Shown here: piece after piece, positions 1-64,000 of the stretch | Layout of the letters: each line of letters opens with the position of its first letter | Position numbering within the stretch: the first letter of the stretch is position 1 | Assembly (NCBI GenBank): GCA_024743215.1 | Contig: JANSWZ010000005.1 | Location: 248,001 to 312,000 of the forward strand | Length of the DNA stretch: 64,000 bases | Reading direction: 5' to 3' | Source: Alphaproteobacteria bacterium | GTDB taxonomy: Bacteria; Pseudomonadota; Alphaproteobacteria; Rhizobiales; GCA-2746425 | Made by a program: the position numbers and the translations under genes | Notes under the pieces: model-generated | The model's database searches: none | Told to the model about the DNA's origin: nothing | What the model saw: the letters and a program-made list of their open reading frames with translations, nothing else

Positions 1-344
1 TTGTTGAAGCCATGCAGGGACAGGGTTTCGCTCAATACCTGATCGACGGTGTGGCGCGGATGCAGGGATGCGTAGGGATCCTGAAACACCATTTGTACGG
101 TTTTGTAAAACTCGCTGTCACGGGTCGGACCCAGTGCCTTGCCATCAATGGTGATGGTGCCACTCCAGGTTTGGGCCAGGCCGGTGATGGCGCGCAAAAT
201 GGTGGATTTGCCGGAGCCGGATTCACCAACCAGCCCAAAGCTTTCGCCCAGCGGCACCGCGAAATTGGCGTTCTTTACCGCATCAACGCGGTTTGCGCCG
301 TGACCGAACCAGACATCCACATTTTTCAGAATGATTCCGCTCAT
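1..344 (-). CDS. Peptide-type ABC importer ATP-binding protein (DppF/OppF-like), C-terminal part outside window
   Basis: Second ATPase of a peptide/nickel-type ABC importer, powering uptake from the cytoplasmic side. About 114 N-terminal residues are visible from the ATG at 342-344. They read MSGIILKNVDVWFGHGANRV, then a Walker A segment [12 protein letters not shown] near residue 40, and a Q-loop region MVFQDPYASLHPRHTVDQ typical of DppF-like proteins. The start overlaps the stop of the upstream ATPase gene as ATGA, so the two are translationally coupled. It is the last visible gene of a five-gene minus-strand operon. Substrate cannot be read from the sequence. Confidence 0.93.
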   Translation of the reverse strand, partial: MSGIILKNVDVWFGHGANRVDAVKNANFAVPLGESFGLVGESGSGKSTILRAITGLAQTWSGTITIDGKALGPTRDSEFYKTVQMVFQDPYASLHPRHTVDQVLSETLSLHGFN

Positions 345-1213
345 AGCACACCACTGACGCTTGGTTCATCCCGCCAGGCCGGATCGCGTTTCAGGACTTC
401 CAGTTTTTCGCGGGGCTGATCCAGTTGGGGCAAAGAATTCAAGAGGCCGCGCGTATAGGGGTGTTTTGCCTCGTGCAATTTATCCGCATCGCAGACTTCC
501 ACTACGCGTCCCCCATACATGATCAGCACACGATCACAGAAGGAGGCGACCAGATTAAGATCGTGACTGATGAAGATAAGGCCCATGCCGCGGTCGCGGA
601 CCAGCTTGTCCATAATGTCCAGAACCTGTGACTGAACCGAAACATCAAGGGCGGAGGTTGGTTCATCGGCGATCAGGATTTTGGGATCGGGGATCATCAT
701 CATGGCGATCATGACGCGCTGACCCATGCCGCCGGACATTTCGTGCGGATAGGCGTTGAAGACGCGCTCGGGATCACGAATGGCAACGGCCTCCAGCATA
801 TCCAATGTCTTTTGACGTGCTTCCGCGGCGCTGCCCTTTGTGTGGACCTGATAGGCTTCCATGATTTGCTTTCCCACTTTCAGCACTGGGTTCAGTGAGA
901 ATTTGGGATCCTGCATGATCATGGAAATCTGATAGCCACGCACTGCGCGCATTTCCTTTTCAGACAGGGACATGAGGTCCTGTCCTTCCAGTGCAATGCG
1001 TTTGGCCTCAACACGGCCAGGCTTGCGGATAAGCCGCAGAATGGCGCGGCCGGTCATGGATTTGCCGGAGCCGCTTTCCCCGACAATACCCAGACGCTCT
1101 TTGCCGAGCGAAAAGGAGATGCCACGCACAGCGTCAAAGACGCCGCTGCGGGTTGGAAAGCGGACCCACAGATCCTCGACTTCCAGAAGGTTTGGCTTGG
1201 ACGGGTCGCTCAT
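341..1213 (-). CDS. Peptide-type ABC importer ATP-binding protein (DppD/OppD-like)
   Basis: First ATPase of the importer, 290 residues, a normal length for DppD/OppD. Visible motifs are Walker A GESGSGKS at residues 45-52, the signature MSGGMGQRV, Walker [13 protein letters not shown] and the switch histidine in FISHDLN. The C-terminal end (HPYTRGLLNSLPQLDQ) matches the oligopeptide-transporter extension, although the cysteine cluster seen in many homologues is absent. ATGA overlaps join it to the permease gene upstream and to the second ATPase downstream. Confidence 0.95.
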   Translation of the reverse strand: MSDPSKPNLLEVEDLWVRFPTRSGVFDAVRGISFSLGKERLGIVGESGSGKSMTGRAILRLIRKPGRVEAKRIALEGQDLMSLSEKEMRAVRGYQISMIMQDPKFSLNPVLKVGKQIMEAYQVHTKGSAAEARQKTLDMLEAVAIRDPERVFNAYPHEMSGGMGQRVMIAMMMIPDPKILIADEPTSALDVSVQSQVLDIMDKLVRDRGMGLIFISHDLNLVASFCDRVLIMYGGRVVEVCDADKLHEAKHPYTRGLLNSLPQLDQPREKLEVLKRDPAWRDEPSVSGVL

Positions 1214-2148
1214 TCGCCGCTCTCCTTGGGATCCAGAACATCACGCAGACCATCACCCAGAAGGTTGAAGGCCAGACTGACGATGAAGATGGCGAGACCG
1301 GGGATGGTTGCCACCCACCAGTGATCGAGAATGAATTTGCGTCCGTCAGACACCATGGCGCCCCATTCGGGGGAAGGTGGCTGCGCCCCGAGACCAAGAA
1401 AGCCGAGCCCGGCCGCCACCAGAATGATGCCGGCCATATCCAGCGTCACGCGGATGATCAGCGATGAAATGCAGAGCGGCCAGATGTGTTTGGTGATGAT
1501 CCGCATAGGACCTGCACCCTGCAGACGCACCGCGTGGATGTAATCGGAATTGCGAATGGTCAGGGTCTCTGCCCGCGCAATACGCGCATAGGGTGGCCAT
1601 GCGGTGAGGGAGATGGCAAGAACAGCGTTTTCAATTCCTGCGCCAAGCGCGGCGACAAAGGCCAGTGCCAGAACGAGACGGGGAAAGGCCAGAAAAATAT
1701 CAGTGATGCGCATCAGCACAACATCAATAAACCCGCCAGTGTAACCGGCAACAGTGCCGACCAGAAGGCCCACCAATGGCGCGATGATGGCCACCAATGT
1801 CACGATGTAAAGGGTGATCCGCGCGCCGTAGATGATGCGGCTGAGCAAATCCCGTCCTAGGGAATCGGTGCCCAGAATATGGCCTTCTGCCCCTGGTGGT
1901 TGAAGCCGGTTGCCCAATTCCTGAACGAATGGATCATAGGGCGAAATCAGCGGCGCAAAGGCCGCCATGAGGACAAGGCCGACAAGAATCATCAGGCCGA
2001 ACATGGCCATTGGATTGCCGCGAAACTGCAGCCAGCTCTGATACAGGGATGCCAGTTTTGCATGGCGTCTTGATGTGGGTGTATCGCTGAGAAGCCAGGC
2101 CCGCCAGCCATTGCTTTGCGGGGCGGTGGCAAGATCTGTTTGTGACAT
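1210..2148 (-). CDS. Peptide-type ABC importer permease (DppC-like)
   Basis: Inner-membrane permease, 312 residues. The N-terminal OppC-type segment (FRGNPMAMFGLMILVGLVLMAAFAPLISPYDPF) is followed by LGTDSLGRDLLSRIIYGAR, a hallmark of the DppC subfamily. Several hydrophobic helices and the cytoplasmic EAA-like loop (ARAETLTIRNSDYIHAVRLQGA) come next. It sits 9 bp after the DppB-like permease and overlaps the ATPase gene by 4 bp. It forms the translocation pore with its neighbour. Confidence 0.95.
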   Translation of the reverse strand: MSQTDLATAPQSNGWRAWLLSDTPTSRRHAKLASLYQSWLQFRGNPMAMFGLMILVGLVLMAAFAPLISPYDPFVQELGNRLQPPGAEGHILGTDSLGRDLLSRIIYGARITLYIVTLVAIIAPLVGLLVGTVAGYTGGFIDVVLMRITDIFLAFPRLVLALAFVAALGAGIENAVLAISLTAWPPYARIARAETLTIRNSDYIHAVRLQGAGPMRIITKHIWPLCISSLIIRVTLDMAGIILVAAGLGFLGLGAQPPSPEWGAMVSDGRKFILDHWWVATIPGLAIFIVSLAFNLLGDGLRDVLDPKESGE

Positions 2149-2157
2149 TGCGGGCCC

Positions 2158-3213
2158 CTATTTCGCTCTTGGGTCAAAGACCTGATAGAGCAGGTCCGAC
2201 AAAACATTGAACAGCACGAACACAAGTCCGACGACAACGGTGCCGCCAATGACGGCGTTCATATCTGCCGATAAAAGTGCGGTGGTGATATAGGATCCAA
2301 TGCCTGGCCAGGAGAAAATGATTTCGGTCAGAACCGAGCCTTCCAGGAGGCCGGCATAAGACAGGGCGATCACCGTAATCAGCTGAACACGAATATTCTT
2401 GAAGGCATGGCCCCAGATAACCTGTCGTTCCGACATGCCCTTGACCCGTGCTGTGGTGACATATTCGGCCGAGAGTTGTTCCAGCATGAAACTGCGGGTC
2501 ATACGACTGATATAGGCCAGCGAATAATAGCCCAGCAGCGAAGCGGGTAGAATAATGTGGGAAACCGCATTCCAGAATATGTTCATGTCACCGGCAATAG
2601 CACTGTCAATCAGGATCATGCCCGTTCTGGTCGGGACAATGCCATCATAGAAGAAATCCAGCCGTCCCGGTCCACCGACCCAGCCCAGAATGCCGTAAAA
2701 GATCAAAAGGCCCATCAGGCCAAGCCAGAAGATGGGCATGGAGTAACCGACCAGCGCTACAACACGGGCAACCTGGTCGATCCAGGTGCCACGACGAACG
2801 GCGGCGACGACACCCAATGGAACACCCAGCACAACGCCGAAAATCGTTCCAATTGTCGCCAGTTCGAGCGTCGCTGGAAAGACGCGGATGATGTCTTCTG
2901 AAACCGGTCTGGCGGTCAGCAGGGATTTACCAAAATCCCCGGTCAGAACATCCCTCAGGTAATACCAGAATTGAACCAGCAAGGGTTTATCAAGGCCAAG
3001 CTTGATGTAGGCCGCGTCATACACATCCTTGGCAGCACGTTCGCCAACAATGGACAGCACCGGGTCTACCGGCATGATCCGGCCAATGATGAATGTAATG
3101 AAAATGAGGCCAAGCATGGTGACCAGAATGGTCAGCACTATTTTAGCGATGCTGATGAGAACGGGTGGAAAGGGCACCATCTGGCGCCCTTTCCCTGTGT
3201 CGTTAATTGCCAT
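2158..3213 (-). CDS. Peptide-type ABC importer permease (DppB-like)
   Basis: Inner-membrane permease of 351 residues, slightly longer than many DppB proteins (about 310-340). Family features include GDFGKSLLTARPVSEDI, the EAA-like loop (YVTTARVKGMSERQVIWGHAFKN) and the C-terminal VLSDLLYQVFDPR. A ribosome-binding site AAGGG lies 9 nt before the ATG at 3211-3213. It follows the binding-protein gene by 12 bp. Confidence 0.95.
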   Translation of the reverse strand: MAINDTGKGRQMVPFPPVLISIAKIVLTILVTMLGLIFITFIIGRIMPVDPVLSIVGERAAKDVYDAAYIKLGLDKPLLVQFWYYLRDVLTGDFGKSLLTARPVSEDIIRVFPATLELATIGTIFGVVLGVPLGVVAAVRRGTWIDQVARVVALVGYSMPIFWLGLMGLLIFYGILGWVGGPGRLDFFYDGIVPTRTGMILIDSAIAGDMNIFWNAVSHIILPASLLGYYSLAYISRMTRSFMLEQLSAEYVTTARVKGMSERQVIWGHAFKNIRVQLITVIALSYAGLLEGSVLTEIIFSWPGIGSYITTALLSADMNAVIGGTVVVGLVFVLFNVLSDLLYQVFDPRAK

Positions 3214-3225
3214 TTTGGCGAACCC

Positions 3226-4827
3226 TTACTTGGATACTTTCCAGTAGGCGGCAGCTGTAATAGCGGCGCCGATTGAGAAGCCCTGAACGTTGTCTTTACG
3301 TGCAGTCTGCTCGATTTTCTGGAACATAACGCCAAAAGGTGATGTGGCTTGATGTTCGCGCTGGATCGCCTGATACATTTCAGCGCGTTTTTCGCGATCA
3401 TTCTCAACAACAGCTGCAGCAGTTTGCTCAGTCATTGCCGGGATATCCCATGCGTTCCGCCAAGCCAGGAAACCAGTGTTGCCTGCTTCGTCAGAATTAT
3501 CCGGGTTCATTGCAAAAGTGGCTGCATTTGTATGTGGATCGGGATAATCCGGTCCCCAAGCACCCAGATACATGTCCAGCTCGCGTGCACGATAACGGGC
3601 CAGGATCTGCTTGGCAGTTCCGACCGTAATGTTCAGCTTGATGCCAGCCTGTGCAAAATTGTTCTGAAGGGCCTGAGCAATTTCGATACGCTCTTGTGCT
3701 TCACGAACACCCACTTCGATTTCGATTCCGTCGCCATAACCGGCTTCCATCATCAGGGCTTTGGCCTTTTCGATGTCCAGGCTGTAAGGCAGGTCATCGA
3801 TAGCACCCAGATAGGTTTGCGGCAGGAAGGCCTGCTGAATGGTATACTGACCTTTCAGGAAGCTGTCGCGCATGCCCTCGTAATCCACCAGATATTTTGT
3901 GGCTTCGATGACTTTCGGGTTGGAAAGCGCTTCATTCTTCTGGTTGAGTGAGAAATACATCAACCGGCCACGCAATTCACTGTCGACGGTAATGCCTTCA
4001 GCGTCTGAAATGCCAGCAACATCTTCCGGGTTCAGGTTGCGGGCAACATCAATATCACCGCGTTCCAGCAACAGGCGCTGTGTCGCGCTTTCCTGAACGT
4101 GGCGGACAATGACGCGGGCCATGGCTGGCGCGCCGCCATAATAGTCAGCATTTGCCAGCATGGTGACCGACTCATTGGCCTTCCAGGCAACATCCTTGTA
4201 AGGGCCGGAACCAGCTGTGTTGGTTTTCAGCCATTCATTGCCCAGATCGCCATCAACTTCATTTTCCATGACAGTCTTACTGTCGACAATGCCACCGATT
4301 GTAGCGGTCAGGCAGTTGAGGACAAATGACGTTGCATAGCGCTTGTCAGTTGTGATTGTCAGGGTCTTGTCATCGGTTGCGACGATGGTTTCGCCGACGT
4401 TTTCCGGTGTGAAGCCAAACTGAGTGAGAATGAAGCTTGGTGTCTTGTTGAGCGTAACCGCACGACGCAGGCTGAATTCTGCATCTTTCGCTGTGACCGG
4501 GTTTCCTGAATGGAAAGTCACACCATCGCGCATTGTGAAGGTAATTGTCTTACCGTCTTCAGAAACTTCCCAGCTTTCGGCCAGATCAGGCTGATAGCCT
4601 GCTGCAAGATCTGCAGGGTCAAAGTTGACGAGACGGCCATAGATATTGCGCAGCACGTCTGATCCGGCAAACTCGAAACTCTCTTGTGGGTCGAGCGTGG
4701 TGATATCATCAATCCGGTTGGCGATAATCAGCATGTTCGGCGGGGTGTCGGCAAAAGCAGGTATCACTGCTGTTGACGCAACTGCGCCAAGCGCAACACC
4801 GGCAACCAGTGTTTTAATCAGGTTCAT
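3226..4827 (-). CDS. Peptide-type ABC importer substrate-binding protein
   Basis: Periplasmic solute-binding protein (SBP_bac_5 family) that delivers ligand to the two permeases; 533 residues. I chose the ATG at 4825-4827 because AAGGAG precedes it by about 7 nt and it opens a clean signal peptide ending AFA before DTPPN (cleavage near residue 26). An upstream in-frame ATG at 4881 would add 18 non-signal residues. Family motifs include the early block LDPQESFEFAGSDVLRNIYGR and FTMRDGVTFHSGNPVTAKD. First gene of the operon, so it should be the most abundant product. Ligand is unknown. Confidence 0.93.
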   Translation of the reverse strand: MNLIKTLVAGVALGAVASTAVIPAFADTPPNMLIIANRIDDITTLDPQESFEFAGSDVLRNIYGRLVNFDPADLAAGYQPDLAESWEVSEDGKTITFTMRDGVTFHSGNPVTAKDAEFSLRRAVTLNKTPSFILTQFGFTPENVGETIVATDDKTLTITTDKRYATSFVLNCLTATIGGIVDSKTVMENEVDGDLGNEWLKTNTAGSGPYKDVAWKANESVTMLANADYYGGAPAMARVIVRHVQESATQRLLLERGDIDVARNLNPEDVAGISDAEGITVDSELRGRLMYFSLNQKNEALSNPKVIEATKYLVDYEGMRDSFLKGQYTIQQAFLPQTYLGAIDDLPYSLDIEKAKALMMEAGYGDGIEIEVGVREAQERIEIAQALQNNFAQAGIKLNITVGTAKQILARYRARELDMYLGAWGPDYPDPHTNAATFAMNPDNSDEAGNTGFLAWRNAWDIPAMTEQTAAAVVENDREKRAEMYQAIQREHQATSPFGVMFQKIEQTARKDNVQGFSIGAAITAAAYWKVSK

Positions 4828-4881
4828 AGAACTCTCCTTACAGAAATGGGGTGAGCGAGTGATGCCCGCCCAAGCGATCAT

Positions 4882-5127
4882 CCCACGCTAATTTGTGCCA
4901 TTATGCAAGGTTAAACTAGAACCAGATTGCGCATTGATGATTTAATGTGTTGATGGGTTTTCATCAATCGCCCGAAAACAACATGAAGGCGTTTTGTGGA
5001 TATGGGAACAGACGCCCTGTTGTCGATATCTGCCCGGCATTCCCGGACCTGTTCGAAGACCTCGGGTTCAAAATGGATCAGGCGTTGGTTTTGTTTCAGA
5101 ACGCGCCTCGGTCGGATCTGAAAACGC
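4882..5127. other. Intergenic region between the ABC operon and the autotransporter
   Basis: No gene, repeat or convincing terminator is visible here. The ABC operon starts at 4827 and reads leftward, so its promoter should lie in the left half of this stretch. The autotransporter gene ends at 5128, so its terminator should lie in the right half. An open frame at 4947-5144 on the plus strand has no ribosome-binding site and no recognisable product. Confidence 0.4.
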
Positions 5128-8100
5128 CTAGAACATCACTTTGATGCCGGTTGCGCCCTTGACGGCATAGCTGTCAGCAAAACTCTCGAGCCCTGTGGAG
5201 ACCTGCGCATCGCCGTAAACTGTATAAACACCATCAGCATCGGTGAAGCTGGCAGCCAGGCCAAGTTCTGTGGTCCAGTCATCGGCCTCGCTGTCCAGCG
5301 GCGTGCCGGCAACAGCCACCGATGTGTCGCCGCGAAACTCGTGGACGATATTGACCAGCGCCTGAACCGTGCCATAGCCACCTTTGCCTGCATCATCGAT
5401 AAAACTGTAGCTTTGCTCAAAAGCAACACCGGTGCGCAATTTCAGGCTGTTGGCTTCTTCCGCTGTTACAGCGGTGCCAAACGCGCTTGTAAAACTTTCA
5501 AAGTCGACTTGAGCATAAGTCAGTTGTGCCTGCGGGGTGATGGCAAAGCCATGGCTGTTTTCAAAGCGCTGTCCCAGTTCCAGGCTCAGCGCATGGCCGG
5601 TGCCATCATTGCCGTTTTCCAGTGTGCCGAGACTGTCAGAATCCAGATTACTGCTGAACCAGCTATATTGCGCTTGCGCATCGGCATAAAAACCGGCGGT
5701 CCCAAGCCAGGTCAGTGACACGCCAACTGATGTGCCTGTGGCCTCAATGGTGCCATTGTCACTGGCCGCGCCAATATCAGCATGGGCCTGGCCGTAGGAT
5801 GCATTCACGCCAGCAATCAGAAGGCCACTGTCGGCTTCTGCAATCTGGCCATCCATACCAATCCGCATTTTGCCCTGATTGACATCATAGTCCGCTCCGG
5901 TAGTGGATTGCGCAGGGTCCAGATGGCTGTGCGTGCCCTCTATCCGCGCCCAGATGGCGTTGTGGCGAGAGACGGATTGTGTTTCCAGCGCCACACTCTG
6001 TGATATATGGGCAAGGGGCGCATAACCAAGAGGAACGCCGCCGGTAACTCCCGCACCCTGGCCGCCAAAGCGGGCATTGAAATCAGGCAGGCTGTTCAAA
6101 CCGGTTAGAATTTGCGGATAGGATTCAAACACTGCTGTTTCGGGTGAAAGCGATGCATTGGTCAGGAAGAAATCATTGCCATTTGTGCCCAGATCAAACA
6201 GATAGGCTCCGATGGGATTGCCATCCAGCATAAAGTCGCTTGCGCCACCGCCGCCCTGCACCGTAACCAGCGTGATGTCATTGCCAGTGGCCGGTCCGCT
6301 TTTGCCTGCATTTACGGATATGGTGGTGGCGCCGGTGGACGTGCCTGTGATGGTCAGCGTGCTGGCAGCATCAGTTTCAAGATCCACATCCATCTGCAAC
6401 TGACCGTCTGTGCCGGTGAAATTGCCCGTTATGGTCAGATCACTGCCATCGGTCAGGCTCAGTATTTCGGGTGCAGTAAAATCACCTATGAAACCCAGAA
6501 CCGAATTGGACAGAAAGATCTCTTCCCAATTTGTCATGACGCTTGTGTCCACAGGACCATAGGCGCCGCTATTGGCAAAGGTCAGCCGATCGACAAAGCC
6601 ATCCGCAGAACTGCCGTCATCACCGCCATCAAACAGGGTGACCACGGAAAAATCGCCACCATCAAAGGTCAGATCATCACTGCCATTGCCCAGAGTGACG
6701 TCACCGGCGACAGATGCGCCCAATCTGACGATGGTGTTGGAATCTCCATTATCATTGGTAATGGCAACACCGGAGGTGGCGCTGACGGCAGCACCGCTGT
6801 TCAGCGTGATATTGGTCAACATTCCAAGATCAGTTCTGGTAACGATTGCTGCGTATGTACCACCACCGGTGACCGTACCATCGGTGGTGATTGATGTGAG
6901 GCCTGAGCCATAGTTCCGCGCAGTAATTCCACCAGCTACACCGCCGGATACCGAGTTGACGTTGATCGTCAAATCCGTTCCATTGACAAAGTTACTCCCA
7001 CTGATTCCCCAATTATTGCCTGCAACCGTTCCAGTTGCTGTGATTGACAGCGCCCCGCTGCCATTATTGGAGGCACGGATTCCAACGTCAAACCCTTCGG
7101 CCGAAACAGCAACAATCGTTAAGTCTGTGCTGCCGTAATAATTAAATGCATTGATCCCATCTTGTTCGCGACCGATGACATGCCCTGTCGAGGTGATTGA
7201 CAGGGCGCCGCTGCCATTGTTTTGGGCGAGAATTCCCAAGGAATTACCATCCACCGCCGCTGTCTCAATGGTCAGATCTGTTCCCGTATTAAGGTTATCC
7301 GCGAAAATGCCAGATTTATCCTGACTAGTGACAGTGCCAGTCGCGGTAATCGACAGGGCACCGCTGCCACCGTTTCGGGCATAGATTCCTCTATTTTCGC
7401 CTTCGACCGAAGCGGCTTCAATTATGAGGTCCGTGCCATAGTTCTGCGCATTAATGCCGTCACGATCTCGGCCAATGACGGATCCTGTCGCTGTAATTGA
7501 TAGCGCGCCACTGCCAAAATTTCGGGCTGTAATTCCATTCAACTGACCTTCAACCGAAGCGGCTTCAAAAGTGAGATCAGTGCCCAGATTGGAGTTCCGC
7601 GCATAAATGCCAGAGTAAATCTGACCGGTTATAGGACCGGTCGCGGTAATCGACAGGGCACCACTGCCATTATTTCGGGCAAGGATTCCGTAGCGATTGC
7701 CGTCGACTTCAGCGGCTTTAATAGTGAGGTCCGTGCCATAGTTCTGCGCATAAATTCCGTATTCAGTCTGGCCGGTTACAAGCCCTGTAGCAGTAATCGA
7801 CAGGGCGCCACTGCCATTATTTCGGGCAAGGATTCCGTGGCGATTGCCGTCGACTTCAGTCGCCTCAATTGTGAGGTCTGTGCCAGAGTTTCGTGCAAAA
7901 ATACCGTCATTATTCTGGCCGGTGACAACGCCCGTCGTGGTGATTGACAGCGCGCCTGAGGCGAGGTTTGCCGAACGAATTCCACTGGCGTATCCGGTGA
8001 TGGTGGAAGCGTTGCTGTCGGTAAAGCTCAACCCTCCGGTACCGGTCAGGTTGAGCGCATCGCCTGTTGCGGTGATGATTTCAAAATCAGACGCTGTGGT

Positions 8101-8307
8101 GACCGTCAAGGGCGCGCCGGTCAGGGTTTGTGTTGTGTTGGTATAAGCGGAGCACAGATAGGTGCCGCCACCTCCGGCGCAATCCGCAAAGGCATTGCGT
8201 CCGCCGTACCCCAACAAGACCACTGAGGCCATAGCTGTACTGACCGCAAGCTGCGCCTTCAATGACCGCATCACTGCTTTGTCAGTCTTCAACACCAAGC
8301 GCCCCAT
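5128..8307 (-). CDS. Autotransporter outer-membrane protein with repeat passenger domain
   Basis: Large type V secreted protein, about 1059 residues from the ATG at 8305-8307, which has a GAGGGG ribosome-binding site; an in-frame ATG at 8325 lacks one. The signal peptide ends NAFA before DCAGGG (near residue 41). A beta-helical passenger follows, with about seven tandem units of 49-51 residues around GSGALSITATG and GTDLTIEAA. A linker leads to a C-terminal beta-barrel (about residues 780-1059), and the chain ends in phenylalanine (IKVMF), as outer-membrane barrels do. The passenger probably acts on the cell surface, perhaps in adhesion; no catalytic motif was seen. It is a single gene. Confidence 0.9.
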   Translation of the reverse strand: MGRLVLKTDKAVMRSLKAQLAVSTAMASVVLLGYGGRNAFADCAGGGGTYLCSAYTNTTQTLTGAPLTVTTASDFEIITATGDALNLTGTGGLSFTDSNASTITGYASGIRSANLASGALSITTTGVVTGQNNDGIFARNSGTDLTIEATEVDGNRHGILARNNGSGALSITATGLVTGQTEYGIYAQNYGTDLTIKAAEVDGNRYGILARNNGSGALSITATGPITGQIYSGIYARNSNLGTDLTFEAASVEGQLNGITARNFGSGALSITATGSVIGRDRDGINAQNYGTDLIIEAASVEGENRGIYARNGGSGALSITATGTVTSQDKSGIFADNLNTGTDLTIETAAVDGNSLGILAQNNGSGALSITSTGHVIGREQDGINAFNYYGSTDLTIVAVSAEGFDVGIRASNNGSGALSITATGTVAGNNWGISGSNFVNGTDLTINVNSVSGGVAGGITARNYGSGLTSITTDGTVTGGGTYAAIVTRTDLGMLTNITLNSGAAVSATSGVAITNDNGDSNTIVRLGASVAGDVTLGNGSDDLTFDGGDFSVVTLFDGGDDGSSADGFVDRLTFANSGAYGPVDTSVMTNWEEIFLSNSVLGFIGDFTAPEILSLTDGSDLTITGNFTGTDGQLQMDVDLETDAASTLTITGTSTGATTISVNAGKSGPATGNDITLVTVQGGGGASDFMLDGNPIGAYLFDLGTNGNDFFLTNASLSPETAVFESYPQILTGLNSLPDFNARFGGQGAGVTGGVPLGYAPLAHISQSVALETQSVSRHNAIWARIEGTHSHLDPAQSTTGADYDVNQGKMRIGMDGQIAEADSGLLIAGVNASYGQAHADIGAASDNGTIEATGTSVGVSLTWLGTAGFYADAQAQYSWFSSNLDSDSLGTLENGNDGTGHALSLELGQRFENSHGFAITPQAQLTYAQVDFESFTSAFGTAVTAEEANSLKLRTGVAFEQSYSFIDDAGKGGYGTVQALVNIVHEFRGDTSVAVAGTPLDSEADDWTTELGLAASFTDADGVYTVYGDAQVSTGLESFADSYAVKGATGIKVMF
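6913..7971 (-). repeat. Tandem repeats of about 150 bp inside the autotransporter passenger
   Basis: About seven head-to-tail units of 147-153 bp encode 49-51 residues each. Every unit has two half-units of roughly 25 residues, both ending in a GI-x-A-x-N turn, which fits successive coils of a beta-helix. DNA identity between neighbouring units is high in the part encoding GSGALSITATG and lower in the variable coil. Such repeats can change number by slippage or recombination. Confidence 0.85.
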
Positions 8308-8636
8308 TGCACCCCTCACAAACATTGATCATAAATAGTATTATCTTGTAAGAAAATACCAATGGTTGTGCAACCTGTTGGCGAGTTTTTCTGAGCGCAA
8401 ATTCAGGATTTTAGAATGGGTCAGGCGGCATTCTGGATTAGACAGGAATTGATCCGGAGTTCTGGCTCACCTGACAGAGAAGTTTTGGCCATTGCAGCGA
8501 CAGCGCATTAGCTTGTCTTTGATAATCTGCGGTTTATTAAAGCGTGGATTCTCGGAACAAGTCCGAGAAAGACCGCGGGGCGGATTTTTGAAGGTCTCAG
8601 GCAACAGAATTCAACCACGAAGGTGGCCGATCTGCT
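8308..8636. other. Intergenic region upstream of the autotransporter gene
   Basis: No gene is recognised. The stretch should contain the autotransporter promoter; TTGGTA and TACTAT on the minus strand about 16 bp apart, just upstream of the gene, are a possible -35/-10 pair but weak. At 8549-8569 lies a perfect 8-bp inverted repeat, TTCTCGGA with a 5-nt spacer and TCCGAGAA. It is not followed by a T-run on either strand, so I do not call it a terminator. Confidence 0.4.
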
Positions 8637-9698
8637 TCAGGAACCCCAGGTTTTCTCCAGTACACGCAGCCAGTTTTTGTAGCACAGTTTTTCCATCAGC
8701 TCTTCGCCATAGCCATGGGTGCGCATGGCCTTGCGCAAGACAGGCAGACCCGTCACATCACCGATGGATCTGGGGACAATGGCGCCATCGAAATCTGAGC
8801 CAAATCCAACCCGATCTTCGCCCAGGTCTTGCATCAGGTGATCGATATGGCGCAGCATGATATCAATAGGCGTATCGGCTGACATCTGGCCGTCTTCACG
8901 TAGAAAGGCAACTGCAAAATTCAGGCCGACCATGCCATCGCTTTCGCGAATGGCTGCCAATTGCCGGTCAGTCAGATTGCGTGCTGTCGGGCAGATTGCG
9001 TGGGCGTTGGAATGGGTGGCCACCAATGGGGCATCGCTCAGCCTGGCGACATCCCAAAAACCCTTTTCGTTGAGGTGCGACAGATCAATCATGATCTTTT
9101 TGGCGTTGCAGGCGTGGATCAGGTCTTTGCCGATATCCGTCAGGCCGTCTCCAATGTCCGGATCACTTGGGTAGCGAAACGGAACGCCATGGGCGAAGAT
9201 GGTCGGACGGCTCCAGACCGGCCCCAGAGACCGGAGCCCCGCAGCGTAAAACACATCGAGCGCTGTAAAGTCCGGGTCAATGGCCTCGGCACCTTCCAGA
9301 TGAAAGATTGCGGCAATCTTTCCCGCTTCGATGGTCTGCCGCAATTCGGCAGCGGTTTTGCAGATTTTAAGTGCGCCAAGTTGCTCCAGACGCAACAAGC
9401 TGGCAGCTTCCGCAAGTGCGATTTTGAGGGCCTCAGGCTGCCCCAAAGCCGGTGGCAATTCAATATCGTAGCTTGGCTTGGCCATTTGTTCATAACGGAA
9501 TGCCTTGTCGGCCGGAGAGGGCACCCAGATGGCAAAAAAGCCGCCGGAAAAACCACCAAGCTTTGCTCTGGGCAGATCGATATGGCCGCTGTCGCCCTTG
9601 ATGAAATGACGCTCGGGATCAGCCTCTCCCTTGCGCAGAAGCTTTGTCAGAACATCGTTGTGACCATCGAATACTGGTGGCTTGGTTTGGTCGATCAT
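8637..9698 (-). CDS. Dipeptidase, membrane dipeptidase (renal dipeptidase) family M19
   Basis: Zinc-dependent hydrolase that cleaves dipeptides; 353 residues. The metal-binding HxD motif is in FDGHNDVLTKL (His13, Asp15). The bridging glutamate is in FHLEGAEAID, further histidines are in DLSHLNEKGFWDV and ATHSNAHAICPTARNL, and the GSDFDG motif lies near residue 280. No signal peptide is visible, so the enzyme is probably cytoplasmic, as in many bacterial M19 proteins. It overlaps the beta-keto acid cleavage gene by 4 bp, which implies a shared catabolic route, perhaps for an amide- or peptide-linked beta-keto compound (inference). Confidence 0.92.
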   Translation of the reverse strand: MIDQTKPPVFDGHNDVLTKLLRKGEADPERHFIKGDSGHIDLPRAKLGGFSGGFFAIWVPSPADKAFRYEQMAKPSYDIELPPALGQPEALKIALAEAASLLRLEQLGALKICKTAAELRQTIEAGKIAAIFHLEGAEAIDPDFTALDVFYAAGLRSLGPVWSRPTIFAHGVPFRYPSDPDIGDGLTDIGKDLIHACNAKKIMIDLSHLNEKGFWDVARLSDAPLVATHSNAHAICPTARNLTDRQLAAIRESDGMVGLNFAVAFLREDGQMSADTPIDIMLRHIDHLMQDLGEDRVGFGSDFDGAIVPRSIGDVTGLPVLRKAMRTHGYGEELMEKLCYKNWLRVLEKTWGS

Positions 9699-10606
9699 GC
9701 AGCTTTTCTCTCCGGCAAATGCAACAAGGCACGGGCTTCGGCAGGTGTTGCCGGCTCGCGATCATGGGCGTGGCAGACCTCAATAAGTCGGCGAACCAGT
9801 GCCGCGTTGGACGGGGCTAATGTGGTTTTGTCCATACGGACATTGTCTTCCAGACCGGTGCGGGCGTGGCCGCCTTCGGACACGCACCATTCATTCATGA
9901 CAATCTGGTCCCGGCCAATGCCCGCTCCGCACCAGGTGGCATCGGGCAATAATCGTCTGGTGGTTTCAAGGTAAAAGTCAAACACGTCCCGGTCCAATGG
10001 CATGGCGTTTTTCACACCCATAACGAATTGCACATGGGGCGGGCCGTTAAACCGTCCCGCAGCCTGCATTTCAGCCGCTTTGAATATATGAGAAAGATCA
10101 AAGATCTCGACCTCGGGGCGAATATCGTGAGCCAGCATTTCAAGGCTTAGCCAGTCGACCAGATCCGGGCTGTTCTCATAGATGCGAGTGGGGAAATTAT
10201 TCGAACCCACTGTGAGGGACGCCATGTCGGGCTGTAGCGGCAGCATGCCGCCCCGCTCATGCCCGGCACCGGATCGACCGCCTGTGGAAAACTGGATGAT
10301 CAGGCCGGGGCAATGTTTCAGCAGGCCCTGTTGCAACAGGGCAAATCTCTGGGGATCGGATGTCGGCGCGCCCTCATCATCCCGCACATGACAATGGACG
10401 ATTGATGCGCCTGCTTCAAAGGCTTCATGTGTGCTTTCGATTTGTTCAGATATCGAAAGCGGTACAGCTGGATTGTGATGTTTGCCCGTTATTGAACCGG
10501 TAATTGCAACACAGATGATGCAAGGGTCTTGCGGCTTCCGTGCTTGCTTTACTGGTTCTGGTGCCATGATGGTTGTATATGTCTCTTGATAGCTCTGGGC
10601 GTTCAA
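9695..10606 (-). CDS. Beta-keto acid cleavage enzyme (BKACE / 3-keto-5-aminohexanoate cleavage family)
   Basis: Members of this family condense a beta-keto acid with acetyl-CoA and split it to acetoacetate plus a new CoA ester. The 303-residue frame shows CVAITGSITGKHHNPAVP, the zinc-binding HCHVRDDEG (HxH) motif and the lower-barrel residues GGHARTGLEDN. The frame starts at TTG 10606; an in-frame ATG at 10567 is an alternative and neither has a strong ribosome-binding site. It is the first gene of a two-gene operon with the M19 dipeptidase. The real substrate cannot be predicted by eye. Confidence 0.88.
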   Translation of the reverse strand: MNAQSYQETYTTIMAPEPVKQARKPQDPCIICVAITGSITGKHHNPAVPLSISEQIESTHEAFEAGASIVHCHVRDDEGAPTSDPQRFALLQQGLLKHCPGLIIQFSTGGRSGAGHERGGMLPLQPDMASLTVGSNNFPTRIYENSPDLVDWLSLEMLAHDIRPEVEIFDLSHIFKAAEMQAAGRFNGPPHVQFVMGVKNAMPLDRDVFDFYLETTRRLLPDATWCGAGIGRDQIVMNEWCVSEGGHARTGLEDNVRMDKTTLAPSNAALVRRLIEVCHAHDREPATPAEARALLHLPERKAA

Positions 10607-10618
10607 CTTGCTTCAGGG

Positions 10619-10641
10619 TTTTGATCGATATCGATTGAAAA
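10619..10641. promoter_or_regulatory. Candidate operator palindrome upstream of the BKACE-dipeptidase operon
   Basis: The core ATCGATATCGAT (10624-10635) is a perfect 12-bp palindrome. After a 2-bp mismatch on each side it continues as TTT and AAA arms. It lies 13-52 bp upstream of the possible start codons. This looks like a repressor site, but no regulator gene is adjacent. Confidence 0.4.
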
Positions 10642-10798
10642 CCATGTTGAAATCAGTCGGGGACAAATGTCCAGAAAAACCACATAAAATTTGCCGTATG
10701 GAATCCGATGCGGTGTCTGATTCCAAATGTCGCAGAACATTTGGCTGAATTGTCTGGATATGTCGTGCAGCCGGTTGACCATACGTCATGGATTAGTG

Positions 10799-10814
10799 TT
10801 AATCTATGGTTAAC
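10799..10814 (+). promoter_or_regulatory. CtrA box upstream of the peptidoglycan-binding / lyase-like gene
   Basis: TTAATCTATGGTTAAC matches TTAA-N7-TTAAC exactly, the site bound by the cell-cycle regulator CtrA in alphaproteobacteria. It ends 36 bp before the proposed start at 10851, a usual position for a CtrA-controlled promoter. Binding is inferred from the motif. Confidence 0.6.
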
Positions 10815-10850
10815 AGGCGGTGCAGGGGGTGCATTGGCAAGGGTGTCAGT

Positions 10851-12323
10851 TTGCGTAAATTTACTCTTTTTCTGGTAGCGTTCTATTTTTGTGTTTCTGG
10901 TGTTCATGCCCAGTCCAATGAGACTGTTGCCTATGTGCAGGAAGCTCTTCAGGAATTAGGGTATGATCCGGGAACTGCAGATGGATCCTGGGGTCGGCGA
11001 ACCCGAAAGGCGCTGAACGAATATCGCGCCGCGCTTAACCTTCCTGAAATGGAAGATGTAACCGGCTCGTCGCTCTACAGCCTTCACCGTTCGGTTGCCG
11101 CCGGACAGACTTTGCCGCATCCCGGGCGCGTTCTGGAAGGGCTGGGTGAACGTGCAACCTATCTTCAGCAACGTGGCCTCGTTCGCGAGCGGCACTGCAA
11201 CAACAGGCTGAATTTGCGCTCCATTGGGGCGAATTGGACTCCTGTCACGCGCTTTTCCGAAACTGATGTCTCATTCGCGGCGCCGTCACCCTTCGGTGCC
11301 GAAAACTGGTCCTGGACGATTGCCGAAGGCTTGTCGGTCGCTTCAGCGAGTTGTATGGCTGGCGATACAGCCCAATGCGATGTTTTGTGGTCCTATTTGA
11401 AGAAGTGGCCGAGGGCGAATGGTCTCAGCACCGCTGCCAAGAAAGTTGAAAACTCCGAAAAATTCAACCGCACTGCCTATCTTGCCAATACGGTTCTGCA
11501 GCCAATGGTGTTGGCCACCGCTGTTGTGGTTGAAACGCAGAACCCTCCACTGGAAGAGCTCGCTCCTTTGCTTGACTGGCTGTATGGGCGGGTCAATCAG
11601 TACTATTTCATCTCCGACAAAAACACGCTTGTGGGGGATACGGACAATACGCTGGCCCGGCACGAGGCGCTTGCAGCTGTATTGCCAAGCATGACGCTGG
11701 GTGCGTTCATTGGCGATATTGAGCTGTTTGAGCGCGGCTTCCCGCAATTTGAGGCTGCCTTGTTGAGCCAAAGGCCAGATGGCAGCTTTCCCACAGCGAC
11801 CAAACGCGGCTCTCTTGCGCTGCATTATTCCGGGTTACAATTGTCCTATCTGTTTGCCATAGCCGAAATCGCAAAATCTCAGGATTTCGATCTTTATGAA
11901 GTGAAGTGGCCAAAGGGTCAGGATTTGCACAGGGCCATTACCTATATGCTTCGTGGCTGGTCCAATTGGGGCAAGCATGTGCTGAAATATGCCAACGAAA
12001 ATGATGACGCGCCCATGACGCCCAGCAGTGCGGCGATAGAGAAGTTTACCTATGGTTTTGGGTGGTTGCCTGTTTATGCCCGCCGCTTTGAAAACCACCC
12101 GAACCTGTCCTTGATGAATGGCGTGTCGATTGATCCTGTGGTGTGTTCACCAGCGCATATTGCCGAGGGGCGGGTCGACAGGGCCTGGTGCGCGCAAGCT
12201 GGTCCGCCACCTTTGACGCTAAGGGCCATGTTGCTGGACAATACATCCAAAGTTGCAGTCTTCAATCCGGCTATGGGTTTCAAATCAGGGTGCTTTCTCT
12301 CTACCGCCGAAGACCTGTTCTGA
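10851..12323 (+). CDS. Exported protein with peptidoglycan-binding domain and alginate-lyase-like domain
   Basis: About 490 residues from a TTG at 10851, preceded by AAGGG. This start gives a compact signal peptide (LRKFTLFLVAFYFCVSGVHA, cut near residue 20). An upstream in-frame ATG at 10806 lies inside a CtrA box. Residues 28-70 form a peptidoglycan-binding type 1 domain (VQEALQELGYDPGTADGSWG, then RTRKALNEYRA). The rest resembles the alpha/alpha-toroid alginate lyase family (PL5-like): TDNTLARHEALAA, and RPDGSFPTATKRGSLALHYS followed by a leucine-rich helix and DFDLYEVKWP. A role in trimming or binding an envelope polysaccharide is inferred. The family assignment of the second domain is by motif resemblance only. 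Confidence 0.6.
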   Translation: MRKFTLFLVAFYFCVSGVHAQSNETVAYVQEALQELGYDPGTADGSWGRRTRKALNEYRAALNLPEMEDVTGSSLYSLHRSVAAGQTLPHPGRVLEGLGERATYLQQRGLVRERHCNNRLNLRSIGANWTPVTRFSETDVSFAAPSPFGAENWSWTIAEGLSVASASCMAGDTAQCDVLWSYLKKWPRANGLSTAAKKVENSEKFNRTAYLANTVLQPMVLATAVVVETQNPPLEELAPLLDWLYGRVNQYYFISDKNTLVGDTDNTLARHEALAAVLPSMTLGAFIGDIELFERGFPQFEAALLSQRPDGSFPTATKRGSLALHYSGLQLSYLFAIAEIAKSQDFDLYEVKWPKGQDLHRAITYMLRGWSNWGKHVLKYANENDDAPMTPSSAAIEKFTYGFGWLPVYARRFENHPNLSLMNGVSIDPVVCSPAHIAEGRVDRAWCAQAGPPPLTLRAMLLDNTSKVAVFNPAMGFKSGCFLSTAEDLF

Positions 12324-12447
12324 GTTCATTGCCCTGCTACTACTTCTGGTAGACTTCCCCAACAGACTGATAGCGTCTAAGGTTTGGAACACGGGTCGCA
12401 TTCAATTTGCAGTTGACGACATTCAACAAGCTGCAAAGGGGGAAAAT

Positions 12448-13620
12448 GTGAAGACGCAGCTCGTCATCATTGGCGGTGGGCCTTCCGGTTTGTTGCTGTC
12501 GCAACTGTTGCATCTGGCGGGTGTGGACAGCATTGTTCTTGAACGTAAAAGCAGGGCTTATGTCCTGTCCAGGATTCGCGCGGGCGTGCTTGAGCAAGGG
12601 ACTTGCGATCTGATGCGTGCCGCAAAAGCTGGCGCGCGGATGGATCGGCACGGGAAAGTCCATGCCGGATTTCTGACCGCCTTTGGTGGCCGGACTGCGC
12701 GGATTGATCTGGAAGGTCTGACGGGTGGCAAGACTGTTCTGGTCTATGGTCAGACCGAATTGACGCGGGATCTTTATGAAGCGCGCGATCAGCTGAATGG
12801 CACGATACTTCACGAAGTGGATGATGTTGAGCTGAACAATTTGACCGGTGAAACACCGTTCGTCACATTTTCGCACAATGGAGAAACGCACCGCATCGAC
12901 TGTGATCTTGTCGCTGGATGTGACGGGTTTCATGGTGTCAGTCGTCGCTCGATCCCGAATTCAGTTCGCAATGAATATGAAAAAATCTGTCCTTTTGCCT
13001 GGATAGGCGTCCTGTCGGAAACCCGCCCGGCTGGCAGGGAAATCATCTATTCCAGATCTCAGGCCGGCTTTGCGCTTTGCTCGATGCGTTCTGACACGCT
13101 CAGCCGTTATTATATTCAGTGTCCGGTTACGGATACGCTGGAAGCGTGGTCGGACGACCGGTTTTGGAGTGCGTTAAGTGCCCGTTTGCCTGCTTCGATC
13201 GCAGATAAACTGGACACCGGGCCCTCTATTCAAAAAAACATGGCACCCCTGCGGGCCTTCATTTCAGAGCCGATGCGCTACGGGCGTCTGTTTCTGGCCG
13301 GGGATGCTGCTCATATCGTGCCGCCGACAGGCGCAAAGGGTCTGAATCTGGCAGCCTCGGATGTTTTCTATCTCAGCAATGCCGTGATTGAGTTCTATAA
13401 GTCAGGGTCGGAAACCGGGCTTGACGCTTATTCCCAAACGGCCCTGGCCCGGGTCTGGAAAGCCTCTCGCTTTTCCTGGTTCATGACAAGGATGCTGCAT
13501 AATTTTGAAGGACCTGACAGTTTCGATGATCGCCTGCAAGATGCGCAGCTTGACTATATGAGCTGTTCCAAAGCGCAACAGACTGCCATTGCCGAAAACT
13601 ATGTCGGGCTGCCCTTTTAA
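12448..13620 (+). CDS. pobA: 4-hydroxybenzoate 3-monooxygenase
   Basis: FAD- and NAD(P)H-dependent hydroxylase that converts 4-hydroxybenzoate to protocatechuate, feeding the beta-ketoadipate pathway. From the GTG at 12448, preceded by GGGGGA, the protein has 390 residues, the standard length. Motifs are the FAD-binding GGGPSG (residues 9-14), SRIRAGVLEQGT, the C-terminal FAD site GDAAHIVPPTGAKGLNLA and the substrate-domain block FAWIGVLSE. The frame is open upstream to 12253 without a good start. No pobR or pca gene is adjacent, so the rest of the pathway is elsewhere. Confidence 0.93.
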   Translation: MKTQLVIIGGGPSGLLLSQLLHLAGVDSIVLERKSRAYVLSRIRAGVLEQGTCDLMRAAKAGARMDRHGKVHAGFLTAFGGRTARIDLEGLTGGKTVLVYGQTELTRDLYEARDQLNGTILHEVDDVELNNLTGETPFVTFSHNGETHRIDCDLVAGCDGFHGVSRRSIPNSVRNEYEKICPFAWIGVLSETRPAGREIIYSRSQAGFALCSMRSDTLSRYYIQCPVTDTLEAWSDDRFWSALSARLPASIADKLDTGPSIQKNMAPLRAFISEPMRYGRLFLAGDAAHIVPPTGAKGLNLAASDVFYLSNAVIEFYKSGSETGLDAYSQTALARVWKASRFSWFMTRMLHNFEGPDSFDDRLQDAQLDYMSCSKAQQTAIAENYVGLPF

Positions 13621-13683
13621 ACCGGAACACCGCAGAAATGTTGGGGCTGATAGGGGCTGGTTTCATCTGGCACTCGCCGATGG

Positions 13684-13699
13684 TTAACAGGTCCTTAAC
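13684..13699 (+). promoter_or_regulatory. CtrA box 1 upstream of candidate small RNA
   Basis: TTAACAGGTCCTTAAC is an exact TTAA-N7-TTAAC match. It lies downstream of pobA and upstream of the candidate small RNA. Its centre is 42 bp, four helical turns, from the second box, so two CtrA dimers would sit on the same face of the DNA. Confidence 0.65.
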
Positions 13700-13725
13700 A
13701 GGCTCTTTCCATAAAATATGTTGCG

Positions 13726-13741
13726 TTAAGTAAGCATTAAC
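13726..13741 (+). promoter_or_regulatory. CtrA box 2 upstream of candidate small RNA
   Basis: TTAAGTAAGCATTAAC is a second exact TTAA-N7-TTAAC match. It lies where the -35 region of the candidate small RNA promoter should be, the usual position of activating CtrA sites. A possible -10 (TTAATC at 13744, or TACCTT at 13752) follows. Confidence 0.65.
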
Positions 13742-13759
13742 CTTTAATCTCTACCTTAG

Positions 13760-13864
13760 AGTGTGTTCGGTACGTTCCGGACTGTCAGATGGTCACTCCC
13801 CCATCTGATTGGACGCCTCCCTGTTAGACTTACAGAGCCGCTTCCTCCTGCGGCTCTTTTTTTG
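13760..13864 (+). ncRNA. Candidate trans-acting small RNA with anti-Shine-Dalgarno loops
   Basis: No reading frame explains this stretch, but it has the build of a bacterial small RNA. Hairpin 1 at 13786-13807 has a perfect 7-bp stem CAGATGG/CCATCTG and the loop TCACTCCC. A single-stranded linker contains GCCTCCCTG. Hairpin 2 is an intrinsic terminator whose loop is TTCCTCCT, complementary to ribosome-binding sites. Exposed CU-rich anti-SD loops are typical of several alphaproteobacterial sRNA families, such as the rhizobial alpha-r and cuckoo RNAs; I cannot say which family, if any, it belongs to. The 5' end is estimated from the promoter-like region to within about 5 nt. Confidence 0.6.
13834..13864 (+). 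terminator. Intrinsic terminator of the candidate small RNA
   Basis: A perfect 8-bp stem AGAGCCGC (13834-13841) and GCGGCTCT (13850-13857) encloses the loop TTCCTCCT and is followed by a run of T residues from 13858. It is the strongest terminator in the window. Confidence 0.9.
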
Positions 13865-14000
13865 CGTTTAATTTGGAATCGGGTCAGAATCCAGGTGTTG
13901 AAATGCAACCACTTCAAGCGTTCATGTGGATATTAACGAAGAACCAACTCAATTGGATCGGCAGCTTGCACGGCGGACCCGGTCAACTCATAGTTCCTTT

Positions 14001-14051
14001 TTGACACTTATCTGGCTATCATGATCATGATAGTGGGTTCCGGGTCGAATC
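14001..14051 (+). promoter_or_regulatory. Promoter region of the RcdA-family gene with 18-bp palindrome and GANTC site
   Basis: TTGACA at 14001-14006 is a good -35 element. Ten bases on, CTATCATGATCATGATAG (14016-14033) is a perfect 18-bp palindrome over the expected -10 region, so a bound protein would block initiation. A GAATC methylation-type site follows at 14047-14051; two more GAATC sites lie at 13876 and 13887. The binding protein is unknown. Confidence 0.5.
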
Positions 14052-14073
14052 CACCACACGTGAGCAACAGATC

Positions 14074-14625
14074 ATGACGCGCAACAACCAGACGCCACAT
14101 GGGGGCAACGCTATTGCCATTGCGTCCCGCTTAGCGGAACGAGAAGGCTTTTTGGCCCTGTTCAACAATGGCATGCGCCTGATTGAAGAGACGGCTTCTT
14201 ATCTGGATGGTCCTGGACGTGATGAGTCAAAGGCCTTGTCGCGGCTTGGTTCGGTCGCTTATGCCAGCGAATCCATGCGTCTGACGACCCGGCTGATGCA
14301 AATTGCCTCCTGGCTGCTGCTGCAGCGCGCCGTCAATGATGGTGAAATGACGGACGGGCAAGGCCGGGATGAAAAAGCAAAAGTGCGCCTTGGCGGTCTT
14401 CAGCCGTCTCGCGCCGGATCTGGCTGGGAAGAACTGCCGGATCAATTGAAGGATCTGATTGATCGCTCCGCACGGCTGGAGGAGCGGGTTCGACATCTGG
14501 ATGTTGGTCTGGGTGGCGAATCGTTTGGCTCTTCAACACCCGCAGCCCAGTCCGGCACCAAAGACGCATTGGCCGACCAGATGGCCCGCTTAAGCGCCGC
14601 TTTCAGCACGCAGGACGATCGCTGA
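14074..14625 (+). CDS. rcdA: DUF1465 family protein, RcdA-like regulator
   Basis: A 183-residue helical protein of the DUF1465 family. The block SRLAEREGFLALFNNGMRLIEETASYLDG, then SVAYASESMRLTTRLMQIASWLLLQRAV, is the conserved core. The characterised member is Caulobacter RcdA, an adaptor that helps ClpXP degrade the cell-cycle regulator CtrA. The C-terminal 50 residues are polar and probably disordered, as in RcdA. No partner gene such as cpdR or popA is nearby. Function in this organism is inferred from the family; the gene name is less certain than the family. Confidence 0.75.
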   Translation: MTRNNQTPHGGNAIAIASRLAEREGFLALFNNGMRLIEETASYLDGPGRDESKALSRLGSVAYASESMRLTTRLMQIASWLLLQRAVNDGEMTDGQGRDEKAKVRLGGLQPSRAGSGWEELPDQLKDLIDRSARLEERVRHLDVGLGGESFGSSTPAAQSGTKDALADQMARLSAAFSTQDDR

Positions 14626-14691
14626 CTTCAAATGACGCGCTCGGGACTTACGCACAGCCGATGTCCAGGCAAAGAAAAAGTTCAAGCCATG

Positions 14692-14727
14692 AAAAAACCC
14701 GCCGGGACCAAAAGTCCGGGGCGGGTT
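14692..14727 (-). terminator. Intrinsic terminator of rpmE
   Basis: On the minus strand the stem AACCCGCC/GGCGGGTT, extended inside by GGAC/GTCC around a TTTT loop, is followed by a T-run at 14692-14697. It lies 31 bp after the rpmE stop codon. Confidence 0.85.
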
Positions 14728-14757
14728 CTTAAATTCTGAAACCAGAATTGGCAGTTC

Positions 14758-14982
14758 TTATTTTCCGATGAAACCGGCAAACTTATTGTTGAAGCGGGAC
14801 AGACGTCCGCCACGGTCAAGCAGTTGCTGACCACCACCGGTCCACGCCGGATGGGAAGTCGGGTCGATATCGAGGCGCATCGTGTCGCCTTCTGCACCCC
14901 AGGTCGAGCGGGTCGTGTATTCAGTTCCGTCAGTCATCACAACGTTAATCGTGTGGTAATCGGGATGTATATCAGCTTTCAT
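14758..14982 (-). CDS. rpmE: 50S ribosomal protein L31
   Basis: Large-subunit ribosomal protein of 74 residues: [20 protein letters not shown] at the start and a C-terminal [11 protein letters not shown]. It lacks the CxxC zinc-binding cysteines, so it belongs to the zinc-free (C-minus) kind common in alphaproteobacteria. The ATG at 14980-14982 is chosen because it matches the conserved N-terminus and has GGAG 10 nt upstream; a TTG three codons earlier is poorly placed. It is a single gene between its own leader and terminator. Confidence 0.96.
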
Positions 14983-15142
14983 GAGCTTCAAACTCCAATG
15001 GTGTGTCCCGGGATGTCCCGAAGACGTGTCTCAAGGGCAGGTGTTGCCGCTTTCACAGCATACCGCAAACAAAAAACCGGGCATGACGCCCGATCTGTGT
15101 AAACTCGCCGTTCCTATAGGCCAATGTGGTGGTCTTTCGCAA
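14983..15142 (-). promoter_or_regulatory. rpmE promoter and structured leader
   Basis: On the minus strand TTGCGA (15137-15142) and CTATAG (15114-15119) are spaced by exactly 17 bp, a good housekeeping promoter. The start point should be near 15107, giving a 125-nt leader. Within it CGGGC (loop GTCAT) GCCCG at 15078-15092 is followed by six T residues (15071-15076), a terminator-like element about 15 nt into the transcript. It may be an attenuator or part of L31 autoregulation (inference). Confidence 0.55.
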
Positions 15143-15306
15143 GCTGAAATGACGAGAATCGACGCAGTTCATCCTTTTAAAGCCCGTGATTGCGGATTTT
15201 GGCTCTTATATCTGGCTCAAACCATACTCACATGTGGGTTGTGCTTGCCATTGAATGTCATTCGTTGGAAAAGGCATTACATATTCCACCTATTGAATGA
15301 GCCGCG

Positions 15307-17145
15307 ATGAACGATCACACAACGCATAGCATTGCCCAAGGGGCACGGGTCCCAGATCGGAACTCCAATACGCTTGAACTGGAGGCTGAGGCCAAGGGCC
15401 GTGTCGGTTCTCTTGCTATGGTTTGGCCCTATCTGAAAACCTACCGCAAGCGTGTCGTCCTGGCTGTTGTGGCCCTGACTGCTGCTGCTGCCGCGACGCT
15501 GGCTGTTCCCATGGCTGTGCGGCGCATGATTGATTTCGGGTTTGATCCGGAAAACAATACGTTGATTGATCAGTATTTTGGAATGTTGGTTGTTCTGGTC
15601 GGATTTCTGGCTGCTGCCAGTGCGGCCCGCTTCTACTTCGTGTCCTGGCTGGGTGAACGGGTCGTCAGTGATATCAGGCGCGACGTGTTTGCCCATGTCA
15701 TGCGCTTGCACGCAGCGTTTTTTGACGGGGCCAAATCCGGGGAAATCATTTCACGACTAACGGCTGACACAACGCAGATCAAATCTGTGGTGGGGTCGAG
15801 CATATCCATTGCCTTGCGCAATCTGTTTTTGTTTATCGGCGCGGTGGTGATGATGGTCATCACCAGCCCAAAACTGTCTCTTCTTGTGCTGGCTGCCATT
15901 CCACTGGTGGTGCTGCCAATGGTGGCTTTCGGGCGAAACGTACGCAAACGGTCCCGTGCTGCACAAGACACATTGGCCGATGCGACAGCTTATGCATCCG
16001 AAGCCATTGGCGCCGTGCGCACATTGCAGAATTTCACTGCTGAAAAGAGCGCATCTGCCCGCTTTGCCGGTGCCGTGGATGAGGCTTTTGATGCGGCCCG
16101 CGCAGCTGTCGGCGCGCGCGCGGCCTTGACAGCATTTGCGATCTTTACAGTGTTTGCCAGTGTGGTTGCCGTGTTGTGGTATGGCTCGCTTGATATGCTG
16201 GCCGGCAATATTTCACCGGGATCCTTGTCACAATTCGTGCTCTATTCGGTGTTTGCTGCGGGGTCTTTGGGGGCCCTGTCCCAGGTTTGGGGCGAGGTGG
16301 CTCAGGCTGCCGGTGCGGCCGAGCGGCTTGGAGAATTGTTGGCCATTGACCGGGTGATTGCCGCACCTGCCAATCCAGCCGTTCTGGACAAGGTGGCGGG
16401 TGCTGTCTCGTTTCAGGATGTCTCATTTTCCTATCCTGGAGCGCCAGATGCGCCGATTTTGCACAATGTCACGATTGATATTGCCCCCGGTGAAACGGTG
16501 GCGCTTGTCGGTCCGTCGGGTGCAGGCAAGTCAACCCTGTTTTCGCTGCTGACCCGAGCTTATGATGCGACCGGTGGTCAGGTGTTGCTGGATGGAACGG
16601 AAATCCGAACGCTTGAACCGGAGGAATTGCGGAAACATTTGTCGATTGTCCCGCAGGAAACCGTGATATTTGGTGCATCCATCGCCGAGAATATCGGTCT
16701 TGGCAATCCACAAGCCGGGCTGGATGCCATTGAGGCGGCTGCCAGAGCTGCACGCGCCGATGAATTCATTATCAAGATCGCTGGTGGCTATGATGCGGTG
16801 GTGGGCGAACGCGGCATTACACTGTCGGGCGGTCAGCGCCAGCGTATTGCAATTGCGCGCGCGATTCTGAAGGACGCTCCCGTGCTGTTGCTGGATGAGG
16901 CCACCAGCTCACTGGATGCGGAGAGCGAGACACTGGTTCAGCATGCGCTGGAGCAGTTGATGGAGGGACGCACAACGCTGGTGATCGCGCATCGCCTGGC
17001 CACAATTCTGAAAGCGGATCGCATTCTGGTTATGGAAGCGGGGCGTATTGTGGAAAGCGGCACGCATGAATCTCTGCAACAGCAGGGTGGGTTGTATGCA
17101 CGTCTTGCAGATTTACAATTTCAGGTTCGTACGGCTGCGGAATAG
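15307..17145 (+). CDS. ABC exporter, fused permease and ATPase (multidrug / lipid A type)
   Basis: Half-transporter of 612 residues that should work as a homodimer in the inner membrane. Six transmembrane helices occupy about residues 40-330. The ATPase domain follows, with Walker A GPSGAGKST, the signature LSGGQRQRIAIARA, Walker B VLLLDEATSSLD and the H-loop in VIAHRLA. The closest known types are MsbA-like and multidrug exporters; substrate cannot be told. It starts 165 bp from the rpmE promoter, on the opposite strand. Confidence 0.92.
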   Translation: MNDHTTHSIAQGARVPDRNSNTLELEAEAKGRVGSLAMVWPYLKTYRKRVVLAVVALTAAAAATLAVPMAVRRMIDFGFDPENNTLIDQYFGMLVVLVGFLAAASAARFYFVSWLGERVVSDIRRDVFAHVMRLHAAFFDGAKSGEIISRLTADTTQIKSVVGSSISIALRNLFLFIGAVVMMVITSPKLSLLVLAAIPLVVLPMVAFGRNVRKRSRAAQDTLADATAYASEAIGAVRTLQNFTAEKSASARFAGAVDEAFDAARAAVGARAALTAFAIFTVFASVVAVLWYGSLDMLAGNISPGSLSQFVLYSVFAAGSLGALSQVWGEVAQAAGAAERLGELLAIDRVIAAPANPAVLDKVAGAVSFQDVSFSYPGAPDAPILHNVTIDIAPGETVALVGPSGAGKSTLFSLLTRAYDATGGQVLLDGTEIRTLEPEELRKHLSIVPQETVIFGASIAENIGLGNPQAGLDAIEAAARAARADEFIIKIAGGYDAVVGERGITLSGGQRQRIAIARAILKDAPVLLLDEATSSLDAESETLVQHALEQLMEGRTTLVIAHRLATILKADRILVMEAGRIVESGTHESLQQQGGLYARLADLQFQVRTAAE

Positions 17146-17154
17146 AATCTGATT

Positions 17155-17610
17155 TCAGACAACCGGCAGATCGTCGCCGTAATTGACATGCGGTGCACAG
17201 ACGGGCTCCAGACGCAGGCCCTTGCGGACACCTTCGGTGAGCCTGTGCCAGCCAAGACTGCTCCAGGACCAACGCCACAAATCCGCACGTTCGGCCTGAT
17301 CAATCACCAAGACGCCGGGCAGCGAGAATTGATCTGAATCAGATCCGCCAAGACCAAGATAGCGTGCGTGCATGGCAACGAAAGTAAGTTGCCACAAAGA
17401 TCGGACCGGCGTGTAACGGCCACCTCCGGTGGGATTTGCATATTGCACGCAGAAAGGTTTTCCATTGGCCACCTGCTCAGCCTGATAAAGCACATAAGTG
17501 GCCGTGCCAAACAATATGGCGGGGCTCAAAACGGCAAGCATCAGGACAAAGCGAAGGATTACCGGTCCGGCCCTGCGACCGGCATCGTGTGACACGGGCG
17601 ACTGAGACAC
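17155..17610 (-). CDS. Membrane-anchored protein of unknown function in MotA/OmpA module
   Basis: A 151-residue protein I do not recognise. One transmembrane segment (VILRFVLMLAVLSPAILFGTATYVLY, about residues 18-43) is followed by a likely periplasmic domain with two cysteines (GKPFCVQYANPTGG and LEPVCAPHVNYGDD) that could pair. The GTG start lies one base after the stop of the OmpA-domain gene, so translation is probably coupled. Third gene of the module; a role in regulating or anchoring the proton-channel complex is inferred only from position. Confidence 0.75.
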   Translation of the reverse strand: MSQSPVSHDAGRRAGPVILRFVLMLAVLSPAILFGTATYVLYQAEQVANGKPFCVQYANPTGGGRYTPVRSLWQLTFVAMHARYLGLGGSDSDQFSLPGVLVIDQAERADLWRWSWSSLGWHRLTEGVRKGLRLEPVCAPHVNYGDDLPVV

Positions 17611-17611
17611 A

Positions 17612-18640
17612 TCAGCGCTCCGTCAGCTTCAGCTCAATACGGCGGTTTCTTGCCAAAGCCTCCGGCGAGTCGCCAGGGTCGATGGGCTGGAACTCGCCAA
17701 AACCCGCTGCCAGCAATCTGTTGGGCGGGACACCTTGCGACGCCAGAAATTCAACGACCGAAATGGACCGTGCCGATGACAGCTCCCAGTTGCTGTTAAA
17801 GCGTTCGCCACTGACCGGTCTTGCATCAGTATGGCCGTCAACCCGAAGGACCCAGTTGATTTCATCAGGAATTTGAGCGCGCAACTGGATGATGGCATCG
17901 GCCAGCTTGCGCATTTCTTCCACACCTTCAGGTGATAATTCATTGGCACCGGAGGCAAACAGAACTTCGGACTGGAATACAAATCGGTCACCAACGACCC
18001 GGATATCGGACCGGTCGCTGAGGATTTCACGCAGGCGACCAAAAAAGTCGGACCGATAACGCGACAATTCCTGCACCCGTTGGGCCAGGGCGACATTCAG
18101 GCGGCTGCCAAGATCGGTGATTCGTGTCTGGCTTTCCCGATCGCGTTCCTCAGAGGCATCAAGGGCCGTTTCCAGAGACGCAATCTGGCGGCGCAAGGCT
18201 GCAAGCTGCTGGTTGAGAAGATCGACCTGAGACTGAGCACGGGCGCTGAGCCTGCGCTCCTCATCCAGTTCGGCAGTCGCCTGTTCCAGAGCTGAATCCC
18301 GTTCAGCTGTAGCTCCGGACTGGTTGCTGAGCAATTGCTGCAAACGGCGCCGTTCTTCTTCTGCCTCGGACAGGTTGGATTCCAACAAAGTCAGGCTTGC
18401 CCGCAGATCATTTTGGCCAGTGCGTTCCAGCGCCAGCAATTCGGTCAGTTCGGAAATCTGGGACTGCAGGCGGCTGAGCAAGGTATCGCGGCCCGAGATT
18501 TCCTGACTGAGAAAAAACTGTGCCAGCATGAACAGCGACAGCAGGAAAATCATGACAAGCAAAAGCGAAGCCATGGCATCCACAAAGCCTGGCCAATAAT
18601 CTCCGCGCGTTTCCCGCCGTCTTGCTCGTGCCAGCGCCAT
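17612..18640 (-). CDS. MotB/OmpA-type peptidoglycan-binding membrane protein
   Basis: A 342-residue protein with MotB-like architecture. A short cytoplasmic N-terminus leads into one membrane helix carrying an aspartate, DYWPGFVDAMASLLLVMIFL, where the Asp in FVDAM matches the proton-path aspartate of MotB. A long coiled coil follows (about 45-190), then a C-terminal OmpA domain with GHTDARPVSG and ARNRRIELKL, which binds peptidoglycan. It lies 13 bp after the MotA/TolQ-like gene. Together they should form a proton-driven envelope complex. No other flagellar genes are near. Confidence 0.85.
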   Translation of the reverse strand: MALARARRRETRGDYWPGFVDAMASLLLVMIFLLSLFMLAQFFLSQEISGRDTLLSRLQSQISELTELLALERTGQNDLRASLTLLESNLSEAEEERRRLQQLLSNQSGATAERDSALEQATAELDEERRLSARAQSQVDLLNQQLAALRRQIASLETALDASEERDRESQTRITDLGSRLNVALAQRVQELSRYRSDFFGRLREILSDRSDIRVVGDRFVFQSEVLFASGANELSPEGVEEMRKLADAIIQLRAQIPDEINWVLRVDGHTDARPVSGERFNSNWELSSARSISVVEFLASQGVPPNRLLAAGFGEFQPIDPGDSPEALARNRRIELKLTER

Positions 18641-18653
18641 TCCGGTTTAAACC

Positions 18654-19664
18654 CTAATTGCCGCCTGTATTGCGGTCTCGTTGTACAAGTGCCTCGAGCA
18701 GACGCCTGACCTGATTTTGTTGTTCAGACTGGGATTCTACCCAACTGCGCACCACCTGCTGTTCAGAGCGCATGTGCTGCACCAGACCCTGAATGCCCTC
18801 GGCCAGACTTGCCATCGCCGCGCTTGTTGGCTGAGCGGTGTTGCCACCACTGTTATTCTGAGCCATGGACCGGCTCAGCTTGTCGATCGCAAGGCGCAAA
18901 TCATCCAGCACCAGAGAATTGGTGCCTTCGCCTTCTACCATTGAATCTTCAAGTTCGGCGACGGTTGACAGCCAATCTTCCAGATCGGTGTAAAAGCGGG
19001 TTTGCGCCTGACCAGCCTGCAAATCCAGAAAGCCCAGAATAAGGGACCCGGCCAGACCAAACAGGGATGATGAAAAGGCCGTGCCCATGCCGGACAGTGG
19101 CGCTTCCAGGCCGGTTTTCAGATCTTCAAAAATAACGCCAGCATCACCTGAGCCCACATTCAGCGACTGAATTGTATCGCCCACCGAGCCCACGGTGCGC
19201 AGCAGGCCCCAAAAGGTACCAAGCAGGCCAAGGAACACCAGAAGGCCTGTGAGATATCGTAAAATCTCGCGCGACTCGTCGAGACGGACTCCAATCGATT
19301 CCAGCACTGACCGCATGGTTTGCTGGCTGATAGCCATCGCTCCCAGACGGTCTCCAAGCATGGCAGCCATTGGTGCCAACAAAATGGGGGGCCTTGCATA
19401 TTCAATGTTGGGATCGGATCGGCGAAACCCGTTGACCCATTGCACTTCGCGAAACAGCAGCAGGACCTGTCGCAGCGATAGAAGAACACCTATGATGAGC
19501 ACCGCAAGGATGAGGCCGTTCAGTCCGGGATTGCTAACGAAAGCAGTGATGATCTGTTGATAGAGGACCAGAGCTATAAAACCGACGATGATCAGAAATA
19601 TGATCATGCGCCAAAGAAATACCTGCGGCGATGAAAGCCGATAAGGATCGTAGTCGCGCGCCAT
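18654..19664 (-). CDS. MotA/TolQ/ExbB-type proton channel protein
   Basis: Inner-membrane protein of about 336 residues from the ATG at 19662-19664, with GGAG upstream; a GTG at 19700 would add 12 residues. Two early helices (MIIFLIIVGFIALVLYQQII and LILAVLIIGVLLSL) and two later ones resemble the MotA/TolQ fold. The conserved pore region reads LLGTFWGLLRTVGSVG and GMGTAFSSSLFGLAGSLILG. Partner of the MotB/OmpA-like protein downstream. Such pairs convert ion flow into movement or force across the envelope; the load here is unknown. Confidence 0.83.
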   Translation of the reverse strand: MARDYDPYRLSSPQVFLWRMIIFLIIVGFIALVLYQQIITAFVSNPGLNGLILAVLIIGVLLSLRQVLLLFREVQWVNGFRRSDPNIEYARPPILLAPMAAMLGDRLGAMAISQQTMRSVLESIGVRLDESREILRYLTGLLVFLGLLGTFWGLLRTVGSVGDTIQSLNVGSGDAGVIFEDLKTGLEAPLSGMGTAFSSSLFGLAGSLILGFLDLQAGQAQTRFYTDLEDWLSTVAELEDSMVEGEGTNSLVLDDLRLAIDKLSRSMAQNNSGGNTAQPTSAAMASLAEGIQGLVQHMRSEQQVVRSWVESQSEQQNQVRRLLEALVQRDRNTGGN

Positions 19665-19932
19665 AAATCGATCGTACTCCGTCAGACACTGCCCGACCAC
19701 CAGTCTGTTCCGTTCGCCCTGGCCGGGTCGACCTGAATCCAGGCCGTGATTTGCGAATCTTACATTGGACGAACTTCGTCAATCCCCAAGGAATAGCGCG
19801 AATTTGTGGCCAAGCAAAAGCAGATTTCGAAATTGTCCTGATTTTGGCCGGATAAATGGTCAAATCAGGGCTATATGAGAATGTTTCTTAACTGTGAGGC
19901 GCTGATATTCGAGGCGATGCAGGCAATGCACC

Positions 19933-20514
19933 CTAATTGTGGTCCTCTGGCAGCACCGGCAAGGGCGCGCAAGGGATGCCTTCTTCCAGTAATTCCTGCA
20001 CATCATCGGCAGAAGCTTGCCCATAAATGGGCCGTTCATCTGCTTCCTTGAAGTGGATTTTGCGGGCTTCGTCAGCAAAGCGCGGGCCGACATTTTCTGA
20101 ATTTGCAATCACAGAGTCGCGCCATTCCTTCACCGCTGTCATGACCTTGCCCCTTATTTCGGGTGGCAGGTTGGAGAGTGGATTGGGAGGCGTTGCTTGC
20201 GATTGAGGCGCCTGGTGCGCATCTTGCGAGGGCGCAGGGGACTGAGTGACAGGGTCTGATGCCGATCCGGGCACTGACTGCGTCGCCGGTGCAGCCGTGG
20301 CTTGTGGCTCGCTGTCCGGTTGCTCGGCCACACCCATTTTCTGGTTGGATTTCTTTGGAACCGATGGCGTCATCAGGGCTTTTTCGACGGTGGTCGATCC
20401 GCATTCGGGGCAAGCCAACAAGCCGCGCTTCTGTTGTGTCAGAAAATCATCACCCGACCGAAACCACCCGTCAAAGCGATGGGTCTGGCTGCATTGGAGT
20501 GAAAAACGGATCAT
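19933..20514 (-). CDS. DUF1178 family protein
   Basis: A 193-residue protein of unknown function. The N-terminal part has C8, H12 and a CPECGS pair (residues 36-39), suggesting a small zinc site: MIRFSLQCSQTHRFDGWFRS, then GLLACPECGSTTVEKALM. A proline/glutamine/alanine-rich linker (residues 60-120) precedes a conserved C-terminal block LPPEIRGKVMTAVKEWRDSV with KIHFKEADERPIYGQA. It overlaps the stop of the nitrilase-family gene by 4 bp. Confidence 0.85.
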   Translation of the reverse strand: MIRFSLQCSQTHRFDGWFRSGDDFLTQQKRGLLACPECGSTTVEKALMTPSVPKKSNQKMGVAEQPDSEPQATAAPATQSVPGSASDPVTQSPAPSQDAHQAPQSQATPPNPLSNLPPEIRGKVMTAVKEWRDSVIANSENVGPRFADEARKIHFKEADERPIYGQASADDVQELLEEGIPCAPLPVLPEDHN

Positions 20515-21413
20515 GCTGCAACGCTTTGAGTTGTCAGGCGCAAAATGGCGGGCTGATCATTGGTCAAGGCCGGAATTTTGCGGCGCGCCGCTTTTGCCAG
20601 TTCCGGGTCAATATCGGCTGTGATCACTGAAGGGTTTTCACCATCAGCTTCTGCCAGAATTGTGCCCCAGGGGTCTACAATCAGGGAATGGCCGAAGGTT
20701 TCGCGGCCATCCTGATGTGCTCCGACCTGTGCGGCCGAAATCATGAACGCGCCGTTTTCAATGGCGCGCGCGCGCTGTAGGACATGCCAATGGGCCGCGC
20801 CGGTTTGCCGGGTGAATGCTGACGGGGCTCCCAGAACAATCGCACCGGCCTGGGCGTAAGTGCGAAAGAGCGCTGCAAAGCGCAGATCATAGCAGATTGA
20901 CAGGCCGAGTTTGACCGGTGGCTGATCTTGTGTCTGATCCCGCATCTGGCCTGGTGTGATCTCCACAAGAACGGCTTCGCTGCCGGGGCGATAGGCTTTG
21001 GATTCACGCCAGCTTTCGCCACTGTCGAGATCCACATCGAACATGTGGATTTTGTCATAGCTGGCCGCAATGTGGCCATCGGGTCGAAACAGGAAGGCCC
21101 GATTGGCAATCGTTGGCCCGCCATCGGATTTCGGCAGGGCAACTGCCATGGAGCCGATGTGGAGCCAGATTTTCAATGCGCCAGCCAGTTTGGCAAAGGC
21201 GCTGACAGATGGGTTGTTCTGTGCAGGTGCGATGGCCTCCACAAGTGCAGAGCGCTTCTGCTGCACAATTGTTGTCATTTCCGGTGTCTGTATGTACTGC
21301 GCGCCTTGGGCCGCAGCCACGCGTATCAGCTCCGTGGCGGTTGCCATATTGTCCGAGACAGATGTACCGGAGTTCATCTGAATGCAGGCTGCCTTGAAAC
21401 TGTTCTGCGACAC
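20511..21413 (-). CDS. Carbon-nitrogen hydrolase (nitrilase superfamily, NIT2-like amidase)
   Basis: Cytoplasmic amidase of 300 residues. The catalytic triad is visible as Glu in TPEMTT, Lys in YDKIHMFDVDL and Cys in LGLSICYDLRF. The IHMFDVD segment is typical of the Nit1/Nit2 branch, which hydrolyses deaminated glutathione or omega-amides such as alpha-ketoglutaramate. Exact substrate is not certain. It lies between grxC and the DUF1178 gene, a common alphaproteobacterial order. Confidence 0.9.
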   Translation of the reverse strand: MSQNSFKAACIQMNSGTSVSDNMATATELIRVAAAQGAQYIQTPEMTTIVQQKRSALVEAIAPAQNNPSVSAFAKLAGALKIWLHIGSMAVALPKSDGGPTIANRAFLFRPDGHIAASYDKIHMFDVDLDSGESWRESKAYRPGSEAVLVEITPGQMRDQTQDQPPVKLGLSICYDLRFAALFRTYAQAGAIVLGAPSAFTRQTGAAHWHVLQRARAIENGAFMISAAQVGAHQDGRETFGHSLIVDPWGTILAEADGENPSVITADIDPELAKAARRKIPALTNDQPAILRLTTQSVAA

Positions 21414-21424
21414 GGTTTTCAGCC

Positions 21425-21685
21425 TTATGCAGCGTTCAGAAGTTGATCAAGTTTTCCAGCACGTTCCAGCGCGTTCATCTGATCGAAGCCACCAATATGG
21501 ATATCCCCAATGAAAATCTGCGGAAAAGTGGACGCGCCATTGGCACGCTGCATCATTTCCCTGCGCAAGTCCTGATCAAAGGTCGCATCATGCTCCTTGT
21601 AGGCAACGCTCTTGCGGTCCAGCAAGGATTTGGCGGCAGAGCAATATCCGCACATGGCGCGGGTGTAGATGATCACATTCGTCAT
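21425..21685 (-). CDS. grxC: Glutaredoxin 3
   Basis: Small dithiol oxidoreductase of 86 residues that uses glutathione to reduce disulfides. The active site is CGYC (TRAMCGYCSAAK), with Gly in place of the usual Pro of CPYC. The glutathione-binding TFPQIFIGD and GGFDQMNALE blocks are intact. The ATG at 21683-21685 is used; the open frame extends 15 codons further upstream without family similarity. Confidence 0.94.
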   Translation of the reverse strand: MTNVIIYTRAMCGYCSAAKSLLDRKSVAYKEHDATFDQDLRREMMQRANGASTFPQIFIGDIHIGGFDQMNALERAGKLDQLLNAA

Positions 21686-21793
21686 GGCAGTCCTTTTGTG
21701 CTGCAGGGTCGCTTCTATATAGGCGCGCACTTGTATATAGGCGCGTGCCGGGCTTTTTCACAAGCCGTGTTGCAACAGGTAGGCATACGGATG

Positions 21794-22636
21794 TTACAGA
21801 TCAATCGGATCTGTATCTGACAGAAGACCTTCCGCCTCAGATCCACGAGGGTCAGATACAAGCGCGAATGTCAGAACACGGACATGCGCAGCACCGGCTC
21901 GCAAGCAGGCGCGCGTGGCGGCTTCCACAGTGGCCCCGGTTGTCAGGACATCGTCAATCAGCAGAATTGTACGACCGGACATCTGCATGGCGCCTGTGGA
22001 CGTTGCCCGAAAAGCGCCGCGCACATTGTTGGCGCGTTCGTTGCGCGTCAATCCAACCTGCCGTTCTGTTTTGCGGATGCGGTCAAGTGCCAATGGCTGA
22101 CAATCCAGTTGCAGCCGGTTTGAAACATCCTGCGCAAGCAAGGCTGCCTGATTGTAACGTCTGCGCAGCAAACGCCAGCGGTGCAGCGGAACGGGAACAA
22201 TGATCGGGTTGCCCGAGAGAAAGTCAGCATCTGCCTGCCGTGCAGCGCGGACCATCCAACGTCCCAGCACCGAGGCAAGGTCTGGTCGGTCCTCGTATTT
22301 CAGTCTGGCCACCAGCTTGCGGGCAACATCATCATAAAGAACCGCGGCACGGGCCATTTCATAAGGTGGCGGGCTGGCAATGGCCTGTGCGCTGACAATC
22401 CCCGGTCCCAGATCATATGAAAAAGGTGTGCCCAGAACCGCACAACATGGTTTGGCAATGAAGCGCAATCGGTTCCAGCAAGCCGGACACAATGCCCCGG
22501 GCTCCAGCACCCTTTCATCGCAGGATAAGCAGGCTGGTGGAATGGCAAGATCCAGTGCAAAGCGGCCCGTTGATCTGGCAATTCGGGACAGTGTTGCGGG
22601 TAAGGAACTGCTGATCAAATCTGAAATCGGGTTCAT
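21794..22636 (-). CDS. comF: ComF family phosphoribosyltransferase-like protein
   Basis: Member of the ComF/GntX family, linked to DNA uptake in some bacteria. The protein of about 280 residues begins with a double-zinc-ribbon region (CLSCDERVLEPGALCPACW) and ends with a phosphoribosyltransferase domain carrying ILLIDDVLTTGATVEA, the PRPP-binding motif. I use the ATG at 22634-22636; an in-frame ATG at 22735 would add 33 residues without family character, so the start is uncertain. It is transcribed away from the 6S RNA gene. Confidence 0.87.
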   Translation of the reverse strand: MNPISDLISSSLPATLSRIARSTGRFALDLAIPPACLSCDERVLEPGALCPACWNRLRFIAKPCCAVLGTPFSYDLGPGIVSAQAIASPPPYEMARAAVLYDDVARKLVARLKYEDRPDLASVLGRWMVRAARQADADFLSGNPIIVPVPLHRWRLLRRRYNQAALLAQDVSNRLQLDCQPLALDRIRKTERQVGLTRNERANNVRGAFRATSTGAMQMSGRTILLIDDVLTTGATVEAATRACLRAGAAHVRVLTFALVSDPRGSEAEGLLSDTDPIDL

Positions 22637-22806
22637 TTTCCGTGATCGCATTTGTATCGCCCGAAGCTTAGGATTGTTATTGTCAGAAAGCCAGCCACTT
22701 AAATCCAGTGCTCCAAGCCTGTCTCCCGACTTCATTCTTGGGGTCTAATTTACCCTGTTGGGGCTGGGCGGGCTTTATCTTGCCTACCTTCCAGCCTATA
22801 TAGGTT

Positions 22807-22966
22807 CAGAAGCTGCGCTTCTCGTGATGCACGACTTATTCTTGGGGCCTTATCAATCCAAACGGGAGCTGTTCCTGACCTGGCTCGTGGGCCGGGACAT
22901 ACGGCGCCCACCTACGTAGTAGGTTCCCAGGATTGTTCACCGTATCACGGTCGCCGCGGCTTCGCT
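22807..22966 (+). ncRNA. ssrS: 6S RNA
   Basis: This stretch lies directly upstream of 5-formyltetrahydrofolate cyclo-ligase, the classic position of 6S RNA. A 9-bp terminal stem forms between GAAGCTGCG (22809-22817) and CGCGGCTTC (22955-22963). Inner hairpins include CCTGGCT/GGCCGGG, ACCTAC/GTAGGT and CCGTATCACGG, leaving an open central part as needed to mimic an open promoter. 6S RNA binds the housekeeping RNA polymerase in stationary phase. A -10-like CTATAT at 22795 fits a start near 22807. Ends are estimates. Confidence 0.82.
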
Positions 22967-22987
22967 TGTTACCCATGGACGGATTTC

Positions 22988-23605
22988 TTGGACAATAATC
23001 AGGCTCTCGATAAACCCGCCATGCGCGCCATGTGTCTGGATCGGCGCAACGCTCTGTCACCAGAATTTCGTGAAAAGGCTTCACGGCAGATATGCCTTCA
23101 TGTGATGGACCTTCTGTCAGATCGCGCGCTGTTAAAGGGCGTTGAGATGAAGGGTCTTGAGATTTCGGCCTATCTTCCGATCCGCTCCGAAGCTGATGTG
23201 TCAGACTTGATACCGCAACTGGAAGGCGCCGGCGCTCTCGTTTCATTGCCCGTGGTTTTGAGCCGAACTGAAATAGTGTTTCGGCGCTTTCGCTCTGGCG
23301 ATGTTTTGCAGGCGGCCGGATTTGGAACAACAGGGCCAGCGGCAGATGCTGAAACTGTTGATCCAGCGCTATTGCTGATGCCGCTTGCGGGGTTTGACGC
23401 AAAGGGTGCGCGCATCGGTTATGGAGCCGGTCACTACGATCGGGCGATAGAGCGTATGTTGGAAAAGTCTCTGACACCCATCACCATCGGGATTGGATTT
23501 GCGACACAAATTGTGCCGCATGTGCCTGCTGAGCCGCATGATATGCCGCTGGCGGCAATTGTTACAGAGAATGGAATCATGAACGTGATGGATGTGAACG
23601 CATGA
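22988..23605 (+). CDS. fthC: 5-formyltetrahydrofolate cyclo-ligase
   Basis: Converts 5-formyl-tetrahydrofolate to 5,10-methenyl-tetrahydrofolate with ATP; 205 residues. Motifs are MCLDRRNALSPEFREKAS, the folate-site region ISAYLPIRSEADV and the loop RIGYGAGHYDRAIE, where most family members have GGGYYDR. A TTG start at 22988 has GGACGGA in front and gives the usual N-terminus; an ATG at 23021 is the alternative. Linked to 6S RNA upstream and overlapping the next gene by 4 bp. Confidence 0.92.
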   Translation: MDNNQALDKPAMRAMCLDRRNALSPEFREKASRQICLHVMDLLSDRALLKGVEMKGLEISAYLPIRSEADVSDLIPQLEGAGALVSLPVVLSRTEIVFRRFRSGDVLQAAGFGTTGPAADAETVDPALLLMPLAGFDAKGARIGYGAGHYDRAIERMLEKSLTPITIGIGFATQIVPHVPAEPHDMPLAAIVTENGIMNVMDVNA

Positions 23606-24432
23606 GACTTCTATTCGTAGGAGATGTCGTGGGTCGTGCAGGTCGCGCTGTTATACAGGAAAAACTGCCAGATCTGGTATCTGACTATGCGTTGGATTTT
23701 GTGGTCGTCAATGGCGAGAATGCCGCTGGCGGATTTGGCATTTCCGAACAGATTTTCATTGATCTGATCGATGCGGGAGCCGATGTGGTCACGACTGGTA
23801 ATCATGTCTGGGATCAGCGTGAAGCACTGGTGTTTTGCACCCGCTACGATAATTTTCTGCGGCCGCTGAACTATCCAGTAGGCACACCTGGCAAGGGTGC
23901 CGGGTTGTTCACCGCCCGAAACGGGGCGCAGGTACTGGTGATGAATGCCATGGGTCGGGTTTTCATGAACCCGCTGGATGATCCGTTTCAAGCCGTTCAG
24001 CGTGAGCTGGATGCAGCACCCTTGGGCAAGGTTTCTGATGCTGTGCTGATTGATTTTCATGCAGAAGCAACCAGCGAAAAACAGATTATGGGCCATTTTG
24101 CAGATGGTCAGGCTTCGCTGGTGGTTGGCACCCACACCCATGCGCCAACGGCAGATCATCAGATTCTGGATGGTGGTACCGGCTTCATGACCGATGCAGG
24201 CATGAGCGGTGATTACAACTCCATCATAGGGATGGATCATGCCGAACCATTGCAGCGTATGACGAATGCAATTTCCACCGGGCGGTTTCAACCTGCCCTG
24301 GGTGAGGCGACCCTGAGCGGTGTTGCCGTGCTGGTGGATGATAATACCGGCCTGGCGCAGAAGATCGAGCCGGTGCGGCTTGGTGGACGTTTGCAGGAGC
24401 ATATTCCATCATTCTGGGTTGAGCAGGATTGA
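23602..24432 (+). CDS. TIGR00282 family metallophosphoesterase (YmdB-like)
   Basis: A 276-residue enzyme with the full dinuclear-metal motif set: FVGDVVGRAGR, VVNGENAAGGFGI, GNHVWDQRE, DFHAEATSEK and GTHTHAPTADHQI. Characterised relatives, such as Bacillus YmdB, hydrolyse 2',3'-cyclic nucleotides. It overlaps fthC by ATGA. The order fthC - this gene - yebC is conserved in Hyphomicrobiales. Confidence 0.92.
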   Translation: MRLLFVGDVVGRAGRAVIQEKLPDLVSDYALDFVVVNGENAAGGFGISEQIFIDLIDAGADVVTTGNHVWDQREALVFCTRYDNFLRPLNYPVGTPGKGAGLFTARNGAQVLVMNAMGRVFMNPLDDPFQAVQRELDAAPLGKVSDAVLIDFHAEATSEKQIMGHFADGQASLVVGTHTHAPTADHQILDGGTGFMTDAGMSGDYNSIIGMDHAEPLQRMTNAISTGRFQPALGEATLSGVAVLVDDNTGLAQKIEPVRLGGRLQEHIPSFWVEQD

Positions 24433-24564
24433 TGCGTGAAGTGGATCAAGCGGTGGCGGTGCTGGATTTTCCGCACAAGCAAGCTTATAAGCCCCGCAAC
24501 AGTTTGATCTTTGATTTGAGTTCAGACCCTCGTTCCAACCAGATAATCGCATTCAGGTAATCTC

Positions 24565-25314
24565 ATGGCAGGCCATTCCAAATTCAAGAACATCATGCAC
24601 CGCAAGGGTGCTCAGGATAAAAAGCGCTCCAAGGCTTTCTCCAAATTATCCAAGGAAGTTACGGTTGCGGCCAAAATGGGCGGCGGCGATCCAGATGGCA
24701 ATCCACGTCTGCGGCTGGCCATTCAGAACGCCAAAGCTCTGTCCATGCCGAAAGATAATATCGAGCGGGCCATCAAAAAGGCGGAAGGCGGAGACGCGGA
24801 AACCTATGATGAGATTCGCTATGAGGGCTACGGCCCCGGTGGTGTGGCAATCATTGTGGAAGCGCTGACCGATAATCGCAACCGGACCGCCAGTAATGTG
24901 CGTGCAGCTTTTACCAAATTCGGCGGATCACTGGGTGAAACCGGCTCCGTGGGCTTCATGTTTGATCGCGTTGGCGAGATCATATTCCCGGTCGAGGCGG
25001 GTGATGCAGATACAGTCATGGATGCTGCTATCGAAGCGGGTGCTGAAGATGTGCAGTCAGATGAGGATGGCCACACAATTCTGTGCGGTTTTGAAGACAT
25101 CAACGAAGTGTCTACTGCTCTTGAAGCATCACTTGGCGAAGGTGCTTCGGTCAATCCAACCTTCAAACCACAAACCGGCACACCGGTTGAGGAAGACAAG
25201 GCTGGAACATTGATGAAGCTCATCAATGTTCTGGAAGATGATGATGACGTGCAGAACGTCTATTCCAACTTCGAAATTGATGATGAAATCATGGAAAAAC
25301 TGGCGGCTGAATAA
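24565..25314 (+). CDS. yebC: YebC/PmpR family protein
   Basis: A 249-residue protein starting [20 protein letters not shown], a hallmark of the family. Members act as DNA-binding regulators and, in several bacteria, assist ribosomes at proline stretches. The acidic stretches ([35 protein letters not shown]) are normal. It is followed by ruvC after 52 bp. Confidence 0.95.
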
Positions 25315-25366
25315 ACGGCCTGTTGCGGTCCGTTAACATCTGCCAATTGATGCCAAAGGCAACAGC

Positions 25367-25870
25367 TTGACTCATTGTGTTCGAATTATTGGCATTGACC
25401 CAGGGTTGCGCCGCACCGGTTGGGGCGTGATTGAGAGCGAGGGCAGTTCGCTGCGGTTTATCGCATCGGGGACAATCAAATCTGCCGACAAGGCAGATTT
25501 GGCCGTGCGGCTGGAACAGCTCTATCGCGGGCTCGAAGGTATTCTCAGCACCCATGCGCCGAACGAAGCAGCCGTGGAAGCAACGTTCGTCAACAAGGAT
25601 CCCAAGTCGACCCTGAAGCTGGGCCAGGCAAGGGGAATTGCCATGGTGGTGCCCGCGCTGGCCGGACTGAATGTTGCCGAATATGCGCCCAATCAGGTGA
25701 AGAAAACCGTTGTCGGGGCAGGCCATGGTGACAAGGGCCAGATCCGCATGATGGTGAAAATTCTGCTGCCCAAAGCGGTGTTTGACTCAGATGATGCAGC
25801 TGACGCGCTGGCCATCGCCATTTGTCACGCCCATCATCGCGGAGTGATGTCCCGTATTCCGGCTGCTTGA
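25367..25870 (+). CDS. ruvC: Crossover junction endodeoxyribonuclease RuvC
   Basis: Holliday-junction resolvase of 167 residues. The first catalytic Asp lies in [17 protein letters not shown], the Glu in [23 protein letters not shown] and the C-terminal acidic pair in [19 protein letters not shown]. The start is a TTG with AAAGG 8 nt before it; no ATG is available in frame. Usually ruvA and ruvB follow directly; here a cupin gene on the other strand does. Confidence 0.94.
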
Positions 25871-25940
25871 GGCAAAGTTGGCTGCCCCCGTAAAAAACTC
25901 AAAGCAAAGGTGAATGCGCCTGGATTGTCCTGACTGAACA

Positions 25941-26450
25941 CTAGTCACGGCTGTCTTTATCCGGCTGAGTGATAATGGCATTTTCCTCGCTGTATATCAC
26001 CGCGAGGAACTTCGCCGGTTCGGTCTTGCTGGGATTTTCAGTGTGTTTGTGCAAGGCTCCAGCCGGTTCGATCCAGCTTTGCCCGCGGCTATATTCCACA
26101 GGGTCTTCGCCTTCCACCTGACTGCTAATCCGGCCCTGCAGCAAATAAACGTATACGAAGCCACCATGCCGATGGGGTCCGACGACCGCACCAGGTGCAA
26201 TTTCGACTGTCAGGGCAGTCACGATATGATCGGGGAAGTCGGGCAAGATCGATTGGTGAAGCATTTCGCGGTGAACACCGGGGTTGCCGCGCTTTGAATC
26301 ATGGGCGTAGCCCTTCATCGGCACTGCAATCGCTATGAGGTTGAAAATCAGGAAGCCGCTAAGGTTCAGCCTTGAGCGCCGCCAGATTGTGTCCTGATTT
26401 TTTCCCGGCGTTGATGCCAGTTTGGCGGAGTCATTGTTGATACGTGTCAT
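25941..26450 (-). CDS. Exported cupin-domain protein
   Basis: A 169-residue protein. A basic N-region with WRRSRLN precedes a hydrophobic stretch (SGFLIFNLIAIAVPM), a likely signal peptide or anchor. The rest is one cupin barrel with motif 1 PGAVVGPHRHGGFVYVYLLQG, which supplies metal-binding His and Glu-equivalent positions, and motif 2 around AGALHKHTENP. I use the ATG at 26448-26450 (AAAGG 8 nt upstream); an in-frame ATG at 26477 is possible. Co-directional with, and just downstream of, the AhpD-like gene. Confidence 0.8.
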   Translation of the reverse strand: MTRINNDSAKLASTPGKNQDTIWRRSRLNLSGFLIFNLIAIAVPMKGYAHDSKRGNPGVHREMLHQSILPDFPDHIVTALTVEIAPGAVVGPHRHGGFVYVYLLQGRISSQVEGEDPVEYSRGQSWIEPAGALHKHTENPSKTEPAKFLAVIYSEENAIITQPDKDSRD

Positions 26451-26479
26451 GCCATGGGCCTTTTGTTGAGTTTGCATGG

Positions 26480-26914
26480 TCAGGCGGGCATCTGCGCGCC
26501 GACACCGATGCGGTTCCACAAGTTCATTGTGCCGATAGCCACGGTCAGCGCCGCCAGATCCTGCTCACTCAGCTCTGCGTGAGCGGCCTCGTAGTCGTCA
26601 TCCGAAACACCTGTCCCGGCCAGCAATGTGAGAGCTTCAGCCCAGGACAATGCGGCGCGCTCCCGTGCATCGAAGGCGCTTGTTTCCCGCCAGACAGGCA
26701 GCAGATTAATGAGGTTCTGTTCGACATCATCATTAATTGCCTCTTTGATATGCATACCGACACAAAACGCACACCCGTTTATCTGAGAAACCCTGATCTT
26801 GATGAGGTGTATGAGGCGAATGTCGGCTCCTGAATCAGCAATCGCCGCATTGAGCGCCAGAAGAGATTCGTAGAGCTGAGGTGTATCTTTTGCGACGTTG
26901 AAGCGCATGGTCAT
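26480..26914 (-). CDS. Carboxymuconolactone decarboxylase / AhpD-like alkylhydroperoxidase-type protein
   Basis: A 144-residue protein with the redox motif CAFCVGMH (CxxC plus His), the active site of AhpD-like peroxidase cofactors, in RVSQINGCAFCVGMHIKEAI. The ATG at 26912-26914 is preceded by AAGGA. It forms an apparent operon with the exported cupin and is divergent from an Rrf2-type regulator, which suggests a redox- or peroxide-responsive unit (inference). Confidence 0.9.
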   Translation of the reverse strand: MTMRFNVAKDTPQLYESLLALNAAIADSGADIRLIHLIKIRVSQINGCAFCVGMHIKEAINDDVEQNLINLLPVWRETSAFDARERAALSWAEALTLLAGTGVSDDDYEAAHAELSEQDLAALTVAIGTMNLWNRIGVGAQMPA

Positions 26915-26957
26915 TGGTGTAATCCTTATTGTGAGCAAGAGTTGTGATCGAATCATG

Positions 26958-26970
26958 GATAGTATATATC
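26958..26970. promoter_or_regulatory. Candidate Rrf2 operator in the divergent promoter region
   Basis: GATA-GTATA-TATC is an inverted repeat with 4-bp arms and a 5-bp spacer. It lies 43 bp upstream of the AhpD-like gene and 57 bp upstream of the Rrf2 gene, where one bound dimer could control both. The arms are short, so this is tentative. Confidence 0.35.
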
Positions 26971-27027
26971 GATGATTAATCGCTGCAACAGCAAAATGCA
27001 AAACTGAAAACATAGGGAGATACTCGA

Positions 27028-27522
27028 ATGCGGCGTCTGGGAGATGGGGTTGAAGCGGCATTGCATTGCGCCGTTGTTCTTGCGGCACTACCAAAAGGGA
27101 AGGTTCTGTCCGGTAAGGACTTGGCGGCGCTGCATGGTATTTCGGAGAGCTACCTGCTCAAGCATCTTCGCGCGCTGACAGCCGCTTCCGTGACCGAGGC
27201 GGTTCCCGGCCCGAGAGGAGGCTATCGCCTGACACGATCGGCCGGGAAGATTTCCATGCTCGATGTGGTAGAGGCCATCGATGGCCAGGGCCCGGCCTAT
27301 GTATGCCGTGAAATCCGGCAAAAGGGCGATGTCACGACAAACGCCCATTGCGCCTATGAAAAGGACTGTTTTATCAAACGTCGAATGCTGGAAGCTGAGG
27401 CGCTGTGGCGAGAGGCCCTGCGCGGTCAGACGTTGCAAGACCTGCTCGACGATGGCGTCGTTGAAATCGGAGATCAGAACAAAGAAGCGGTTGGGAAATT
27501 CATCACCGAGAAACAGAGATAG
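27028..27522 (+). CDS. Rrf2 family transcriptional regulator
   Basis: A 164-residue winged-helix regulator. The recognition helix region reads SGKDLAALHGISESYLLKHL, followed by the wing GPRGGYRLTRSAGKISMLDVVEAIDG, both typical of Rrf2/IscR/RirA proteins. Three cysteines lie in YVCREIRQKGDVTTNAHC and YEKDCF, spaced C-x14-C-x5-C; IscR has C-x5-C-x5-C, so an iron-sulfur cluster is possible but the spacing is unusual. GGGAG precedes the ATG. It is divergent from the AhpD-like/cupin operon, its likely target. Confidence 0.9.
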   Translation: MRRLGDGVEAALHCAVVLAALPKGKVLSGKDLAALHGISESYLLKHLRALTAASVTEAVPGPRGGYRLTRSAGKISMLDVVEAIDGQGPAYVCREIRQKGDVTTNAHCAYEKDCFIKRRMLEAEALWREALRGQTLQDLLDDGVVEIGDQNKEAVGKFITEKQR

Positions 27523-27664
27523 GCGGCTGTTGTGCAAGAGGACAATATTGGTCCGGGATTTGATTGCACTGTTTCGTTCAGTTTATGTATTAGAGTTGGT
27601 TTTTGACAGAGGAATGGATTGGCTCTTCCAGATGACGTTTGATCGCAAGCATCAACGCCGCATC

Positions 27665-27820
27665 TGATCAAGCGACGTTTGTTGCTTCGAGCTCAACTTT
27701 CCGCTCCTTGACGATGGCCTGATATGCTCGTGGCATCAGCATCGCCGATGCGCGGGATGGTCTTGGCGTATTCCTGCGGCAGCGCCACGCGCTCTTGGGG
27801 CGATTTGAACCGCCTTAAAG
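27665..27820 (-). pseudogene. Possible degraded gene remnant downstream of accA
   Basis: The region 27523-27827 has no intact gene. On the minus strand one frame reads RFKSPQERVALPQEYAKTIP and continues to IGDADA; a shifted frame then reads MPRAYQAIVKERKVELEATN and stops after VA. Both have coding-like composition, so this may be the C-terminal end of a broken gene with a frameshift. I cannot name the parent family. Confidence 0.25.
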
Positions 27821-27827
27821 ATAAAGC

Positions 27828-28781
27828 CTAGAGCGAGCGTCCAATTTCAAGAAACTTTTCGCGGCGGGCATTGCGCAGCGTGTCTGCGTCCTGACCGGCC
27901 ATTTCCTGCATGGCTGCGTCAATGCGTTGGCCAGTCATGTTGATCACATCATCGATGGCCCGGTGAGCGCCGCCCATCGGTTCTTTGATAATGCCTTCGA
28001 TCACACCGAATTTCAGGAGGTCCTGAGCGGTAATTTTCATGGCTGTTGCGGCTTCCTTGGCGCGTGCGGAATCGCGCCACAGGATCGAGGCTGCGCCTTC
28101 CGGTGAAATCACGCTGTAAATGGCGTGTTCCAGCATGAAAACCTTGCTGGCGGCAGCAATGGCAATGGCTCCGCCGGAGCCACCTTCGCCAATCACCACC
28201 GACACTGTGGGAACGCCAACGCCGAGAAAGGCATCTGTCGAGCGGGCAATGGCTTCAGCCTGTCCGCGCTCTTCTGCACCAATACCGGGATAGGCACCGG
28301 CTGTGTCGACCAGAGAAATAATGGGCAGGCCAAAACGATCAGCCATTTCTACAATCCGAACGGCCTTGCGGTAGCCTTCCGGACGGGCCATGCCGAAATT
28401 GCGCTTGATACGGTCTTGCGTATCTTCGCCCTTTTCCTGACCGATAAAGGCGACAGCTTCGCCCTGAAAGCGGCCAAGACCGGCAATGATGGCGTGATCT
28501 TCACCAAAGGAGCGGTCGCCTGCCAAAGGCGTAAAGTCTTCGATCAATTTGGAGACATATTGCAGGCAATGGGGCCGGTCAGGATGGCGCGCGACCTGAG
28601 TCTTCTGCCATGGGGTCAGATTGGCGTAGATTTCCCGCAAGGCATCAGAGGCGCGTTTTTCAAGTCGCGACACTTCATCGCCAATGCCCACGCCATCTTC
28701 TTCAGATGACATTGCACGCAATTCCTGAATTTTGCCTTCCAGGTCCGCGACGGGTTTTTCAAATTCCAGATAGCTGTACAT
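27828..28781 (-). CDS. accA: Acetyl-CoA carboxylase carboxyltransferase subunit alpha
   Basis: Alpha subunit of the carboxyltransferase that makes malonyl-CoA, the first step of fatty acid synthesis; works with AccD. 317 residues, the usual length. Hallmarks are YLEFEKPVADLEGKIQELR, VDTAGAYPGIGAEERGQAEAIARS and GEGGSGGAIAIAAASKVFML. It is on the same strand as xerD, 63 bp downstream. Confidence 0.97.
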   Translation of the reverse strand: MYSYLEFEKPVADLEGKIQELRAMSSEEDGVGIGDEVSRLEKRASDALREIYANLTPWQKTQVARHPDRPHCLQYVSKLIEDFTPLAGDRSFGEDHAIIAGLGRFQGEAVAFIGQEKGEDTQDRIKRNFGMARPEGYRKAVRIVEMADRFGLPIISLVDTAGAYPGIGAEERGQAEAIARSTDAFLGVGVPTVSVVIGEGGSGGAIAIAAASKVFMLEHAIYSVISPEGAASILWRDSARAKEAATAMKITAQDLLKFGVIEGIIKEPMGGAHRAIDDVINMTGQRIDAAMQEMAGQDADTLRNARREKFLEIGRSL

Positions 28782-28844
28782 CAGTGCCTCAATGGTTGTT
28801 CTCAGCTTATTTCATCGGCGGTTGTGCATTGCAAGCAATGTCGT

Positions 28845-29855
28845 TTAATTTTCCGTGTCCGGATCAGATTGCCTGCTTTGGTTTGACAATGGGTGCAGGG
28901 CTTCGAGTGTTTCGCGCAGATGATCGGTCTGTATATGGGTATAGATTTGCGTCGTTGAAATATCACTGTGGCCCAAAAGGGTTTGCAGGGCGCGCAGATC
29001 AGCACCGTTCTGCAGCAGATGACTGGCAAAAGCGTGGCGGATAATGTGCGGGGAAACCGTGTTTTTGATCCCGGCTCTTTGCGCCAGTTGTTTCAAATCC
29101 ACCGCAAAATTCTGCCGGGTCATGTGCCCGGACTTGCTGCCGGCAGGAAACAGATACGGGCTTTTGCTGTCGTGCCCCATGGTTTTTTGATAGGCAACCA
29201 GCCGCTGCAGATAGGTTTCCATCCCTGTTTTGGCCTGCGGGGTGAGCGGCACAAGCCGTTCCTTATTGCCCTTGCCGCGCACCATGATGAAGGGACCCTT
29301 GGTATTGGCTGCGGTTTTGGGTAGGGACACCAGTTCAGACACGCGCAGTCCTGTGGCATAGAGCACTTCCAGTTGTGCATAGAGCCGCCAGCCCAGAAGC
29401 GACGCGTCCCGGCGTGGCGGTTTTCCAGCAACCTTTGGATCGTTTTGTGCTGCTTCATCAGCTTGTTGCGCTTCAGCCAAGGCGGTGGACAGCATGCGAT
29501 CCACTTCGAACCCTTCCAGCGTTTTGGGGAGCGGTTTTCTCGTTTTGGGTGTCTCGATGTTGAGCGTTGGATTGTCTTCCCGCAGGTTTTCGGTGTTGAG
29601 AAAGCGGAAAAACTGCTTCAGCGCTGACAAATGTCGGGCAATTGTAGTGGCAGCCAAACCGTCCAGCGACAGGCTTTCCAGATAATGTTCGACATCATCA
29701 ATGCTGGCGCTGCCCAATGTGCGCTTTTTGCGCCGCAATTGCATGGCTGCGTTTTCCAGATCGCGCCGATAGGACTGGATTGTGTTGTCGGCGGCGTTGC
29801 GCTCTCCCACCATCATTTCCAGGAAGAAATCGATCAGAACGGGGTCGGTCTGCAT
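28845..29855 (-). CDS. xerD: Tyrosine recombinase XerD
   Basis: Site-specific recombinase that resolves chromosome dimers with XerC at dif. About 336 residues from the ATG at 29853-29855 (a GTG two codons upstream is possible). The SAM-like N-terminal domain is followed by the catalytic residues: Arg in YATGLRVSELVSL, Lys in RGKGNKERLVPL, HxxR in SPHIIRHAFASH, and His plus the nucleophilic Tyr in LLGHSDISTTQIYTH. A small membrane-protein gene precedes it by about 16 bp. Confidence 0.95.
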   Translation of the reverse strand: MQTDPVLIDFFLEMMVGERNAADNTIQSYRRDLENAAMQLRRKKRTLGSASIDDVEHYLESLSLDGLAATTIARHLSALKQFFRFLNTENLREDNPTLNIETPKTRKPLPKTLEGFEVDRMLSTALAEAQQADEAAQNDPKVAGKPPRRDASLLGWRLYAQLEVLYATGLRVSELVSLPKTAANTKGPFIMVRGKGNKERLVPLTPQAKTGMETYLQRLVAYQKTMGHDSKSPYLFPAGSKSGHMTRQNFAVDLKQLAQRAGIKNTVSPHIIRHAFASHLLQNGADLRALQTLLGHSDISTTQIYTHIQTDHLRETLEALHPLSNQSRQSDPDTEN

Positions 29856-29871
29856 CGACACGGGCGCAGGG

Positions 29872-30012
29872 TCAGCGGTTCAGCAGATCTGGATCAACCG
29901 GTTCTTCGATGACCCGTGTGCGCGGTTCCAGATTGGCCAGATAGTACAGCGTACCATAACCTGCTGCTGCAATGAGGCCGATACAAATCAACAGGATAAT
30001 CAGGCTTCGCAT
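29872..30012 (-). CDS. Small single-pass membrane protein of unknown function
   Basis: A 46-residue reading frame with an N-terminal membrane helix (MRSLIILLICIGLIAAAGYG) and a polar tail ending IEEPVDPDLLNR. It lies between aroK, on the other strand, and xerD, and is co-directional with xerD. Small proteins of this form occur between aroK and xerD in relatives, which supports it as a real gene. Function unknown. Confidence 0.65.
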   Translation of the reverse strand: MRSLIILLICIGLIAAAGYGTLYYLANLEPRTRVIEEPVDPDLLNR

Positions 30013-30160
30013 AGGCTGGTTCGGCTCCCAAAACTTCAGATATTTGCCGCAAACGGCGTTGCGTTGATCCGATAAACAGGTTTATTCATCACCCAAAGCG
30101 GGTTTGGCAAGCGCAAGCACCTGTCCGCGTGCAATTTTTATATTCGGATGTTTGCCTGAC

Positions 30161-30769
30161 ATGGCCGTTTCACAGTACCAGACTTTTGCGGATCGCGCTC
30201 AACTGAAACAGTTTTTAGGGTCCAGAAGTCTGGTCCTGGTGGGGATGATGGGCGTTGGAAAAAGCAGCGTTGGCCGCCGTCTGGCAAACGCGTTGGATCT
30301 GCCCTTTGTCGATGCAGACAAACAAATCGAGCAAGCGGCCAATCGCAGCATAGTGGAAATTTTCGAAACCTATGGCGAAGCGCATTTCCGCGATGGCGAA
30401 AAACGTGTCATCCAGCGCCTATTGACCGAAGGGCCGCAGGTTCTGGCCACGGGTGGCGGCGCATTCATGAATGATGAGACGCGGGCCGACATTGCCGACA
30501 AAGGCATTTCCATCTGGCTGAACGCGGAACTGTCGGTTCTGATCGGGCGGGTCAAGCGCAAGCCAACACGGCCTTTGTTGCAGCAACCCAACCCAGAAAA
30601 GGTGCTGGCGGATTTGCTGGAAGCACGCAATCCGATCTATGCGCTGTCCGACATTACCATCACCTCTCGCGATGTGCCTCATGAGGTTGTTGTGGATGAC
30701 ATTCTGGCTGCTTTGAATGCCTATATGACTGACAATGGCGAACAGGCCATGGGGACAAAACATGAGTGA
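30161..30769 (+). CDS. aroK: Shikimate kinase
   Basis: Phosphorylates shikimate in aromatic amino acid synthesis; about 202 residues from the ATG at 30161. The P-loop reads GMMGVGKSSVGRRLA, the shikimate-binding Asp and Arg are in FVDADKQIEQ and AHFRDGEKRVI, and GGGAFMNDETR matches the family. The open frame continues upstream to 30104 without family similarity. It overlaps aroB by 8 bp. Confidence 0.94.
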   Translation: MAVSQYQTFADRAQLKQFLGSRSLVLVGMMGVGKSSVGRRLANALDLPFVDADKQIEQAANRSIVEIFETYGEAHFRDGEKRVIQRLLTEGPQVLATGGGAFMNDETRADIADKGISIWLNAELSVLIGRVKRKPTRPLLQQPNPEKVLADLLEARNPIYALSDITITSRDVPHEVVVDDILAALNAYMTDNGEQAMGTKHE

Positions 30770-31895
30770 ACTTGTTGAGACAGACCCCACACAGGTTCGG
30801 GTGGAACTGGGCGAGCGCTCGTATGATATTCTCATCGGGTCCAGACTTATGGACACTCTGGGTAAGGAGATTGTTGCGCGCTATGGTTCTGTGCGGGCGG
30901 GTATTGTATCTGACAGCACAGTTGCGCCGCTCTATCGTGCCCGGGTTGAAGCCAGTTTGAAACAGGCTGGCATTGAGCCGGTTTTTTTTGAAATTGCAGC
31001 CGGTGAAGCTTCCAAATGCCTGACAGTGTTTGAAACGCTGGTGGAAGATGTGGTGGGCGAACGGCTGGAACGTGGCGATGTGCTGATTGCGCTTGGCGGC
31101 GGTGTTGTCGGTGATCTGACCGGCTATGTGGCCGCATCGGTGCGCCGCGGCATCGGATTTGTTCAAGTGCCGACATCACTTCTGGCACAGGTCGACAGTT
31201 CGGTCGGTGGCAAGACCGGTATCAATTCTTCCCATGGCAAGAATCTGATCGGAGCTTTTTATCAGCCCGGTCTGGTGCTGGCCGATACCGATACGCTGAA
31301 CACATTGTCGCCGCGCGAATTGCGGGCAGGCTATGCGGAAGTGGCCAAATACGGGCTGATTGATGATCCGGATTTCTTTGTCTGGCTGGAGCAGAATCAT
31401 GCGGCGATGCTGACGCAGGGCGATGTATCAGCCCGCATTCATGCTATTGCCAGTTCCTGCCGTGCCAAGGCGCGCATTGTCAGTGAAGATGAGCAGGAGC
31501 ATGGCAAGCGTGCGTTGCTCAATCTTGGCCATACATTCGGTCATGCGCTGGAAGGGGCCACCGGCTATTCTGATCGGTTGGTTCATGGTGAAGGCGTGGC
31601 GATCGGCATGGTGCTGGCCCATCAATTCTCGGCCTATATGAATGTGTGCTCACCTGATGATGGTGCCCGGGTGGTGGCGCATCTGAAGGCGGTTGGCTTG
31701 CCGACATCTGTGGCTGAAATTGCCGGAGACAAGTTGGATGCACCAACGCTGCTGCGTTTCATTGGTCAGGACAAGAAGGTGCAAAGAGGCGCTTTGACCT
31801 TTATTCTGACACGCGGCATTGGTGAAGCATTTGTGTCCAATGATGTGCCACCCAGCGCCGTTGAGGATTTTCTGCGCCAGACGCTTGATGGTTAA
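30762..31895 (+). CDS. aroB: 3-dehydroquinate synthase
   Basis: Converts DAHP to 3-dehydroquinate in the shikimate pathway; 377 residues. The NAD-binding GGGVVGDLTGYVAASVRRGI, the metal site block LGHTFGHALEG and VHGEGVAIGMVLA are intact. The start at 30762 lies inside the end of aroK (ATGAGTGA overlap), the standard aroKB operon arrangement. Confidence 0.96.
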   Translation: MSELVETDPTQVRVELGERSYDILIGSRLMDTLGKEIVARYGSVRAGIVSDSTVAPLYRARVEASLKQAGIEPVFFEIAAGEASKCLTVFETLVEDVVGERLERGDVLIALGGGVVGDLTGYVAASVRRGIGFVQVPTSLLAQVDSSVGGKTGINSSHGKNLIGAFYQPGLVLADTDTLNTLSPRELRAGYAEVAKYGLIDDPDFFVWLEQNHAAMLTQGDVSARIHAIASSCRAKARIVSEDEQEHGKRALLNLGHTFGHALEGATGYSDRLVHGEGVAIGMVLAHQFSAYMNVCSPDDGARVVAHLKAVGLPTSVAEIAGDKLDAPTLLRFIGQDKKVQRGALTFILTRGIGEAFVSNDVPPSAVEDFLRQTLDG

Positions 31896-32030
31896 TTCTG
31901 CATGGTGGTAACCACCCATAGCGGAACGCCTTCAATATGCGCTGGAAACGCTCTATATGTCTGACACGCGCACGCTTTCTTGCGACACAATTTATTGCCA
32001 AATGCCTTTTTACTGGAGACCCGAACCCAT

Positions 32031-33323
32031 ATGACCTCTGCCCTTTGGTTGACAATTCTTGCCATCATGGTGCTGATCATTGTCTCGGCGTTTTTTTCGG
32101 GCTCTGAAACGGCATTGACCGCCGCTTCGCGGGCGCGGATGCATGCTTTTGAAAAAGCGGGCGATGAACGGGCCGCAATTGTTCAACGTTTGATTCAAAC
32201 ACGAGAACGGCTGATTGGTGCGCTGCTTCTGGGCAATAATCTGGTCAATATTCTGGCCTCGGCTCTGGCCACCAGCCTGTTCATCACCCTGTTTGGCGAT
32301 ACGGGTGTGGTCTATGCCACATTGGTCATGACCGCCGTTGTTCTGGTGTTTGCCGAGGTCATGCCCAAGACGCTGGCGATTTCCAACCCTGACCGATTTG
32401 CACTGACGGTCTCTCCCGTTCTTCGCATCATTGTCGCTGTCTTCAGCCCGGTGGTGATTGCCATTGAAGCGTTTGTGAAACTGGTTCTCAACAGATTTGG
32501 CGCAAATATTGGCGATCAGGATATTCTGTCCGCCCATGAAGAACTGCGTGGCACCGTTGATTTGCAGCATTCAGAAGGCGGATTGGTGAAGGATGATCGC
32601 GACCGTATTGGCGGTCTGCTGGATCTGAATGAGCTGGAAGTGTCCGACATCATGGTTCACCGCACCGGCATGATGGTGCTGAACGCAGATGAAAGCCCTT
32701 CCGCTCTGGTGGATATGGCACTGGCCAGTCCCTATACGCGCATTCCCATCTGGCGCGGTGATCCCGATAATATTGTCGGCGTGCTGCATGCCAAGGATCT
32801 GTTGCGCTCGCTACAGGCCCAAAGTGGCGATGTGGAAAAACTGGATATCATGGAGATTGCCACAAAGCCCTGGTTCGTACCGGATACGACCAGCCTCAAG
32901 GCGCAGCTCAATGCCTTTTTGAAACGTAAGGTGCATTTTGCACTGGTGGTGGATGAATATGGCGAAGTGCAGGGCCTGGTAACGCTGGAAGATATTCTGG
33001 AAGAAATTGTCGGCGAAATTGCCGACGAGCATGATGTTGAAATTCAGGGTGTGGTGCCGCAACCCGATGGTTCGGTGAATGTGGAGGGCACAGTGCCGGT
33101 GCGTGATTTGAATCGCGCCATGGACTGGTCGCTGCCTGATGAAGAGGCAACAACCATTGCCGGTCTTGTTATTCACGCGGTTCAAACCATTCCCGAACCG
33201 GGGCAGGCCTTTACGTTCTACGGTTTTCGCTTCCGTATATTACGCCGGCAAAGAAACCGCATTACTTCGCTCAGGATTACGCCGCTCTCGAAAGATGCCG
33301 GGGCTTTGAAAGCAGCTTCATGA
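32031..33323 (+). CDS. CNNM/CorC family membrane transporter with CBS domains (HlyC/CorC)
   Basis: A 430-residue protein. A DUF21 membrane domain with about four helices (residues 1-180, MTSALWLTILAIMVLIIVSA and FFSGSETALTAASRARMHAF) is followed by paired CBS domains (VSDIMVHRTGMMVL; FALVVDEYGEVQGLVTLEDI) and a C-terminal CorC_HlyC domain. Members export Mg2+ or affect divalent cation balance. The ATG at 32031 is used; GGAG lies 12 nt upstream. Its stop overlaps the next gene by 4 bp. Confidence 0.92.
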   Translation: MTSALWLTILAIMVLIIVSAFFSGSETALTAASRARMHAFEKAGDERAAIVQRLIQTRERLIGALLLGNNLVNILASALATSLFITLFGDTGVVYATLVMTAVVLVFAEVMPKTLAISNPDRFALTVSPVLRIIVAVFSPVVIAIEAFVKLVLNRFGANIGDQDILSAHEELRGTVDLQHSEGGLVKDDRDRIGGLLDLNELEVSDIMVHRTGMMVLNADESPSALVDMALASPYTRIPIWRGDPDNIVGVLHAKDLLRSLQAQSGDVEKLDIMEIATKPWFVPDTTSLKAQLNAFLKRKVHFALVVDEYGEVQGLVTLEDILEEIVGEIADEHDVEIQGVVPQPDGSVNVEGTVPVRDLNRAMDWSLPDEEATTIAGLVIHAVQTIPEPGQAFTFYGFRFRILRRQRNRITSLRITPLSKDAGALKAAS

Positions 33324-34429
33324 GTGTGGTCGCCGATTATGATCTGGCCATTGTGGGTGCCAGTTTTGCCGGGCTGACAGCCGCCCGCTCAGCCGCTTTG
33401 CGGGGGCTGAAAGTGGTGGTGATTGAAGCCAAGAAGGACCCGGGTGCACGCATTCACACCACGGGTATTGTGGTGCGTGAAGCAGCCGAAGCGGTGGATA
33501 TTCCCCATACGGTGACGCGACGTGTGCACGGCATACGGCTCTATGCGCCTTCTACCAAACATATGGATCTGTTTGCCCCCGGCTATGCATTTCTGACAAC
33601 GGATACGGCGGCCTTGATGCGCTGGCTGGCAGATGAAGCCACCCGTGCCGGCGTTAAAATTCTTTGCGATACCCGCTTTACAACTGGGCGCTATGAAGGC
33701 GGCCTTGTGCATCTGGATCAGCCAGCCATCACAGCACGTTATCTGCTGGGTTGCGATGGCGCGAAATCTCAGGTGGCAGATGCCTTTGGCCTTGCCAAAA
33801 ACACCAAATTTCTAATCGGGGTCGAGGCGGAATATGCTGGCCTCGACAGTTTCGATCCACGCTTTCTGCACTGCTTTCTGGATTCCAACATTGCGCCGGG
33901 CTACATCGCCTGGGCCGCGCCGGGGCCAAAAGTGACGCAGATTGGCCTGGCCACCAAAGGCGATGCCAAACCGGCCCTGCAGCGCTTCATCGACCAGACG
34001 GAAGCGCGCTTCAAATATTCACAGGCCGAAATTGTCGAACGCCGCTCTGGCGTCATCCCCTGCGGCGGGCTGGTGCGCCCTTACGCCACCGATGGTGTGA
34101 TGCTGATGGGCGATTCTGCCGGTCTTGTTTCGCCACTGACAGCCGGTGGCATCAAACTCTCCTTCGAATTCGGCCGCCGCTCCGCCCACGCCATCGCCGA
34201 CCATTTGCTGAATGCAGGTCCGCCACCTGAACACATCATCGACAGCGATCTGCCCCGCTTCCGCATCAAATCCAGGCTGCGCAGCGCGCTGAGCTACGGC
34301 CCGCCCAACTGGATGTATAATTTGCTCATCGGCACCCCACCCCTGCGGGCGCTGGCGCAACGGCTGTATTTTCATCGCAGAGGTGGCGGTGGGTCGTTTG
34401 AGGACTTTGCTGGGAAGTTGGCGGAATAG
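33320..34429 (+). CDS. FAD-dependent oxidoreductase, geranylgeranyl reductase-like
   Basis: A 369-residue flavoprotein. The dinucleotide-binding site AIVGASFAGLTAARSAALRG sits at the N-terminus, an Arg/His block (GARIHTTGIVVREAAE) follows, and the C-terminal FAD motif reads GVMLMGDSAGLVSPLTAGGI. This pattern is shared by geranylgeranyl reductase-family and related lipid-modifying enzymes. The substrate is unknown. ATGA overlap with the CNNM transporter gene implies co-translation. Confidence 0.85.
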   Translation: MSVVADYDLAIVGASFAGLTAARSAALRGLKVVVIEAKKDPGARIHTTGIVVREAAEAVDIPHTVTRRVHGIRLYAPSTKHMDLFAPGYAFLTTDTAALMRWLADEATRAGVKILCDTRFTTGRYEGGLVHLDQPAITARYLLGCDGAKSQVADAFGLAKNTKFLIGVEAEYAGLDSFDPRFLHCFLDSNIAPGYIAWAAPGPKVTQIGLATKGDAKPALQRFIDQTEARFKYSQAEIVERRSGVIPCGGLVRPYATDGVMLMGDSAGLVSPLTAGGIKLSFEFGRRSAHAIADHLLNAGPPPEHIIDSDLPRFRIKSRLRSALSYGPPNWMYNLLIGTPPLRALAQRLYFHRRGGGGSFEDFAGKLAE

Positions 34430-34579
34430 CCAGGGAGGCTCTTGCTAGCGGCAATTTGGTTCCGTGTCGGATTTGAATGGCATCAAATGAATCCGGCAAC
34501 CACTCTGGTCGACAGGATGATTGCAACAATTTAGGTCGGCAATGGGCTCACAGGTCAACCATTTCGCAAATATGGAGTT

Positions 34580-35410
34580 TCACCCTTTCTTCAATCCAAC
34601 GGAAAGCGCGGCTGGTACGGAGATCAAGAATTCATCACCATTTCTCAGCTTGCCTACCTCTCGGCATACGGCATCCCGAATGACTTTGCGAATATTCTCC
34701 GGTTGTAATTGGAGCATGGCGGTCGCACGCACCGCTCCTTCGTTGAATGCATCAAAGAGTTGGTTGGGTGTTTGATGGCGCCAAAACTGGGGGACAATAT
34801 AAGTTGAGATTTCAAAGAACCCTGCCGGAGCCAAAACAATTTTCACTTCCTGTTCGTCCGCAAAACGAAAATATGGTGGAGCAGGAGGTAGTTTAGCGTT
34901 GGGAACTCCATACTTTTCAATCGCTGATAACACGATTCCAAATCCTTCACCGGGTTTGGGCGAGGCCCAAACTGTGAAGGCAAATACTCCGCCGGGTTTA
35001 AGCACTCGCCAAACTTCAGAGGCGGCTTTTTCAGGGCATGGAAAGTGATTCATTCCAAAACCGATGACTACGGCATCAAAGGTAGAACTCTCGAACGGAA
35101 GGTCCTGAGCGTTACCACGCCGAAAAGCCACATTCGTGAAGGTCTTTCGTGCTAGTTCAATCTGGGCTTGGGAAAAATCCAGCCCCGTGGAAATTGCACC
35201 GAGTTCTGCAGCTTTTGAAGCTATATATCCTGCTCCGGTTGCGACATCGAGAACCCGTGATCCGCGTTTGACTTTGGCTGCATCAAGCAGCGCGGAAGCG
35301 GACTGAGAAGAGAGAGCACCCCAATGGTCATGGTATGCGTTTGCAGCGCGCTCCCATCCAGCTTTTTCAAATTCCGTAAAATGCTTAATATTGTCGTCAG
35401 TGAATTCCAT
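34580..35410 (-). CDS. Class I SAM-dependent methyltransferase
   Basis: A 276-residue methyltransferase. Motif I VLDVATGAGYIASKAAELGA binds S-adenosylmethionine; the acidic loop (TGLDFSQAQIELA) and FDAVVIGFGMNHFPCPEKAA follow, with VWRVLKPGGVFAFTVWA further on, as in UbiE/Methyltransf_11 proteins. Substrate unknown. The gene stands alone; its surroundings are slightly lower in GC than the neighbours, which hints at acquisition (weak). Confidence 0.87.
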   Translation of the reverse strand: MEFTDDNIKHFTEFEKAGWERAANAYHDHWGALSSQSASALLDAAKVKRGSRVLDVATGAGYIASKAAELGAISTGLDFSQAQIELARKTFTNVAFRRGNAQDLPFESSTFDAVVIGFGMNHFPCPEKAASEVWRVLKPGGVFAFTVWASPKPGEGFGIVLSAIEKYGVPNAKLPPAPPYFRFADEQEVKIVLAPAGFFEISTYIVPQFWRHQTPNQLFDAFNEGAVRATAMLQLQPENIRKVIRDAVCREVGKLRNGDEFLISVPAALSVGLKKG

Positions 35411-35596
35411 GAAGAATTCTTATCATATAACCAGAACCAGTACACATTCGAAGCTGGCACGGGCCAAGTTTACGAATGAAGTCAATCGACTGATTTAGCC
35501 CACCAAAGGCCGGATTTGCATATTTGCTGAACGGCAAGTGCCTTGTCAGTAAACGCGCAAATCCAGTTCAATTAGTCCGTAAAACCCAAAGGTATT

Positions 35597-36142
35597 TTAA
35601 CCGAACCAACCGGTAACTTTGCCCCAGAGTGATTTATCGGGTGCGGATTCGGCTGCAGATCCCTGGACCGGGTCGCTGCCTTTGATTTCCGGCATGTCTT
35701 CGCTGTCGAAATGTTCTTCGTCGGGCTGGACTTCAGCGCGTGCAACTGTCTCGGGTGTGAAGTCGGCAAAGGAATCCATGCTGGCCAGGGTCGATGGGCC
35801 AGCCATGCCGTCTGCATTGAGATTTTTGCTCTTCTGATAGTCCTTAACGGCCTGCGCGGTGCCTTTGCCGTAGATGCCATCTGCGCCGATGCCGAGCGAT
35901 TCTTGCAGTTTCTTTACGGCAGCGCCGCGGGACCCAACACGCAACAGGACCAGTTCCTGCAAGCCCATGGCTGTGAATGTATCCGGTCCGGCAATGCCAT
36001 CAACGGCCAGGCCATTGGCCTTTTGATAGTCCATGACAGCCTTTTTAGTGCCGCCACCGAAAATACCGTCGGCACCGATGCCAAGCTTTTCCTGCAGACG
36101 CTTGACCGGGGCACCGGACATTCCCTGTTTCAAAATAGACAT
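35597..36142 (-). CDS. Peptidoglycan-binding protein with two PGB1 domains, no signal peptide
   Basis: A 181-residue protein with two successive peptidoglycan-binding type 1 domains. The first is at about residues 8-58 (GAPVKRLQEKLGIGADGIFG, GTKKAVMDYQKANGLAVDGI) and the second at about 70-120 (GAAVKKLQESLGIGADGIYG, GTAQAVKDYQKSKNLNADGM). The tail (120-181) is acidic and then ends KSLWGKVTGWFG, a short amphipathic segment. There is no signal peptide or membrane helix. The way it might reach the wall is unknown. It stands alone. Confidence 0.8.
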   Translation of the reverse strand: MSILKQGMSGAPVKRLQEKLGIGADGIFGGGTKKAVMDYQKANGLAVDGIAGPDTFTAMGLQELVLLRVGSRGAAVKKLQESLGIGADGIYGKGTAQAVKDYQKSKNLNADGMAGPSTLASMDSFADFTPETVARAEVQPDEEHFDSEDMPEIKGSDPVQGSAAESAPDKSLWGKVTGWFG

Positions 36143-36306
36143 TGTTCTTCCTTCTAGAAAATATGGGCCATCAGCCCGTTTGAATGATCAGTCGGTTTTG
36201 ATCGACTTGGCATAAAGACAATGATCAACAGATCGAATTGTTGCCTCTCCATAGACTGTTCATCACGCTGCCGCTAGCTGCGCAGGAAGGAAGTTGGAAT
36301 AGAGTT

Positions 36307-36531
36307 TTACTCCCGCCAATAATCATTCGCCTGTGCCACTGTCTGGAAATTTGTCGCGACCACATGGGAGGCCATGGTCAGGCTATCGGCGTTATTGGCA
36401 TAGTCGGGGCGCATGCGGCCGCGGGCGGCGTCGTCGGGCTGGGTTTTTTTGACAGCCATGCGGGACAGTTTTATGGCGAGTTCGTAACCCTCTTCAGGCG
36501 TTTTGGTGATGAGTGTTGGCAACCAGGACAT
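36307..36531 (-). CDS. Small conserved-looking protein of unknown function, divergent from OhrR-like regulator
   Basis: A 74-residue soluble protein I do not recognise: MSWLPTLITKTPEEGYELAI at the start, and a C-terminal half with SLTMASHVVATNFQTVAQAN. It has an excellent ribosome-binding site (GAGGA about 7 nt before the ATG at 36529-36531). The upstream region contains an OhrR-type palindrome close to its start, so it is probably controlled by the divergent regulator. No cysteines are present, so it is not a peroxidase of the Ohr type. Confidence 0.7.
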   Translation of the reverse strand: MSWLPTLITKTPEEGYELAIKLSRMAVKKTQPDDAARGRMRPDYANNADSLTMASHVVATNFQTVAQANDYWRE

Positions 36532-36549
36532 GGCGTTTCCTCTATTTAT

Positions 36550-36561
36550 ATCGTGAACGAT
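36550..36561. promoter_or_regulatory. Candidate MarR/OhrR operator, proximal to the 74-residue gene
   Basis: ATCGTGAACGAT is a 5-bp inverted repeat with a 2-bp spacer. It lies 18 bp upstream of the small gene's start codon and has the same half-sites as the palindrome at 36614-36625. Confidence 0.6.
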
Positions 36562-36613
36562 TTATTATGATGAGTAAATAAATAGCATTGTGATTGATTG
36601 TCAACATTATTAT

Positions 36614-36625
36614 ATCGTACACGAT
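36614..36625. promoter_or_regulatory. Candidate MarR/OhrR operator, proximal to the regulator gene
   Basis: ATCGTACACGAT, again ATCGT-N2-ACGAT, lies 30 bp upstream of the regulator start. The two sites are 64 bp apart centre to centre and bracket the divergent promoters. Confidence 0.6.
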
Positions 36626-36655
36626 GTAAAACGGTTTGATGCAGGAGCCTCCCAC

Positions 36656-37108
36656 ATGACTGATCTTCCAACCAAAGTGCTGGCCAAAGCAGATGAGTTG
36701 TTCTGCTTTTCTGTCTATAGCGCCGCGCATGTGATCAACCGTGCCTATACGCCACTGCTGAAACCGTTGGGGCTGACCTACCCGCAATACATTACGCTCA
36801 CCCTTTTGTGGGAAGAGGATGGGCAGAGTGTGGGGCAGTTGGCCAAACGCCTGAAGATGGAATCCAGCACATTGACGCCGCTTCTCAAGCGGTTGGAAAA
36901 GCTTGGTTCCGTGACCCGCAAACGGGGTGTTGAGGATGAGCGGCAGGTTTTTGTCTTTTTGACCGAAAGCGGCAAGGCGCTGCAAGAACATGCGCCCCGG
37001 ATCACGGAATGTCTGATTTCCGCAACGGGGCTGGATATGGAGCGACTGGAAGCGCTGGTCGCCACACTTGGTGAATTGACAGAAAATCTGGCTGCTGATG
37101 GAGCGTAA
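36656..37108 (+). CDS. ohrR: MarR family regulator, OhrR-like
   Basis: A 150-residue winged-helix regulator of the OhrR branch, whose N-terminal cysteine senses organic peroxides. That cysteine is in ADELFCFSVYSAAHVINRAY. The family block LGLTYPQYITLTLLWEEDGQ leads into the helix-turn-helix (VGQLAKRLKMESSTLTPLLK) and wing (DERQVFVFLTESG). The ATG at 36656 is preceded by GGAG. The usual ohr peroxidase gene is not adjacent; a 74-residue unknown occupies the divergent position. The gene name rests on family similarity. Confidence 0.82.
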   Translation: MTDLPTKVLAKADELFCFSVYSAAHVINRAYTPLLKPLGLTYPQYITLTLLWEEDGQSVGQLAKRLKMESSTLTPLLKRLEKLGSVTRKRGVEDERQVFVFLTESGKALQEHAPRITECLISATGLDMERLEALVATLGELTENLAADGA

Positions 37109-37178
37109 TGTTTGTTTGAAAGCCAATGTAAATGTTAGTCTTGGCGTTTGAATCAGCCGCGTATCAGGAAAGCAAACC

Positions 37179-37553
37179 ATGTCGTTATCACACACTGGCG
37201 GGTGCCTTTGCGGCGCAACGCGTTATGAAATAACCGGCGAACCGGCCTTTACGATCCAGTGTTATTGCCGGGATTGTCAGCGTATTTCGGGGGCGGGCAA
37301 TCTGCCGCTCTACGTGGTTCCGCGTGACTGTTTTTCTGTGAGCGGTCCGGTGAAAACCCATTCGCGGACATCCGAGACCGGCAATGATCTGGAACTGACG
37401 TTTTGCGGAGAATGTGCCTCGCCCATTTGCAATATCAATTCAAAACTGCCCGACAGGGTTTTCGTGATGGCGGGCTCACTGGATGATCCAGCCTTGTTTT
37501 CCACCGAGACCAAAATTTACGAAGCCTCACGCCAGCCATGGGACAAGAGCTAA
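37179..37553 (+). CDS. GFA family protein (glutathione-dependent formaldehyde-activating enzyme-like)
   Basis: A 124-residue zinc protein of the GFA family. The ligands GGCLCGATRYE, CYCRDCQRISGAG and FCGECASPICN fit the canonical CxC...CxxC...CxxC arrangement. Most members are not proven to act on formaldehyde. It follows the OhrR-like gene by 70 bp on the same strand and may share its transcript. Confidence 0.9.
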   Translation: MSLSHTGGCLCGATRYEITGEPAFTIQCYCRDCQRISGAGNLPLYVVPRDCFSVSGPVKTHSRTSETGNDLELTFCGECASPICNINSKLPDRVFVMAGSLDDPALFSTETKIYEASRQPWDKS

Positions 37554-37660
37554 AGGCGTATTTGATAGTGTCTGCCCTTTCACACTTTCCAGGCCGTCAC
37601 CGATAAGTGACTTCGGCAGCGGCCCCGATGCGCTATGATTGCGCAAATGGGAGGCTGAAA

Positions 37661-37864
37661 GTGTCAAATAATCGTCTGTTGAAAATCGGCATTGTTGGAA
37701 CGATCATCGCTGCCCTGTGCTGCTTTACGCCGCTGTTGGTTATTCTGCTGGGCGCGCTAGGCCTGTCAGCAATGGTCGGTTATCTCGATGTGGTTCTGCT
37801 GCCCGCGCTGGGCATTTTTATCCTCATCACGCTTTATGCTCTGTGGAAGAGGCGCAGCGCATGA
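37661..37864 (+). CDS. merF: Mercury transporter MerF
   Basis: A 67-residue membrane protein with two helices. It imports Hg2+ from the periplasm through a vicinal cysteine pair, seen here in IIAALCCFTPLLVILLGALG. The second helix reads YLDVVLLPALGIFILITLYA. The GTG at 37661 is used because GGAGG lies 7 nt before it. It overlaps the next gene by ATGA. No merR, merT, merP or merA is present in the window. Confidence 0.88.
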   Translation: MSNNRLLKIGIVGTIIAALCCFTPLLVILLGALGLSAMVGYLDVVLLPALGIFILITLYALWKRRSA

Positions 37865-38067
37865 GCATTGCTGAATCCACAATTACTTGCCCAAAATGCA
37901 ATCATGTTGAAACCGAAACCATGCCGACGGATGCCTGTCAGTGGTTTTATGATTGCAAGGGATGCGGCGCCTTGCTGAAGCCGAAAGTGGGCGATTGCTG
38001 TGTTTATTGCTCGTATGGAACTGTGGCCTGTCCGCCAATTCAGGACGGTAATTCCTGCTGTAGCTAA
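37861..38067 (+). CDS. GDCCVxC-domain small cysteine-rich protein
   Basis: A 68-residue protein with ten cysteines: TCPKCNH, DCKGCGALLKPKVGDCCVYC and a C-terminal CCS. The GDCCVYCSYGT block is the signature of the GDCCVxC family, in which some members carry selenocysteine; here all positions are cysteine codons. It is translationally coupled to merF, suggesting it handles the imported metal or a related thiol-reactive metal ion (inference). Confidence 0.82.
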   Translation: MSIAESTITCPKCNHVETETMPTDACQWFYDCKGCGALLKPKVGDCCVYCSYGTVACPPIQDGNSCCS

Positions 38068-38162
38068 TCCTTCTGGCTTCAAGTCTGAATTCATCTGGCC
38101 CTATCTTGTGTCAGATAAGGCAGTCAGTTTTCCAACAGCTGAAAAACCGAGGACCGAAGTTT

Positions 38163-38471
38163 ATGTGCAGTGATGAAAACGCCGGGACGGCCAGAGCCAC
38201 CATCCAGATTGAAAATGCCAGAACACGGGTCACCGAATGGCGCTTTCCAAAACGGGGCGACAATACAGGTTGGCACAGGCATGAATATGATTATGTGGTT
38301 GTGCCGCTGTTTGATGGAAATCTGGAAATTGAAACAGCAGGCGGGGAGCGGACGATCGCTGCCATGCAAAACGGCGTTCCCTATTTCCGCACGCTGGGCG
38401 TGGAGCATGATGTGATCAACGGCAATGATTTCGAGTGTGCTTTTGTGGAGATCGAATTTCTCGACCGCTAG
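38163..38471 (+). CDS. Small cupin-domain protein
   Basis: A 102-residue single cupin barrel. Motif 1 is RGDNTGWHRHEYDYVVVPLF with its two histidines; motif 2 includes RTLGVEHDVINGNDFE. Enzymatic role unknown. The start at 38163 has GAGGA upstream; the frame remains open to 38106. Confidence 0.85.
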   Translation: MCSDENAGTARATIQIENARTRVTEWRFPKRGDNTGWHRHEYDYVVVPLFDGNLEIETAGGERTIAAMQNGVPYFRTLGVEHDVINGNDFECAFVEIEFLDR

Positions 38472-38519
38472 ACGCGTTCATCCTTGATGGTGCGGATCAG
38501 TGACTGATAAACTCCTGAA

Positions 38520-39329
38520 ATGAAAATCATGTCATTAAATGGTTGGGGCGGTCGGCTGGGTGCCGAATTGCTTGCCTATGTCACTCAGGCTGACCCGGAT
38601 GTTTTATGCCTTCAGGAAGTGGTGCATACACCGGGCACGCAAAAGGACTGGCTGAGCTATCGTGATCAGGGCCTGGAATTGCCGCAAAGAGCGAATTTCT
38701 TTGCTGAAGTTTCAAAATCACTTCCGAATCACAGGGCGATTTTCTGTCCGGCGGCGCAAGGTGATTTGTGGGATGGTCCAGAGCGCATTCCCTCACAATG
38801 GGGCCTGGCGACCTTCATCCGCGACACCATGCCCGTTATCGCCCAGCATCAGGGCTTTGTTCACGGCACATTTTCTGCAAATGGATATGGCGCGCATCCG
38901 CGCTCCAGAAGCGCGCATGCCGTGCGGCTGTTTGATTTTGAACAGCAAGTACCTGTTGTCATCGCGCATATGCATGGGTTGCGTGATCTTGCCGGCAAAC
39001 ATGATACGCCAGAGCGGCTGGTTCAAGCGCGCAAACTGGCGGAATTGACCCAGTCTGTTGCTCAACCCGGCGATCCCATAATTGTGTGCGGCGATTTCAA
39101 TGTTCTGCCCGACAGTGAAACTTTTTCCATTCTGGGCGAACTGGGTTTGACCGACCTTGTTCAAAGCGCTGGCGGTGGCGGCACCAGAACATCGCATTAT
39201 ACCAAGCCGGGCCGTTTTGCAGATTACATGCTTGTGAATGCGGCCCTGACAGTTTCGTCATTCGATATTGTGAGAGATCCAGAGGTCTCCGATCACTGTC
39301 CGCTGGTTCTGGAATTTGATCAGGATTAA
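38520..39329 (+). CDS. Endonuclease/exonuclease/phosphatase family protein
   Basis: A 269-residue protein of the DNase I-like superfamily. Visible catalytic motifs are MSLNGWGGRLG, DVLCLQEVV (metal-binding Glu), GDFNVLPDSE and the C-terminal SDHCPLVLEF (catalytic Asp-His). No signal peptide, so cytoplasmic. Substrate (nucleic acid, phospholipid or other phosphodiester) unknown. Confidence 0.88.
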   Translation: MKIMSLNGWGGRLGAELLAYVTQADPDVLCLQEVVHTPGTQKDWLSYRDQGLELPQRANFFAEVSKSLPNHRAIFCPAAQGDLWDGPERIPSQWGLATFIRDTMPVIAQHQGFVHGTFSANGYGAHPRSRSAHAVRLFDFEQQVPVVIAHMHGLRDLAGKHDTPERLVQARKLAELTQSVAQPGDPIIVCGDFNVLPDSETFSILGELGLTDLVQSAGGGGTRTSHYTKPGRFADYMLVNAALTVSSFDIVRDPEVSDHCPLVLEFDQD

Positions 39330-39338
39330 GAGACACTC

Positions 39339-39845
39339 ATGCATGATATCCCGACACTTGAGACAGACAGATTGATATTGCGTGCCCCGCGTGACGCGGA
39401 TTTCTCGGCTTACCGGGAATTTTACAAGGATGCGGAGGCCTCAAAATTCTATGGCGGCCCCAAAAATGAGCTTGAAACCTGGAACAGGTTGGCGAGTGAT
39501 CTTGGTCACTGGTACTTGCGAGGCTTCGGGCTCTGGGTGCTTGAGCGACAACAGGACGGCCAGATTGTCGGTGCGTGCGGTCTTGTGTGGCCAAAGGGAT
39601 GGCCAAGGTCCGAATTAACCTGGTGGATTGCCAGCCATTCAAGACGAAAAGGATATGCCAAAGAGGCGTCTCGTGCAGCCATTCGCTTTGGCTACCAGCA
39701 GCTGAACTGGGATCTGGTCCAAACCCATATGAAAGACGAGAATTTGGCAGCCAAAACACTGGTTCTGTCTTTGGGCGGCACACCAATTGGCCGTGAAACC
39801 TTTCCAGATGGCATTGACCGGCACATCTACAGATTGCCAGAATGA
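39339..39845 (+). CDS. GNAT family N-acetyltransferase (RimJ/RimL-type)
   Basis: A 168-residue acetyltransferase. It begins LETDRLILRAPRDADFSAYR, and the acetyl-CoA-binding segment is WIASHSRRKGYAKEASRAAIRFGY with an R-x-x-G-x-A motif. Later NLAAKTLVLSLGGTPIG matches the RimJ/RimL branch, many of which modify amino groups of proteins or small molecules. It starts 9 bp after the preceding gene. Confidence 0.9.
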   Translation: MHDIPTLETDRLILRAPRDADFSAYREFYKDAEASKFYGGPKNELETWNRLASDLGHWYLRGFGLWVLERQQDGQIVGACGLVWPKGWPRSELTWWIASHSRRKGYAKEASRAAIRFGYQQLNWDLVQTHMKDENLAAKTLVLSLGGTPIGRETFPDGIDRHIYRLPE

Positions 39846-39855
39846 GGCTGTGAGT

Positions 39856-40263
39856 TCAGTCCTCCGGGCCGATCCAGCCATAGGGATTATATGCCACTTC
39901 CCAAAGATGCCCGTCAGGATCGCTGAAATAGCCGTGATATCCGCCCCAGGAGGCCTCCTGCACAGGTTTGACCGCTTTTGCGCCCGCCTGCAGGGCTTGT
40001 GCGAAAACCGCGTCCACATCCTCTTTGGAAGCGACATTGTGCGCCAGATTGAAATTGTTGTAGCCGCTGCCCTTGGCCGAAACGGTGGCATCTTCGGCCA
40101 GTGCCTCTCGTTCAGACAGCCCAAGCCATGTGCCGTTCAGATTGAAGAAAGCGACGCCCGGTGGTGAATCCATTTTGGGAAATCCCAGACCATCATGGTA
40201 AAATGCGACGGACCGCTGCAAATCTTCAACGGCGAGTGCGATCATGCTAATTCTTGGTTTCAT
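39856..40263 (-). CDS. VOC family protein (glyoxalase/dioxygenase fold)
   Basis: A 135-residue protein of the vicinal oxygen chelate superfamily. It has two beta-alpha-beta-beta-beta modules: MKPRISMIALAVEDLQRSVA with FYHDGLGFP, then FSDPDGHLWEVAYNPYG. The ATG at 40261-40263 is chosen for the standard N-terminus; an upstream extension to 40350 lacks similarity. The exact reaction is unknown. Confidence 0.9.
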   Translation of the reverse strand: MKPRISMIALAVEDLQRSVAFYHDGLGFPKMDSPPGVAFFNLNGTWLGLSEREALAEDATVSAKGSGYNNFNLAHNVASKEDVDAVFAQALQAGAKAVKPVQEASWGGYHGYFSDPDGHLWEVAYNPYGWIGPED

Positions 40264-40413
40264 GTGACAGGCCTCACTGGTTTTGGCGGTATGGATGGGC
40301 AGATCAACAACTCGCGTAGCAATACACACCTGAATTCTGACGGTTGGCAAATGAACTTTCCCGGATTATGGATTCAAACCCGAAAATCCAACCACCAGAA
40401 AGTGTGGTGAAAC

Positions 40414-41040
40414 ATGTACCAACCATTGTTCCGAGAAGACCGTCTTGATGTCATGCAGGATTTGATATCTGCGCAGCCTCTGGCGACACTGGTGTCGTGT
40501 GCGGCAGGCCAGATACAGGCGGACCATGTGCCGTTGGTTTTGCATGCTGACCAGTCTGACAAGGGCGTGCTGCGCGGGCATGTTGCCAAGGGCAATGGGC
40601 TGTGGCGCAGTCGGGCTGAGCTGGAGTCTGTGATGGCCATCTTTCAGGGGCCGCAGAGCTATGTCACGCCCTCCTGGTATCCATCAAAGCAGGAGCACGG
40701 AAAGGTTGTGCCGACGTGGAATTATGTGGTGGTTCACGCGCGCGGTGCCTTTCGGTTTGTTGATGATGCGGATTGGCTGATGGCTCATCTTGGCGCGTTG
40801 ACCCGTCAACATGAGCAAGACCGAGCCAAGCCATGGGCCGTTTCCGATGCGCCCGCCGATTATCTGTCGCGGCAATTGCGCGGAATTGTCGGCGTGGAAC
40901 TGACTATTGAGAGCCTTGAGGGCATCTGGAAGGTAAGCCAGAACCGCGACATGCGCGACAGGGCCGGGGTTCAGGAAGGGCTTTTGCGGGAACAGACAGC
41001 AGATGCCGATGCACTTTCGCGTCTGGTTGGAAATGCATAA
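40414..41040 (+). CDS. FMN-binding negative transcriptional regulator (PaiB family)
   Basis: A 208-residue protein with a flavin-reductase-like split barrel. Family hallmarks are MYQPLFREDR at the start, HVPLVLHAD, the ligand-site block YVTPSWYPSKQEHGKVVPTW with NYVVVHARG, and GIVGVELTIESLEGIWKVSQN. Bacillus PaiB represses sporulation and protease genes; the role here is not known. Confidence 0.92.
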   Translation: MYQPLFREDRLDVMQDLISAQPLATLVSCAAGQIQADHVPLVLHADQSDKGVLRGHVAKGNGLWRSRAELESVMAIFQGPQSYVTPSWYPSKQEHGKVVPTWNYVVVHARGAFRFVDDADWLMAHLGALTRQHEQDRAKPWAVSDAPADYLSRQLRGIVGVELTIESLEGIWKVSQNRDMRDRAGVQEGLLREQTADADALSRLVGNA

Positions 41041-41066
41041 ATTGCAGGGCTGAAAAGGAAGTTTTC

Positions 41067-41453
41067 ATGGCGTCAGACCCGGGACAGAACAAGATCAATG
41101 CGCAGGCCTTTTATGACCTGATGTTCAATCAATGTCAGCCGCGCGCAGCAATCGAAGCCTATGTGGGCGACGTCTACATCCAGCACAATCCGCATGTTGC
41201 TGATGGCAAAGAAGCCTTTATTGCGTATTTCGAACGTATGGCGCGGGACTATCCCGGCAAGAAAACCATTTTCAAACGAGCCATTGCGGAAGACAATATG
41301 GTGGTGCTGCATTGCCATCAATTATGGCCGGGCAGTGATGATTATGCCGGTATCGACATCTTTCGTTTTGATGAGAACGGTAAAATTGTTGAGCACTGGG
41401 ACGTGTTGCAAGTGATTACGGATGGGTCCGCAAATGATAATGGGTTGTTCTGA
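41067..41453 (+). CDS. SnoaL-like polyketide cyclase family protein (NTF2 fold)
   Basis: A 128-residue NTF2-like protein. Blocks typical of the SnoaL group are YIQHNPHVADGKEAFIAYFE and DIFRFDENGKIVEHWDVLQ. Members of this subgroup are mostly uncharacterised; a true cyclase role is doubtful outside polyketide clusters. It follows the PaiB-type gene by 26 bp. Confidence 0.87.
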   Translation: MASDPGQNKINAQAFYDLMFNQCQPRAAIEAYVGDVYIQHNPHVADGKEAFIAYFERMARDYPGKKTIFKRAIAEDNMVVLHCHQLWPGSDDYAGIDIFRFDENGKIVEHWDVLQVITDGSANDNGLF

Positions 41454-41535
41454 GGCGGGTTGCGCTTCAGATCGGGGTGGAGTGGGCACCAGCATGAGAG
41501 GGCCGGCAAACTGTTTCAGGTGAGGGTGTATTGAG

Positions 41536-41886
41536 ATGTCCGATACAGATTATGCGGCGGCTTTGGCGCGTTATCGGGCCATGATGGACGCTTTTCCAGA
41601 CATTGTCGTCAAGGGAAAAGCCAATCCTTACACGTCCATGAATGGCAATATGTTCAGCTTTCTCGACAAGACGGGAATGCTGTGTTTGCGGTTGTCCAAG
41701 GCTGAGCGGACGGATTTTGTCGAGGCTTATGGAACCGCACCAGTGGAGCAATATGGTGCGATCATGAAAGAGTATGTTGCCGTTCCGGAAGATCTTGCCT
41801 CTGATCCGTCCGCGCTTCAGGGCTGGTTTGAAAAAAGCACCGCCTACGCCGCTACATTGCCAGCGAAGGCGACGAAGCGGCGTTAA
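41536..41886 (+). CDS. TfoX/Sxy N-terminal-like domain protein
   Basis: A 116-residue protein. The middle block NPYTSMNGNMFSFLDKTGML with CLRLSKAERTDFVEAYGT resembles the N-terminal TfoX/YjbR-type fold. Full TfoX acts in competence, but single-domain relatives are of unknown role. The assignment is by pattern only. Confidence 0.65.
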   Translation: MSDTDYAAALARYRAMMDAFPDIVVKGKANPYTSMNGNMFSFLDKTGMLCLRLSKAERTDFVEAYGTAPVEQYGAIMKEYVAVPEDLASDPSALQGWFEKSTAYAATLPAKATKRR

Positions 41887-41898
41887 TCACCGGTTACA

Positions 41899-42951
41899 TC
41901 AAGGACAGGGATTGCCGTGTATGACGTGCAATTCATTGATCCTATCTTCCAGTTCTTCGGTGATGGTCAGATCGCCCGCTTCAAGTGCATTGTCCAGCTG
42001 TTTCAGATTTGTTGCGCCGATAATGTTGGCTGTGACGAAAGGTCGGGATGCGGTAAAGGCGATGGCCATCTGTGCGGGATCAATGCCAAATTCTTGTGCC
42101 AGTGCAACATAGGCTGTGTAGGCCTCATCGGCGCCGGGGCCTTCATAGCGGGCCTGACGGTCGAACAGAGTGCTTCTTGCGCCTTTGGGCCGGGCACCAT
42201 TGAGATATTTACCGGTGAGATAGCCCTGGCCGAGGCTGGAATAGGCCAGCAGCCGGACATCTTCCCGGATGGCCAGTTCTGCCAGATTAGCCTCAAAAGT
42301 GCGGTTGACCAGATTGTAGGTGTTCTGAATGGAATGGACGCGTTCCAGACCCTTGTGGCGATGGGCCTCCAGATATTTCATGGCGCCCCAACTGCTTTCA
42401 TTGGACAGGCCTATGGCGCGGATTTTCCCGGCCGTGACCAACTCGCTCATCACTTCCAGTGTTTCTTCGATTGGAACTTCGTCTTCATTCCGGCCCGGAT
42501 CCTTGAACCGCATGGGGCTGGCACCGAAGCTTGGCATGTTCCGGTCGGGCCAGTGAATCTGATAAAGATCGATGTAGTCTGTTTTGAGACGGGCCAGGCT
42601 TTTGTCCACCGCTTCCATTATGTTGCGGCGGTCTAGTTTTGGCAGCGAGCCATCTTCGCGAAACCAATTGTTGCTGCTGCGGCCAACAACTTTGGTGGCC
42701 AGAATCACCTGATCGCGGTTGTTACGCGCTTCAAACCAGTCGCCGATGATTTCTTCCGTGCGCCCGACCGTGGTGGCTTTGGGCGGCACGGCATATAATT
42801 CTGCGGTGTCGAAGAAATTGATACCACCTTCAAGGGCGCGGTCCATCTGGGCAAAGCCTTCGGCCTTTGTGTTCTGCTCGCCAAAGGTCATGGTGCCAAG
42901 GCAGAGGGAAGAAACAGTCATATCAGTGCGGCCAAGCCTGCGCATGTCCAT
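41899..42951 (-). CDS. Aldo/keto reductase (Tas-like)
   Basis: NADPH-dependent reductase of 350 residues with a TIM-barrel pattern. The catalytic tetrad can be traced as Asp-Tyr in FFDTAELYAVP, Lys in VILATKVVG and His in LYQIHWPDRN. The cofactor end (IIGATNLKQLDNALEA) is intact. It resembles the Tas/YajO branch. Natural substrate unknown. Confidence 0.92.
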   Translation of the reverse strand: MDMRRLGRTDMTVSSLCLGTMTFGEQNTKAEGFAQMDRALEGGINFFDTAELYAVPPKATTVGRTEEIIGDWFEARNNRDQVILATKVVGRSSNNWFREDGSLPKLDRRNIMEAVDKSLARLKTDYIDLYQIHWPDRNMPSFGASPMRFKDPGRNEDEVPIEETLEVMSELVTAGKIRAIGLSNESSWGAMKYLEAHRHKGLERVHSIQNTYNLVNRTFEANLAELAIREDVRLLAYSSLGQGYLTGKYLNGARPKGARSTLFDRQARYEGPGADEAYTAYVALAQEFGIDPAQMAIAFTASRPFVTANIIGATNLKQLDNALEAGDLTITEELEDRINELHVIHGNPCP

Positions 42952-42999
42952 GGGTGATGTCCTGAGATTTTTGAAGGAAAATTCGGGTGGATTGAAATT

Positions 43000-43659
43000 T
43001 TACGAGGGGTTTTCAGTTCTGTCCAGTTCGATTCGTGCCAGCAGGGCTTCTACATCCGGCAGGATGCGTTCCACTATGATGGCGACGCCTTCTGCAGTGG
43101 GGTGAATTCTGTCGGGCAGATTCAGCGCTTCTTCACCGGCTACACCGTCCAAAAAGAAGGGGTAGAACACAGTGTCATATTTTTTGGCAAGATCAGGAAA
43201 GATGGTGTTGAAGGCGTTGCCATACTCGGTGCCCAGATTGGGTGGGGCAAGCATTCCCGCGACCAGCACTTCAATATCGCGCTCCATAAACCGGGCAAGG
43301 GACGCCTCCACCGCATCGCGCGTAATCGTGGGGTTCACGCCGCGCAGGGCATCATTGGCGCCCAGTTCATAAATCACACCGTCCACATCTTCGCCAATTG
43401 ACCAGTCGAGCCGCGCCAGGCCACCGCTTGTGGTATCTCCAGAAACGGCGACATTGCGCACTTCCACATCCAGGCCTTTTGCAATAAGTGCCTTCTGTAA
43501 CTGAACAGGAAACGCCGCATCAGGTGGCAATTGGTAGCCGGCAGACAGGCTGTCGCCGAAGGCTGCCAGAATGATCTTCTCCTCTGCCATGGCCGGACCG
43601 GTCCAAATGGCCGTTATCCACGTAAGCAGAAACGCAACAGGTATTATTTTGCAATGCAT
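43000..43659 (-). CDS. tesA: Arylesterase / SGNH hydrolase (TesA-like)
   Basis: Periplasmic lipase-type esterase of 219 residues. A signal peptide (cut after GPAMA, near residue 25) precedes block I FGDSLSAGYQL with the catalytic Ser, block III GANDALRG and block V DRIHPTAEG with Asp and His. Divergent from ybbA-ybbP exactly as in E. coli, where tesA encodes thioesterase I. The ATG at 43657-43659 is used. Confidence 0.93.
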   Translation of the reverse strand: MHCKIIPVAFLLTWITAIWTGPAMAEEKIILAAFGDSLSAGYQLPPDAAFPVQLQKALIAKGLDVEVRNVAVSGDTTSGGLARLDWSIGEDVDGVIYELGANDALRGVNPTITRDAVEASLARFMERDIEVLVAGMLAPPNLGTEYGNAFNTIFPDLAKKYDTVFYPFFLDGVAGEEALNLPDRIHPTAEGVAIIVERILPDVEALLARIELDRTENPS

Positions 43660-43724
43660 CAGAAGTGTCCCATATGACCAACAGTCTTTTCGTGCCGCTT
43701 CCGAACTATATAGGGCTTTAATCT

Positions 43725-44456
43725 GTGAACGAAACACCTTCTTCCCAATCCGCCGGACCTGCAATCCGTCTTGATGATGTGCATCTCAGCCTTGGTTCCG
43801 GTGCGGGCCGGGTTCATATTCTCAAAGGGTTTTCGTTTGAAGTGGAACGTGGCACCTCGCTGGGGCTGATTGGTCCCAGCGGATCCGGCAAATCGACCCT
43901 TTTGATGGTGATTGGCGGTTTGGAGCGGGCTGATAGCGGTGTGGTGGAGATTGCCGGGCAATCCTTCGAGACACTCAGTGAAGATCAACTGGCTGTGTTT
44001 CGCGGACGGCATATCGGGATCGTCTTTCAGTCCTTTCATCTGATCGCGAATATGACGGCGCTTGAAAATGTTGCCGTACCGCTGGAACTGGCCGGTGTGC
44101 CGGACGCTTTTGACCGGGCGCGCAGCGAGTTGGAAAGTGTCGGTCTTGGAGAGCGTGTTACCCATTACCCGTCTGAATTGTCGGGCGGGGAGCAGCAGCG
44201 TGTGGCCATCGCCAGAGCGCTTGCCCCCAGGCCAGCCATTTTGATCGCTGATGAGCCAACCGGAAATCTGGACGATGAAACGGGTCAGGAAATTGCCGAT
44301 CTGATGTTCAGAATTCAGAAAGAGCGCGGCATGACACTTGTCTTGGTGACCCATGATGGCGGTCTTGCGAATTCCTGCGAGCGCGTTGTTGCCATTCGTT
44401 CCGGCGAGATTTTTGAAGATCGTGCAGCGGGCGATGCGCTGCTGCAAACCGCATGA
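43725..44456 (+). CDS. ybbA: ABC transporter ATP-binding protein (YbbA/LolD-type)
   Basis: A 243-residue ATPase of the MacB/LolD class. Walker A is GPSGSGKST, the signature [15 protein letters not shown], and Walker [17 protein letters not shown], whose GNLD is typical of the class. A GTG at 43725 starts it. It overlaps the permease gene by 4 bp and is divergent from the esterase gene. Confidence 0.93.
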
Positions 44457-47044
44457 GTGCGCCCGCCATGTCTCAACCGATTGCTGGATCGCGCTCTGCA
44501 GGCCTGTCTCTGCGCTTTGCCCTTCGGGAATTGCGCGGTGGCCTGAAAGGGTTTTACATTTTCCTGGCCTGTCTGGCGCTTGGTGTGACGGCCATTGCCG
44601 GTGTTGGCTCTGTGTCACGCTCGCTCAGCGAAGGCATTTCGCAGGGTGGTAACACCATTTTGGGCGGTGACATTTCCTTTGAGCTTGTGCACCGTGAAGC
44701 GGTTGCCGAAGAGCTGGCCTATATCGAGGCTCTGGGCGAGGTGTCCCAGATTGCAACCACGCGTGCCATGGCGCGGCGCTCTGACGGGGCTGATCAGACC
44801 CTTGTTGAGCTGAAGGCGGTTGATGGGTTGTATCCTCTGACCGGGACGGTTGAAACAGCCTCTGGTGCGGATTTTGCCAGTCTGTTGGCGCCACAATCAA
44901 CAGCTGATGGCCAGTGGGGCGCGTTGGCCGCTCCTGAATTGCTGGCACGGCTTGATCTGGCTGTGGGTGATACGCTGCAAATCGGTGATCTGACAGTTCT
45001 CATTACAGATACGTTGACGCTTGAGCCGGATCGGTTGTCCACCGGGTTTGGTTTCGGGCCGCGATTGATGCTCTCGGAGCCTGCGCTGCGGGCCAGTGGA
45101 TTGATTCAACCGGGAAGTCTGATGGACTGGGTTTATCGGGTAAATTTGCCCGCAAATGGTAAGTCTGACGCTGACTTGAAACGCATTGAGACGGATGCTG
45201 AAGAGAAGTTTCCTCTGGCGGGTTGGGACATTGATACACGCAACAATGCCTCTCCGGGACTGCGCCGCAATATTGAGCGCTTTGCCCAGTTCCTGACATT
45301 GGTCGGGCTGACGGCGCTGGTTGTAGGCGGCGTTGGAATTGCCAATGCTGTGCGCGCCTATCTGGACACCAAGCAGAAAGTCATTGCGACCTTCAAATCT
45401 GTGGGTGCATCAGGTGGTTTTGTGTTCCGCATCTATCTGTTTCAAATCATGGTGCTGGCCATTATCGGCATTGCCATAGGCTTGGTTGCCGGGGCCGCCA
45501 TACCATTTCTGGCCAGCGGTTTTTTGCGCAATGTGCTGCCGGTGGAAACGGCCATGGGCATTTATCCGCAGGAGCTGGCGCTGGCGGTTTTGTATGGTGT
45601 TCTGACAACGCTTGTTTTTGCTCTGTGGCCACTTGGAAAAATCCAGGATATCTCACCGACTGCCTTGTTCCGTGATGGCGCAGATGCCGGGTCCCGGCTG
45701 CCGGGCTGGCCTTATCTGATTGCCTTTCTGGCATCGGCTGTAGCGCTGGCCAGCGCTGCCATTTTTCTGTCCTATGACCCCTTTATTGCAAGCGTGTTTG
45801 TGGGTGCCTGTGCGGGTGCGTTTATTTTGCTGCGGGTGGTTGCCGAGATCATCATGGCCGTTGCCAAACGTGTGCCACGCCCCAAGTCCACCCCGTGGCG
45901 TCTGGCCATTGGCAATCTGCATCGCAAGGGTGCGTTGACGCCGAGTGTGGTTCTGTCACTGGGTCTGGGACTTGCACTTCTGGTTTGTCTGACGCTGATC
46001 GACAGCAATTTGCGACGCCAACTCAGCTCTACGATTGCGGAGCAGGCGCCAAGCTTTTTCTTTGTGGATATTCAGAACAATGATCTGGAAACCTTCAAGG
46101 AAGGCGTTCGCGCCGTTGCGCCAACTGGCGACGTTCAAAGTGTGCCGATGTTGCGTGGACGGATGATGTCTCTGGCTGGTGTTCCGGTGTCGGAAATCGA
46201 ACCACCCCCCGGGTCTGCATGGGCACTGCGGGGCGACCGCGGCATTACCTATTCCGCGACCATACCGGATAATTCCAAGCTGACGGAGGGTGAATGGTGG
46301 CCCGCTGATTATCAGGGCAAACCCTTGGTGTCCTACGATTCAGAACTGGCCGGTGAATTTGGCCTCAAGATCGGCGACGAAGTGTCTGTAAATGTGCTTG
46401 GTCGTGAAATCACGGCCGAGATTGCCAATCTGCGTGAAGTGGAATGGGAATCGCTGGCGATCAATTTTGTGCTGGTGTTTTCGCCCAATACGTTTGCAGG
46501 AGCGCCGCATACCCATCTGGCCACACTGACTTATCCGGAAGGCTCCACTGCAGATGCCGAGTTTGCCGTGTTGAAATCCATCACATCAGCCTTTCCGGCC
46601 GTGACGAGTGTGCGCGTGAAGGATGCGCTGGATCAGGCCAATCAGGTGATTGGCCAGTTGGCGCTGGCTGTGCGTGTGGCAGCCAGCATTGCGCTGGTGG
46701 CCAGTATTCTGGTGCTGGGTGGTGCTCTGGCAGCGGGGCAGCGCCATCGGGTCTATGATGCGGTTGTTCTGAAAACACTGGGTGCAACGCGGCGACAGCT
46801 CATTCAGGCCTTTGGCCTTGAATATCTGCTGCTGGGAACTGTTACAGCAGTTTTCGGTCTGATTGCCGGTTCAGTGGCTTCATGGTTTGTCCTGGAGCGT
46901 ATCATGGGTGCTGATTTCACCTTCCTGCCTTCGGTGGCCTTCTCGGCCCTGTTGACCGCCCTTGTCTTGACGGTGGGCTTTGGTCTCGCGGGCACATGGC
47001 GGCTGCTTGGTCAGAAAGCTGCTCCGGTATTGCGTGAATTGTAG
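44453..47044 (+). CDS. ybbP: ABC transporter permease, FtsX-like (YbbP)
   Basis: Large 863-residue inner-membrane protein with two FtsX-type membrane regions (helices near residues 28-50, 275-400 and 420-490, then about 735-855) separated by big periplasmic domains. YbbA and YbbP form a mechanotransmission-type ABC complex; its cargo or partner is unknown, though linkage with a periplasmic esterase is conserved. The last 34 bp overlap the convergent racemase gene. Confidence 0.92.
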   Translation: MSAPAMSQPIAGSRSAGLSLRFALRELRGGLKGFYIFLACLALGVTAIAGVGSVSRSLSEGISQGGNTILGGDISFELVHREAVAEELAYIEALGEVSQIATTRAMARRSDGADQTLVELKAVDGLYPLTGTVETASGADFASLLAPQSTADGQWGALAAPELLARLDLAVGDTLQIGDLTVLITDTLTLEPDRLSTGFGFGPRLMLSEPALRASGLIQPGSLMDWVYRVNLPANGKSDADLKRIETDAEEKFPLAGWDIDTRNNASPGLRRNIERFAQFLTLVGLTALVVGGVGIANAVRAYLDTKQKVIATFKSVGASGGFVFRIYLFQIMVLAIIGIAIGLVAGAAIPFLASGFLRNVLPVETAMGIYPQELALAVLYGVLTTLVFALWPLGKIQDISPTALFRDGADAGSRLPGWPYLIAFLASAVALASAAIFLSYDPFIASVFVGACAGAFILLRVVAEIIMAVAKRVPRPKSTPWRLAIGNLHRKGALTPSVVLSLGLGLALLVCLTLIDSNLRRQLSSTIAEQAPSFFFVDIQNNDLETFKEGVRAVAPTGDVQSVPMLRGRMMSLAGVPVSEIEPPPGSAWALRGDRGITYSATIPDNSKLTEGEWWPADYQGKPLVSYDSELAGEFGLKIGDEVSVNVLGREITAEIANLREVEWESLAINFVLVFSPNTFAGAPHTHLATLTYPEGSTADAEFAVLKSITSAFPAVTSVRVKDALDQANQVIGQLALAVRVAASIALVASILVLGGALAAGQRHRVYDAVVLKTLGATRRQLIQAFGLEYLLLGTVTAVFGLIAGSVASWFVLERIMGADFTFLPSVAFSALLTALVLTVGFGLAGTWRLLGQKAAPVLREL

Positions 47045-47688
47045 CGCTCAATCGCCAGCTTTGCGCCCTCGGTCACAGGCTCGATAATCGGCACATCAAT
47101 GGCCTGTTCAATGGCTTTGGCGGCGATGGCCAGCGGTCCGCCTCCAATCAGGAGTGCCTGCGCGCCATCACGCTGAATGCAATTGCGGGCGACCTCCAAA
47201 AGCAATTGGGTCATGTTGGTAGGGTCGCTCATGGTTTGCATCGGCTCGCCATCCGTAATGCGTATCGATGCCAGTTCATTTGCGTAGCCATAGTGTGCGG
47301 CTGTGCGTTCGATCGAGCTGTGTAGCGCAGGTGTTGTGGTGATGATGGAGAAGCGCCGGCCATTTGCGGCGGCTGCACGCATGCCAGCCTCTGCAATGCC
47401 TGTCACCGGTATGCTTGTGAGCTGCCGTAATTCTGTCAGTCCCGGATCGCCAAAACCGGAAATCAAAATTCCACCGACACCATGCCGTACCAGATTTTCG
47501 CCAATGGTGACGATCTGATTGGCCGCGCTTGCAAGCGCTGGCTCATCGGTGACAATGGAAGGGCCAAGCAGCATCGTGTGCCCTTCAAATGATGGTTGAT
47601 GGGGGTAGATGCCGTTTGCGATTCCAGTCATGAAATCGGTTGTGCGCTTGTTGGTATTGGGGTTGAGAAGGGCAATTTTAGGCGGCAT
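47011..47688 (-). CDS. Aspartate/glutamate/hydantoin racemase family protein
   Basis: A 225-residue cofactor-free racemase-fold protein. Catalytic-type regions are NPNTNKRTTDFM (N-terminal), GFGDPGLTELRQLTSIPVTG and the second half around QALLIGGGPLAIAAKAIE, where the usual second Cys is replaced by Gly (GGGPL), as is the first (ISGFGDPG). So both catalytic cysteines appear absent, and racemase activity is doubtful. Its start lies 11 bp inside the preceding ATPase gene, which makes it part of the importer operon. Confidence 0.78.
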   Translation of the reverse strand: MPPKIALLNPNTNKRTTDFMTGIANGIYPHQPSFEGHTMLLGPSIVTDEPALASAANQIVTIGENLVRHGVGGILISGFGDPGLTELRQLTSIPVTGIAEAGMRAAAANGRRFSIITTTPALHSSIERTAAHYGYANELASIRITDGEPMQTMSDPTNMTQLLLEVARNCIQRDGAQALLIGGGPLAIAAKAIEQAIDVPIIEPVTEGAKLAIERYNSRNTGAAF

Positions 47689-48664
47689 GGCGTCCGTCCG
47701 CTTCTTGCCTGATGCAGGCAACGAACTGATCGGCTCCCGATTTTTTTAGCATCGGAACTGCGGCGGTGCACTCTGTTGTGGCAAGGGGGCATCTTGGCGC
47801 AAAGGCGCAGCCTTGCGGCATGGCAGCAAGGTCGGGTGGCATGCCGGCAATACAGTCAATTGTCTCGCCGCGCCTGGCACCAATCACGGTCGAAGTCAGC
47901 AGACCATTGGTATAGGGATGACGTGGTGTTTTCAGCACATCGCTGGCTGTGCCTGTCTCGACAATTCGCCCGGCATACATCACCGCAATCCGATCCGAGA
48001 TTTCTGCGGCTACGCCAACATCATGGGTCACGAATATGGTCGCCATGCCCAGTTCACGCTGTAACTCGCGCAGCAATAAAATGACCTGAATCTGGACGGT
48101 TGCGTCCAGCGCGGTTGTTGGCTCATCCGCCAGCAAAAGCTTTGGCCCTGTGGACAGGGCCAGGGCGATCATGGCGCGCTGGCGCATGCCGCCGGATAAT
48201 TCGTGGGGATAATTGTCGATGCGCGATCTTGCATCCGGGATTTTTACCAGATCGAGCATTTCAAGGGCCCGCGCCCGTGCCTTGGCCTTGGTGGTTGCAC
48301 CGTGTCGCATGACGGTTTCCGTGATTTGCTGGCCTATGGTGAAAACCGGGTCAAGAGCTGTGGCAGGCTCCTGAAAAATCATCGAGACCTCACCACCGCG
48401 ATACTTGGACAATTCCCGTTTGGTGAGCGACAGGACGTTGCGCCCATCCAGCGTGATAGCACCGGAAATCTGTGTTTTGCGAGGTGGGAGGATGCCAAGC
48501 AACGCGCGCAAGGTCACGCTTTTGCCGCTACCGGATTCACCAATGACGCCCAGAACCTGGCCACGTTGCAGTTCCAGATTGATGCCATTGACAGCGGCAA
48601 TCGTTCCTTTTTCTGTTCGGAACCGGACGGTCAGGTCTGCGACTTTAAGAAGGGGTGTGCTCAT
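47678..48664 (-). CDS. Peptide-type ABC importer ATP-binding protein (DppD/OppD-like)
   Basis: ATPase of 328 residues in the second peptide-type importer. Walker [11 protein letters not shown], signature [12 protein letters not shown], Walker [12 protein letters not shown] and a C-terminal cysteine cluster region ([15 protein letters not shown]), which binds an iron-sulfur cluster in some DppD proteins, are present. The start at 48662-48664 overlaps the other ATPase gene as ATGA; the frame stays open further upstream. Confidence 0.94.
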
Positions 48665-49680
48665 GAAGATTGCCCCGCAAGTGAGTGCCCTGATACGGGG
48701 TCTGCCATATGGCAGCGCACGACCTCGGCACCAACTGGATCGTGTGCCGGTGCATTGGCGGTGCAGACGGCCTCTGCACTTGGACAACGTGGTGCAAAGC
48801 GGCATCCCTGGGGCAAATCAATCGGGCTGGGCGGATCTCCAACAATGGGAGCTTCATGAGTGCGCTCTTCAGGGTCGGTACTTGGCATTGAGGCCAGTAG
48901 AGCCTTTGTGTAGGGATGGCGCGGATTTTCATAGATTCGATCAACCGAGCCGGATTCCACCACTTCACCCAGATACATGACGATCAGGTTATCAGCGATG
49001 TAACGCACCACGTTCAAATCATGGGAGATAAATATGAAGCTCAAGTCAAGTTTAGCTTTTAGCTCATTCAGCAAATTCAGAACCTGAGCTTCGACCGACT
49101 TGTCGAGCGCCGACACAGCTTCGTCGAAAATGACGATCTTCGGCCTTAGCGCCAAGGCTCTGGCAATGTTGACGCGTTGTCTTTGTCCGCCGGATAATTC
49201 GTGCGGATAGCGCCCTGCATATAAGGTCGGTTCAAGGCCGACCTGAGTCAGAAGCTCATGTGCGTCTGTGCGGGCACTTTCCTTGTCGACGCCATGAATG
49301 AGCGGCCCGAAAATGATGGATTGTTCGATTGTCAGGCGCGGGTTCAGGGAAGCGGAACTGTCCTGAAACACCATCTGAACCTGCCGCCGGTAAGCTTTCA
49401 GACCAGCGCGGGTTTGCAGGATTTGTGACCCGTCCAGCAAGACATCACCGGCATCGGGTTCGATCAGTTGCAGCAACAGGCGGGCCAAAGTCGATTTGCC
49501 GCAACCCGATTCACCGACAATGCCAAGTGTCGTTCCCGGTTGAAGTTGAAAGGACACATCCGACACAGCATGGACCTTTTTTGCGGCACTGCCGGGCAGC
49601 CCGCCACGCACGGTGAATGTCTTTTCGAGGCTGATGGCCTCCAGCGCCGGTTCAATTCTGACTTTTTCAGCAGGTTTCAT
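48661..49680 (-). CDS. Peptide-type ABC importer ATP-binding protein (DppF/OppF-like)
   Basis: Second ATPase, 339 residues: Walker A GESGCGKSTLARL, Q-loop MVFQDSSASLNPRLTIEQ, signature LSGGQRQRVNIARAL, Walker B IVIFDEAVSALD and the C-terminal CRFAPRCPSAEAVC cluster. It is read between the DppC-like permease and the DppD-like ATPase with 4-bp overlaps on both sides. Confidence 0.95.
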   Translation of the reverse strand: MKPAEKVRIEPALEAISLEKTFTVRGGLPGSAAKKVHAVSDVSFQLQPGTTLGIVGESGCGKSTLARLLLQLIEPDAGDVLLDGSQILQTRAGLKAYRRQVQMVFQDSSASLNPRLTIEQSIIFGPLIHGVDKESARTDAHELLTQVGLEPTLYAGRYPHELSGGQRQRVNIARALALRPKIVIFDEAVSALDKSVEAQVLNLLNELKAKLDLSFIFISHDLNVVRYIADNLIVMYLGEVVESGSVDRIYENPRHPYTKALLASMPSTDPEERTHEAPIVGDPPSPIDLPQGCRFAPRCPSAEAVCTANAPAHDPVGAEVVRCHMADPVSGHSLAGQSS

Positions 49681-50588
49681 GACACCTCCATGGCGCTGCG
49701 CAAGCCGTCAGAGAGCATGTTGAAGGACAGCGAGACAATGAAGATGAACACGCCGGGCAAGGCGGCGATAAGGGGTTGGCTGTAGATTGCAGCGCGTAAT
49801 GTATTGAGCATCAGGCCCCATTCAGCAGTTGGCGGTTTTGCACCCAGCCCGATGAATGACAGGCCTGCAGCCATGATGATGGCGACAGACAGGAGGCTGG
49901 TCGCATAGACCAGAACCGGTCCCAGAATGTTGCCAAGAACATGAACCCGGATAATGGTGAGATTTCCCGCACCGCTGGCACGGGCGGCTTCGACGAAATC
50001 CAGTGCGCGTACCTGTGTCGTGGCACTTTCGGTGATGCGGATCATGGGCGGCACCAGAACAATGGTCAAAGCCACGAGCGCATTTCCCACGCCTGCGCCA
50101 AGAGCGCCAGCAATGGCAACGGCCAGCAGCACCGAGGGGAAGGCGAACAGGACGTCAGCCGTGCGCATGATGATGGCGTTGACGCGCCCACCGACAAACC
50201 CCGCAAAGGTGCCGAGAGAGCCTCCGATCAGCAATGCCAGAAAGACCGGCACGAAGCCCATGATGAGGGAGGTGCGTCCGCCATAAAGAAGACGTGTCAG
50301 CATGTCCCGTCCCAGTTCATCGGTGCCCAGAATATGTCCTTCGGTTCCCACCGGTTTAAGACGTTTGATCACGCTGCCAATCGCCGGGTCGTAGCTGGTC
50401 AGCAGGGGGGCAGCGAAAGACGCACAGATGATGAGGATCAGCGAGATGAGGCAGATCATCGATACCTTGTCTTTGCAAAGACGTTGCCAGACGGACTGCC
50501 AGTAACCGACGGAGCGTGGCATGACCGTCACCGGCAGTGAGGAAATTGGGGTAGCTGTTTGAGGTCCCTCGGAATTGACGATACTCAT
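49677..50588 (-). CDS. Peptide-type ABC importer permease (DppC-like)
   Basis: Inner-membrane permease of 303 residues. LGTDELGRDMLTRLLYGGRT marks the DppC subfamily, and LDFVEAARASGAGNLTIIRV is the loop that contacts the ATPases. Five to six hydrophobic helices are visible. It overlaps genes on both sides by 4 bp. Confidence 0.95.
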   Translation of the reverse strand: MSIVNSEGPQTATPISSLPVTVMPRSVGYWQSVWQRLCKDKVSMICLISLILIICASFAAPLLTSYDPAIGSVIKRLKPVGTEGHILGTDELGRDMLTRLLYGGRTSLIMGFVPVFLALLIGGSLGTFAGFVGGRVNAIIMRTADVLFAFPSVLLAVAIAGALGAGVGNALVALTIVLVPPMIRITESATTQVRALDFVEAARASGAGNLTIIRVHVLGNILGPVLVYATSLLSVAIIMAAGLSFIGLGAKPPTAEWGLMLNTLRAAIYSQPLIAALPGVFIFIVSLSFNMLSDGLRSAMEVS

Positions 50589-51532
50589 ATGCGCTTAATC
50601 CTTGGATCAAACAATGGCTGGAGGATATCCACAATGAGGTTCATGGCGACAAAGAAGAGGGCCAGGACCAGAATTGTCCCCTGAAGCAGTGGAATGTCGC
50701 GGGTGAGAATGGCGCTGTTCAGCAGCAGGCCGGTACCGGGCCAGGAAAACACTGTTTCAACCAGAATTGACCCAGCCATCAGATAGCCCATCTGTACGCC
50801 GATGACAGCCAGTGCTGTCGGTGCTGAATTCTTGACCACGTGTCCGAAAATCTGAACTTCCGTCAGGCCCTTGGCGCGCAAGGCGGTGACAAAATCGCGC
50901 GCCAGGGTTTCCGCAACCAGTGCGCGGACAGAACGTGTGACGATGCCAGCTGGCATGGCGGCCAGTGTTACTGCAGGCAGGATCATGAAACGCAGGCGCT
51001 CCAGAATTCCGGCATCGGGATTTGTTCCAGCCCCCATGGCTGGCAGGGCGTTGAGCTGGACTGAGAAAATGACGACCAGGACGATGCCAAGCCAATAGTG
51101 GGGAATGGAAACTCCGGATATGGCGAAGGCGGAGGCGACCTTGTCAACGGGCGACCCGATTGTGTAGCCCGCAAGCATGCCAAGCGAGAGGCCGACGATC
51201 AGTGCCATCAGCGATGCCAGAAATGCCAGACTCAGAGAATAGCCGATTGCATTGGATATTTCTGAAAGAACAGGGCGTCCGGTGGCAATGGATTTGCCAA
51301 AATCGCCAGTTACGACATTGCCAAGCCAGATGAAGTATTGGACGACCAGCGGGCGATCAAGGCCGTATTGGGCCTTGACTGCATCGACGGTCTCCTGGCT
51401 GGCATCCGCAGGCAGTACAACTGCCAGCGGATCACCAGGAGCGAGTTGAACCAGTGAGAAGCAGATGACGCTGACTGCCAGGGCCACCGGGACCGCATGT
51501 AGCAGACGTTTCAGTATGTAACCCAGCATCAT
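50585..51532 (-). CDS. Peptide-type ABC importer permease (DppB-like)
   Basis: Inner-membrane permease of 315 residues, normal DppB length. Family features: MLGYILKRLLHAVPVALAVS, QYGLDRPLVVQYFIWLGNVV, GDFGKSIATGRPVLSEI and the cytoplasmic loop DFVTALRAKGLTEVQIFGHV. It lies 21 bp after the binding-protein gene. Confidence 0.95.
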   Translation of the reverse strand: MMLGYILKRLLHAVPVALAVSVICFSLVQLAPGDPLAVVLPADASQETVDAVKAQYGLDRPLVVQYFIWLGNVVTGDFGKSIATGRPVLSEISNAIGYSLSLAFLASLMALIVGLSLGMLAGYTIGSPVDKVASAFAISGVSIPHYWLGIVLVVIFSVQLNALPAMGAGTNPDAGILERLRFMILPAVTLAAMPAGIVTRSVRALVAETLARDFVTALRAKGLTEVQIFGHVVKNSAPTALAVIGVQMGYLMAGSILVETVFSWPGTGLLLNSAILTRDIPLLQGTILVLALFFVAMNLIVDILQPLFDPRIKRI

Positions 51533-51553
51533 CTTACTCCCATAGGGCCTGTA

Positions 51554-53230
51554 TTATTCCTCGATGCTGACCGGGGTCAGATCCTGGAACCAGTTCTGAG
51601 CTGGAATGAAGCCCTTCACCTTTGCGGAAATGGCACGTGGCTGAACATCGTGAGCGACGAACAAAAAGAGCGCGTTATCGACATAATGTTCATGCAGCGA
51701 CTGAATGGCTTCCAATTGGATGGTCGTATCGAATTCACTGCGGATCTGATCGATGAGGGCGTCTGCTTCTGCACTTTCATAATAGCCCCAATTGGTGCCC
51801 TTTGGAGCGACCAGGCGACTGTCGATGTGGCGCATCAGCGAGGTGAACGGATCCTGTGAGAAATAGGAACTGTTGGTCGACATGGCACCATTGGTGGTCG
51901 GGTCTTTGGCGCCTGCACGCCAATTGGAAATGAGTGCATTCCAGTCCCGTACATCGAATTCCACATTGATGCCGATCTCAGCCAGATTCTGCTGAATGTA
52001 TTCGTTCATCAATATGGGCTGCATCTGTCCGCCACCGGACGGGGAGATGATGGCCTTGACGGAGATCGGATTTTCCTTGGAAATACCGGCTTCGGCCATC
52101 AATGCCTTTGCCGCTTCCACGTCATAGCCAACCGTGAATTCAGGTTCGCCAAACCAATCACTGGTCGGCGGAACCATGCCTTGTGCAGGCAGCATCATAC
52201 CGCCCAACAAGGACTTCATGCCTTCGCGGTCAATAGCCAGATTTGCTGCTTTGCGAACGCGTTCATCAGTCCAGGGAGATCCTTCGAGCATGGAGAAATG
52301 CCAAGGCCAGACATGGGGATAGACATTGGAGACGATTTCAAAGCCTGCAGCTTCCAGCGATGCCATTGCATCAGCGGGGGGTGCTTCAATCCAGTCAACC
52401 TGACCGGACCGCAATGCGGCCACACGAGCAGAGGCATCCGGTACTGGAAGAAGCACAAGTTCATCCAGCTCCGGCACGCGCTCCGGGTCCCAATAGGCAT
52501 CGTTCCTGGTCAGGACTGCGCGCTCACGCGGGACATACTCACTGACTTTGAAAGGACCGGTTCCTGCTGGTGCATTCAAAAATGCGTCCCATGAACCAGC
52601 CGCTTCCCAGGCTGCAGGTGAGGACATTACGATCCAGGCAATCTGATAGGGGATCAGCGCATCTGGTGCGCTGGTGGTGATCTCAACGGTCATGTCGTCG
52701 ATCTTGGTGTAACCGGTCACAGTCGGGATACGGCCGCGGCCCTGCCCGGACTGCTTTTCATCATATTGTGGTGCCGATTCGTCCTTGATCTTGTCGAAGT
52801 TGAAGATCACAGCGTCGGCATTGAAGGGGGACCCATCATGGAAGGTTACACCTTCGCGCAGTTTGAACGTCCATTTTGTCTTGTCATCCGGGTTGACTGA
52901 CCATTCGCTGGCAAGGCCGGGCACAAGTGTTACCGGCTTGTCGGCCGATGACAGATCATAATTGATCAACGCTTCAAAGACTGTATAGCCCATGAACCGC
53001 ATGCCTTCGGCACCCTGATCAGTCTGCCCGTTTGGAAGGGGAATGTCAGAGGCGGTCAAGGCAACACGCAGTGTTCCCTCTGCCATTGCTCCATGGGCCA
53101 TTAGCAGACCCAGGGCTGTTGCACAGGCCAGATGTTTTGCCGGGCGCAATACCTGCCATGAAGACAGTTTGCGCGCCGTGTGTCCCAGCGCTGCAAGAGC
53201 ACCAGATTTGAGATCATATCCTATGGGCAT
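51554..53230 (-). CDS. Peptide-type ABC importer substrate-binding protein
   Basis: Periplasmic binding protein (SBP_bac_5) of about 558 residues. The ATG at 53228-53230 follows AAAGGAAG. The N-region before the hydrophobic core is unusually long (about 40 residues), with the likely signal core LACATALGLLMAHGAMA ending near residue 50. Family blocks are FKLREGVTFHDGSPFNADAV and GTGPFKVSEYVPRERAVLTR. It starts the operon and carries a regulator-type palindrome 51 bp upstream. Confidence 0.92.
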   Translation of the reverse strand: MPIGYDLKSGALAALGHTARKLSSWQVLRPAKHLACATALGLLMAHGAMAEGTLRVALTASDIPLPNGQTDQGAEGMRFMGYTVFEALINYDLSSADKPVTLVPGLASEWSVNPDDKTKWTFKLREGVTFHDGSPFNADAVIFNFDKIKDESAPQYDEKQSGQGRGRIPTVTGYTKIDDMTVEITTSAPDALIPYQIAWIVMSSPAAWEAAGSWDAFLNAPAGTGPFKVSEYVPRERAVLTRNDAYWDPERVPELDELVLLPVPDASARVAALRSGQVDWIEAPPADAMASLEAAGFEIVSNVYPHVWPWHFSMLEGSPWTDERVRKAANLAIDREGMKSLLGGMMLPAQGMVPPTSDWFGEPEFTVGYDVEAAKALMAEAGISKENPISVKAIISPSGGGQMQPILMNEYIQQNLAEIGINVEFDVRDWNALISNWRAGAKDPTTNGAMSTNSSYFSQDPFTSLMRHIDSRLVAPKGTNWGYYESAEADALIDQIRSEFDTTIQLEAIQSLHEHYVDNALFLFVAHDVQPRAISAKVKGFIPAQNWFQDLTPVSIEE

Positions 53231-53280
53231 GTTGAGCTTCCTTTTGATCAGTTTTGACGAATTCTCTTCCATAAATTACA

Positions 53281-53296
53281 TGAAAAAGAATTTTCA
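53281..53296. promoter_or_regulatory. Candidate RpiR operator upstream of the ABC importer
   Basis: TGAAAAAGAATTTTCA is a perfect 6-bp inverted repeat, TGAAAA-N4-TTTTCA. It lies 51 bp upstream of the binding-protein start, in the promoter zone. A nearly identical site lies at 54254-54269. Confidence 0.6.
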
Positions 53297-53400
53297 CAAA
53301 AGAAACAAGAGAAAAATTTGCTTCACGTATTAAAAATTTGAAGTCGCCTAAGCATTGAGCAAAATCAGCGGCAATTGCGCATTTAATGAACAGGTTTTGC

Positions 53401-54246
53401 CTATAATTCATCCAGCGCGTCGTGCAGCATTTCAATGCTGGACAGGCGTTTACGTGCCGCTGAACCACCAAGCTGGACAACGCGTGTGGCTATGAAGTGG
53501 ATGACAGCCATCACCGATACATGTCCAAACAAGGGGCCGGGTGCTGCTGTCTGGCACTTGAAATGCCAGTGGAATTGTCGTTGCCGTTCTGCGGCCTCAT
53601 CGCTGATATAGGCGATCTTTGCACCCGTGCGCGCAATCAGGTCCAGCAATGTGTCGGACTGGCGAATACGTCTGGGCATTCCGATGAAGACCACGCAATG
53701 GTCTTTATCCATCGCAGCGATATGTTCAGCCAGCGTCTGGCCGGACCTTGGTAGGACCGAGATATTGTCCACAACCTGGAAAATCTGCCAGTGGAAATAG
53801 GTGGCAAATGAATGACTTGTTCTGAACCCAATCACCCAGACCTTTTTGGCCTTGATGATTTCAGTTGCAAGCTCATCGACTTCCGTTGAACTGATGCCGG
53901 CCACCGTATTCTGCAAATTCTGCTGCGCCTGCTCGAACTGGACACGTAAATTCTCGTCGGGTGTGGTTTCAGTAGACGTGACCATCAGCAAGGCCGCACC
54001 GGTCTTTTGCTCGGCGCGAACTTCCCGGCGTGCCTCGTCATAATTGGCGTAGCCGAGCTTGCGAATGAAGCGTGTTACAGTGGCATTGGAGACATTTGCC
54101 AGATTTGCCAGTTCCGAAGCTGTGTAGCTGGCAATTTCACCGGGGAAATTCAGCAGGAAATCTGCCAGCCTGCGTTCCGTAGGATGAAAATTGGGAAGCT
54201 GCGTGCGGGTCTTTTGAAGGAAGGAGGGTGTATTTGGTTTTTTCAT
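53401..54246 (-). CDS. MurR/RpiR family transcriptional regulator with SIS domain
   Basis: About 281 residues. The N-terminal HTH_6 domain has FHPTERRLADFLLNFPGEIA and the helix-turn-helix SELANLANVSNATVTRFIRK. The C-terminal SIS domain (about 130-270, VWVIGFRTSHSFATYFHWQI) probably binds a phosphorylated sugar or another small ligand. The ATG at 54244-54246 is used; a TTG at 54273 would add 9 residues. Shared palindromes suggest that it regulates both itself and the importer operon downstream. Confidence 0.88.
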   Translation of the reverse strand: MKKPNTPSFLQKTRTQLPNFHPTERRLADFLLNFPGEIASYTASELANLANVSNATVTRFIRKLGYANYDEARREVRAEQKTGAALLMVTSTETTPDENLRVQFEQAQQNLQNTVAGISSTEVDELATEIIKAKKVWVIGFRTSHSFATYFHWQIFQVVDNISVLPRSGQTLAEHIAAMDKDHCVVFIGMPRRIRQSDTLLDLIARTGAKIAYISDEAAERQRQFHWHFKCQTAAPGPLFGHVSVMAVIHFIATRVVQLGGSAARKRLSSIEMLHDALDEL

Positions 54247-54253
54247 GCTGACA

Positions 54254-54269
54254 TGAAAAAGATTTTTCT
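54254..54269. promoter_or_regulatory. Candidate RpiR operator upstream of its own gene
   Basis: TGAAAAAGATTTTTCT differs from the site at 53281 at two of 16 positions and keeps the TGAAAA/TTTTCW arms. It begins only 7 bp upstream of the ATG, so binding would block initiation or early elongation. Confidence 0.5.
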
Positions 54270-54363
54270 CCAAAATGCAAGCTGTTGCGTCAACGCGCCA
54301 TCCGGCATCACCCTTTTCCGGGGAATCGTGGGGTCCGGTTCAAACCGGAGCCCGTCATCCTGA

Positions 54364-55230
54364 TCAGACAAAGGCTGCGTCGTTGGGCTGGCTTTCAACC
54401 AATGCGGTTTTCAGCTTTTCCAGAGCGCGGCACTCAATCTGGCGAACGCGTTCCTTGGATATACCAAGTGAATTTCCAAGAGATTCAAGCGTTGCGCCAT
54501 CTTCACTGAGGCGGCGCTCGCGGACGATGCGCAATTCACGCTCGGATAATACGGTCATGGCGGATTTCAGCCATGATGAGCGGCGTTCCCGGTCCATGGC
54601 CTCTGGAACGGTCACGCCCTGATTTGGCGTTTCATCGACCAGAAAATCCTGACGATCAGCGCTTTCGCCATCGCTTTCAGTAAGCGGTGCGTTCAATGAC
54701 ATATCCGGCCCGGACAGGCGGGAATTCATATTGGCAACATCTTTTACCGACACGCCAATAGCGCTGGCAATCTCAGTGAAAGTCTCATGGGTGGGAACCC
54801 CACCATTGGCCTGCGTCAGTTTTGCGCGCAGCCGCCGCAGATTGAAAAACAGGGATTTTTGAGCAGAGCTCGTTCCGCCCCGTACAATAGACCAGTTGCG
54901 CAGGATATGATCCTGAATGGATGCTCTGATCCACCATGTTGCATATGTTGAAAAACGTACTTCGCGTGCGGGATCAAACCGCGCAGCCGCCTCCAGCAAC
55001 CCAACATGACCCTCCTGGATGAGATCGCTCATGGATAGACCAAAATAGCGAAACTTACCGGCGACGGAAATAACCAGCCGCATGTGGGCAGATGTGAGTT
55101 TGTGCAGAGCCTCCTGGTCGCCCGCTTCTTTCCAGCGAACCGCCAATTGGTGTTCTTCATCCCGTTCCAGATACGGCGCTTTCATGGCGCTTCGGACGAA
55201 CTTTCTGCGTGCTGAATGATCGTCGCTCAT
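54364..55230 (-). CDS. rpoH: RNA polymerase sigma factor RpoH (sigma-32)
   Basis: Alternative sigma factor of 288 residues controlling heat-shock and related stress genes. Region 2 reads FRYFGLSMSDLIQEGHVGLL with FDPAREVRFSTYATWWIRAS, and the RpoH box region QKSLFFNLRRLRAKL is intact. Region 4 ends LGNSLGISKERVRQIECRAL. GGAG lies 7 nt before the ATG at 55228-55230. Many Hyphomicrobiales have two RpoH proteins; this one's neighbours (carD, fdxA) match an RpoH2-like locus (inference). Confidence 0.94.
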   Translation of the reverse strand: MSDDHSARRKFVRSAMKAPYLERDEEHQLAVRWKEAGDQEALHKLTSAHMRLVISVAGKFRYFGLSMSDLIQEGHVGLLEAAARFDPAREVRFSTYATWWIRASIQDHILRNWSIVRGGTSSAQKSLFFNLRRLRAKLTQANGGVPTHETFTEIASAIGVSVKDVANMNSRLSGPDMSLNAPLTESDGESADRQDFLVDETPNQGVTVPEAMDRERRSSWLKSAMTVLSERELRIVRERRLSEDGATLESLGNSLGISKERVRQIECRALEKLKTALVESQPNDAAFV

Positions 55231-55354
55231 AAGACACTCCACTACCGGTTCTTTGTCTTATTTACGCGTAAAGGTCGAAACTGGATCACCTATGAGTCAA
55301 TTGGGCGCATGAAAGTGTCTGGTTTATGGGATACTGACATAAAACTCGGGGCAC

Positions 55355-55385
55355 AAAAAACCGGAGCTGAATGACAGCCCCGGTT
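55355..55385 (-). terminator. Intrinsic terminator downstream of carD
   Basis: On the minus strand the stem AACCGG/CCGGTT, extended inwards by GCTG/CAGC, has a TCATT loop and a run of six T residues at 55355-55360. It lies 52 bp after the carD stop and separates carD from rpoH. Confidence 0.85.
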
Positions 55386-55437
55386 CAATTTGTTTTGCTG
55401 GTGGATGCCAGAGAAAGGCATCACCGAAGCGTATCGC

Positions 55438-56031
55438 CTATGCCGCAGCAACTGCGCTGGGTTCTGCCGTTGTTGTTTCTTCAGTGGCATCTTCTTCCGT
55501 GGTTTTTGGTCCACGGCGTGGGCTTTTTGCCAGATGCGATTCAATAAGACGGACCGACTCGGTTTCAGTCTGCTTGTTCACCGCAGACAATTCGCGGGAC
55601 ATGCGTTCCAGAGCTGCTTCATACAATTGCCGCTCACTGTAGGACTGCTCCGGCTGATTTTCGGACCGGAACAGGTCACGCACAACTTCGGAAATCGAAA
55701 TCAGATCGCCTGAATTGATTTTCGCTTCATATTCCTGTGCGCGACGGCTCCACATGGTCCGCTTGATGCGGGCGCGGCCTTCGACGGTCTTCAATGCTTT
55801 GGCGACGGTCGCTTCGTCTGCCAATTTACGCATGCCGACACTGTCGATTTTCGCAACGGGAACACGCAAGGTCATTTTGTCATTGAGAAAATCAATAACA
55901 ATGAGCTCCAGTTCCATGCCAGCGATTTCCTGCTTCTCGATAGCGGTAATCTGGCCGACACCATGGGCCGGATAGACAATGTACTCGCTTACTTTGAAGC
56001 CGTGACGCTGTGTTGTTTTCTTGACTGCCAT
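55438..56031 (-). CDS. carD: CarD family transcriptional regulator
   Basis: A 197-residue RNA polymerase-binding regulator. The N-terminal CarD/CdnL/TRCF domain reads FKVSEYIVYPAHGVGQITAI, and the C-terminal helical domain has MWSRRAQEYEAKINSGDLIS with EVVRDLFRSE. CarD stabilises open promoter complexes, especially at rRNA promoters. A low-complexity Thr/Glu/Ala tail ends the protein. GAGGAG precedes the ATG at 56029-56031. Confidence 0.94.
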   Translation of the reverse strand: MAVKKTTQRHGFKVSEYIVYPAHGVGQITAIEKQEIAGMELELIVIDFLNDKMTLRVPVAKIDSVGMRKLADEATVAKALKTVEGRARIKRTMWSRRAQEYEAKINSGDLISISEVVRDLFRSENQPEQSYSERQLYEAALERMSRELSAVNKQTETESVRLIESHLAKSPRRGPKTTEEDATEETTTAEPSAVAAA

Positions 56032-56669
56032 ACGCTTTCTACTCCTCTGTCCGGTCACTGATCAGTTCCGTCAGACCGGACGGTTTTATGCACACTGCAA
56101 AAAGACAGATGAAACTCTGCCTCATCTTCTGGTGCTATGCCTGCTTGTTAGATGGTTCGTTTGAGGATTGACGGTGTTCCGATGTTCGTCGTGTTCACGG
56201 TATCTGCACAAATGACATCATCACTCCCGATGATTGCCCCGTCAGACTTTTTGTAATTTTCCGTCAACCAAATCATAATATCGAAAGGTCCCTAAACCCG
56301 CGTGACCGCGATTAAGACCAACTTTACACTCAGTCATTCTTCAGGAGATGATCCATTTTTGGACCCTCCCGCATGATTGACAGGCGCAAGGCTGGTTTCA
56401 AACTCAAATCGTGCATTCCAGGCTGACTAAAAAATCTGCCCAATGACAAGCATCCTGAGACACTTCGCCGTCGGAAGATTCGAAAATCGACCTGAGACCT
56501 GCTCGATAAAATTTGATGTCAATCTTTATATAGCAAAAAAAACCGGAAAAATCAACGATTTCTGGCACTGCACAAATTAAGGGTAAATATTGCTGACATA
56601 TTCGCCGCCGATTTCTGGCAATGAGATCGGTCAGCGGTCGATTAATTCGCAGATGCGAAAAAAAATTGA
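56032..56669. other. Intergenic region between fdxA and carD
   Basis: About 640 bp without a gene I can support. It must carry the carD promoter on the minus strand; TTGACG at 56262-56267 (read on the minus strand) could be a -35 but no good -10 follows. An A/T-rich stem AAATC-GTT-GATTT, followed on the minus strand by CCGG and eight T residues near 56530-56565, could weakly terminate fdxA. A 12-bp sequence CGATTTCTGGCA occurs twice near 56559 and 56609. An 89-residue open frame at 56404-56673 has no ribosome-binding site or family pattern. Confidence 0.4.
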
Positions 56670-57008
56670 TCAATCGCCCTCGCCGGGTGCTTCCGAGAAA
56701 TACTTTTCAAACTTGCCTTCTTCGCCATCGAATTTCTTGGCATCCTCTGGCGGTTCACGTTTGATTGTAATGTTGGGCCACTTGTCAGCGTATTCCGTGT
56801 TGATCCGCAACCACTTTTCCAGGCCGGGCTCAGTGTCTGGTTTGATGGCTTCCGCTGGGCATTCTGGCTCGCAAACACCGCAGTCAATACACTCGTCGGG
56901 ATGGATCACGAGCATGTTCTCACCCTCGTAGAAACAGTCTACGGGGCAGACTTCAACACAATCCATATATTTGCATTTAATGCAATTGTCGTTGACGATG
57001 TAGGTCAA
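56670..57008 (-). CDS. fdxA: Ferredoxin FdxA (7Fe type)
   Basis: A 112-residue ferredoxin, the usual FdxA length. Two cluster motifs are visible: [18 protein letters not shown] and [16 protein letters not shown], giving one 3Fe and one 4Fe cluster. The C-terminal acidic tail is conserved. It starts with TTG at 57006-57008, seven nt after a strong AGGAG; no ATG fits the family start. Likely co-transcribed from the S4-protein gene upstream. Confidence 0.95.
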
Positions 57009-57104
57009 GTGTCGGCTCCTGAAGCGGGCATTCTGATTTTCCAGTTTTGCTATCCGGTTTTCCGGCAAAGCTCAAGCAAAAGCAATGCGGCTAATGGCCG
57101 GATT

Positions 57105-57491
57105 TTAGTCATCTGTTCCTTTCAGGCGGATCAGATCGCGACGGGCACGCTTATCGGGTCGTTTTTCTGGCGCTGGCGCCCGCCCCTTTGTTGCGCGTTC
57201 CTCTGTTGTCAGTGGAACAGGCGGCGGCGTCAAATCCTCATACAGCGTAACGGCCTCTGCTGCCGGTCCGCGCCGTATGCCGGCGCTGACAAATTTCAGG
57301 ACCTTGATCTGCCGCGCTAACGCCACCGTCAACACATCATCGGTTTTCAGCGTGTGGCTGGGTGAGGAAACACGTTCACTGTTGACGCGCACCTTTCCAC
57401 CTTTCACCAATTTCTGTGCAAGGCTGCGGGTTTTGACGGTCCTGGTGAACCAGAGCCATTTATCGAGCCGCTGACGGGCATCATCCCCCAT
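57105..57491 (-). CDS. RNA-binding S4-domain protein (Hsp15-like)
   Basis: A 128-residue protein with an N-terminal S4 domain (RLDKWLWFTRTVKTRSLAQK, LVKGGKVRVNSERVSSPSHT) and a basic Lys/Arg-rich C-terminus. Hsp15 of E. coli binds stalled 50S subunits after heat shock. Position next to rpoH, two genes downstream, fits a stress role. It lies 12 bp after the helicase gene and is probably co-transcribed. Confidence 0.92.
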   Translation of the reverse strand: MGDDARQRLDKWLWFTRTVKTRSLAQKLVKGGKVRVNSERVSSPSHTLKTDDVLTVALARQIKVLKFVSAGIRRGPAAEAVTLYEDLTPPPVPLTTEERATKGRAPAPEKRPDKRARRDLIRLKGTDD

Positions 57492-57503
57492 AAAGACTGC
57501 ACC

Positions 57504-60500
57504 CTAATTCTTTTTGATCAGATCCTGTTTCAAGGCTGCCAGGGCTGCAAATGGGGAATCGGGATCAATTTTCTTTTCCGGTCTTGGTGGCCGATTGCCC
57601 TGTGCGCCTTTGCTTTTGGCATTGCGATCCTGATCGCGTTTGCCGGGCGAACGTTTGCCCTTGCTCTGCTTCTCACCCTTAGTGTTACCAGGCTTCTGAT
57701 TCTGGTTGCGTTTGTTATCGCGTCTGCCGCCAGCCCGGTCATTGTGAAAGCGCGGCTTTGGCCGCCAGACTTCGATAAAGGCATCTTCTTCAACGGTTTC
57801 TGCTGTTGTTCCAGCGGCTTCTTCCGGAGCCACTTCTGGAGCCGCCTCCCCAACCACAGGCTCCTGCGTTGTGGGTGCCTCGTCTTGCACAACGACTTCG
57901 ACCGGTGCTGAATCCTCTTTTGTCGGTTCTGCAGGGGCCGGCTCGACCGAAGTTGTCTCAGCTGAGACTGTTTCAGGCAGCACTGCAGGACTTTCCGACG
58001 CAGCCTTTGATGTCGCTTCTGCCGGAGCCAATTCTTGTACAGCCGCTTCGGCAGGCTTTGGCTCAACCGGTTTTTCAACCGGCTTGCGCTCCATGCGGTA
58101 GCCAAGAGATTTCAGAACTTCATTGAAGTCTTCACCGGCGCAGCCCAACAGGGACGTCATATCAACAGTAATGGTAAAGCCGGGTCCATCAACAGCGCCC
58201 TGCGGCTTTGCGGTTTGACCGCTCGGTTTCCACGCCATTAATGGTCGGATGAGATCTGCAAGCCGTTCCAGAATATCAATCCGTACGGCACGTTTGCCAC
58301 AAATCTTGAAGCCGACCATCTGATAGATTTCGGCCTGAAAGGCGGGATCAACAGGAACCGACGTACGCCCGGCCGCAGACATGGCAGGAATTTCTTCCCG
58401 GCCCGGCAGCTCAGCTTCACCTTTGTGAAGCGCAAACAGGTCCACCAGCAACTTGCTGGGAGCGGGCTTCAGCAATTGCGGAACGAAAATATGGAATGCA
58501 CCAAACCGCACACCCAATTGCCGCAGGCCGGCACGGGTTTCCTGATCCAGTGCCTTCACGTCATCTGCAATATCGGCACGTGGCATGACACCATTGTTTT
58601 CCGACAGACGAAAGGCCATTCCGCGTGCAAGACCAGACAGGTTTTCTGCGTCTTTCAAATCAAACAGTGGTTTCAACAATGTCTTGATGTGCGTATCCAG
58701 CCACAGATCAAGCCGCGCCTGGATCTGGTCACGTGGTGCGCCATTCAATTGTTCATCTGCCAGCAGCAATGTGCGGGGCTGCAGCATTTGTTCGGTGGCC
58801 AGTGCGCGGGCGATCACTTCGCCGCGCCAACGAATAGATCCGTCAGCAGCCAGTGTGAAATCCTCGTTCGGACTTATGGAAGCCTTGCTTGCCTTCTTGG
58901 CAATTGCGTCTGCCAGTGTTTTGTCCGCTGCTGCACGAACCGCCTTTGCATCAACACCTTCGGCTGATGGATCAGGCTGGAAACGGAAACCGGATAATTG
59001 ACCAACATGGTGGCCTTCAACCAGTACATCTCCGGTTGCTGTAATCTCTGCATCAAGCATAGTCTTCTCTTTCAATTGCCGCATCAGCACACTTGTGCGG
59101 CGGTCGACAAATCGTTGGGTCAACTGATCATGAAGGGCGTCCGACAAACGGTCTTCAACAGCGCGGGTTGCTTCCTGCCAGGTCCAGGCATCTTCCAGCC
59201 AGTCGGCCCTGTTGGCTACAAAGGTCCATGTACGAATTTCTGCAATCCGTCCGGCCAGAGTGTCAATATCACCGACGGGTTTATCTGCCCGTTCTACCTG
59301 TTTGCCAAACCAGTTTTCGTCTATTTTGCCATCCCTGGCGATAAAACGGAAAATATGATTGACCAGATCTGAATGCTGGGCCGGTGATACGTTCTGAAAA
59401 TCAGGAATGCGGCAGGCATTCCATAACAGCTCAACCCGGTCCGAACTGGTTACCAGATCAGTGATTTCGGGATCGCGTGATAATCGGTCCAAAGCTTCCC
59501 AGTCATCCGATGGCGGTGCGCGGGTCAGGCCCGGCATGTCCGGGGTGACCTCCAGACTTCTGCGCAAATCGTCAATGGTTGAGAAATCCAGCGCGCGGTT
59601 GCGCCACTGCAGAATTTTTACGGGCTGAAAGCGGTGGTTCTCAATCGCTTTCACCATTTCTTCGTCCAGGGGCTGGACTGCATGAGAGACGCCAAAGGTT
59701 CCGTCGCGCAAATGACGCCCGGCCCGTCCGGCAATCTGGCCAATTTCAGCCGCATTCAATTTGCGGAACTGAAACCCGTCATATTTGCTGTCGGCGGCAA
59801 AGGCGACATGGTCAACATCCAGGTTGAGCCCCATGCCAATGGCATCCGTGGCGATGAGAAAATCCACATCACCGTTTTGATACAGCTCCACCTGCTTGTT
59901 GCGTGTGCGTGGGCTGAGCGAACCAAGAACGACCGCGGCACCGCCTCGCTGGCGGCGGATCAGTTCGGCGATGGCATACACTTCATTGGCAGAAAATGTG
60001 ACAATGGCAGAGCGGGTCGGCAGCCGTGTCAGCTTTTTCGACCCGGTATAGGCCAGCACCGACATGCGGGGCCGGGTCACGACATTCACGCCCGGCAGCA
60101 ACTTTTCGACAATGGGACGCATGGTTTCAGCGCCCAGCAGCAGGGTTTCCTGGGTGCCGCGCAGATTGAGCAATCGGTCGGTAAAGATGTGACCCCGATC
60201 CAGGTCCGACGCCAATTGAATCTCATCGATGGCAGCGAAGGCGCATTGGGTGTAATTGGGCAGCGCCTCTACGGTACAGACAAAATACCGTGCCGCTTTG
60301 GGCATGATTTTTTCTTCGCCAGTGACCAGCGCAACATTTTCTTCGCCAGCGCGCATCACCAGCTTGGTGTAAACCTCGCGGGCGAGCAGGCGCAGGGGCA
60401 GCCCGATAATGCCACTCTCATGGCCCAGCATGCGCTCGATGGCGAGATAGGTTTTGCCGGTGTTGGTGGGACCCAGGACCGCCGTCACATTGCGGTTTTT

Positions 60501-60611
60501 CAGACGCGTCGGTGCTTCTGGCTGTAACGAAGCGTTCAATTGGGAACCATTTTGTGTGGAACCGCCGGGGAGGGCATCAAACAGGGCCAATGAGGTGCCA
60601 CTTTCTTTCAT
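57504..60611 (-). CDS. SUV3-like DEAD/H-box RNA helicase
   Basis: Large helicase of about 1035 residues. Motif I is GPTNTGKTYLAIERM, motif II FAAIDEIQLASDLDRGHIFT (a DEIQ box), motif III-like ETLLLGAETMRP, and motif VI QIAGRAGRHLRDGTFG. The order and the later SUV3-type C-terminal region match the Suv3/MgpS family. The last 200 residues are a Pro/Glu/Ala-rich low-complexity linker and a Lys/Arg-rich tail, suited to RNA binding. The ATG at 60609-60611 is used; a GTG at 60626 is also possible. It should unwind RNA, perhaps with ribonucleases. Confidence 0.9.
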   Translation of the reverse strand: MKESGTSLALFDALPGGSTQNGSQLNASLQPEAPTRLKNRNVTAVLGPTNTGKTYLAIERMLGHESGIIGLPLRLLAREVYTKLVMRAGEENVALVTGEEKIMPKAARYFVCTVEALPNYTQCAFAAIDEIQLASDLDRGHIFTDRLLNLRGTQETLLLGAETMRPIVEKLLPGVNVVTRPRMSVLAYTGSKKLTRLPTRSAIVTFSANEVYAIAELIRRQRGGAAVVLGSLSPRTRNKQVELYQNGDVDFLIATDAIGMGLNLDVDHVAFAADSKYDGFQFRKLNAAEIGQIAGRAGRHLRDGTFGVSHAVQPLDEEMVKAIENHRFQPVKILQWRNRALDFSTIDDLRRSLEVTPDMPGLTRAPPSDDWEALDRLSRDPEITDLVTSSDRVELLWNACRIPDFQNVSPAQHSDLVNHIFRFIARDGKIDENWFGKQVERADKPVGDIDTLAGRIAEIRTWTFVANRADWLEDAWTWQEATRAVEDRLSDALHDQLTQRFVDRRTSVLMRQLKEKTMLDAEITATGDVLVEGHHVGQLSGFRFQPDPSAEGVDAKAVRAAADKTLADAIAKKASKASISPNEDFTLAADGSIRWRGEVIARALATEQMLQPRTLLLADEQLNGAPRDQIQARLDLWLDTHIKTLLKPLFDLKDAENLSGLARGMAFRLSENNGVMPRADIADDVKALDQETRAGLRQLGVRFGAFHIFVPQLLKPAPSKLLVDLFALHKGEAELPGREEIPAMSAAGRTSVPVDPAFQAEIYQMVGFKICGKRAVRIDILERLADLIRPLMAWKPSGQTAKPQGAVDGPGFTITVDMTSLLGCAGEDFNEVLKSLGYRMERKPVEKPVEPKPAEAAVQELAPAEATSKAASESPAVLPETVSAETTSVEPAPAEPTKEDSAPVEVVVQDEAPTTQEPVVGEAAPEVAPEEAAGTTAETVEEDAFIEVWRPKPRFHNDRAGGRRDNKRNQNQKPGNTKGEKQSKGKRSPGKRDQDRNAKSKGAQGNRPPRPEKKIDPDSPFAALAALKQDLIKKN

Positions 60612-60843
60612 GCGGGACAAACGCACAATTCTTTAAAGCAAGCTCTGCGCGTTCAGCCGGATTGTAAGGTCGAAGCTGCAGCAATCTGCAGTATCGGGCG
60701 GGTTGATAGCACTCACAAGGCATGTTTGCTAGTCAGAGTCTTGAAGTACGGCGAATTGATGCGGGCTGCCGGTGCGATTTGAATGACTGATGCCCGTTAT
60801 TCGCTGGCCTGCCAGACATTTGTCGGCCGACCATTAAGAAAAG

Positions 60844-60858
60844 GAACCATAGCGGAAC
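60844..60858 (-). promoter_or_regulatory. LexA box 1
   Basis: GAAC-CATAGCG-GAAC, i.e. GTTC-N7-GTTC on the minus strand, is an exact match to the alphaproteobacterial LexA operator. It lies 233 bp upstream of the helicase start. Confidence 0.6.
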
Positions 60859-60888
60859 AAACCGTGCCCGAATCGCTGATTCTATTGT

Positions 60889-60903
60889 GTTCATCCTTTG
60901 TTC
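60889..60903 (+). promoter_or_regulatory. LexA box 2
   Basis: GTTC-ATCCTTT-GTTC is a second exact LexA match, in the opposite direction, 45 bp centre to centre from box 1. Immediately after it, CCACAA-CAAA-TTGTGG (60904-60919) forms a perfect 6-bp inverted repeat. Confidence 0.6.
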
Positions 60904-61000
60904 ACCACAACAAATTGTGGTTTGAGGCCAGACAGGCCACAAGTGCGGGGTTTGCAGGGCTCGTTCAAAGACGTTTGTCCCGTCTTCTGTTTAGGATTTT

Positions 61001-61015
61001 GTTTCAAAATGGAAC
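61001..61015. repeat. 15-bp near-palindrome, copy 1
   Basis: GTTTCAAAATGGAAC; its arms GTTTC and GGAAC are inverted with one mismatch. Identical to the sequence at 61241-61255. Confidence 0.6.
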
Positions 61016-61240
61016 ATCGGACCCTGTCCGCAAACCGTCTGGAGTCGTGCGATTGTGACTTTTGTTAAGAAGTGGATCGGATCGAGAACAGATTGGCGAC
61101 GAATCACTGACACCAACCAGTTGCTTCTTTGTTCTCACTACATAGTGGGTGTTCATGTTTCTGCTTTGCCGCATCTAGAGGTGCATGGAGGCAGAGATGT
61201 GGATCTGGTCGCGCTGATGTCTGGATGTGTTAACGAAATC

Positions 61241-61255
61241 GTTTCAAAATGGAAC
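61241..61255. repeat. 15-bp near-palindrome, copy 2
   Basis: Second identical copy of GTTTCAAAATGGAAC, 240 bp after the first. A related perfect palindrome occurs after rpmB at 61881-61900. Confidence 0.6.
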
Positions 61256-61580
61256 GGAACTTCTTCACCAGTTTTTCAGGTGGCTCCGGAGACTCAAAAT
61301 CTGTAAAAGCGCAGCTATTGGATTTCCCTGTCATTGCGTGTCCTCACAAAGCGCAAGAGAATTGATCTCTTCCCAAGGAAAACCTTGACGCGTGGCTGCA
61401 TTCTGCCTTATGACCGCTGCGAATTACCTCCCTACGCGTTCGGGTATACGGTGCAGGGGCCTTACGTCAGGCTCCAGATTGGTGGTTTCCAATGAACCTT
61501 TGCCCGCGTCGGTTTCATTCGAACCGGATTTGACCATATGGGGTGGATCGTCGTTTAAAATGTTTCGAAAGGTTTGTGCC

Positions 61581-61871
61581 ATGGCACGACGCTGCGAATT
61601 GACCGGTAAAGCGGTCCTGACAGGAAATAATGTAAGCCACGCGAAGAATCGCTCGCGTCGGCGCTTTTTGCCGAATCTGTGCGATGTATCTTTGACAAGT
61701 GAAACGCTTGGCCAACAGATCAAATTGCGCGTTTCAGCAGCTGCACTGCGTACGGTCGAACACCGTGGTGGTCTGGATGCGTTTCTGGCCAAAGCAAAGG
61801 ATGAAGAATTGTCATCCGAGGCTCTGCGGGTCAAGAAACTGGTCGCCAAGAAACAGCTTGCTGCCGCTTAA
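61581..61871 (+). CDS. rpmB: 50S ribosomal protein L28
   Basis: Large-subunit ribosomal protein of 96 residues: [20 protein letters not shown] followed by the basic block [20 protein letters not shown] precedes the ATG at 61581 by about 9 nt; the frame is open upstream to 61392 without similarity. The zinc-ribbon CxxC pairs of some L28 proteins are absent. An intrinsic terminator follows. Confidence 0.96.
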
Positions 61872-61880
61872 TTCGGTTAG

Positions 61881-61900
61881 ATAATTCCATTTGGAATTAT
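61881..61900. repeat. Perfect palindrome between rpmB and the queuosine transporter gene
   Basis: ATAATTCC-ATTT-GGAATTAT has 8-bp perfect arms. It contains TTCCATTTGGAA, close to the repeated motif upstream of rpmB when read on the opposite strand (TTCCATTTTGAA). It has no T-run after it, so an operator is as likely as an RNA hairpin. Confidence 0.5.
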
Positions 61901-61914
61901 TGTTGGTTTGACAG

Positions 61915-61945
61915 ACGCGCTTCATCTTATGATGCAGCGCGTTTT
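61915..61945 (+). terminator. Intrinsic terminator of rpmB
   Basis: The stem ACGCGCT/AGCGCGT (7 bp), one mismatch, then CATC/GATG encloses a TTAT loop and runs into TTT. It lies 43 bp after the rpmB stop. Confidence 0.8.
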
Positions 61946-61978
61946 CTGTTGTTGTCTATTTAGTGAGAGCGCTTCCCC

Positions 61979-62638
61979 ATGTCCGCATCATCAAGCATCC
62001 CTTCCAAACTTCCCCTGGCCATCATTGCGATGGTTTGTGTTGTTCTTGCCTCAAACTATCTGGTGCAGTTTCCGGTTGGTTTTGTGGTGGCTGGGTTCAA
62101 CATGGCGGATTTGTTCACCTGGGGTGCCTTTACCTACCCAATTGCGTTCCTGGTGACTGATATTACCAATCGCAGGTATGGGCCGAACCGGGCACGTATT
62201 GTCGTGTTTGCCGGTTTTGCACTGGCCGTCATCCTGTCGCTCTGGTTAGCCACGCCGCGAATTGCGATTGCCTCGGGAACAGCATTCCTGATTGCGCAAT
62301 TGCTTGACGTGTCGCTGTTCAACCGTCTGCGTCACAGCAAGACCTGGTGGAAAGCGCCGGTGATTTCTTCGATTTCAGCGTCTGTTCTGGACACGGCGCT
62401 GTTTTTCACGCTGGCTTTTGCGGCAGGCCTGGTGATGCTGGGCGCCAATGATGATTTTGCCATCGAAGCAGCACCCTTGTTTGGGTTTGGTGTGGAAGCG
62501 CCGCGTTGGATGTCCTGGGCGTTGGGTGATCTGGCGGTGAAGGTTGTGGCGGTTGCATTGCTGCTGCTGCCCTATCGCCTGCTGATGGGTTTTATCCGCG
62601 AGGCAGGTTCGCCACGGCCGGACGAGGCAGCGGTATAA
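61979..62638 (+). CDS. yhhQ: Queuosine precursor transporter (YhhQ/DUF165 family)
   Basis: Inner-membrane importer of the VUT family, which takes up preQ0/preQ1 for queuosine tRNA modification; 219 residues. About six helices are visible. Family blocks are MADLFTWGAFTYPIAFLVTD with ITNRRYGPNRAR, and the later KTWWKAPVISSISASVLDTA. No convincing preQ1 riboswitch precedes it. Its last 47 bp overlap the convergent phytase-esterase-like gene. Confidence 0.9.
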   Translation: MSASSSIPSKLPLAIIAMVCVVLASNYLVQFPVGFVVAGFNMADLFTWGAFTYPIAFLVTDITNRRYGPNRARIVVFAGFALAVILSLWLATPRIAIASGTAFLIAQLLDVSLFNRLRHSKTWWKAPVISSISASVLDTALFFTLAFAAGLVMLGANDDFAIEAAPLFGFGVEAPRWMSWALGDLAVKVVAVALLLLPYRLLMGFIREAGSPRPDEAAV

Positions 62639-63734
62639 CACCGAATTCTTCGGGACGCAGAGCGAATTCCAGCAACAGCGTGCGCTGGAAGAAATTCAGA
62701 TTATCATCTGAAATCAAAAGAATGATGGGTGTGCCGTCTGGAGCGATGCGCACAGCCATGCCTTCCATATTATCGATCTGATGGGTGAGATCGGCGGTCA
62801 TGAGATCAAGACCGTCAAGTATGATGCCTGTGGCCAGCCGTTCCGGTGTGAAATCAGCGGCAGAAATACGGCGAATGCGCATCGCGCTACCAAGGCTGAG
62901 TGAGAAACGACGCTCCAGAATCAGCAAATCACCATTGGGCAAAAAATCTGCATCTGTGATGTCGAAATCACCACGTCGACGAATTTTGAACCGGCGGGAT
63001 TTATCGCCGGTCAGAACCCAGCCGGAATGATGGCCACTGGACAGAATACGCTCCCCGATTGCAATCAGAGAATTGTCAAAGGCTGAGCCAACCGGCGGGA
63101 TCGCAATGGCTTCAATGCCGCGATTCCCCTTGATTGAGTTGAGCGGTTTGCTTTCCGGCAGAATGGAAGCTGGGGCCAGAAAACCCTTTTTAGCAAGGTC
63201 AGCGGTTCGAACTTTTCCGCTCTGGCGTTCAAAGGACATGATCACCTGTCCATCGGACCAGGCCAGACCTTCAGCGTCAGCGTACCACTTGCGGCCCTTG
63301 TTCATGGCGTCCCCATTTGCATCGCGTATGGGGCCGATGACCGTATTCTGAAGACCGGAAATCCCGCCGTTTTCCCGATTGATTTCTGCGCTGAACCATT
63401 GGCCAACATCGCTGACTGCCAGCAGACCATTGCCATCTTCCGTTACAATGAGACCGGAGAAGCCGCCAAATTCTGATCCGCCCGACAGCATGATGCCGCC
63501 GATAAACCGCAATGCGCCGAATTCGGTTTTATCGCTGCCGACGATGAATTGCTCAACGGGCATGGTTTTGATGTCAGCAGCCGTACTGCCTTTTATGGAC
63601 CAGGGAAGGGTTTGGGCATGTGCAGGCTGGTGGACGCCGGATAACAGGCAGCCAAGACCAAGCAAAGCCATCCACAAAGGAGCGCGTGAGCGCCTGCCAT
63701 GCTTACCTGTATTTTGATCCGCGCTTGTTTGCAT
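62592..63734 (-). CDS. Exported phytase-like esterase domain protein
   Basis: About 380 residues. The N-region (GRRSRAPLW) precedes a hydrophobic core and a signal cut after HAQ/AHA (PAHAQTLPW). The rest resembles the 'esterase-like activity of phytase' family: [50 protein letters not shown], and [20 protein letters not shown] near the end. It is a beta-propeller-type periplasmic protein of unknown substrate. The ATG at 63732-63734 lies inside the end of cobT, so the two are coupled; a later ATG at 63671 is possible. Confidence 0.82.
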
Positions 63735-64000
63735 CTTCGTCAAACAGCTCCACTAACTTATCGGTCATTGCTCCGGCCAGTTCCTCTGCATCGACAATGG
63801 TCACAGCGCGGCGATAGTGCCTTGTGACGTCATGTCCAATACCAATGGCCACCAGCTGTACCGGCGAACGGGTTTCAATCTCTTCAATCACCTGATGGAA
63901 ATGCTTTTCCAGGTAATTGCCGGGATTGACAGACAGGGTTGTATCATCCACCGGTGCACCGTCGGAAATGACCATCAGAATACGGCGGCTTTCCGGTCTG
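63703..64000 (-). CDS. cobT: Cobaltochelatase subunit CobT, C-terminal part
   Basis: The visible 98 residues are the end of the von Willebrand A-type domain: [40 protein letters not shown], then [20 protein letters not shown] and [20 protein letters not shown]. This is highly characteristic of CobT, which with CobN and CobS inserts cobalt in aerobic cobalamin synthesis. The gene continues past the right edge. It overlaps the next gene by about 32 bp. Confidence 0.95.

Follow-up and report, generated by a model that had tools for sequence, protein, structure and literature searches.

In the 64,000-nucleotide stretch of DNA analysed here (the window), the proximal of two exact CtrA boxes upstream of rcdA is probably a CtrA activator site, predicted from sequence comparison, and the gene that it would serve is a free-standing one for a trans-acting small RNA (sRNA) of the BjrC1505 type. 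The features concerned are listed below in order of position.

13684-13699, + strand: distal CtrA box TTAACAGGTCCTTAAC, an exact 9/9 match to TTAA-N7-TTAAC
13726-13741, + strand: proximal CtrA box TTAAGTAAGCATTAAC, an exact 9/9 match to TTAA-N7-TTAAC
13752-13757, + strand: probable -10 element TACCTT, placed by the box-anchored consensus and the genus alignment
13764-13863, + strand: sRNA gene of about 100 nt, a BjrC1505 homologue, from RF02356, model R1 and the fold; predicted start
13765-13782, + strand: stem-loop 1 (GUUCGG...CCGGAC), from fold and covariation
13784-13809, + strand: stem-loop 2 with a C-rich loop (CACUCCCC), from fold and covariation
13811-13831, + strand: conserved seed GGACGCCUCCCUGUUAGACUU, anti-Shine-Dalgarno-like, from alignments A1 and A3
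13834-13864, + strand: Rho-independent terminator AGAGCCGCUUCCUCCUGCGGCUCU and U run, from the fold and compensatory changes in A1
13934-13949, + strand: degenerate CtrA box TTAACGAAGAACCAAC before rcdA, a 7/9 match in sequence
14001-14028, + strand: sigma-70-like rcdA promoter, TTGACA-16-GATCAT, a consensus match separate from the promoter of the sRNA
14074-14625, + strand: rcdA (DUF1465), PF07323 with E 7e-52

The small RNA before rcdA, a candidate in the original prediction, is supported by comparison as a real gene, through homology, fold and conservation. The RF02356 (BjrC1505) model matched the window copy over its full length (1-140 of 140), with the conserved GACGCCUCCCUGUU core and the terminator present. 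The match scored 46.7 bits (E 1e-7) and did not reach the cut-off of 50 bits, so the window sRNA is called a homologue and not a formal member of RF02356. The cut-off was passed at the same position upstream of rcdA by loci L138, L140, L144, L147 and L148. At the gathering threshold, 6S RNA alone was matched by Rfam across the window (22807-22966, 74.6 bits). The window sRNA scored 64.9 bits against R1, a covariance model built from the transcript part alone with the promoter left out, and trained on a set that included the window sequence and left the other rcdA loci mostly outside.

The stretch at about 13764-13863 folded much better than shuffled sequence (z -4.35). Covariation was assessed in 46 diverse sequences for three helices, namely the two stem-loops and a weak seed hairpin. 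In these sequences 92.9% of cells were paired, against 35-49% in slid versions of the helices, and double changes were seen at 8 pairs against a shuffle mean of 3.1. The helix equivalent to stem-loop 1 had double changes at 4 of its 6 pairs; that equivalent to stem-loop 2 was 97% paired and had them at 3 of 6. The seed core GCCUCCCUGU was near-invariant in alignments A1 and A3. Within 13797-13854 the loop of stem-loop 2 (CACUCCCC) and the terminator loop (UUCCUCCU) were also C-rich in the genus, giving three anti-Shine-Dalgarno-like loops per RNA there when the seed is counted. A small protein encoded by the same stretch is disfavoured, because the homologues differ by indels and share no common start codon.

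R1 was searched in loci fetched by the RcdA protein alone. The sRNA was found upstream of rcdA on the same strand in 99 of 110 such loci (28/30 and 71/80), with a median distance of 169 bp from the sRNA end to the aligned rcdA start; an rcdA locus on a Sphingomonas plasmid gave no sRNA match. In the class-wide sample, 16 of the 30 top hits lay at most 1 kb upstream of rcdA. The other 14 were on other contigs, tens of kb off, upstream by a few kb, or from genomes that yielded no DUF1465, and 9 of these 14 carried the box at its expected place; further class-wide matches carry it at a slightly shifted position. The sRNA and its box lie 42 kb from rcdA in genomes G101 and G227, and both occur in G061, a genome in which the search for DUF1465 found none. 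Extra sRNA copies were also seen: those of G269 stand in tandem upstream of rcdA on contig 10 (locus L156), and G061 has several. The fact that the sRNA is found away from rcdA, often with the box retained, indicates that it is a separate gene, independent of rcdA.

The RcdA homologues of Caulobacter and S. meliloti are known as adaptors for CtrA proteolysis (PMC4433202), and the same role is predicted for the rcdA product in the window, which shares 51% identity with the DUF1465 protein of S. meliloti. The assignment of this gene to the RcdA family can be made firmer: it is an rcdA orthologue, as shown by a single copy of DUF1465 in the genome and by a gene order common to S. meliloti, in which rcdA is followed by rpmE on the opposite strand and then by an ABC transporter. 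Of the 95 distinct loci of the box test set, 41 have a box matching at least 8/9 positions in the interval from the sRNA to rcdA, and in the closest relative (L029) this box is exact (9/9, TTAACGAAGAATTAAC). Thus rcdA often seems to have a putative CtrA site of its own, and the corresponding box in the window, TTAACGAAGAACCAAC, is a decayed one as judged by its letters. The putative sigma-70-like rcdA promoter is conserved in 4 of 5 genus members. A perfect 18-bp palindrome, CTATCATGATCATGATAG, is located at this promoter (14016-14033) and is largely kept in the genus (alignment A2); it is possible that it is the operator of some regulator.

The same layout could be read differently. The boxes might drive rcdA itself, the intervening stretch being a long 5' leader with the terminator as an attenuator, so that CtrA would activate its own degradation factor by read-through. 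The boxes are on the same strand as rcdA and a short distance from it, the layout is kept across many families, and Caulobacter rcdA is activated by CtrA (PMC4287350, PMC4433202), all of which would agree with such a leader. It is nevertheless unlikely, because boxed sRNA copies occur away from rcdA, as in G101, G227 and G061. In addition, a strong terminator stands between the boxes and rcdA, and rcdA has promoter signals of its own, with the CtrA box noted above in a good share of loci (41/95).

Conservation of the boxes was scored in the 95 loci, and the proximal box was counted when it matched at least 8/9 and started 30-45 nt before the model start. The proximal box was found at the expected place in 75 of the 95 loci, and upstream control windows of equal width gave 0-2; the remaining 20 loci were without a box of this quality at that place. 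Its conservation spans Hyphomicrobiales and distant members of the class. The distal box, in contrast, reached at least 8/9 in 3 of the 95 loci, all in the genus, with 8/9 in relatives L030 and L031. The original prediction had treated the two boxes as a pair and called for a check of both in relatives; the proximal box withstood this check, the distal box was kept in the genus alone, and the pair as a conserved unit had to be given up. The distal box may be a genus-level addition that strengthens binding.

The consensus anchored on the box in the 75 loci reads GTTAAs-N5-ATTAAsCTTT; a TTATTA-like -10 signal comes next, 10-13 nt downstream of the box in relatives. The proximal box therefore falls over the -35 region belonging to the -10 signal, with respect to a predicted start site. 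CtrA boxes over the -35 region are activator sites at known CtrA-activated promoters, and the arrangement of the box and the putative -10 element is the geometry of such a promoter. The Rfam consensus of RF02356 itself opens with a CtrA-box-like stretch, UUuACggccuAUUaac. CtrA is encoded in the genome, with 80% identity over 226 aa to a query sequence taken as C. crescentus CtrA.

Some promoters are repressed by CtrA, and two in-phase boxes could form a repressing complex. On this basis CtrA at the promoter might silence the sRNA, or rcdA, during periods of high CtrA. We consider repression improbable, since the conserved box occupies the -35 region, 5' of the -10 signal, and does not cover the start site, and the second box of the would-be pair is unconserved.

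As had been claimed, both boxes match TTAA-N7-TTAAC exactly and are offset by 42 bp. Both are near-palindromic, and on the - strand each gives a further exact match, displaced by 1. The window held 6 strand-hits of the exact box at 3 sites, where dinucleotide shuffles of the window would be expected to give 0.05. The third site, TTAATCTATGGTTAAC at 10799-10814, lies about 30-45 bp 5' of a GTG codon at about 10845, the probable start of the gene at 10806-12323, whose product is secreted and combines a peptidoglycan-binding domain with an alginate-lyase-like one. The genome scan that had been proposed gave 27 strand-hits, equal to about 20 distinct sites, in the 5.09 Mb of this genome. With 20 sites, about 0.003 box pairs within 42 bp would be expected by chance, so the pair is not an artefact of frequency. 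The exact motif showed no genome-wide enrichment over a reversed-pattern control (96 hits); conservation is therefore the real test, and frequency is weak evidence. That the boxes are chance matches or relics beside a housekeeping promoter that controls the sRNA would fit this lack of enrichment, but it is very hard to reconcile with a position-specific box in 75 of 95 loci and near-zero controls, and we give it almost no weight.

Activation of the sRNA by CtrA from the proximal box is thus the reading we prefer, and its timing, mode of base pairing and targets are proposed as follows. CtrA~P would bind the proximal box over the -35 region and turn the sRNA on while CtrA is high. Transcription would run from about 13764 to the Rho-independent terminator at about 13863. 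The C-rich seed GCCUCCCUGU or the loops would pair with ribosome-binding sites of the GGGAG type and lower translation of a set of mRNAs. A separate promoter, itself often CtrA-boxed, would transcribe rcdA, whose product would mark CtrA for degradation. The region may act as a small CtrA output module, made of a regulatory RNA and a factor ending the CtrA phase, because rcdA follows with its own, often CtrA-boxed promoter.

Start regions complementary to the seed were searched in five genus genomes, and the encoded proteins were classed by reading their N-termini. Transporter binding proteins made up 15 of the 21 ORFs found. A changed control motif, AACTGGGAG, also yielded 9 of 18, and no target is claimed for this reason; a second changed control, AAGAGGGAG, yielded none. 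In the S. meliloti record the seed pattern had three sites, one of them 5' of a TRAP binding protein. A focused test of seed pairing with the start regions of ctrA and rcdA gave results no better than shuffled sequence, and a scan for duplexes between the sRNA and the sequence upstream of ctrA was too noisy to interpret. Feedback of the sRNA on CtrA is consequently without support. Of the idea of a CtrA-controlled sRNA beside rcdA, the conserved box at the sRNA promoter is supported, and the two boxes as a unit are not.

In S. meliloti Ak57 (locus L198) the order is box, sRNA, box, rcdA, rpmE and ABC transporter. The upstream box, TTAACCGCAAATTAAG, is at 4677-4692, and the sRNA at 4730-4815 was matched weakly by R1 (23.7 bits, E 4e-4), this copy being without the GACGCC half of the core. 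A second CtrA-like box, TTAACCCTTTCTTAAG, is located nearer rcdA at 4851-4866. ChIP-seq in S. meliloti placed CtrA at the rcdA promoter, and rcdA was unchanged on CtrA depletion (PMC4433202). Binding of CtrA at an unresponsive rcdA is expected if the upstream box serves the sRNA. The ChIP peak need not be that of the sRNA, however, because the second box is closer to rcdA.

On balance we favour, with some reserve, a wider view in which BjrC1505 RNAs would be an ancient and overlooked CtrA output. CtrA would turn on both halves of a single module, the sRNA as a translational regulator and RcdA as the destroyer of CtrA itself, and some of the CtrA binding at rcdA in rhizobia would belong to the sRNA. 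The output could have been overlooked because the Rfam family is undetected in the Caulobacter model genome: BjrC1505 was searched through Rfam in 14 well-known genomes and none was detected, and DUF1465 did match in Caulobacter vibrioides. If Caulobacter lacks the gene, or has a copy that has diverged too far, work on that genus would have missed such an sRNA. An sRNA family known as sequence alone gains a context that bears on function: its promoter carries a conserved CtrA box, and it has long kept its position next to rcdA. The S. meliloti puzzle of CtrA bound at an rcdA that is unaffected by CtrA gains a testable explanation. The findings suggest that, in many Alphaproteobacteria, control of translation through an sRNA is part of what CtrA puts out.

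Several known sRNAs resemble the one in the window. The mmgR/suhB family (RF00519) and other CCUCC-loop sRNAs share with it a CCUCCCU...AGACUU motif before the terminator; membership of RF00519 was rejected at 24.1 bits, far under the cut-off of 41, and the 5' part and the neighbouring genes are different. EcpR1 of Sinorhizobium meliloti is likewise a conserved Hyphomicrobiales sRNA of similar size, and it is tied to the cell cycle (PMC4414408). Unlike the window sRNA, EcpR1 lies beside divK-pleD/rpmG, is stress-induced and has the loop UCCGCCGCAUCU; this loop is absent in 13764-13863 and the neighbour genes differ.

CcnA of Caulobacter crescentus has, like the window sRNA, a CtrA-boxed promoter and a C-rich loop, which in CcnA pairs with G-rich start regions (PMC8959179). 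CcnA is 182 nt long, comes from a gene at the replication origin and has ctrA and gcrA as targets, whereas the window sRNA is about 100 nt long and is encoded beside rcdA, between a FAD monooxygenase gene and rcdA, a setting unlike that of ccnA. The pairing of the window sRNA with ctrA was no better than that of shuffles.

The closest likeness is to BjrC1505 (RF02356) of Bradyrhizobium and Rhodopseudomonas, which shares the conserved core, the pair of stem-loops and the terminator and, at the loci that pass the cut-off, also lies upstream of rcdA; the window copy differs from it in falling short of the 50-bit cut-off, at 46.7 bits. BjrC1505 was reportedly seen on RNA blots, with a level that falls in nodules. 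The paper behind the family, as it is cited in PMC4842269, deals with expressed sRNAs of these two genera. In the literature within reach, no paper was found that links BjrC1505 or an rcdA-adjacent sRNA with CtrA. The kind is already known, since Rfam lists the RNA family and CcnA is an example of a CtrA-linked sRNA (PMC8959179).
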